From IMG/VR virus record IMGVR_UViG_3300045934_000051, positions 1-22,827 of that record: 22,827 bases of DNA. One strand, 5' to 3'. The stretch is from a virus. The notes below the pieces were generated by a model that saw nothing but the letters and a program-made list of their open reading frames with translations, was not told the origin of the DNA and searched no databases. A program made the translations under genes and the position numbers. Position 1 is the first letter of the stretch. The number at the start of each line of letters is the position of its first letter. Positions 1 through 22,827 of this stretch are shown piece after piece.

Positions 1-272
1 CCGAGCCGGTGAGGCCGGTCGGCCCGGTCGGGCCTTGCGCCCCGCCGGCCCCCGCCGATCCCGTGATCCCGGTCGGGCCCGTGGGGCCTTGCGCCCCGCC
101 GGCCCCCGCCGATCCCGTGATCCCGGTCGGCCCCGTGGGGCCTTGCGCCCCGCCGGCCCCCGCCGATCCCGTGATCCCGGTCGGCCCCGTGGGGCCTTGC
201 GCGCCGCCCGCGCCGGCGGATCCCGTGAGGCCCGTCGGGCCCGTGGGGCCCGCGGCGCCGGTCAAGCCCGTT
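1..272 (-). repeat. 54-bp tandem repeat inside the collagen-like gene
   Basis: Near-identical 54-bp units begin at 57, 111, 165 and 219 on the plus strand (each starts GATCCCGTGA), with a partial unit running into the left edge. Each encodes 18 residues, that is six Gly-X-Y triplets, so gain or loss of a unit keeps frame. The repeats are coding minisatellite, not CRISPR: there are no unique spacers. Confidence 0.9.
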
Positions 273-1105
273 CCCGTAAGCCCGGTCGGGCCCGTCGGCC
301 CCGGTACGGTCGAGTCGGCCCCCGCTGAGCCGGTGATCCCGGTCGGCCCGGTCGCCCCGGCCGAGCCCGTCACGCCCGTTGGGCCCGTGGGGCCCGCCGA
401 GCCGGTAACCCCCGTCGGGCCTTGCCCCTCACCGGTCGGGCCCGTGGGGCCGGCTGAGCCGGTAACGCCCGTCGGCCCTTGTCCCTCGCCGGTCGGCCCC
501 GTCGAGCCCGCCGAGCCCGTCGCGCCCGTGGCGCCGGTGGGGCCCGTGGGCCCCGTGCCGGTGGGGCCCGTGGGGCCCGCCGAGCCCGCGGCACCCGCCG
601 AGCCGGTCGCCCCCGTCGGGCCCGTGGGCCCGTTCGCGCCCGCGGCGCCGGCGGATCCCGTGAGCCCGGTCGGGCCGGTTGCCCCCGCCGAGCCGGTCGC
701 GCCGGTGGGGCCCGTGCCGGTGGTCCCCGTCGGCCCCGTCGCGCCGGTCGCCCCGGTCGCCCCCGTCGGGCCAGGAATCGCGGCCTCGATATCCTCGAGC
801 GCCTTCGCGGTGATCGTGTTCCCGATTTGATCGCCGGCTTGAATCGCCCGCGCGCTCGAGCCCTCTTGCGCGCGCGCGATCGTGAGCACGTCGCCGACCT
901 TCGCGGTCACGCGGATAATTTCGGCGTTGGAGTTGAGCGGGAGGGCGCCGGCCGGCCAAACGGTACAGTTAAACCCTTGCGCGCCGGGATCAGGAAAGAG
1001 GGCCCCATGGCCGGCGGTGAGGGTCAGCGAGGTACCACTCAGCGCCGGCGAGGGCGCCGTTAGAACGGCGCTATATGCAAAATTGCCATGCGGATCAAAT
1101 GGCAA
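1..1105 (-). CDS. Collagen-like repeat protein, 3' end outside window
   Basis: The minus-strand frame is open from a TTG at 1105 to the window edge (at least 368 residues) with no stop. An in-frame TGA lies three codons upstream of the TTG, so the start cannot lie much further up. Residues 1-110 are a non-repeating head rich in beta-type sequence (starts [12 protein letters not shown], later [19 protein letters not shown]). From about residue 111 to the edge it is almost pure Gly-X-Y with GPT, GAT and GST triplets, which is the collagen signature. Collagen-like triplets are common in phage tail fibres and other virion surface proteins, where they form trimeric stalks; that role is inferred. 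The last 272 bases are near-identical 54-bp units. It is separated by 68 bp from the upstream small genes. The TTG start is the only reasonable choice in frame but lacks a strong ribosome site. Confidence 0.8.
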
Positions 1106-1173
1106 TGTGGCTCATACCCTAGGGCAAGTTGACGAATTCGGCAAGCAACATTGCCGCGCGCGTCAAAATCGTT

Positions 1174-1431
1174 TCATCGAAGGATCGTCGCCAGGGCATC
1201 GGGGATCGTGCGCACGAGGTAACACTCGCCCGGCCACGTCGCCGCAAACCGCGCCCGCGCCGGCGATAAGCCCCTCGAGGGCGAGATCGTGATCAGCCAG
1301 GTTTTCGAATAGGTCGAGCAGAGCAGATCGGGTACCGCGCGCGACCCCGACAGGATGCAGACCGCCACGCCCCGCGCGCGCAACGCCTCGGCCATGCGGC
1401 GCCGTTTATCGCTTGCGCCATTTCGCCGCAT
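1174..1431 (-). CDS. VRR-NUC/Hjc-like nuclease-fold protein, probably inactive
   Basis: An 85-residue protein. Its pattern (basic helix, ARGVAVCILSGSRAVPDLL, a strand, a Leu-Ser-Pro helix, then CYLVRTIPDALATI) matches small phage resolvase-like proteins of the PD-(D/E)XK fold as I know them. In that family the PDLL aspartate (here D35) is followed by a strand carrying E-x-K. Here that strand reads WLITIS, with Thr48 and Ser50 where Glu and Lys are expected, so two catalytic residues appear to be missing. The chosen ATG (1431) overlaps the upstream gene by 26 bp; an internal ATG at 1395 is an alternative that leaves a 10-bp gap. The family call is from motif recall only. Confidence 0.6.
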   Translation of the reverse strand: MRRNGASDKRRRMAEALRARGVAVCILSGSRAVPDLLCSTYSKTWLITISPSRGLSPARARFAATWPGECYLVRTIPDALATILR

Positions 1432-1639
1432 CGGGGCACGTCGCAAAATGGCTTGTCGTTTTCGACATGTCAACGCGTCCCGTGCCGACCTCGACGGGCT
1501 CGACCAGCACGATCGGCGCGTTGAACGGCATCGCGCGGCCGGTGAGCGTCATTTCGGCCCACTCGACCGGTTGATGGCACGAACGGCATTCGCCGCGGCG
1601 CCGGGTTTTCACCTCGATCAAAATCGGTCGCAACGTCAT
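1406..1639 (-). CDS. Small zinc-ribbon-like phage protein
   Basis: 77 residues. A C-x2-C pair occurs near residues 18-21 (CRSC) and a later His/Cys pair (HFATC) lies near the C terminus, which together could bind one zinc ion. The middle (MPFNAPIVLVEP) looks like a beta hairpin. The ATG overlaps the upstream stop as ATGA, which supports the start and suggests translational coupling. Function unknown; proteins of this kind often sit beside phage resolvase-like genes, as here. Confidence 0.75.
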   Translation of the reverse strand: MTLRPILIEVKTRRRGECRSCHQPVEWAEMTLTGRAMPFNAPIVLVEPVEVGTGRVDMSKTTSHFATCPDAAKWRKR

Positions 1640-1881
1640 CCCTCACGCCCGCATGCGTTGCACTTCAAGCCGAGATCGCCTTTCGTTTTCGCGCAATGCC
1701 AGCAGCGATACACCCCATCGGGGCCTTTCATCGAAAAATCATGCTCGACCCCGATCCGGCCCGGGCACCGCCAGGCCTCGCGGATCGGCCGCGCCGGCCG
1801 CGCCGGCCGCTCGGCTTGCGCCCGCGCCGCCGCGAGGTCGCGCTCGCGTTGAATGCGATCGCGGAGATCGCGCCGGCTCAT
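1636..1881 (-). CDS. Small zinc-ribbon protein with basic helix
   Basis: 81 residues. The first 45 residues form an Arg/Ala-rich helix (MSRRDLRDRIQRERDLAAAR) and the end carries CWHC and CNAC, a classic four-cysteine ribbon. The frame is open much further upstream, but the ATG at 1881 overlaps the preceding stop as ATGA and gives the compact product, so I chose it. It could be a nucleic-acid-binding accessory factor (inference). No family is recognised. Confidence 0.75.
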   Translation of the reverse strand: MSRRDLRDRIQRERDLAAARAQAERPARPARPIREAWRCPGRIGVEHDFSMKGPDGVYRCWHCAKTKGDLGLKCNACGREG

Positions 1882-2297
1882 ACGAAATCTTTCGGCGGCG
1901 TCGGGATCTCGCGGTGCTTCGGGCGCCACAAATGCAACACGCAAGGGTGAGCGTTGATGTACTCCGATTGCCGGGGATGCAGTTGCATGACGACATCCTC
2001 GGGATCCCAACATAGGCTTTTGACAAATTGCATTTCTTTCCACGTGGGCACGCGTGATTGCAACGTGCGAGACTGGCGCCCCGGTACCGGTAACCCGAAG
2101 GCATCGGTCAGGCCAGGCCGCCCCTTGTACGCGCGTACGGACACATGCTCCCAGGGCTCGCGCACCCACTCGGGATCGGTGCCGTCACTGCAAATCAACG
2201 CGAGCGACCATCCCGGCTCGGGCGAGTCGATCACGAAGGCGCCACTATCGCCCTCGCCCATAGCGATCACTTGCGCGTCGGGTCGGTGAAAACTCAT
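1878..2297 (-). CDS. DUF7694-like phage protein
   Basis: 139 residues. The segment VPTWKEMQFVKSLCW, then DPEDVVMQLHP, then CVLHLWRP, closely resembles a domain I know as DUF7694, widespread in phage early regions and of unknown function. The N-terminal 60 residues (FVIDSPEPGWSLALICSDG) look like a beta-rich extension. The ATG at 2297 overlaps the upstream stop as ATGA; the longer open frame to 2414 is probably not translated. The DUF number is from memory and should be confirmed by profile search. Confidence 0.75.
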   Translation of the reverse strand: MSFHRPDAQVIAMGEGDSGAFVIDSPEPGWSLALICSDGTDPEWVREPWEHVSVRAYKGRPGLTDAFGLPVPGRQSRTLQSRVPTWKEMQFVKSLCWDPEDVVMQLHPRQSEYINAHPCVLHLWRPKHREIPTPPKDFV

Positions 2298-2587
2298 TGC
2301 ACCGTCACCGGTAACCAGGGCATCGGCTCGGGCACCGTCTCGGGCTCGGTGCAATACGTCGTGAGATCCGCGACTTGCGCGACCCGCTCGACCCCATGCT
2401 CGAGCGTCACACATTCGCCGACCATCCGCCGCAAGATCGGATCGTCGATCCGATCGAGAATCCGCACGAGCACGATCGCGAGCGCGAGCACCGCCTCGCC
2501 GGGGATCGCGTCGGGCCCGTCGGTGCTATCGGCGATCTCGAGCGTCATCGCCTCGATCCGCTCGACTACGGGATCCCGTGTCGTCAT
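2294..2587 (-). CDS. Hypothetical small acidic protein
   Basis: 97 residues, acidic, mostly predicted helix (VVERIEAMTLEIADSTDG, VLALAIVLVRILDRIDDPI), ending in a proline-rich tail. It starts with ATG overlapping the previous stop (ATGA) and ends in an ATGA with the next gene, so it sits inside a coupled series. No motif identifies it. Confidence 0.7.
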   Translation of the reverse strand: MTTRDPVVERIEAMTLEIADSTDGPDAIPGEAVLALAIVLVRILDRIDDPILRRMVGECVTLEHGVERVAQVADLTTYCTEPETVPEPMPWLPVTVQ

Positions 2588-3117
2588 GATTCGACCTCCT
2601 CGAGGAGCGGCGCCTCGGCGAGCGCCGGTACCGTCGCGATCGTGTCGTCAGGAAACAAACCCGGCTCGGCCTCGGTGGTCGTCACAAACCGTTGCCCGAG
2701 TAACCAGTCGTGCAAAAACTCGAGATCGCGCCGCCCGACCGGGCCAAATGAGCCCTTCCAGATAAACGCAAAGCCGTCGACGTTTTTTTCAGTTCGCGCG
2801 TACGTCGCCGCGATCAGCACTTGATCAAATACGATCGCCGGCTTGCTCGTATCAGGTGCCGCGTACACCTCGAGCCGTTGCCGCGGCACGCCGAGGGTAA
2901 AGTCGACGCGCTTTAAGTGGGGTTGCGGCTCGGGATGATTGAGCTTGAATAGCGTCGCGCGCACGAGGCCGGGCAACGCGCGCGCGAGGTCGGCCTCGAA
3001 AGGTTGCACCCGAAGCCGTACGGTGATGATCTTCACCTCCTCGCCCTCGCGATCCTCGACCCCGTGAGCGATTTGATCGAGAAACATCCCGACCTTTGCC
3101 ACGTCAAAAAGTTTCAA
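2584..3117 (-). CDS. Conserved phage protein of unknown function
   Basis: 177 residues from a TTG at 3117. I prefer this start because GGGAGG lies a few bases upstream and the product then begins MKLFDVAKVGMFLDQIAHG, which resembles a phage family I have seen in early regions. The middle (EEVKIITVRLRVQPF, later KPAIVFDQVLIAATYAR) is beta-rich and the end is FGPVGRRDLEFLHDWLLGQ followed by an acidic tail. It overlaps the end of the sigma-like gene by 14 bp. A longer frame runs to 3162 but lies wholly inside the upstream gene. The role is unknown. Confidence 0.75.
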   Translation of the reverse strand: MKLFDVAKVGMFLDQIAHGVEDREGEEVKIITVRLRVQPFEADLARALPGLVRATLFKLNHPEPQPHLKRVDFTLGVPRQRLEVYAAPDTSKPAIVFDQVLIAATYARTEKNVDGFAFIWKGSFGPVGRRDLEFLHDWLLGQRFVTTTEAEPGLFPDDTIATVPALAEAPLLEEVES

Positions 3118-4171
3118 TGAGGCCTCCCTTTCCAATTGAGACCGGCGGAATCTTTGGATCACGATTCGTAATTTCGGAAAACGACAACGCCATAACGCGC
3201 GCGCTTTCGATCAAGGCGGGATCTTGCGGGTAATCGAACGCCACACGAAGCGCCGGGTACAATCGCGATATCGGCTCGAGCAAGATTTTCACGTTCGCAT
3301 ACGCACAATCGCCCTCGACCTCGATCGAGGCACGCCCGATCGCGCGCACAAAGCATTCGAGCACGGGGATCTCATTGGCCGGTCGCAATGCGCCACGTTG
3401 AAAACCAGTCTCGAGCGAGCCATCCATTCGCGCCACCAAGATCCGCCCGCGCGGATCGGGATAAATCACGGTTGCCGGATCGACGATCGGCGGCGACTCG
3501 ACCTTGACCGCGGCGGGTTCGCGTTTGGCTTGGTCCTCTATCGAGGCGGTATCGGTGATCCCGACGAATGGGCGCAAGTGTTTACTTCGGCTCGGATGTC
3601 GTAATTTTCTGAGCGCCTTCGCTTCAATCGCGCGCACGCGTTCACGGCCGATTTTGAATTCGTGGCCCACGTCCTCGAGTGTCTCGGCGTCATTCCCATT
3701 GAGCCCAAATCGCCGCTCAATGATTCGCCGCTCGCGTGGGGTGAGTTTGTCGAGAGCAACCGCGATCGCCGCGCGTAATTCGTCTTTCTCAATGGAGTCA
3801 TCCTGAACGGGCGGCAACGATAAACGACGCGCAGCCGTGAGCGAGAGGAATCGATCGCTACTCAATTCCGCGACTCGCCGCGTTGGGAATCCGCCGTATA
3901 AATCTGGCGGGAATAATTCATCGGGCCCGAGGCCGGTAATCTCACATAACCGTCGAGGTGTACGTCGGAGCGGATCCTCGTCGCCGGCGGTCACATTCGA
4001 CCGAGGCGGCCGCTTATAGGGGTTTTCAGAGAGATTTAAATACTCGCCGACCATCCGCTGATCGAGCGCATGCCGGCGGCAAAAGTCGGCCACGCTTGGA
4101 TACACGTCAAAGATCGCATGCCAAAGCACATTATTTCGACAACGCAATTCAAGCCGAAGGTCGTTTACCAT
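3104..4171 (-). CDS. Sigma-70 region 4-like transcription factor with extra C-terminal domain
   Basis: 355 residues in three parts. Residues 1-95 resemble an XRE-like N-terminal domain found in phage sigma-like proteins (LRLELRCRNNVLWHAI, then SVADFCRRHALDQRMV, ending in LCEITGLGPDELFP). Residues 134-200 are a clear sigma-70 region 4: LDKLTPRERRIIERRFGL, then ETLEDVGHEFKIGRERVR and AIEAKALRKLRHPSRSKHLR, so it should bind a -35-like element and touch RNA polymerase. Residues about 235-355 form a third domain I do not recognise. No region 2 is visible, so it is not a complete sigma factor. It overlaps the upstream nuclease-like gene by 7 bp and is probably a regulator of later phage transcription (inference). 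Confidence 0.85.
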   Translation of the reverse strand: MVNDLRLELRCRNNVLWHAIFDVYPSVADFCRRHALDQRMVGEYLNLSENPYKRPPRSNVTAGDEDPLRRTPRRLCEITGLGPDELFPPDLYGGFPTRRVAELSSDRFLSLTAARRLSLPPVQDDSIEKDELRAAIAVALDKLTPRERRIIERRFGLNGNDAETLEDVGHEFKIGRERVRAIEAKALRKLRHPSRSKHLRPFVGITDTASIEDQAKREPAAVKVESPPIVDPATVIYPDPRGRILVARMDGSLETGFQRGALRPANEIPVLECFVRAIGRASIEVEGDCAYANVKILLEPISRLYPALRVAFDYPQDPALIESARVMALSFSEITNRDPKIPPVSIGKGGLIETF

Positions 4172-4539
4172 CGGGCAAACATCGGGAGTTCCCCGCGCCA
4201 GGCGAGCGCGCCGCGGATCGTCTCGACCGCGGTCGCGTTGCGGATTTGAATTTCGGTGAAGCGCAACACGCGCCAGCCGAGCAGGACCGCGGCGTTATAT
4301 TTTTCGGTGTCGGCACTAAACCCGGCCCCGCGCGTATGCCGCCCCTTCGAAAAGATCGCGCCCTCGACCTCGGCGATCAGGGCATGCTCGAGCCACACGA
4401 AATCGGCCCGCCATTTCCTCGAGGGATGAAAGGGAAACTCGCGCGCCGGCGGCGGGAGGTGCGCCGCGAGAATTTGCGCGTAAAGTTTTTCCTCCCACTT
4501 GGAGTCGGCCTTGCGCCGCGGCGCGCGCAGAATGATCAC
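4165..4539 (-). CDS. DUF559/Vsr-like PD-(D/E)XK endonuclease
   Basis: 124 residues. The order PSRKWRADFVW, then HALIAEVEG, then FSADTEKYNAAVLLGWRVLRFTEIQI matches small phage and bacterial DUF559/Vsr-type nucleases. The RADF aspartate and the EVEG strand supply the PD-(D/E)XK-like acidic residues, and the final strand (WRVLRFTEIQI) is the family's ending. In phages these often act in place of RusA or another resolvase. The ATG overlaps the upstream stop (ATGA). The specific substrate cannot be read from sequence. Confidence 0.75.
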   Translation of the reverse strand: MIILRAPRRKADSKWEEKLYAQILAAHLPPPAREFPFHPSRKWRADFVWLEHALIAEVEGAIFSKGRHTRGAGFSADTEKYNAAVLLGWRVLRFTEIQIRNATAVETIRGALAWRGELPMFARW

Positions 4540-4787
4540 GCGCGCCCTCCGGCCGGCCGATCGTTGTCGCGCGGATCAAACGGTTCGGGATTGTCCTCGG
4601 CCTCGGCGGCCAGGCGCGCGATCGCCCGCGCGAGCTTGCCGAGGTCGGCGGTGTCGACGAGCACCTCGTACCGCAAAAGCACCGGCCCGGTCGCCGAGAT
4701 AATCAAATCGACATCGCGCGCATTGGGCGGTACGAGCCCCTCGTTGATCAGAAAATGGCCGAGTGTCGTTCCATGGTATTGCTTCAC
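4536..4787 (-). CDS. Hypothetical protein, 83 residues
   Basis: The start is a GTG overlapping the upstream TGA as GTGA, which gives MKQYHGTTLGHFLINEGLVP. The middle (DLIISATGPVLLRYEVLVD) is beta-type, followed by a helix (LGKLARAIARLAAEAED) and an acidic, disordered tail. The upstream in-frame extension to 4892 would lie entirely inside the neighbouring gene and looks like shadow sequence. No family recognised. Confidence 0.65.
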   Translation of the reverse strand: MKQYHGTTLGHFLINEGLVPPNARDVDLIISATGPVLLRYEVLVDTADLGKLARAIARLAAEAEDNPEPFDPRDNDRPAGGRA

Positions 4788-5263
4788 CACGTGCGCACCT
4801 CCGGCGGAATGGCGCAAAATTTCACGTACGCGATCGGGCACACGTACACAGGGATCGGGCGATTGCGGATCGGGAGGGTTTCGGTTTCCCACTTCGGCGC
4901 CGTGCCGCCCTCGACAATCGCGGCGACCGTGCCGGCGGTGTTGACAATCACGTACAGATGCGGCTTAGGGTGGGCTTTATCCCACTTGCGCACCGAATCG
5001 ACGATCACACTTGGAAAGGGAAAATCGGCGGCGCCTGTAAACGCGAGCGATCGGCGTTTCACCTCATAGCGGAGGATCACCTCGAGGTCACCGTGATCGC
5101 CGTAGTCCTCGATCTCCTCGACCGTCGGCCGCACCTCGAGCGCGCGGACGGTGACATGCTTTCCCAGGGAATGCAGCCACCGCGCGACGAGCCACACCGC
5201 GCGCTCGCTTTCCTTGATGTCGGCTTTGAACGTCGGATCGATCGCGTCGAGATCGGGCCTCAT
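4784..5263 (-). CDS. PD-(D/E)XK-like phage protein
   Basis: 159 residues. The core (GDLEVILRYEVKRRSLAF, then DFPFPSVIVDSVRKWD, then YVIVNTAG) resembles a phage family I know with a conserved D...E-V-K strand followed by F-P-F-P, consistent with a PD-(D/E)XK nuclease fold. Asp in GDLE and Glu and Lys in YEVKRR are the candidate active-site residues. It is coupled by ATGA upstream and GTGA downstream. It could also be an inactive binding protein; no biochemical role is known to me. Confidence 0.65.
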   Translation of the reverse strand: MRPDLDAIDPTFKADIKESERAVWLVARWLHSLGKHVTVRALEVRPTVEEIEDYGDHGDLEVILRYEVKRRSLAFTGAADFPFPSVIVDSVRKWDKAHPKPHLYVIVNTAGTVAAIVEGGTAPKWETETLPIRNRPIPVYVCPIAYVKFCAIPPEVRTW

Positions 5264-5556
5264 CCGGCCGCCTCATCATCGAAGGGAAGGCGCACTTTTC
5301 GGCCGCCCTTGCGCCCATCCGAGCGCCGCACGAAATCGGGCCGTTGATTGATATAGCGCACCGGCGCCGGCGGTGCCGTCGCCTCGAGCGGTGCCGGTTC
5401 CTCGAGCCGGGCGAGGAGTTCCTCGCACACGGCGCACAACGCATCGGCGGTGTCGCGCCCGCAATGCAGGCACCCCGACGGATCGTAGGGTTGCCGGCCG
5501 CGGGCCAGGTAGCGCCGGAGCTTGCCGATCAGCGTGGTTTTTAGCGGCGTGTCCAT
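5260..5556 (-). CDS. Zinc-ribbon protein
   Basis: 98 residues from ATG 5556. Residues about 25-50 hold CLHCGRDTADALCAVCEELL, a textbook C-x2-C...C-x2-C zinc ribbon. The N terminus is basic (LKTTLIGKLRRYLARGRQP) and the C terminus is Arg/Lys-rich then acidic. The start overlaps the upstream gene by 16 bp; the frame stays open to 5613, but the first ATG that fits a neighbour-like spacing is 5556. Likely a nucleic-acid-binding accessory protein (inference). Confidence 0.75.
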   Translation of the reverse strand: MDTPLKTTLIGKLRRYLARGRQPYDPSGCLHCGRDTADALCAVCEELLARLEEPAPLEATAPPAPVRYINQRPDFVRRSDGRKGGRKVRLPFDDEAAG

Positions 5557-5768
5557 GGTCCCTCTCGTCGACCGGCCGCGCGCCGGTGCTCGTCTACGTC
5601 GAGCCGGTCGCATGCCTCCTCGACGGTATCGAGGTTGTACGGAATCCGAAGGCCGGCGAGCCGCGTTTTCAACGCCTCTTTCAGATCCGCGCGACCGACA
5701 AAAGCCTCGGTCGCCGCGATCTCGCGGAGAATTTTCACCGTGACTTTCCGCAATTCTTCTCTCGTCAT
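5541..5768 (-). CDS. Hypothetical small helical protein, first gene after the phased array
   Basis: 75 residues, largely helical (MTREELRKVTVKILREIAA, then ADLKEALKTRLAG) with a basic tail. It is the first gene downstream of the 212-bp non-coding region with the 11-bp array, so its expression is likely controlled there. Codon use matches its neighbours. No family recognised; a winged-helix-type fold is possible but not shown. Confidence 0.65.
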   Translation of the reverse strand: MTREELRKVTVKILREIAATEAFVGRADLKEALKTRLAGLRIPYNLDTVEEACDRLDVDEHRRAAGRREGPWTRR

Positions 5769-5980
5769 CGCGACAAAAACGCGCGTAGCGCGGTTCTAAT
5801 TGCTATTAGTACGACGATCGTAGGGAAAGTACCCAGACGTACCGTCGAAGCAACGAAGCACGTAATACGGGTACGGGTACGGGGCTTCGTTTTGCTTCGC
5901 GTGTGCTTCAAGCACAACGCAAGCAGAGTGTAAGCAGGAATTAAGCAATGTGCTTCGTATGTGCTTTATGTTTGCTTGCC
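5769..5980 (-). promoter_or_regulatory. Non-coding regulatory or centromere-like region
   Basis: A 212-bp gap inside an otherwise tightly packed operon, visibly less GC-rich than its surroundings. It holds the 11-bp phased TGCTT array (5893-5988), two further AAGCA copies at 5848 and 5856, a repeated GGGTAC run at about 5869-5880, and a 5-bp inverted repeat (CTAAT/ATTAG) at 5796-5809 just upstream of the next gene. I see no convincing sigma-70 promoter pair. It could be an operator cluster, a centromere-like site or a second origin. Confidence 0.6.
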
Positions 5981-5988
5981 TTATGCTT
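5893..5988. repeat. Ten TGCTT/AAGCA half-sites at 11-bp spacing
   Basis: On the plus strand TGCTT begins at 5893 and 5904; AAGCA (its reverse complement) begins at 5910, 5921, 5932 and 5943; TGCTT begins again at 5951, 5962, 5973 and 5984. Spacing within each run is exactly 11 bp, so all sites in a run face the same side of the helix. The runs meet head-to-head at 5902-5916 (a 7-bp perfect inverted repeat) and tail-to-tail at 5943-5955. The last copy lies at the 3' end of the upstream gene, next to its stop codon. Confidence 0.85.
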
Positions 5989-6388
5989 CCCTTCGGTGTC
6001 GCGCCTTCGCGCGCCGCGTGAGCCCCGATTTCAAGCCCCCGAGCCGGCCCGCGCGGGCTTTGGTCTCGTGTTGCCGGTCTCGATGTTCTTTGTATTCCGC
6101 CGCGGTGAAGTTGTGATCGAGAAAATCGTGTATCTGATAGCCGCCGTTTTGTTTCTCCCAAAGGCCCGCGCTCACGAGCGCCTCGGCGACCTTGAGCGGT
6201 TGATCGCAATGCGCAAAATTCTTGACGACCGCGGCCGGTAAAAATCCGTCGGTCAGTTGCTTATTGGTCCAGATCAGCCCGACCGTAAATAGGCCCATCG
6301 CAATCGCGGGCCCGTCCTTCCCGATCAATTCGCCAGCGACAAAAATTTTTCGGTGATCGATTAGTGAGTCATCGAGTTTTGACCACAC
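5981..6388 (-). CDS. Replisome-organiser-type phage protein
   Basis: 135 residues from a GTG two bases after the upstream stop. The start (MWSKLDDSLIDHRKIFVAGE) and the middle (AMGLFTVGLIWTNKQLTDG, then VVKNFAHCDQPLKVAEALV) match the N-terminal winged-helix-like region of phage replication or replisome-organiser proteins I know, and HDFLDHNFTAAEYKEHRDR also fits. The C terminus is short and basic, so the usual second domain is missing; it may be an auxiliary DNA-binding protein rather than a loader. The phased array begins at its stop codon. Confidence 0.65.
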   Translation of the reverse strand: MWSKLDDSLIDHRKIFVAGELIGKDGPAIAMGLFTVGLIWTNKQLTDGFLPAAVVKNFAHCDQPLKVAEALVSAGLWEKQNGGYQIHDFLDHNFTAAEYKEHRDRQHETKARAGRLGGLKSGLTRRAKARHRREA

Positions 6389-6390
6389 GA

Positions 6391-6591
6391 CTAGAGATCC
6401 TCGCCGACCAGAACGGCCCCGACGGTTTCAACGATCGCGCCCCGCTCGAGGCGCACAAGCTCGGGCACGCGGTGATCGGGATGCGCCAGGCCGGCCCGGC
6501 GCCGATCGCACGTGGGCGAGGTGCACCCGACGTGCTCGTTACAGGTGTCGCAAATGTGCACGTGAAACCGTGCGATCTGTTCCGGTGTCAT
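6391..6591 (-). CDS. Small Cys/His-rich protein
   Basis: 66 residues starting MTPEQIARFHVHICDTC. His and Cys residues cluster in the first 30 residues (HVHICDTCNEHVGC then CD), enough for one zinc site. The remainder is a helix followed by an acidic end. ATGA coupling upstream supports the start. No family recognised. Confidence 0.6.
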   Translation of the reverse strand: MTPEQIARFHVHICDTCNEHVGCTSPTCDRRRAGLAHPDHRVPELVRLERGAIVETVGAVLVGEDL

Positions 6592-6785
6592 CGCGCCCGC
6601 CGTTTCTTGGTGGGTTGATCACGCAGCCAGCGCAAAAACGCCGCGTACTCGGGCGCATGTTGCCGACGGTGATCGAGGTACCCGACGTGCTCGGCGCGGC
6701 GCCAGCGCGCCCGCACCCGCACGAGCCCGTGCACCGTGATCACCACGAGCGCCACGAGACCGATCGCCAGCCAATCCGCGAGCAT
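6588..6785 (-). CDS. Small single-pass membrane protein
   Basis: 65 residues. Residues 3-24 (ADWLAIGLVALVVITVHGLV) form one hydrophobic helix, followed by a strongly basic cytoplasmic-type tail. The ATG at 6785 lies 2 bp after the upstream stop, preceded by a G-rich stretch (GGGGGT). A much longer frame is open upstream, but it runs inside the ATPase gene. It is not in a lysis cassette, so calling it a holin would be unsupported. Confidence 0.65.
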   Translation of the reverse strand: MLADWLAIGLVALVVITVHGLVRVRARWRRAEHVGYLDHRRQHAPEYAAFLRWLRDQPTKKRRAR

Positions 6786-6787
6786 GG

Positions 6788-7762
6788 TCACCCCCACCGA
6801 ATGTCGTCCGCGGTTGTTTCCTCGGGGCTCGAGGGCCCCGTTTTCTTCGGCCGCGGAAATTTCTTGAGCCGCGCCGCATAGGCCGCGCGCAAGGTCGCGA
6901 GCACGCCGGGCGGCATGGATTCTTTCGCCGCCAGGAGGCCGGCGCCGACCTCCTCGAGCGCCTCGCGCGAGCGCGCCGCCGCGATCCGCTCGGCCCACCC
7001 CGGCGCCGCGCCCGGCGCCCCGTGCGCCCAGGCCCCGAGCCGCTCGCCGGCGGCCTCGGTGATCGGTGCGTCGAGCGGGAAATACTCGCGGTGTTGCGCT
7101 TGGAGCTTGATCGGGTGCGGCACGCCGGGCCGGTCGGCCATCAGGAGAAAACTCGCGGTGAGTTCGTACGGCAAATTCTTCTCGCAGATCGGGATCCAGC
7201 CATGCAACCCGGTGAGCGATTCTTTCGCGACGATCTCCATCTTGCCGCCCTCGCCGCGCCGCATTTCGACTTTCGGCTCGGCGCGGAAGCACAAGATCAC
7301 GTGCGCCCGTACCTGCAACAGGCGTTGCACCATTTGTTTGTGCCCCTGTTTCGGTTTGATCCAGGCGGCCATCTTCGCGGCCTCGCGCTTTTTCCAATCG
7401 TCGCCCGCGATGCGATCGAGTTCGGCCTCGTGTTGATCGAGGATCCCGCCCTCGCCGGCCCACTCGTGCGACATCGAATCGACGATGATCACCGGGTATT
7501 TCGCGGCGTCGGCGGCCTTGATCGCGTCGGTGTATTTCGCCGGCGTAAAGGGTGCCGTGAGATCACCGTGATCGAAACGAAACTCATCGGCGTAATGAGC
7601 CGCGCGGCCAGCCTCGGTATCGAGGCACACGAAAGGCACCTCGCCGGCGAGCCCCTTCGCGAGCCGAAACGCCGAGAACGTTTTGCCCGATCCGGTACCG
7701 CCACTCAAGCCGATGAGTAACGACACTTGCGATCGTTTCGCCGGGCGAAATTCAAACGTCAT
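6788..7762 (-). CDS. RecA-like ATPase, Sak4-type recombinase
   Basis: 324 residues. Walker A is GGTGSGKT at residues 21-28 and Walker B is VIIVD at 91-95, followed by SMSHEWAGEGG. This is the minimal RecA core of phage Sak4-like (AAA_24) single-strand annealing or recombination ATPases. The central region (VRAHVILCFRAEPKVE, later LPYELTASFLLMADRPG) fits the same family. The extra C-terminal 90 residues are Ala/Glu-rich and likely flexible. Tandem ATGs at 7765 and 7762 overlap the upstream gene by 11-14 bp; the longer frame to 7843 is probably not used. It sits beside nuclease-like and methyltransferase genes, which fits a recombination or replication role. Confidence 0.85.
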   Translation of the reverse strand: MTFEFRPAKRSQVSLLIGLSGGTGSGKTFSAFRLAKGLAGEVPFVCLDTEAGRAAHYADEFRFDHGDLTAPFTPAKYTDAIKAADAAKYPVIIVDSMSHEWAGEGGILDQHEAELDRIAGDDWKKREAAKMAAWIKPKQGHKQMVQRLLQVRAHVILCFRAEPKVEMRRGEGGKMEIVAKESLTGLHGWIPICEKNLPYELTASFLLMADRPGVPHPIKLQAQHREYFPLDAPITEAAGERLGAWAHGAPGAAPGWAERIAAARSREALEEVGAGLLAAKESMPPGVLATLRAAYAARLKKFPRPKKTGPSSPEETTADDIRWG

Positions 7763-8333
7763 CATTCGTGAAATGCTCGAAGAGCGATCCTTGCGCCGGA
7801 TTGGCCGTAGCCATGGCATGAAGGATGCGCCCGAGTTTTTCAAGATTGCCGACGGCCTTTTGGACTTGCTCGCTCGCGTTCGGCGTGATCACATACGCTG
7901 CGTATTTCCGCGCGAAGTCGTCGCGCAGTCGAAACCCTTGCGAGGTGCGCGTCTTGTTTTCTTCTATCGGAAATCGCTTTGCTGACACGAGCGCCCGAAG
8001 ATGGACTTGAGGAAAAATAAAAATCGTGTCGTAGTCACCGATGACATACAGCCAGGAATTGTCGCGGCGAAAGATCCCCGATGGACAGTAATCGCCGTCC
8101 CGCGGCACCGCCTTCTCGGAGATCTCGATCCAGAGATTGCCGGTATGGGCATACAGTTCGTCGTGCTTAATCTCGATTCCTTGGCGCGATTCTCCAATTG
8201 CGTACTGATAGACGCGACTGGAATAGACCTGAATGATCAAGCCGATCGTGTGGCTGAGCGTGTCCACCACGAAATCCTGATAGAGCAGGCCCGATTCGAT
8301 TTTGTTGCGACGATAGGCTTCATACGTCGTCAT
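7752..8333 (-). CDS. Nuclease-like conserved phage protein
   Basis: 193 residues. The segment YQYAIGESRQGIEIKHDE, then GNLWIEISEKA, then NSWLYVIGDYDTIFIF matches a phage family I know with an E-x-K-x-D strand and a W-I-E strand, consistent with a PD-(D/E)XK-type fold. E and K of GIEIKHD and E of WIEI are candidate catalytic residues. ATGA coupling to the methyltransferase and overlap with the ATPase place it in a DNA-processing cluster. Activity is not proven by sequence. Confidence 0.7.
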   Translation of the reverse strand: MTTYEAYRRNKIESGLLYQDFVVDTLSHTIGLIIQVYSSRVYQYAIGESRQGIEIKHDELYAHTGNLWIEISEKAVPRDGDYCPSGIFRRDNSWLYVIGDYDTIFIFPQVHLRALVSAKRFPIEENKTRTSQGFRLRDDFARKYAAYVITPNASEQVQKAVGNLEKLGRILHAMATANPAQGSLFEHFTNDDV

Positions 8334-9346
8334 ACGGCCGCCTCATTCCCCCACGCGGCCCACCCCTCGATCGGTTCTCCTCGATGAAACAATTCGAGGC
8401 GTTTACCGTGCGGATAGAGCGTCTCGATGATGATCCGAAAGACGCCGGGCTTTTCACTGTGATCGGTGCGGCCGGTTTTCTGTACCGAATCGAAAAGTTT
8501 CGGCACGTCTGGCGGGCATGAGCCGCGCACGGCGAGCAATAAAAATTCGTGTCGTACTGAGTTGTAATGCCCGCGATTGTGGGCGTGCTTATCCCAGACA
8601 AACGAGGATTTGTACGTGAAGCCCCACGATCGAATCACCGCGAAAGCGTCCTCGAGGAGCGGCGAGGTCGTCCACAAAAACAAAACCGCGTTAGGCTCGC
8701 AGATCTCGGCGACCTTCATCGCGCACAGTTCGTCGAGGGTCATCGACGGGTAATGTTGCTCGGCGCCGCCCGACTGGACCGATCCGGCGTCGGCCTTGTC
8801 GTTGTAGCTCCACGGCGGATCGGCATAGATGACGCGAAATTTCGCGTCGGGAAGCTCGACACGTTGACGTAGTTTCTCGGCCGTGTCGTGGCGCTTCGCG
8901 ACGCGGTCGGCGCGGGCGGTGCGACTGTCGGTCTCGTGTAAGACCGCGTCGGTTGCCGCTAACGTCGTCAGCAGATCGAGCGGTTCGTCGGTGGTGGAAA
9001 CTCCACCACCGCGATCGTTTTCCTTCTCGCGTTTTTTGGGGTAGGTGGTGGAATTTCCACCACGCGGTTTACCAAGATCCTCACGGACCGTGTATCTGTC
9101 GACGCCAGTCACCTTCGCGATCTCTCGTTCAGAATGCCCCTCGGCCGCGAGTGTCTTGACGGCGTGTTGCCGTTCCTCGACGGAATATTTCACGTAGCCG
9201 CCGAGGCGTTGTTTCACCCAATCGTCGACGGACAACTTGAGCGCCTTCGGCACCCCGAGGCGTTGCGCCAGTGCGATCTGCCGCCAGCCGCCGGCGACGA
9301 CTTGACCGAGGGCCTGCGTGTATTCCTCGGCGTCTTCGGGCTTCAC
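8330..9346 (-). CDS. HTH / MT-A70 N6-adenine DNA methyltransferase
   Basis: 338 residues from GTG 9346. Residues about 1-50 resemble a ParB-type N-terminal region, residues 73-90 form a helix-turn-helix (SEREIAKVTGVDRYTVRED), residues 91-165 are a charged linker, and residues 168-338 are an MT-A70 methyltransferase. Motif IV is DPPW at 176-179 (YADPPWSYND), and HYPSMTLDEL follows near 198. The enzyme should transfer a methyl group from S-adenosylmethionine to adenine N6; phages use such enzymes to escape restriction or regulate genes. No partner restriction gene is nearby, so it is an orphan methylase. The linker carries two near-perfect DNA palindromes (8990-9010 and 9045-9063). Confidence 0.9.
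   Translation of the reverse strand: MKPEDAEEYTQALGQVVAGGWRQIALAQRLGVPKALKLSVDDWVKQRLGGYVKYSVEERQHAVKTLAAEGHSEREIAKVTGVDRYTVREDLGKPRGGNSTTYPKKREKENDRGGGVSTTDEPLDLLTTLAATDAVLHETDSRTARADRVAKRHDTAEKLRQRVELPDAKFRVIYADPPWSYNDKADAGSVQSGGAEQHYPSMTLDELCAMKVAEICEPNAVLFLWTTSPLLEDAFAVIRSWGFTYKSSFVWDKHAHNRGHYNSVRHEFLLLAVRGSCPPDVPKLFDSVQKTGRTDHSEKPGVFRIIIETLYPHGKRLELFHRGEPIEGWAAWGNEAAV
8990..9010. repeat. Palindrome 1 in methyltransferase linker
   Basis: A 9-bp inverted repeat (GGTGGTGGA and TCCACCACC) separated by 3 bases. It shares the box TGGTGGA with the second palindrome 35 bp away. It lies in the linker between HTH and catalytic domains, where protein sequence is likely unconstrained. Confidence 0.85.
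9045..9063. repeat. Palindrome 2 in methyltransferase linker
   Basis: A 9-bp inverted repeat (GTGGTGGAA and TTCCACCAC) with a single central base. Together with the first palindrome it gives four TGGTGGA boxes in 74 bp. Confidence 0.85.
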
Positions 9347-9361
9347 GCTATTCCCGCGCCT

Positions 9362-9856
9362 TCACTCGCTCATCGCCTCGGCGAGGCGCCGGAAGAGATC
9401 GGCCTGTTCCTCGGGCGTCAATTTCCACAATTTGAGTTCAGCCGCGAGCGACCGCATACGGCGTGTGATGTCGTGAATTACTTGCGCGCGCATGCCGGGA
9501 TGTTGCGCGATCGTTTCGATCGTGACGTACGCGGATTCGTCGATCCCCGCCGCGGCATCTTCTCGAATGTGGATAATCGCGCGTACGCGCATCCCTTCGA
9601 ACATCTGCCGAAACCGATTGAGAAACGAGCGCGCTTGCGCGAGGCGCCACTCGACCGCGGCCTCGGGATCGTTCCAATCAAATAGCCGCCGTCCATGATC
9701 GCGATCCCACTCGACGAGATCGGCGGCCGTCACCGATCCCCGGCTCTTGATAAACGCTAACGCTTGCCGTACGTGCGGCGCGGATTTCTGCCAGAGCGCC
9801 GGCGTGAGCCCGACGGGCGGATCGGGCGAGATTTGGGCGGCGGCTATTTCAGACAT
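9362..9856 (-). CDS. Hypothetical phage protein, helical
   Basis: 164 residues. Segments VRQALAFIKSRGSVTAADLVEW and RRLFDWNDPEAAVEWRLAQA match a phage family I have seen beside ParB/methyltransferase genes, usually with a tryptophan-rich DWNDPEAA motif; the fold is likely winged helix plus long helices. The C-terminal half (MRAQVIHDITRRMRSLAAEL) is helical. It starts ATG 9856 with AAAGG upstream and ends 15 bp before the methyltransferase. Function unknown. Confidence 0.75.
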   Translation of the reverse strand: MSEIAAAQISPDPPVGLTPALWQKSAPHVRQALAFIKSRGSVTAADLVEWDRDHGRRLFDWNDPEAAVEWRLAQARSFLNRFRQMFEGMRVRAIIHIREDAAAGIDESAYVTIETIAQHPGMRAQVIHDITRRMRSLAAELKLWKLTPEEQADLFRRLAEAMSE

Positions 9857-9859
9857 CGA

Positions 9860-9955
9860 TCACCTTTCTTTTCCTGCCTGCTTCGTTCGGTCCAGTGGTT
9901 TGTTACGTCCTTCGATCCCTCGGTCACTCGCTCGATATTTTTTTGCGTCGATCAT
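9860..9955 (-). CDS. Possible 31-residue basic peptide
   Basis: A short frame MIDAKKYRASDRGIEGRNKP with a basic end, closing just 3 bases before the next gene's ATG. No conserved motif and no clear ribosome site. It lies in a 168-bp gap (9857-10024) that is otherwise empty and somewhat AT-richer. Could equally be leader sequence. Confidence 0.3.
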   Translation of the reverse strand: MIDAKKYRASDRGIEGRNKPLDRTKQAGKER

Positions 9956-10024
9956 TGCTTGCACTGCGTCGCTCGATATGTGTTTGGATCGATGTGTCGT
10001 TCATTCTTTCGGCGCTCGCTTTAT

Positions 10025-10855
10025 TCAGTCCTCGAGCGCCTCGAGTACTTCGAAATCGCCGAAGCCGGCCGAGCGCCCCGGCGATAAGCCGACGGTGTAC
10101 CCGGCGAGCTTGAGAACCTGCAGGTATTCGGCGATCGTGATCACCGTGGTAGGAATCCACGCCGCAATCACGAATTCCGTTCCAGGGGCCAGGCGTTCAC
10201 TGCGCACAAACCCTTTGCCTTGCCCGTGATCGTTGACGGGGCTTTGCCCCTTGCTCAGGTTGCCATTTGGCGTGATGACGATCGTTTCGAAGCGGATATA
10301 CCGCGCGAGGGCTTGCTCTTTCCCGATCATCGGCAATGCCGAGACCATCATCGCGCGGAGGTTGTAGCGAAGGATTTGAATCCGCCCCTCGTGATCCCGT
10401 TGGAAGGCGTTGGTCGGCTCGCCGTCGGTATCCTTCACCGGACACCCGCCGCGCACCTCGTTGATGTACCGGCATTTCGCGATCACCCGTTGATACTCGC
10501 CGTACTTCGCAACGATCGGGGTCGTCAATTCGACGAGAAAGCCGAGGTCGGGCGGAATCTTTTTGATCTCGGGCCGGCTGAACCGACGATCCGCCCACTC
10601 GTACCCGCGCACGTCGACCCCGTCTGTCCAGGGTCGAGACACTTCGCGGAACATGCGAAAGTCTCGATACAAGATGGCAATGCATCGCGTAAATGTTTCC
10701 GGCCCAAATTCGGCCTTGAGGGTTTCGGCGGGCACAAATCCTTCCGCCTTCACCTTCAAGGCCATATTGACGATTGACTCGCGGTCGTACTGAATCGTTA
10801 ACACGACGTTGCCGTTACGCTCGGTTGTTTTCACCGCTGCGCTTTCCGTCGGCAT
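10025..10855 (-). CDS. RAMP/Cas7-like phage protein (C-terminal motifs)
   Basis: 276 residues with a strong ribosome site (GGAGGG) upstream of ATG 10855. Residues 158-175 (GRIQILRYNLRAMMVSAL) and the C terminus carry the order of motifs seen in RAMP/Cas7-type RRM folds: ERLAPGTEFVIAA at 220-232, a helix (IAEYLQVLKLAG), then the Gly-rich loop VGLSPGRSAGFGDFEV at 255-270. In CRISPR proteins this loop contacts RNA. No CRISPR array, Cas3, Cas10 or other cas gene is visible, so this is a stand-alone phage protein whose role is unknown. RNA or single-strand binding during replication is a reasonable inference given its place next to the initiator gene. The family assignment is by motif pattern only. 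Confidence 0.6.
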   Translation of the reverse strand: MPTESAAVKTTERNGNVVLTIQYDRESIVNMALKVKAEGFVPAETLKAEFGPETFTRCIAILYRDFRMFREVSRPWTDGVDVRGYEWADRRFSRPEIKKIPPDLGFLVELTTPIVAKYGEYQRVIAKCRYINEVRGGCPVKDTDGEPTNAFQRDHEGRIQILRYNLRAMMVSALPMIGKEQALARYIRFETIVITPNGNLSKGQSPVNDHGQGKGFVRSERLAPGTEFVIAAWIPTTVITIAEYLQVLKLAGYTVGLSPGRSAGFGDFEVLEALED

Positions 10856-11013
10856 GCTTTGTACCCTCCGATTCTTTTTGTTGAATGTTTCAGTGGCTCT
10901 GCTAACTCACTTGTTAGTTGTTCTCCCTCCGTGGCTGCATTGTTTTTTAACTCGGCCCGTGTCGGCCTCATTGCGTCTTTGGCTGAATCGTTTTGTGCTT
11001 CACTTGCGTTCAT
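10831..11013 (-). CDS. Possible small hydrophilic protein
   Basis: 60 residues, MNASEAQNDSAKDAMRPTRA at the start and a basic end; no hydrophobic core or motif. It overlaps the RAMP-like gene start by 25 bp and carries that gene's GGAGGG ribosome site inside its coding sequence, so it could be a coupling leader. Codon use is less GC-biased than in its neighbours. Its own ribosome site is weak. Confidence 0.4.
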   Translation of the reverse strand: MNASEAQNDSAKDAMRPTRAELKNNAATEGEQLTSELAEPLKHSTKRIGGYKACRRKAQR

Positions 11014-11067
11014 TACGTGTTAACTCGTTCGGCCTTGCGGGCCTCGTCGCGAATTGTGCGAGCCATT

Positions 11068-11901
11068 TCACACACCAAACCGTTGCCGAACCGCCGAGTG
11101 TGTTAACTCGCGCAAAATCCAGCGTTGAATCGTCGGCCCGCGTTCCTCTGGCTTCATGACCTCGAGATGCTTGCGAAGGCTATCGGAGGCGTGTTGCTCG
11201 AGGGTCGCTTTCGCCGCCGGCGCCAGGCGCTCATACGCGAGACGCGCGGCAATGGGGGCGTCAGCGAGCGGGGCGGTCGTCTCGTCGTCGGTCAGTTCGG
11301 GTCTGTCATGGCGAGACTGACGCGAAGCGGCAGGTTCTTTAGGTTCAGATGTACGTTCGATCTCTGTAGTTCTGTTCTTTAAGTTCAAGTATTTAAGTTC
11401 GCCGCCGTCTGGCGGCGCCTGTCGTGGCGTATTACGGCGGCTGTCGTGGCCTATTACGGCGGCTGTCGGCTCTATTACGGCGGCTGTCGCGCCTGAGACG
11501 GCGGCTGTCGCGGGCTCACAGGCGCCGCGCGGCGGCGGCTGTCGAGGGTTCACAGGCGCCGTATTACGGCGGCTGTCGGCCGTCGGTACCGACCAGGCGG
11601 GGCGGGTCGGCAACCGGTCGACATGGAAGCGATAGCGCGCGACTCGGCCGCGCGAGGCGTACCGCGACGGTACGTGGCCGAGGCGTTCCAAGATCCCACC
11701 CTGCTCGAGCGCCTTGACGATCTTTCGCACGCTCGAATTCGCGAGCCCGGTTTGCCACGCGACCCGTTCGACCGAGGGATACAAATCGTTGCCGCGGCCG
11801 CGGCGGTCACATTCCAAAAACGCGAAGAGTACGAATTTCGCCATTGGTGATAGGCCGGAATTCCAGATTTGATCTCGTTGCTGCCAGCTGTCGCCTGACA
11901 A
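11068..11901 (-). CDS. Phage replication initiator (HTH_36-type N terminus)
   Basis: 277 residues. Residues 10-90 (SGLSPMAKFVLFAFLECDRR, then YPSVERVAWQTGLANSSVRK and IVKALEQGGILERLG) are a winged helix of the kind found in phage and plasmid replication initiators. Residues 105-185 are a low-complexity Pro/Ala/Arg linker that coincides exactly with a DNA repeat array. The last 70 residues are helical (LAYERLAPAAKATLEQHAS). The layout, N-terminal DNA-binding domain with the origin inside the middle of its own gene, mirrors lambda O and ori-lambda. The initiator should bind the repeats and recruit the replicative helicase; no helicase or loader is visible in the window. Confidence 0.75.
   Translation of the reverse strand: MSGDSWQQRDQIWNSGLSPMAKFVLFAFLECDRRGRGNDLYPSVERVAWQTGLANSSVRKIVKALEQGGILERLGHVPSRYASRGRVARYRFHVDRLPTRPAWSVPTADSRRNTAPVNPRQPPPRGACEPATAAVSGATAAVIEPTAAVIGHDSRRNTPRQAPPDGGELKYLNLKNRTTEIERTSEPKEPAASRQSRHDRPELTDDETTAPLADAPIAARLAYERLAPAAKATLEQHASDSLRKHLEVMKPEERGPTIQRWILRELTHSAVRQRFGV
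11336..11402. other. AT-rich tract, candidate DNA-unwinding element
   Basis: About 67 bp with clearly lower GC than the surroundings, including GTTCTTTAAGTTCAAG and TTTAAGTTC-type repeats. It lies directly beside the iteron array on the downstream side of the gene. Coding is preserved (LKYLNLKNRTTEI), with AT-rich codons atypical of this genome. Confidence 0.6.
11430..11578. repeat. Iteron array, candidate origin of replication
   Basis: The 17-mer TATTACGGCGGCTGTCG is present exactly at 11430, 11452, 11473 and 11562, with variants keeping ACGGCGGCTGTCG or GGCGGCTGTCG at 11494 and 11528. Start-to-start spacing is 22, 21, 21, 34 and 34 bp, close to whole helical turns for the first four. The same DNA unit is read as TAAVI in one copy and DSRRNT in another, so it is conserved as DNA, not protein. 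Two copies of TCACAGGCGCCG fill the 34-bp intervals. Confidence 0.8.
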
Positions 11902-11911
11902 CGAACTTCCC

Positions 11912-12130
11912 CTAGCTGGCGCGCCGTTGTGACACGCGCGCCGGCGCGGCGGTGCCTCGTGAGGTCATAAATTCATCGATCCATGCCGCACAGAACCAGA
12001 TCCGCCGGCCGTGTCTCGAGACACGCAAGCCGTTGTTGACCATCAAATAAATTTGTTTGCGGCTCGGCGGCTTGCCGCCCTCTGGCGTCAAGTACGCGCG
12101 CGCACCGTCGATAGAAAACCATCGATTCAT
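11912..12130 (-). CDS. Excisionase-like HTH protein
   Basis: 72 residues. MNRWFSIDGARAYLTPEGGK, then SRKQIYLMVNNGLRVSRHG and RRIWFCAAWIDEFM match the HTH_17/MerR-type winged helix of small phage excisionases and regulators. It is coupled by ATGA to the ribbon-helix-helix gene and lies between the integrase and the replication initiator. An Xis or Cox-like role (directing excision) is plausible; it could equally be an early repressor. Confidence 0.65.
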   Translation of the reverse strand: MNRWFSIDGARAYLTPEGGKPPSRKQIYLMVNNGLRVSRHGRRIWFCAAWIDEFMTSRGTAAPARVSQRRAS

Positions 12131-12333
12131 GGCGCGGTCTCCTTCGCAATGGCGGATTCGGTTGGTCTGGTCTTCCGCTCGCGCGCCAGACCTTCGGCGA
12201 TCAATCGTCGAGCGGTTGAGCTTGGCGGGTTGCCCTCTCGGCTCGCCGCGCGCCAGAGATGCGCGGCGAGGCGGTCATTTAGGCGAATGGTAATTCGCCG
12301 GCAGAGGTAAAATTTGTCGGTTGCGTCTGACAT
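12127..12333 (-). CDS. Ribbon-helix-helix DNA-binding protein
   Basis: 68 residues. YLCRRITIRLNDRLAAHLWR gives the beta strand (ITIRL) and first helix, and SSTARRLIAEGLARE the second helix, the Arc/CopG/ParR-type pattern. The N terminus is short and the C terminus charged. ATGA coupling to the excisionase-like gene suggests a shared control unit. A candidate binder for one of the repeat arrays in the window (inference only). Confidence 0.65.
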   Translation of the reverse strand: MSDATDKFYLCRRITIRLNDRLAAHLWRAASREGNPPSSTARRLIAEGLARERKTRPTESAIAKETAP

Positions 12334-12408
12334 GAGGCCGAATGTACACGGCCGATCCGCGTCTCACTCATTCGCCCACACAAGAAAGTGGATCGTTCTC
12401 TCTGGGTT

Positions 12409-12588
12409 TCATGACGTTCGCGACAAAGTTTTTTCTTGACACGTTCTGGCGCGAGCTTCGATCCCGGCCTCGGCGAGCGTGGGGCGGTCGTCTGTTAATG
12501 GTGGGGCCTTTCTGGTCCCGCCATTTTTCGGAAGTCGTCCTGCTTTTGCTCCCTTGTTGAGCCCAACCGTCTTGCTTTGCGCGTCCAT
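12409..12588 (-). pseudogene. Fragment of a ParB/Srx-like phage protein
   Basis: A 59-residue frame whose MDAQSKTVGLNKGAK, then RPTLAEAGIEARART resembles the middle of a phage ParB-like family in which the motif PTLAEAGI is followed by a long helical domain. Here both ends are missing: a stop lies just upstream and the family's downstream part is replaced by CQEKTLSRTS and a stop. I read it as a relic. It may still be expressed as a short peptide. Confidence 0.5.
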
Positions 12589-13040
12589 CAATTCACCGAC
12601 ACGCCGCTCGGCGAGAATGCGTCCCGGGCACCTCGATCAACCACTGTCGTCGCGATTCGGTCGAGCGATGGACTAAAGATGCGCGACAGGCCGAGCACGA
12701 CGCGCAACAGGCACGCGCGTGGGATCTCTGGCTCGATTGCCATGAGCAACAGGCCATCGCCGACATGATCGGTGTGAGCGAGCCGACTATTACCGTCTGG
12801 TTTAAAGAACGAAAATCTTCGGAAATTAAACCGCCCGACTCCCGGCAAGACTTCGACATCTGGACGTTCGCCACGACCGACCGCGAGGGCGGCGGCCAGC
12901 AGTCCTATTTCGGCGCGGCGCCGACGGCGCACTCGAGCACGCGCGCACTGCGCCGGACGTCGTCGCGGCCTTCGCGATTGCCGACGAATTTCTCGATCGC
13001 CGTCGCAAATGTGCTAGCTCAAAAGCCGCCTGCCGGTTGA
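12586..13040 (+). pseudogene. Relic of a ParB/DNA-methyltransferase gene
   Basis: The only plus-strand coding remnant. The open frame carries ERWTKDARQAEHDAQQ, then WDLWLDCHEQQAIADMIGVS (a helix-turn-helix) and PPDSRQDFDIWTFATTD, ending GGGQQSYFGA, at 12640-12922. This matches the part of phage ParB-DNA methylases just before the conserved NLL...DPFAGGG block. After SYFGA the similarity ends abruptly and the frame runs on as unrelated residues. The ParB domain and the methylase catalytic block are absent, so it is a decayed fragment. Confidence 0.6.
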
Positions 13041-13224
13041 TTGTGAGTGTCATAGGCCGCGCACTACGCGCATGCTGACGGATTGGCGGCGCCTTGGTGG
13101 CCGAGATCGCGGAACGCGATCACGATCGCGCGCGGCTCGGTTTTCGATCGCGATCGCGCGTGCAAAAAAAGGCAAGGTTGAGTGTGATCGACTCGCAACG
13201 GAACGGTTGGAGTACCACGCATCG

Positions 13225-13249
13225 TCTGCAACGGATCTGCAACGGGGGG
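13225..13249. repeat. Left arm-type integrase site (candidate)
   Basis: One of two identical 25-bp direct repeats. Each is itself two tandem copies of TCTGCAACGG. It lies 97 bp to the left of the tRNA-like core. Confidence 0.7.
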
Positions 13250-13346
13250 CTTCCGTGGGGTGCCGTGGCGTTCCGCGATCTGCAAAAATGCACGGGAAAA
13301 CACACGACGGCATTTCAGGGCACGCGAAAAAACAAGGCAAAATCGC

Positions 13347-13385
13347 TTAGGAAACCGGTGCTCTATCCTGCTGAGCTACGGGCGC
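13347..13385 (-). other. attP core: 5' half of tRNA-Arg(CCU)
   Basis: Reading the minus strand: acceptor strand GCGCCCG (13385-13379), TA, D stem GCTC and GAGC with loop, A, anticodon stem CCGGT and loop TTCCTAA with anticodon CCT. After the loop the expected ACCGG is replaced by GCGAT, so pairing ends there and there is no variable arm, T arm or acceptor 3' strand. It is therefore a 39-nt half gene, as expected for an attachment core, and it abuts the integrase 3' end. Confidence 0.8.
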
Positions 13386-13401
13386 ACAATGACGCTAAGT
13401 C

Positions 13402-14775
13402 TTAGTTTACTTTAGGTTTAGTCGCTATTTCCTCCTCGAATTTTCCCGCGATCGATCGGTCGATTCTGGGCAAATCTGCAACGGATCTGCAACGGGGGGG
13501 AAGTTCTTCCATTCTGCGCATGCTTTCGTGCAACCCGCCGCGTTGCACGTTGAGGTACGTGCTCGTCTGTTCCAAGCTCGCGTGACCGAGCATTTCTTGC
13601 ACGTGATGCAGTGGCCAGCCGGCCTCGAGTAGTCGGCTCGCGCCCTCGTGCCTGAGATCGTGAAAGTGCAGATTGATCGCTTTCAACCGCGCGCGCGATT
13701 CCGGCGCGAGCGCCGTTTTCTGCCACCTCGGCTCGTGCCCGTGCGCTCTGAGCACGGCCGTTTCCCAGATCTTTTTCACGTTGTCGACTTTGTTTCCGAG
13801 TTCGCCGAACACGTAATCATCCCGTTCGTAGTCGTGCCCCGCGGGATCGGTTTTCGCCATGGCGAGCACCGCCGCGAGTCGAGCCGAGATCGGCAGCACG
13901 CGCGTATCGCCGTCCTTCGCCTTGTCGCCGCGAATGGTGATCTCGCGCCGGTCGAGGTTCACATCGCGCCATTGCAGGCTAAGCAATTCGCCTCGTCGAC
14001 AACAGGAGTCGAGCGCGGCAACGATCACGTTGTACAAGCGCGGCGCCGCGGCCGCGAGTAACCGCCGTTCTTCGCCAGGTTCCCGGAGCGTCCCGTCAGG
14101 ATTGATCACATCGGGCTCGAGGCGTCGGTTCCGTTGTGCCGGCTTTCCGCGTTTGATCATCGAATCGTCGGAGATCGGATTGGCCGAGAGATAGCGTTTT
14201 TTCACCGCCCATCGAAGCGACGCTGTCAATAGCTGCACGTATTGATTGATTGTGCTCGCCGCTCGCTTCTTTGCGCGCAAGCCGATCAAGACCGCCTCGA
14301 GATCATCCTCGGTGACCTCGCCGAGCGCCTTGTCGCCGAACCGCGCGCCATCCTCGAGCCGAAACGCCGCCACTTGCGCAAACTGATATCGATCGTTTTT
14401 CCAGCTTTTATTTCTGGCGCGCACCGCCGACACGCGCGCAACGTAGATCGCGGCGAATTTCTCCACCGTCACAGTCGCCGCCGCGGCGGCCGGCGCCTCG
14501 AGGGCGGCCAGGCGGCGCCGCTCGGCCGCCCGCACAAATGTGCCGGCGCGAATCTGATCCCGAATCTGATCGGCGGCGGTGAGCGCCGCCTCTTTCGTCT
14601 CGATATGCCGATCCAGTTCGGCATCCAAACTGAACCGATACGATTTGCCGCCGCGGAGTTTGAAACTAAAATTCCAGGCATGCGGGCACTTCGCCCATCG
14701 CCGCCGAGGGCACGTACAAACCTTGCGCACGCCGCCATGACGCTGGCGCTTATCGTGGTGTGAGGGTGTCGACAT
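13402..14775 (-). CDS. int: Tyrosine-type phage integrase
   Basis: 457 residues. A short Cys/His cluster (CTCPRRRWAKCPHAW, 20-34), an SAM-like core-binding domain near 101-200, then the catalytic domain. The full active-site set is present: R260 (CCRRGELLSLQW), K287, H372 and R375 (HDLRH), H398 (LGHAS) and nucleophile Y407 (TSTYLNV). It should carry out site-specific recombination between attP and a host tRNA-Arg gene. The last 30 residues are encoded by the right arm-type repeat (PPRCRSVADLP), so the binding site and protein share DNA. AAAGGA precedes the ATG. A 265-bp intergenic region with an 18-bp palindrome lies upstream. Confidence 0.95.
   Translation of the reverse strand: MSTPSHHDKRQRHGGVRKVCTCPRRRWAKCPHAWNFSFKLRGGKSYRFSLDAELDRHIETKEAALTAADQIRDQIRAGTFVRAAERRRLAALEAPAAAAATVTVEKFAAIYVARVSAVRARNKSWKNDRYQFAQVAAFRLEDGARFGDKALGEVTEDDLEAVLIGLRAKKRAASTINQYVQLLTASLRWAVKKRYLSANPISDDSMIKRGKPAQRNRRLEPDVINPDGTLREPGEERRLLAAAAPRLYNVIVAALDSCCRRGELLSLQWRDVNLDRREITIRGDKAKDGDTRVLPISARLAAVLAMAKTDPAGHDYERDDYVFGELGNKVDNVKKIWETAVLRAHGHEPRWQKTALAPESRARLKAINLHFHDLRHEGASRLLEAGWPLHHVQEMLGHASLEQTSTYLNVQRGGLHESMRRMEELPPRCRSVADLPRIDRSIAGKFEEEIATKPKVN
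13475..13499. repeat. Right arm-type integrase site (candidate)
   Basis: The second identical copy of the 25-bp repeat, in the same orientation, 89 bp to the right of the tRNA core and inside the integrase coding sequence. The near-equal distances (97 and 89 bp) to the core fit a lambda-type attP. Confidence 0.7.
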
Positions 14776-15040
14776 GGATCGGGAGATCCTTTCCAGCCGT
14801 GGCGGCGGCTCCCGATAAAATAGCGGGTAGCTCGGCGCTCGCGTGCTTCGAGTGACGGGTTAGGGCTGTCGAGGTGTTTGCTCACCTCGGCGGCCCGTTT
14901 TCTTACGGCGGCATTCTACGCGACCTTTCGACGTGGGCCAAAAACACCGGCACAAAACTCCTCAACTCGGCGAGCAGGATCGATCGTATCGGCGCCGATA
15001 CGCTAGGTAGACCGCGCGCCGCCTGTCGGCTCAGCCGTGA
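14776..15040 (-). promoter_or_regulatory. Intergenic region upstream of integrase with perfect palindrome
   Basis: A 265-bp gap. A perfect 18-bp palindrome, CGTATCGGC followed by its reverse complement, lies at 14985-15002 and is the best operator candidate. No clear -35/-10 pair is visible. A GTG frame from 14885 (MSKHLDSPNPSLEARERR) continues into the integrase in another frame and is weak. Confidence 0.5.
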
Positions 15041-15262
15041 TCAATGCGGCCGTAGCAACCGGCGTAATTCAGCCTTCCACGCGATGTGGAAGGCGCCGAG
15101 CCATTCCTCGGGATCGCGGTCCTTCGCAAATGCTGCACAATCGAACGCGCGATTATTGCTGTCGCAACACGCCGCCTCACCGAAGATCGCGAGTACTTGA
15201 TCGTAAAGTTGCTCGAGTTCGGCGTCATAGCGCGGCCGCGTCCAGTCTCGTACGGGTTTCAT
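15041..15262 (-). CDS. Hypothetical protein, 73 residues
   Basis: Starts MKPVRDWTRPRYDAELEQLY and is helical, with two adjacent cysteines and an acidic middle (DRDPEEWLGAFHIAWKAELR). The ATG overlaps a TGA as ATGA, which argues that a short gene ends there. It is the last gene of the head module before the integrase. No family recognised. Confidence 0.65.
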   Translation of the reverse strand: MKPVRDWTRPRYDAELEQLYDQVLAIFGEAACCDSNNRAFDCAAFAKDRDPEEWLGAFHIAWKAELRRLLRPH

Positions 15263-15357
15263 GGTGCCCCTGCAGTTCGCTTTTCAAACGCCGCGATTTC
15301 CTTCCGAAAAACACGCGATTTGCGCTCGGCGTCAATTGGCTTTGCCGCCCGAGGCAA
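15259..15357 (-). CDS. Possible 32-residue basic peptide
   Basis: A TTG-initiated frame (MPRAAKPIDAERKSRVFRKE) ending in ATGA with the next gene. The ATGA overlap is the only strong support; codon use is less GC-rich than neighbours and the ribosome site is poor. It overlaps the upstream gene by 26 bp. Confidence 0.35.
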   Translation of the reverse strand: MPRAAKPIDAERKSRVFRKEIAAFEKRTAGAP

Positions 15358-15580
15358 AAAGCCGGAGCAATTGACAGGCGAGCGCGATGTCGGCCTCGAT
15401 GGCGGCGTCGGACGCGTCGAGTAAATCAGGATCGATCCCATCGTCGGTACGCACCATGGTTGTCGTGGCCGTTTCGCGGGCGCGGTCCTCGGCGATTTGT
15501 TGCAGCCAGGCGCGCAACTTCAGTTCTGCTTCGATGGTCGAGGCACAGTCCTCAAAGGTCAATTCACGTCGGCGAGTCAT
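15332..15580 (-). CDS. Hypothetical protein, 82 residues
   Basis: Starts MTRRRELTFEDCASTIEAEL at an ATGA overlap; the longer frame to 15682 lies in the neighbouring gene and is discarded. Mostly helical with an acidic middle (DDGIDPDLLDASDAAIEAD). Its place just after the portal-proximal gene suggests a virion accessory protein, but this is only context. Confidence 0.7.
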   Translation of the reverse strand: MTRRRELTFEDCASTIEAELKLRAWLQQIAEDRARETATTTMVRTDDGIDPDLLDASDAAIEADIALACQLLRLFASGGKAN

Positions 15581-15945
15581 CGCGACACGTCCTTGCCGTC
15601 TCGGCCTTTCTTGACCGCCAATTGCCAAGCGATCGGATCCGCGCCAGGCTCCGAGCCGGCTTGATTGGTTTTCGCAATCCACAAACTTCCGTGATGGCTC
15701 ACGGCGTCGTGCACGCGGTAGGCTTGCTCAGGCGTCCACACGCCGCAATATTTCACGCCGACCGGGCGCGCCTCGAGCGCGACCAGGCGGGCCATGAGCG
15801 CGTCAAAGGCCATGCGGCCTTGCTTGTGCTCCTCCTCGCGTCGCGCGTCCACCGTGGCGACCTTCGCCGCCACCGCGGTATCAATCGCCGCTTTGATCCC
15901 CGGCGCGATCGTGCGCAAGATGCGGTGCAATTCGTTTCGCGTCAT
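15577..15945 (-). CDS. Phage protein with C-terminal carbohydrate-binding-like module
   Basis: 122 residues from ATG 15945 (ATGA with the portal stop). The first 60 residues are a helical, charged domain. The C terminus (YCGVWTPEQAYRVHDAVSHH, then GSLWIAKTNQAGSEPG and WQLAVKKGRDGKD) has the Gly-Val-Trp...Tyr...Gly...Trp pattern of small chitin-type (CBM5/12-like) binding modules often appended to phage structural proteins. A virion surface or tail-associated role is plausible. Confidence 0.7.
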   Translation of the reverse strand: MTRNELHRILRTIAPGIKAAIDTAVAAKVATVDARREEEHKQGRMAFDALMARLVALEARPVGVKYCGVWTPEQAYRVHDAVSHHGSLWIAKTNQAGSEPGADPIAWQLAVKKGRDGKDVSR

Positions 15946-17384
15946 CGGGTCAACCACTCCTCGAGAAACGCGATCGTTTCGGCTTTGGCCTCCTCGTCGG
16001 TGATCTCGTCCTCGTCCTCGAGATCGTCATCGTCGAGATCGTCATCGTCGAGATCGTCGTCATCCTCGGGCTTGTCCTCGTCAGGCGGCGGCGGTGTCGC
16101 CTTCGCCAGGCCAAACGGATCCGCCGAGTCGTTGCGTTTCTGCAAGGCACTGAGCGAGTAGTTTTGATGTTGCAAAAAGCAATCGTCGCCGCCCTCGACG
16201 GGTTTCTTACTGAACAGCGCGCGGCCTTCGTTCGGCGTGAAGATCGCGCCGCCGACCCCTTTGGTCGCAATGTCCATTTGCATCGACGAATCCATACGCA
16301 AGAGGGCATCGAGATCAAACTCAACGCCTAACTCGCGCTCGTTGGTGCGGGGAAGCTCGAGCCCCTCGTCGAGACACACCTCGCAGCTTTCGATCAATTG
16401 CTGCAACGCTTGGCCGTAATACTCGATATTCGCGGCTTGGACGTTGCCGTACGCCGGCATCGGCGCGAGGCCCACTTTCCAGGGCGGGACGTGAAACGCC
16501 GAGCACACCGTTTCGCCCGACCATTTCAATTGCTCGACCATTTGCGCATCGTGCGGCGTGGTCGTCATCGGCTCGTAGTGCAAGCCGTCGCCGAGCACCG
16601 CGACCCGCCCCGCGTTGATGCCGGTATAGTTCGCCTCCCAATCGTCTTTGATGCGTTTGGCGGTGTCGTCACTGATCAAGCCGGGCGCGGTGAGCACGCC
16701 GCCGGGTTGCGACAGGTTGGCGAAAAAACTCTCGGAGTTGCTTTGAATCTTGATCCCCTGCAACGCCGCCAGGCCGCACGCGTAGATCGGCGACACGCCC
16801 ACGAGCGGATGAAACAGGGGCACCATGAGATCGTGAATGATTTCGCTCGCCGGCGCGGTGACTTGGCCGGCCTCGAGGCCCGAGAGGTGATCGCGCGCGA
16901 GTTGATAAAAGACTGCCCCATCGGGCGCGACCATCGGGATCACACGACCGGGATCGAGCGGATAGAGGGCGATCACGATCCCGCGCGCGTCGCGTTGCTT
17001 CAAGCAATAGAAATTGCCGCGCGTCAGTTTCGAGATCATCCACGTCTCAATAAACTTGACGCGCGTTTGAAAGCGATTCGGTTTGCGTAAGACCGGCTTA
17101 AAGGGCGACTCGCCGAGCACCGGCGACCAGATGCCCTCACGATCTTTTTCGACCAGGCCGAGCCAGAGTTTTGAAATGTCGCCCGCGATCAAGGTGACGC
17201 ACGCCCAGATCGCGCCGAAGCGCAAGGCCTCATCCGCGGTGATCTCGATGTTGCGTTGCCAGGCGCCCGCGAAGGATTCGCGCACGATCGGCCACCAGGA
17301 CCGGGTACCGTCGACCGTTTGCAACATGCGCGGTTCTTTGACCGCGGTCACGAGCGCGCGCGCGAGGCTCAGCGTTTTAGGCAT
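15942..17384 (-). CDS. Portal protein (HK97 family)
   Basis: 480 residues. MVPLFHPLVGVSPIYACGLA, then IKDDWEANYTGINAGRVAVL, WSGETVCSAFHVPPWKVGL and YGNVQAANIEYYGQAL are hallmark segments of HK97-type portals, which form the dodecameric DNA-entry ring at a capsid vertex. Residues about 420-470 are an acidic repeat of LDDDD units encoded by three 15-bp repeats (units at 16021, 16036 and 16051). The last residues are a normal helix. The start overlaps the upstream membrane gene by 8 bp. Length is in the usual range if the acidic tail is discounted. Confidence 0.95.
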   Translation of the reverse strand: MPKTLSLARALVTAVKEPRMLQTVDGTRSWWPIVRESFAGAWQRNIEITADEALRFGAIWACVTLIAGDISKLWLGLVEKDREGIWSPVLGESPFKPVLRKPNRFQTRVKFIETWMISKLTRGNFYCLKQRDARGIVIALYPLDPGRVIPMVAPDGAVFYQLARDHLSGLEAGQVTAPASEIIHDLMVPLFHPLVGVSPIYACGLAALQGIKIQSNSESFFANLSQPGGVLTAPGLISDDTAKRIKDDWEANYTGINAGRVAVLGDGLHYEPMTTTPHDAQMVEQLKWSGETVCSAFHVPPWKVGLAPMPAYGNVQAANIEYYGQALQQLIESCEVCLDEGLELPRTNERELGVEFDLDALLRMDSSMQMDIATKGVGGAIFTPNEGRALFSKKPVEGGDDCFLQHQNYSLSALQKRNDSADPFGLAKATPPPPDEDKPEDDDDLDDDDLDDDDLEDEDEITDEEAKAETIAFLEEWLTR

Positions 17385-17571
17385 GCGCGATCCCTAGCCG
17401 GAGAAACCAGGCGACCGCGAGCAGCGACACGCCGCCGGCGATCAACATCCAACCGAAGCCGGCGAGCACATACACGCCCGCGATCAGCGCGGCCAGGCCG
17501 GCCGCCGTCAACACGCAAAACCAAAGCACCGCCGAAGTCAGCACGATCAGCAGTCGCGCGAATCGGCTCAT
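17377..17571 (-). CDS. Small two-helix membrane protein
   Basis: 64 residues with two hydrophobic segments (RLLIVLTSAVLWFCVLTAAG, then LIAGVYVLAGFGWMLIAGG plus a third hydrophobic stretch). It lies between capsid and portal genes with an ATGA start. Proteins like this turn up in phage head modules without a defined job; a holin is unlikely in this position but not excluded. Confidence 0.7.
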   Translation of the reverse strand: MSRFARLLIVLTSAVLWFCVLTAAGLAALIAGVYVLAGFGWMLIAGGVSLLAVAWFLRLGIAHA

Positions 17572-17888
17572 ACGTCGGCATCGGCTTGGAGATCGCGCCG
17601 GCGGTAGCGCCCGCGCCCATCGCGGCGCGGTTCCTCGCCGGCGGGCTCGGGCGCCTCGTCTTTGCGCGCGCGGCCCGGCGGCGCAAGCTCGGCGACTTTG
17701 TGGCGATAGACGAACGCGGCCGCCTCGGCCGCGGAAAGCTCGAGGCGGTCGCCCGGTTGATAGGTGCGGCCGGCCAGGCGAAACGCTTTGCGCACGATCA
17801 CGGGAAAGCGGGTTGTCGGCACGCGGGCCCCCGGAGCGGGAGGAAAAACCGACGCGCGCCCGATGTCGACGCGCGCCGGCGAGATCAC
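17568..17888 (-). CDS. Hypothetical head-module protein, 106 residues
   Basis: The core FPVIVRKAFRLAGRTYQPGD, then RLELSAAEAAAFVYRHKVAE resembles small beta-barrel-like proteins encoded beside HK97-type capsid genes. The C terminus is Arg/Glu-rich and disordered. The GTG start at 17888 is uncertain because no ribosome site is visible; later GTG codons would trim up to 25 residues. Confidence 0.55.
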   Translation of the reverse strand: MISPARVDIGRASVFPPAPGARVPTTRFPVIVRKAFRLAGRTYQPGDRLELSAAEAAAFVYRHKVAELAPPGRARKDEAPEPAGEEPRRDGRGRYRRRDLQADADV

Positions 17889-17900
17889 GTGATCAACGAA

Positions 17901-19901
17901 TTACGAGGGGCTTCCGGCGCCGCCCCACTCGACGTTTTGCAGCCATTGCACCGCCTCGGTACGCCGCCGAGACCAGTTCACGTACCGCTCAGCCTTGAGG
18001 CCGATGCAGTTCGTTTGCCAGAGGGAGACCATTTGCGCCGCGGTTGGCGTGACCGCATCATTCGCCGGCGTGTCGGACATCTCGAGCGCGGCCTCGCGGC
18101 TCGCGTCGATCGTCACCGTGCCATCATCCGAAAAGAAAATATCGGAGGCATTGACGAGTACCACGATATTCACGTCGGGGCTTGTCCACGCGCAGTACTG
18201 CGACACGATCACCGGGATCCCCATGAACGTCCCGCCGTTCATCGTCAGGCCGGGGAATTCCGGTTGCCCAAGCGAGTTGACCATCATCGACAACGCGAGG
18301 GCGACCGTCGACGGCATGATCAGCACCGCCGAGGTCGGATCCTGATTGTCGAGAATGAATTGATTGAATAACGCTTGGAAGTCGGCGCGCACCGCCGCCG
18401 CATCGGTGCCGCTCGTCGACATCGGCGCGATCCCGTTGGTAATCGAGGCCGGCGAAACATTGGTGACCGCGTTTTTCGCCGGGTCGATAAAGTCGATATC
18501 CAACCGCTCGATCACCGCGGCGGCCAAGCCGTCACGTACGAGCCGCTCAGCCGAGGGTGTGGAAAACCGCGCGAGTTCCTCGGAGATCACCGAGATCGCG
18601 GCAATCTTGGCCCACGTGAGCGTGGTTGACGAGAAGTCAAACTTGGTGACCGGCTTTGGTTTCCCCTGCCCGACCCAATCGGCGGTACCGCCGCTCGTCT
18701 GTCCGATGATCCGCACGTTAAAGGGCACTTGACGCAAGCGATCGCGGAGCGCCAATTGACCGAGGATGGTTCGCGGCCGGAGGTATTCGACGAAATCGCC
18801 GGCGTAATTGGTCGGGTCGACCAAAGGGCCGGCCCACGTCGCGTCGGTCGTTGTGCCGGCGGCCACGTTGGCCTTAAACATCATGCCCAGGCGTTGATCG
18901 CTCGGGTAGCGGTGCGCCGCGATCTCGCTCGCTTTGAATTCGCCGCGCGAGAGAAACGCCGCGGCCTTGCAGATCGCAAAGCGCGCAAAGCCGATCCCCG
19001 GATCGAGTTTGTGCTCGAGTACCGCGACATGGCCGGTCCCGCCGCGCGTCGCGCTCGCTTGCGTCGCGCTCGCCCCGGCGACCGCGGCCGCTTTCGTCGC
19101 GTTGATCTGCTCGAGTTCGCGCAAGTCGACGAGTTCCTCATCGATGCGGCGTACCTGTTCCTTGAGGGTGTCGAATTCCTCTTTTTCCGCCTCGTCTTTC
19201 GTGCGGCCCTCGTTGCTCGCTTTCGTTTGGATCTCGGTCAATCGGGCTTCGTTGGCGGCGCGCGTCGCTTCCAATTCCTTGATCTGTTCGGCAAAAGTTT
19301 TCTGAGCCATGGAACGATCCCGCGCTCGGTGCGTGGGCACCCCGCGCGCAACATCCGAAGCGCCGGATCGGTTTGAGCCGTCGACCTCGCGCGCCTTGCC
19401 AAGCGCGGCGCGCGCGGAGTCGTACTGTTGAATCGATTTGATCGTGAGGATGGCGGCGTCGGCATTGGCGGGGATCGTGACCGCGCTCAATTCGAGCCAG
19501 ATCCATTTTTGAATATGAAAGCCGAAGGTATCGGCGATCGGCTCGAGCTTGATCGGTCGGAAGCCGATCGAGAGGCCGCGCACGAGGCCGGCCTTGATCG
19601 TGTGCCAGGCCTCATCGAGCCGGGTTTTCAGGTTGCCCGGCGTGTCGACGTTGGCGATCTGAGCGGTGATCTCGATGCCGGCTTTTGTGCTTTTCGCGGC
19701 GACCACGTGGCCGATCGGTTGCCGCGGATCGTGTTGCCAGAGGAGCGGGATCGGGAGCTTAAACTCGGCCCCGTCCGGGTCCACGATATCGCCGTCGCGG
19801 TCGGTCGCGGCATTGGTCGCGATCCCGCGGATGAGGCGCCGATCCTCGTCGGCGGATTTCGTATCAAAGGCGAGGAGGGAATGAATCCGGCGCCCGTCCA
19901 T
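17901..19901 (-). CDS. Prohead protease-major capsid protein fusion (HK97 type)
   Basis: 666 residues. Residues 1-160 are an S78-family prohead protease: H57 (WQHDP), S111 (GLSIGF) and E137 (LELSAVTIPAN) are the expected active-site positions. Residues 198-270 are a charged coiled coil (MAQKTFAEQIKELEATRAAN) matching the delta/scaffold domain. From about 295 to the end is an HK97-fold major capsid protein, with LDIDFIDPAKNAVTN and PGLTMNGGTFMGIPVIVS typical of the family. An in-frame ATG at codon 198 (19310) preceded by GGATC could give a separate capsid protein. The fusion may be cleaved by its own protease, which is an inference. It lies two genes downstream of terL. Confidence 0.95.
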   Translation of the reverse strand: MDGRRIHSLLAFDTKSADEDRRLIRGIATNAATDRDGDIVDPDGAEFKLPIPLLWQHDPRQPIGHVVAAKSTKAGIEITAQIANVDTPGNLKTRLDEAWHTIKAGLVRGLSIGFRPIKLEPIADTFGFHIQKWIWLELSAVTIPANADAAILTIKSIQQYDSARAALGKAREVDGSNRSGASDVARGVPTHRARDRSMAQKTFAEQIKELEATRAANEARLTEIQTKASNEGRTKDEAEKEEFDTLKEQVRRIDEELVDLRELEQINATKAAAVAGASATQASATRGGTGHVAVLEHKLDPGIGFARFAICKAAAFLSRGEFKASEIAAHRYPSDQRLGMMFKANVAAGTTTDATWAGPLVDPTNYAGDFVEYLRPRTILGQLALRDRLRQVPFNVRIIGQTSGGTADWVGQGKPKPVTKFDFSSTTLTWAKIAAISVISEELARFSTPSAERLVRDGLAAAVIERLDIDFIDPAKNAVTNVSPASITNGIAPMSTSGTDAAAVRADFQALFNQFILDNQDPTSAVLIMPSTVALALSMMVNSLGQPEFPGLTMNGGTFMGIPVIVSQYCAWTSPDVNIVVLVNASDIFFSDDGTVTIDASREAALEMSDTPANDAVTPTAAQMVSLWQTNCIGLKAERYVNWSRRRTEAVQWLQNVEWGGAGSPS

Positions 19902-19957
19902 GCGCCGGCCAGTGTGCCGAGCCCGTGCGGGCGAGTCGACTTTTCAGTACAAAAGTC

Positions 19958-20167
19958 TTATGACTTTGGCAAACGCGCGCGGCGGGCCATGTCGCGCAAG
20001 ATGCCGGCGACACTCATGTTACGCGCGTTGGCGATCTTCCAAAGGCGGTCATATTCGGACACGCCGAGGCGCGTCGAGACCGAGGTCGTTTCCTCGCGGC
20101 TCACGCGCGGCCGCCCCATGCGCCGCGAGGCGGGGAAGCTCACCGCCGGCGCGATCGGGCCGGTCAT
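19958..20167 (-). CDS. Ribbon-helix-helix-like small DNA-binding protein
   Basis: 69 residues. TTSVSTRLGVSEYDRLWKIA, then ARNMSVAGILRDMARRARL fit the strand-helix-helix pattern of small RHH proteins, with a basic N-terminal arm. It is coupled to terL by ATGA. Its place between terL and the capsid gene is unusual for an RHH protein; it could regulate the head operon or be a packaging accessory. Confidence 0.6.
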   Translation of the reverse strand: MTGPIAPAVSFPASRRMGRPRVSREETTSVSTRLGVSEYDRLWKIANARNMSVAGILRDMARRARLPKS

Positions 20168-21975
20168 CGGCGCCCGCCCACGATGATCACCTGATAGGCC
20201 GGCGGCCGCACCGGCTCGACCGCGATCGCCCGCTGCGCAAACAGCATCGCGACCGCCCCATCGATCCGCTTGGCCGGGTTCTTTGGTTTCACCGGGCGGA
20301 TCCGCCCGGCGTCATCGGTCTTGATCGCCACGTTTTCCCAATTCCAGCGCAACACCTTGTGCCCGTCGTGATGTACGCGCTTGCCCTTGATCAACGCCTC
20401 GACGATTTGCGCCGGCTCGGAAATCATCTTGTAGTTTTGGAGCACCTCGAGCACGTGCAGGCCGGCCACGTCCCGCAATTTGATCGCGAGGTCGGTCGCA
20501 AAAGCCGGGTCATAGCCGACGATCCCTTGCTTGAGCCGCGGATAACGGGGCACGATCTCGGTCGTGATGTCCCGATAGATCCGTGTGTAGTCGATCACAT
20601 CCCCCTCGGTTGCCGTCAGGATCCCCATGTCACGGTAGAGCGAATAGGGGATCCCGTCCTGTTTCTCGTGTTGCCGCATCGTATTTTCGGGAATCCAGAA
20701 AAACGGCCGGCAAAAAAGCTCGTAATTCAATTCGATCGCGCGCGAGGTTTTCTCGCCGGTCTCGGTCTCGCCGGCGACCTCGACGGTGAGCGGCGTCTCG
20801 AGCGGCTTTCGAAAGAGCACGTGAAAGCACGCGAGATCCCACTTTTGCGCGAGGTCGAGGCCCGCGGCGCACTCGAGGCCCACGAGGTCGGCATCGTCGA
20901 GCGGGCCCGCGCACGCGTCCCACCACTCGATCGGGATCCAGGCCGTTGCCTGATTCGTCCAGCGATTGAGGTGATAGCGCAAAAAATCGTTGCGCTTGCG
21001 CGGCTCGCTTTGCGCCTCGCGGCACTCCTCGACGACGGCCGAATGCTGCACCGTTACGCCGTGCCCCGGATTGACGCGACGCCATACCGCCGGCTCGGCC
21101 CAATCTTCGTCGGTGTGCATTTCGAAGATCACCGGGAGCGTTTCCTCGATCTCGGTGGCGCCGCTCGCGACGCGTTTCGCGAGGTCGTACTCCTCGTAGC
21201 AAATCCCCTCATCGTCGGTGCCGGCATGCGTGATGATCACCATCATGGGATGCCGGCGCTTGGCCATGGATTTACGCAACGCCTCGAATAGATCGCGGTT
21301 GCGTTGCGCGTGAAGCTCGTCGAGGATGATCCCGTGGGGCCGGTACCCGTGTTTCGTCGAGGCGTCCGAGGAGAGCACCGTCAGGCGCGCGTAAATCTCG
21401 GGCCAAAGAATCGCGTTTTTGAGAATCTCGGCGCCCTCGAGGAGGTGCGGCGAATTCTCGACCATGATTTTTGCGTTGTCGTGCACGATCCGCGCTTGCT
21501 CGCGGTCGGCCGCCACCGCGTACACCTCGGCCGCCGGCTCGCCGTCAAACCGCGCCAAGTAGATCCCGAGGCCGGCGCCGAGCGGTGACTTGCCCCACCC
21601 TTTCGGGCAAAACGCAAACACCTTGCGAAACCGCCGCGATCCGTCCTCGGTGCGCCGCCAGCCGAAGGCCGGCTTAACGATCAACAGGGCTTGATCGTCG
21701 CGAAGCTCGAAGGGCTCGCCGGCAAACTCGCCCATATGATGCCGGAGGAACAGCGGAAAGAAATTCGCCGCGCGCTCGGCCTTCGCGCCGTCCCAAAAAT
21801 ACCGGCCCTCGTGTGTTTCCCACCGGCGGCGCAACGTCGACCACTCGGCGCGGAAGTCGAGCGACACGCCCGGCCAGCGTTCATGAGGCGGCGGGCCCGA
21901 GCCCCACCACGGGCGCGGCCCGCCACCCGAGCCCCTCGACCGTCGCGGCCGCTCGAGCACGCCGGCGCCGCTCAC
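20164..21975 (-). CDS. terL: Terminase large subunit
   Basis: 603 residues from GTG 21975, which overlaps the upstream TGA as GTGA. The ATPase domain has Walker A FCPKGWGKSP (about 122-131) and Walker B GIILDELHAQ (about 215-224). The C-terminal nuclease domain carries Asp residues in AGLDLAQKWD and GYDPAFATDLA. This is the Terminase_1/HK97-type motor that packages DNA through the portal and cuts concatemers. The frame stays open to a GTG at 22002; I prefer 21975 because of the coupling overlap. Residues 1-35 are Pro/Gly/Arg-rich and poorly conserved-looking. Confidence 0.95.
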   Translation of the reverse strand: MSGAGVLERPRRSRGSGGGPRPWWGSGPPPHERWPGVSLDFRAEWSTLRRRWETHEGRYFWDGAKAERAANFFPLFLRHHMGEFAGEPFELRDDQALLIVKPAFGWRRTEDGSRRFRKVFAFCPKGWGKSPLGAGLGIYLARFDGEPAAEVYAVAADREQARIVHDNAKIMVENSPHLLEGAEILKNAILWPEIYARLTVLSSDASTKHGYRPHGIILDELHAQRNRDLFEALRKSMAKRRHPMMVIITHAGTDDEGICYEEYDLAKRVASGATEIEETLPVIFEMHTDEDWAEPAVWRRVNPGHGVTVQHSAVVEECREAQSEPRKRNDFLRYHLNRWTNQATAWIPIEWWDACAGPLDDADLVGLECAAGLDLAQKWDLACFHVLFRKPLETPLTVEVAGETETGEKTSRAIELNYELFCRPFFWIPENTMRQHEKQDGIPYSLYRDMGILTATEGDVIDYTRIYRDITTEIVPRYPRLKQGIVGYDPAFATDLAIKLRDVAGLHVLEVLQNYKMISEPAQIVEALIKGKRVHHDGHKVLRWNWENVAIKTDDAGRIRPVKPKNPAKRIDGAVAMLFAQRAIAVEPVRPPAYQVIIVGGRR

Positions 21976-22076
21976 GGGCGGCCCCGCGCGCACGCGTTGC
22001 ACACCCCTTGCTCGCGGGCCTCCCGCTCACTCATGATCCGCCCGCACCCCGGACACTCGCGCGGCTCGCCGCTCAT
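21972..22076 (-). CDS. Tiny zinc-ribbon protein between terminase genes
   Basis: 34 residues: MSGEPRECPGCGRIM, then an Arg/Glu helix and GVCNACARGRP. C8, C11, C28 and C31 form a full C-x2-C...C-x2-C ribbon. It is linked by ATGA to terS upstream and by GTGA to terL downstream, so both ends support a real gene. It could be a terminase accessory; it resembles a rubredoxin-type knuckle rather than an HNH nuclease. Confidence 0.7.
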   Translation of the reverse strand: MSGEPRECPGCGRIMSEREAREQGVCNACARGRP

Positions 22077-22567
22077 CCGCTACCCTCGAGAAACTTCGCC
22101 CGCGCCTTGTCGAGCCCGGTCAGCGTCGGCGCCTTCGGCCCGACCTTCACCACGCGCGATCGCGAAGTCGGCGTAAATCCGAGTTCGGCGTCGACCTTCA
22201 GGAGTAGGGTCAAGGTTTTCGCCGCCATGGTCAGGGCCGGATTCGGAATCAGATAGCCGCGCGTCCCGACCTCGATCACGTTGGACGCATAGCCGGCCGC
22301 CTCGGTCAGTTGCCGGCGCCGATTGGCCCACAATTCACAATGCGCAATCGCCAAAGCCCGATCCGCCGCGGTGACTTGCCCGAGCCGAATCGCCGGCGCG
22401 ACCACCCGCGCCCATTCCGCCCGCGCGATCTCGTCGGTCAATTCCTCGGGGCATGCCGGCTCGAGCGCCTCGGGTACCGGCTCGTCGAGGTTGATCGCCC
22501 GCTTGCCAGGGTTGCCCCGAAGCAGCTTGAGCACCGTCGGGGTTGGTTTCCGCCCTTTGTGGCTCAT
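22073..22567 (-). CDS. terS: Terminase small subunit, P27 family
   Basis: 164 residues from ATG 22567. MSHKGRKPTPTVLKLLRGNP, then GKRAINLDEPVPEAL, and later LAIAHCELWANRRRQLTEA and TLTLLLKVDAELGFTPTSR are typical of the P27-like terminase small subunit, which recognises packaging-site DNA and works with TerL. An upstream ATG at 22606 would add 13 residues, but the family normally begins at GRKP and repeated GTTTCG-like boxes occupy the extra segment. ATGA with the zinc-ribbon gene downstream. Confidence 0.9.
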   Translation of the reverse strand: MSHKGRKPTPTVLKLLRGNPGKRAINLDEPVPEALEPACPEELTDEIARAEWARVVAPAIRLGQVTAADRALAIAHCELWANRRRQLTEAAGYASNVIEVGTRGYLIPNPALTMAAKTLTLLLKVDAELGFTPTSRSRVVKVGPKAPTLTGLDKARAKFLEGSG

Positions 22568-22827
22568 ACCGGCCCCCGAGGTTTCACGTGTAACATTTCG
22601 GCCCATCCCGAGGGTGTTTCGCTTCGGTACACGCCGTTTCGGTGTCCCATTCCGGCCCTTGTGGCCTCACCCTCGGCGACCACTAGCGCCCGCGCCCAAT
22701 TCTGTAATTTTCGTGCCAGACCTAACGGTTTCGTCGGTCAAATTACGGTTTCGTTAGGATTTACCCCTTCGCCGGATCCGCGGAGGTGCGTTCCGTGCCG
22801 GCAGCGGGTCGCGGCGGCGGCCAAAAT
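22568..22827 (-). promoter_or_regulatory. Leader of the head operon with repeated GTTTCG boxes
   Basis: No gene is visible. GTTTCG occurs at 22616, 22636, 22728 and 22748 (20-bp spacing within each pair), with ATTTCG at 22595, 21 bp from the first. A 38-bp element at 22721-22758 has 7-bp inverted ends (CCTAACG and CGTTAGG) around the two right-hand copies. Likely an operator or promoter region; no -35/-10 pair is convincing. Confidence 0.45.

Follow-up and report, generated by a model that had tools for sequence, protein, structure and literature searches.

The genome of an uncultivated virus raises the question of what function is served by a short, strictly phased array of five-base boxes that lies at the end of one gene and before the start of the next. 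The window analysed here, namely the whole 22,827-nucleotide stretch of the IMG/VR record IMGVR_UViG_3300045934_000051, contains ten TGCTT boxes at 5893-5988, arranged in runs of two, four and four whose orientation alternates between runs. The boxes start at 5893 and 5904 on the plus strand, at 5910, 5921, 5932 and 5943 on the minus strand, and at 5951, 5962, 5973 and 5984 again on the plus strand. Every step within a run is exactly 11 bp, and the runs meet at two inverted junctions, TGCTT-C-AAGCA and AAGCA-ATG-TGCTT, with spacers of 1 and 3 bp. An earlier sequence-only reading had described this arrangement and considered it too regular for chance, and both statements are borne out, the positions exactly. 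The pattern TGCTTN6TGCTT, with at most one mismatch, occurs eight times in the window against 0.53 expected; seven of these occurrences are exact, all seven fall in the array, and the maximum count in 100 dinucleotide shuffles of the window was three. The self-similarity score of the window at a lag of 11 (base identity in runs of at least four at a fixed lag) is 22, a value reached by none of 300 shuffles. Two more TGCTT boxes, on the minus strand at 5848-5860 (AAGCA at 5848 and 5856), are 8 bp apart and off the 11-bp lattice, and a degenerate box, AAGCC at 5883-5887, lies just outside the array and off phase.

The phase by itself is not unusual among viruses. In viral contigs of IMG/VR, fourfold repetition of a pentamer at an exact 11-bp spacing was frequent for both pentamers tested: four 11-bp steps of the control pentamer TTCGT were found in 90 stretches, and those of TGCTT in at least 120. 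The notion of TGCTT as a special viral motif was therefore dropped, and, since the control pentamer is likewise common, TGCTT matches elsewhere were not counted as kin.

The same reading had placed the array in a non-coding gap, which holds for nine of the ten boxes, located between the genes at 5981-6388 and 5541-5768, whereas the tenth (5984-5988) lies within the final codons (GAA GCA TAA) of the minus-strand gene 5981-6388. One frame is open across the gap of the window, and a coding reading was considered, as the -1 frame reads ...AKQNEAPYPYPYYV..., resembling a protein tail; it was rejected because no open frame is maintained consistently among relatives. The frame that stays open is -1 in the window and +1 in Propionibacterium phage B22, and other relatives have interruptions, so that the gap is best treated as non-coding. 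Relatives with a long form of the initiator translate the repeats as a linker, while in short forms, including that of the window, the initiator frame ends before or at the array.

The gene that adjoins the array (5981-6388, minus strand, GTG start), here called RepN, encodes a replication initiator of 135 amino acids with a winged-helix domain and a long C-terminal helix. Its product matches phrog_2447, "replication initiation protein", with an E value of 1.9e-21, as well as three other PHROGs of that name. Searches by tblastn with this product returned homologues in 162 phage records, every one bearing an actinobacterial name; the homologues are annotated largely as replication initiation or RepA-like replication initiator proteins, or as hypothetical. 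The AlphaFold model of RepN (mean pLDDT 79) has the winged-helix domain and the long C-terminal helix, and its viral structural neighbours include the homologue from Propionibacterium phage Anatole and several "replisome organizer" proteins. Its neighbours in the PDB are generic winged helices with Z under 8 and no function indicated; these fold matches support a DNA-binding fold for the modelled protein, and nothing further. A profile search of the PDB by the RepN sequence gave no match, and searches of Pfam and NCBIfam placed it in no family. The long forms, with 250-330 amino acids, have a C-terminal part that is absent from RepN. A helicase gene is close to the initiator homologue in 1191A, Dropshot, Birdsong and Schmidt; none of the DnaB type was detected in the window or in 15 uncultivated relatives.

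Searches with proteins of the window and of the locus L009 yielded 17 IMG/VR loci, one of which is a near-copy of the window, and one locus of Mycolicibacterium vulneris, while a DNA-level search of phages with the window gave no match. Three loci were not treated as independent, being one contig or a near-copy of the window: L008 and L233 are both IMGVR_UViG_3300045885_000121, L108 has the same length and array, and all are identical to the window where aligned. The comparison comprised 15 uncultivated phages (approximately 45-60% identity in the initiator), actinobacteriophages and the one Mycolicibacterium locus. In the 200-400 bases 3' of the initiator domain, most of the IMG/VR and Mycolicibacterium loci have phased repeats, and box sequences differ across the set (AAGCA, GGATTCC, GTCCGC, GTCAC). 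TAGCAA boxes occur in L234 and L245, GGATTCC boxes in L238 (seven copies at 11 bp), L242 and others, and GTCCGC boxes, in both orientations, in L239, L241 and L243. Among cultured phages, 12-bp steps are seen in B22, where the boxes read AAGCA and the CCCGTACCCGTA (CCCGTA) element known from the window comes next, and also in Malibo, prophiT36-2a and 1191A, whose boxes are of other sequence and lie within the coding sequence of a long initiator. The uncultivated relatives usually have a short initiator with a gap behind it. The box sequences of relatives were partly read by eye, because the automatic best-6-mer method is misled by CGCG runs, reporting CGCGCG or GCGCGC in L244 and L246-L248, and it also misreads L239, L241, L243 and L225 through other 6-mers. 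What is kept across the relatives as a group is the position, the 11-12 bp phasing and a CCCGTACCCGTACC element after the repeats. The alignment of related phages proposed in the sequence-only reading, which asked whether the TGCTT phase is retained, accordingly gives a divided answer: the phase is kept at 11-12 bp in the group, and TGCTT itself is often replaced.

The phasing was quantified in segments that run from the initiator domain to the tandem element behind it. Pooled over 28 loci, the self-similarity score was 210 at lag 11 against a shuffle mean of 33.8 (sd 7.7), approximately 23 s.d. above, and 181 at lag 12 against 33.4 (sd 7.3), approximately 20 s.d. above, with echoes of the phased signal at lags 22-24. 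Random segments drawn elsewhere in the same 25 loci gave 22.9 at lag 11 (sd 5.9, maximum 41, 500 draws) against 185 observed, and 48.7 at lag 12 (sd 10.1, maximum 91) against 158; as the loci were collected through the initiator protein, these figures establish the association of array and initiator in one direction only. Taken locus by locus, with the higher of the two lags at the 5% level, the signal was not significant in L235, L237, L241, L246, L247, L248, L250, L227 and L232. Box types are clustered on the initiator tree beyond chance: a tree of 21 initiator domains requires seven changes of box type against a shuffle mean of 12.0, and only two of 200 shuffles were as low. Each sorted type changes more than once, even between the close relatives L241 and L242, and box type thus does not simply follow descent.

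Beyond the array, the gap contains further elements that recur in relatives. The tandem element CCCCGTACCCGTACCCGTA follows at 5866-5884 (minus strand); CCCGTACC is present in 14 of the 15 uncultivated relatives and in B22, and several actinophages have (CCCGA)n. Past this element, the 20 bases richest in A+T, TACTAATAGCAATTAGAAC (5793-5811, minus strand), represent a candidate unwinding element; the A+T enrichment is modest, as the richest stretch past the element, TACTAATAGCAATTAGAACC, has 14 A/T among 20 bases, and this stretch lies 72 bases beyond the start of CCCGTACC. Local G+C falls to 49% in 5800-5999, and a similar A+T-rich motif is found at +80 to +95 in L235, L236, L239, L240, L242 and L244. 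At the far edge of the gap, a G+C hairpin, CGCGCTACGCGCG, followed by TTTTTG (5780-5792, minus strand), is a possible terminator; terminator-like sites number three, against 1.7 expected. The motif AGCAATTAGAAC or a close variant, with a G+C hairpin after it just ahead of the next gene, was observed in the window (5793-5811, minus strand), L235, L236, L239, L240 and L244.

The neighbouring genes lie on the same strand. The next gene (5541-5768, minus strand) encodes 75 amino acids without a PHROG or Pfam family match; an LRIPY motif is common to its product and that of the next gene in L009. The initiator gene is preceded by the gene of an AAA_24 ATPase (6788-7843, minus strand; phrog_1366) that has a weak match to Sak4-like annealing proteins and is conserved in L009 at 70% identity. 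A DNA methyltransferase (8330-9346, minus strand; phrog_359, E 5e-58), HTH-like in its N-terminal part, precedes both the AAA_24 and the initiator genes. On the other side, a phrog_503 protein (E 5e-33) is encoded at 4165-4539 (minus strand), and 3104-4171 (minus strand), approximately 1.8 kb beyond the initiator gene, encodes a protein in which Pfam recognises a sigma-70 region 4 domain (E 7.8e-17); B22 has an annotated sigma-70 family gene approximately 1.3 kb beyond its own. At the contig end, 9-830 is of low complexity with a short repeated proline/glycine-rich pattern, possibly part of a collagen-like gene on the other strand.

Repeats at an initiator gene are already a recognised kind of phage origin, and an origin was among the functions that the sequence-only reading had offered. 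That option gains from the comparison, since the array directly adjoins the gene of a replication initiator and phased repeats are seen again in this place across relatives. The array is probably the initiator-binding part of the replication origin of the phage, with the product of the adjacent gene as its predicted binder. We infer a series of steps in which the small winged-helix initiator would bind the AAGCA half-sites, one per helical turn and along one face of the DNA, while the two inverted junctions would let the initiator complex extend both ways. The resulting nucleoprotein filament or bend may then open the nearby A+T-rich DNA past the CCCGTA element, and the replicative helicase would be loaded, either directly or via another protein, for activity as an origin. 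Given that a search for DnaB-type genes in the window and the 15 uncultivated relatives gave no match, the helicase of the host would serve. As far as the literature searched goes, which lay mostly outside subscription journals, neither the spacing of very short half-sites by one helical turn, nor the alternating runs, nor the change of boxes is described for this initiator family.

Several known systems offer points of comparison. At ori-lambda, repeated sites for the O protein cluster at or in the initiator gene, beside A+T-rich DNA (PMC7466680). The window has, similarly, an initiator gene adjoining repeats and short sites in fixed phase, and long-form relatives carry repeats within the gene. 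It differs from lambda, which has four iterons, in its half-sites of approximately 5 bp at 11-bp steps and its alternating runs, in an initiator of 135 amino acids, and in the position of the repeats mostly after the gene, nine of ten being past the stop codon. Because the repeats of the window are not inside the initiator coding sequence, the locus would be lambda-like in its working rather than a member of the lambda type. RepA-like modules of phrog_2447 in actinobacteriophages share with the window a homologous initiator domain (32% identity to B22), 11-12 bp phased repeats just 3' of it, and then a CCCGTA or CCCGA tandem. AAGCA boxes are common to B22 and the window, unlike the spacing, which is 12 bp in B22; many actinobacteriophage modules also have a long C-terminal part and a nearby helicase gene, both of which the window lacks. 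Wetzel et al. 2020, who dealt with other RepA proteins of phages, could go no further than to suggest an origin in or near repA (PMC7157519). The PLE satellites of Vibrio cholerae provide a possible parallel for the change of boxes, as their RepA specificity and iterons covary and are swapped together between relatives (PMC8263062). By analogy, initiator specificity and repeats may vary together among the relatives studied here, although the PLE iterons, three semi-palindromes of approximately 30 bp, are unlike the array of the window.

A second replication module has to be considered within the same phage. A lambda-O-like gene with an HTH_36 domain (11068-11901, minus strand) contains five internal 19-nt repeats of the TATTACGGCGGCTGTCG type at 11430-11580, with three of the four steps at 21-22 bp and one at 68 bp, next to A+T-rich DNA. 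Owing to this second initiator-like gene with its own internal repeats, either module could be the working origin. It is conceivable, if rather unlikely, that replication of the phage has two distinct origins, one using the winged-helix protein and its 11-bp array, the other the lambda-O-like gene and its internal repeats; if so, they might serve different states, e.g., lytic replication as opposed to a low-copy or prophage state.

Next in plausibility, and already improbable, is an operator cluster, in which a phage repressor or the initiator itself would bind the array and control the downstream genes from 5541-5768 onward. Initiators often regulate transcription as well, and the array does sit between two genes of the same direction, but a search for promoters of the sigma-70-like type found none in 5500-6500, and the location of the repeats within the initiator gene of long-form relatives would be unusual for an operator. 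Moreover, the downstream genes vary between relatives, whereas the phased repeats stay with the initiator. Still less probable is that the O-like module at 11068-11901 is the working origin and that the short initiator and its array are a decaying or accessory copy. The HTH_36 domain and internal repeats of the O-like gene near A+T-rich DNA would fit such a relic, as would the shortness of RepN (135 amino acids vs. 250-330 in long forms); ten exact boxes in exact phase, however, are unlike decay, and the short form with a gap is usual among the uncultivated relatives, none of whose 15 records (some of which are fragments) yielded the O-like gene. The O-like gene also had no tblastn match in the phage collection.

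The least probable alternative, towards which the sequence-only reading had leaned, is a centromere-like partition site of the parC type, bound by a phage ribbon-helix-helix protein in a plasmid-like prophage state: R1 ParR, a small protein, does bind parC repeats at 11-bp spacing (PMC9426499), and the window does encode two weak ribbon-helix-helix matches, where this reading had counted at least two such proteins, but their genes are 6 and 14 kb from the array and rarely shared (the first matched weakly in one of the 15 relatives' records, several of which are fragments, and RHH_1 below the cut-off in one of 15), a search of the window and relatives for ParA-type ATPases found none, the phage has an integrase gene, and the runs change orientation, whereas the ParR systems described bind direct repeats (PMC9426499). 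The repeats of R1 parC are tied to the parMR operon; the neighbours of the present array are, instead of the parMR of a ParMRC layout, the initiator gene and the 75-amino-acid gene without a family match.

Interpreted as the initiator-binding part of an origin, the array allows the origin to be predicted from sequence in a broad initiator family, for which no origin description was found in the literature searched. Most useful to specialists would be the observation that the recognised sequence moves while the phasing stays. With constant phasing and varying boxes among related initiators, these phages would constitute a natural experiment on the evolution of initiator specificity, and a number of compatible replication modules could be drawn from the set for genetic work on phages and actinobacteria.

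Follow-up and report, generated by a model that had tools for sequence, protein, structure and literature searches.

A probable replication origin embedded in a phage initiator gene with an N-terminal winged helix

The window analyzed here, the whole 22,827 bases of IMG/VR record IMGVR_UViG_3300045934_000051, contains head, portal, terminase, and integrase phage genes recognized by profile matches, together with a replication initiator gene that holds a set of short repeats. The question raised by this locus is whether the repeats form the replication origin of the phage, within the gene for its own initiator, as a preliminary description of the DNA had proposed. Other genes on the minus strand include an MT-A70 DNA methyltransferase with an N-terminal helix-turn-helix region (8330-9346), a 355-residue protein whose middle matches sigma-factor PHROG 351 (E value 6.3e-22; 3104-4171), possibly a phage sigma-like regulator, and a single open reading frame (ORF) at 17901-19901 that matches both the major head protein (PHROG 617, E value 2.5e-159) and a head maturation protease (PHROG 80), an apparent protease-capsid fusion. 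A second replication-initiation-like ORF (5981-6388, minus strand) matches PHROG 2447 over just the N-terminal third of that profile. The initiator gene itself is organized as follows.

11068 to 11901, minus strand: replication initiator gene, 277 amino acids, TTG start
Initiator residues 16 to 71: N-terminal HTH_36 winged helix (Pfam match)
Initiator residues about 100 to 200: linker, followed by the C-terminal region

The gene begins 10 bases past the preceding gene, and AGGGGA, a ribosome-binding-like site, stands just 5' of the TTG. The HTH_36 match lies barely over the Pfam cutoff (25.1 versus 25 bits), and the protein is weakly matched overall by PHROGs 391 (2e-9), 270 (1.2e-7), and 1032 (7.5e-4). 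The O-like initiator PHROGs 678 and 345 match it as well, and by these profile matches it belongs among the HTH_36 and O-like PHROG initiators. Comparison with solved structures returned weak general winged-helix matches only, including the DnaD-like replication initiation protein 2vn2 (0.0043). For the C-terminal part, the Pfam and PHROG profiles gave no match to a known family above noise, and no helicase or loader gene was recognized among the window proteins scanned.

The repeat unit on the coding strand is CGACAGCCGCCG, often followed by TAATA. The initiator gene holds seven copies, of which the last carries one mismatch; all are on the same strand, with none on the opposite strand. The record has the exact 17-mer TATTACGGCGGCTGTCG only at 11430, 11452, 11473, and 11562, while the 12-mer core CGGCGGCTGTCG is present in six copies (11435, 11457, 11478, 11499, 11533, and 11567), with a seventh copy at 11413 carrying one mismatch. 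From copy to copy, the start-to-start distances are 34, 34, 21, 21, 22, and 22 bp, and the repeat is read in three frames (TAAVI/TAAVS, DSRRN, and RQPPP/RQAPP). The features are listed below in the direction of the gene.

11567 to 11576, minus strand: iteron half-site 1, ACAGCCGCCG on the coding strand, frame DSRRN
11552 to 11576, no strand: palindromic unit 1, 25 bp, ACAGCCGCCG-TAATA-CGGCGCCTGT on the coding strand, one arm mismatch
11533 to 11542, minus strand: iteron half-site 2, frame RQPPP
11518 to 11542, no strand: palindromic unit 2, 25 bp, arms as in unit 1, 5-bp spacer
11499 to 11508, minus strand: iteron half-site 3, frame TAAVS
11478 to 11487, minus strand: iteron half-site 4, frame TAAVI
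11457 to 11466, minus strand: iteron half-site 5, frame TAAVI
11435 to 11444, minus strand: iteron half-site 6, frame DSRRN
11413 to 11422, minus strand: iteron half-site 7, ACAGGCGCCG, one mismatch, frame RQAPP
11334 to 11400, minus strand: AT-rich, A-biased tract by composition, candidate DNA-unwinding element

The two 5' units are palindromes with a fixed 5-base spacing, and the remaining units are mostly single half-sites; half-site 7 has a weak inverted arm at 11398-11407. Against a single-base-shuffle null, copies 1, 2, and 7 are palindromic at p≤0.05 and copies 3 to 6 are not; the four iterons of lambda also fail this test. The tract on the 3' side has 66% AT, compared with 37% for the window, and, of its 67 coding-strand bases, 31 are A and 13 are T; it includes three near-copies of GAACTTAAA. 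The AT-maximum of the gene over 40 bp (72%, about 11360-11399) abuts the array on its 3' side. The preliminary description had counted six copies in two frames; the repeat and its frame-switching are real, and both numbers were short by one. It had also placed all the repeats in the linker beside an AT-rich tract, which agrees with our finding that array and tract sit between the winged helix and the C-terminal region.

Synonymous shuffling that preserved the protein and its codon usage was used as the null, scoring 12-mers with at most one mismatch within 160 bp. In 2,000 shuffles the maximum was five copies, reached once, against the seven observed. A scan of the whole window gave no comparable second array; the other clusters were only a run of three copies within the portal gene, at 16015, and a GXY-coding repeat at 1-800. 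The latter region belongs to a collagen-like GXY-repeat protein (2-1111, minus strand, about 80% GC) that runs off the window edge and is probably a tail fiber. GC skew was rejected as origin evidence, being uninformative because the G-rich iterons themselves produce a local change.

A search with the N-terminal 100 residues of the initiator found one contig, L142, which is 61% identical in that domain, and a repeat search using the aligned window/L142 pair returned L142 again as the sole near relative. Its linker carries six copies spaced by 33, 34, 22, 22, and 22 bp, the first two likewise with inverted arms. When these six are paired with all window copies but the fourth, 59 of 60 core bases are identical (19, 20, and 20 of 20 at the three codon positions), versus 32 of 66 (48%) in the 11 bp just 3' of each core and 67, 81, and 48 of 100 at codon positions 1, 2, and 3 of the N-terminal domain. 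In the second and third pairs, the reading frame differs between the two contigs; therefore, indels moved the frame and left the DNA core in place. The L142 portal is just 29% identical to that of the window, so initiator and repeats were kept together in an otherwise different phage. At the level of sequence comparison, the repeat is evidently kept as DNA in all three frames, with a spacing near two helical turns. That selection acts on the DNA had been claimed from the frames alone, and the shuffles and the L142 cores, kept while flanks and frames changed, strengthen the claim. Absence of the repeats from a close relative with the same initiator had been named as the observation that would speak against an origin, and L142, the only near relative found, has them.

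Searches for further near relatives returned little. No relatives were found by tblastn with the whole initiator at 1e-3 in viral_contigs, genome_contigs, or phages. The exact 17-mer gave six single-copy matches in viral_contigs, judged to be chance, and no contig was found with a pair of 13-mer copies. Paired 10-mer cores were present in 30 viral contigs, only one of which carries the initiator domain (L173, which is the L142 contig); the remaining 29 were taken as protein repeats or chance. The same search in 385 genomes of one class gave none. The initiator was not found in contigs, mostly fragments, with relatives of the portal or of the downstream gene at 10025-10855; therefore, these modules probably reassort relative to the initiator. 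Two contigs (L011 and L012) have a portal 100% identical to that of the window, and both end before the initiator.

We investigated the wider HTH_36 family at lower similarity. Eleven genes from low-scoring tblastn matches were read by eye, and eight have linker iterons of differing sequence, with none seen in the other three (Yavru, PVA1, and p11K1). A profile of seven N-terminal domains, A1, whose rows were partly picked after arrays had been noticed in them, was then searched against 289 genomes of Brucella's class (36 with matches at 1e-4) and 398 genomes of its phylum (59 with matches at 1e-7), and only the best loci were taken from each search. The scored set comprised 72 domain genes (the window, L096-L106, L111-L140, L142, and L143-L171). 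At least three copies of a 12-mer were found in 38 of the 72, and 26 beat all 100 synonymous shuffles (22 of 65 without the seven profile rows). Among the 51 domain genes of at least 230 residues, 37 have at least three copies and 26 exceed every shuffle. The corresponding numbers for 144 control ORFs are 7 and 1, the controls being ORFs of 200 residues or more called in six frames on the window and these loci, not all of them real genes. The other 46 domain genes have no significant array under the strict shuffle test; many are short and may be regulators.

The 26 arrays resemble that of the window in layout. Spacing is 21 to 25 bases in 61 of 91 intervals, with a mode of 22; at least two frames are used in 22 of the 26 and three in 5. 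The AT-maximum lies at the 3' edge of the array in 20, and in all 26 the coding strand has more A than T just past that edge. Ranked among the other windows of its own gene, the 3' flank stands at a median percentile of 1.00 for AT and a mean percentile of 0.83 for A skew. First-copy palindromy was dropped as a general rule, with 37 of 105 copies in 23 arrays palindromic at p≤0.05 under the single-base-shuffle null. Iteron sequences differ among the 26, and iteron similarity follows winged-helix identity (Mantel r 0.51, 0 of 2,000 permutations) in 23 arrays, L120, L163, and L168 having been set aside in advance because their spacing is irregular; part of this covariation may reflect shared descent. 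Together, the survey suggests that the cassette is widespread in Pseudomonadota prophages and is present as well in a few named phages infecting Thermus, cyanobacteria, and actinobacteria. We found no published survey of in-gene iterons in HTH_36 initiators in a literature search that was mostly blind to subscription papers.

The locus thus has multiple iterons in the initiator coding sequence, an AT-rich tract 3' of them, and conservation at the DNA level, the elements of a lambda-type in-gene iteron origin. Every sequence-level test run supports the proposed iteron origin, and the array at 11398-11576 with the adjoining AT-rich tract is very probably the origin from which this phage replicates, embedded in its own initiator gene. 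Its best reading would be a lambda-O-type, self-contained initiator-plus-origin cassette. We propose that the N-terminal winged helix binds the ACAGCCGCCG half-sites and that several bound copies of the initiator would wrap and bend the array. Negative supercoiling could then open the A-rich tract 3' of the array, and recruitment of the helicase, direct or via a loader, may fall to the C-terminal part of the protein. The linker would tolerate coding by whichever frame the iterons occupy, so that gene and origin could move between phages as one cassette. A more speculative and rather doubtful elaboration is that the origin is a lambda/plasmid hybrid, in which two dimer-binding 25-bp palindromes at 34-bp spacing would serve control or nucleation and would be followed by monomer-binding half-sites at 21 to 22 bp beside the melting tract. 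This layout is also seen in L142 and, if the reading is true, points to a dimer/monomer switch by which expression and initiation would be coordinated within one gene.

The repeats could instead be initiator-binding sites for autoregulation, by transcription roadblock or handcuffing, with the origin elsewhere. Plasmid initiator operators are palindromes, as are the first two units here, and neither a promoter (no sigma-70 promoter within 10700-12700) nor a DnaA box (none near the array, the nearest at 9568) was seen nearby. Both dimer and monomer binding are described for lambda and plasmids in PMC5043065. We nevertheless consider autoregulation alone unlikely, with the A-rich AT-maximum abutting the array, as in 20 of the 26 arrays and in the layout of ori-lambda, and with no other non-triplet iteron array in the window, although the record may be a genome fragment. 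A different assignment would make the ORF at 5981-6388 the true initiator and 11068-11901 a relic or regulator. The former does match phrog_2447, labeled replication initiation protein, at an E value of 1.9e-21, and three contigs with relatives of the neighboring gene (L091-L093) lack an HTH_36 initiator, two of them (L092 and L093) having ORFs that resemble 5981-6388 by eye. Its product has only 135 residues for a 295-position profile, however, with no iteron array near, whereas 11068-11901 is an intact gene whose array shows purifying selection, which leaves this assignment very improbable.

A protein-level explanation of the repeats, in-frame duplication of a low-complexity Pro/Ala/Arg linker, would suit a GC-rich linker region of a type often with repeats, and 29 of the 30 paired-10-mer viral contigs lack the initiator domain and mostly have 21-bp spacing, a multiple of three. 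The array in the window uses three frames and spacings of 22 and 34 bp and exceeds all 2,000 synonymous shuffles, and its core is conserved at all codon positions across a frame change. The shifts of frame from the window to L142 contradict in-frame duplication, which has next to no likelihood in our judgment.

For the embedded origin, the same features, an HTH_36 linker, a frame-switching repeat with a pitch of about 22 bp, and an A-rich 3' flank, could serve as an origin finder for uncultured temperate phages. Each system would pair its own winged helix with its own iteron, which offers a data set for winged-helix DNA specificity and sets usable for building orthogonal replicons.

Among known systems, the closest in plan are lambda O with ori-lambda and gene 18 of phages P22 and L, where iterons likewise lie in the linker of the initiator's own gene. 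The self-contained initiator-plus-origin design is stated for all three in PMC8022706, and passages of PMC7466680 and PMC5043065 place iterons and an AT-rich tract in the middle of O. The annotated O-binding iterons of the lambda record are 20, 24, and 23 bases apart and use three frames, and ori-lambda has its AT-maximum directly 3' of the iterons, as in the window. The likeness to lambda drawn in the preliminary description is therefore apt in linker iterons, 20- to 24-bp spacing, three frames, and 3' AT-rich tract, as is its remark that the iteron sequence differs. The arrangement of units differs as well: lambda iterons are 19-bp imperfect inverted repeats bound by dimers, and plasmid iterons are mostly direct repeats bound by monomers, according to the same passages (PMC7466680, PMC5043065), unlike the seven units of the window with two clear 25-bp palindromes and mostly single half-sites. 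The N-terminal Pfam families also differ, HTH_36 in the window and Phage_rep_O (PF04492) in lambda O; PF04492 matches lambda O and gave no match in the N-terminal domain of the window initiator. To call the protein unrelated to lambda O was too strong, because phrog_391, 678, and 345 each match both proteins. PHROG 391 covers residues 11-201 (N-terminal) of the window initiator but 140-292 (C-terminal) of lambda O, while 678 and 345 cover N-terminal-to-linker regions of both; the relation shown is one of shared profile families, short of a direct match or of homology throughout. Also comparable are the HTH_36-bearing initiators of PHROGs 391, 270, and 1032, the array-carrying ones matching the same PHROGs as the window protein. 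The origins of plasmids F, P1, and R6K lie beside, rather than inside, the rep gene. Phased direct repeats adjoin an A+T-rich tract in these iteron plasmids, as described in PMC5043065; the window shares this arrangement, but its initiator is of a different family. In the staphylococcal RepA_N plasmid pSK41, likened by description only, Rep boxes lie centrally in rep and the encoded linker is deletable in trans, according to PMC5703833, which resembles the in-gene boxes here in a plasmid of another initiator family. The kind of origin is thus already known, because the lambda/P22/phage L and RepA_N plasmid designs have been described (PMC8022706, PMC5703833).
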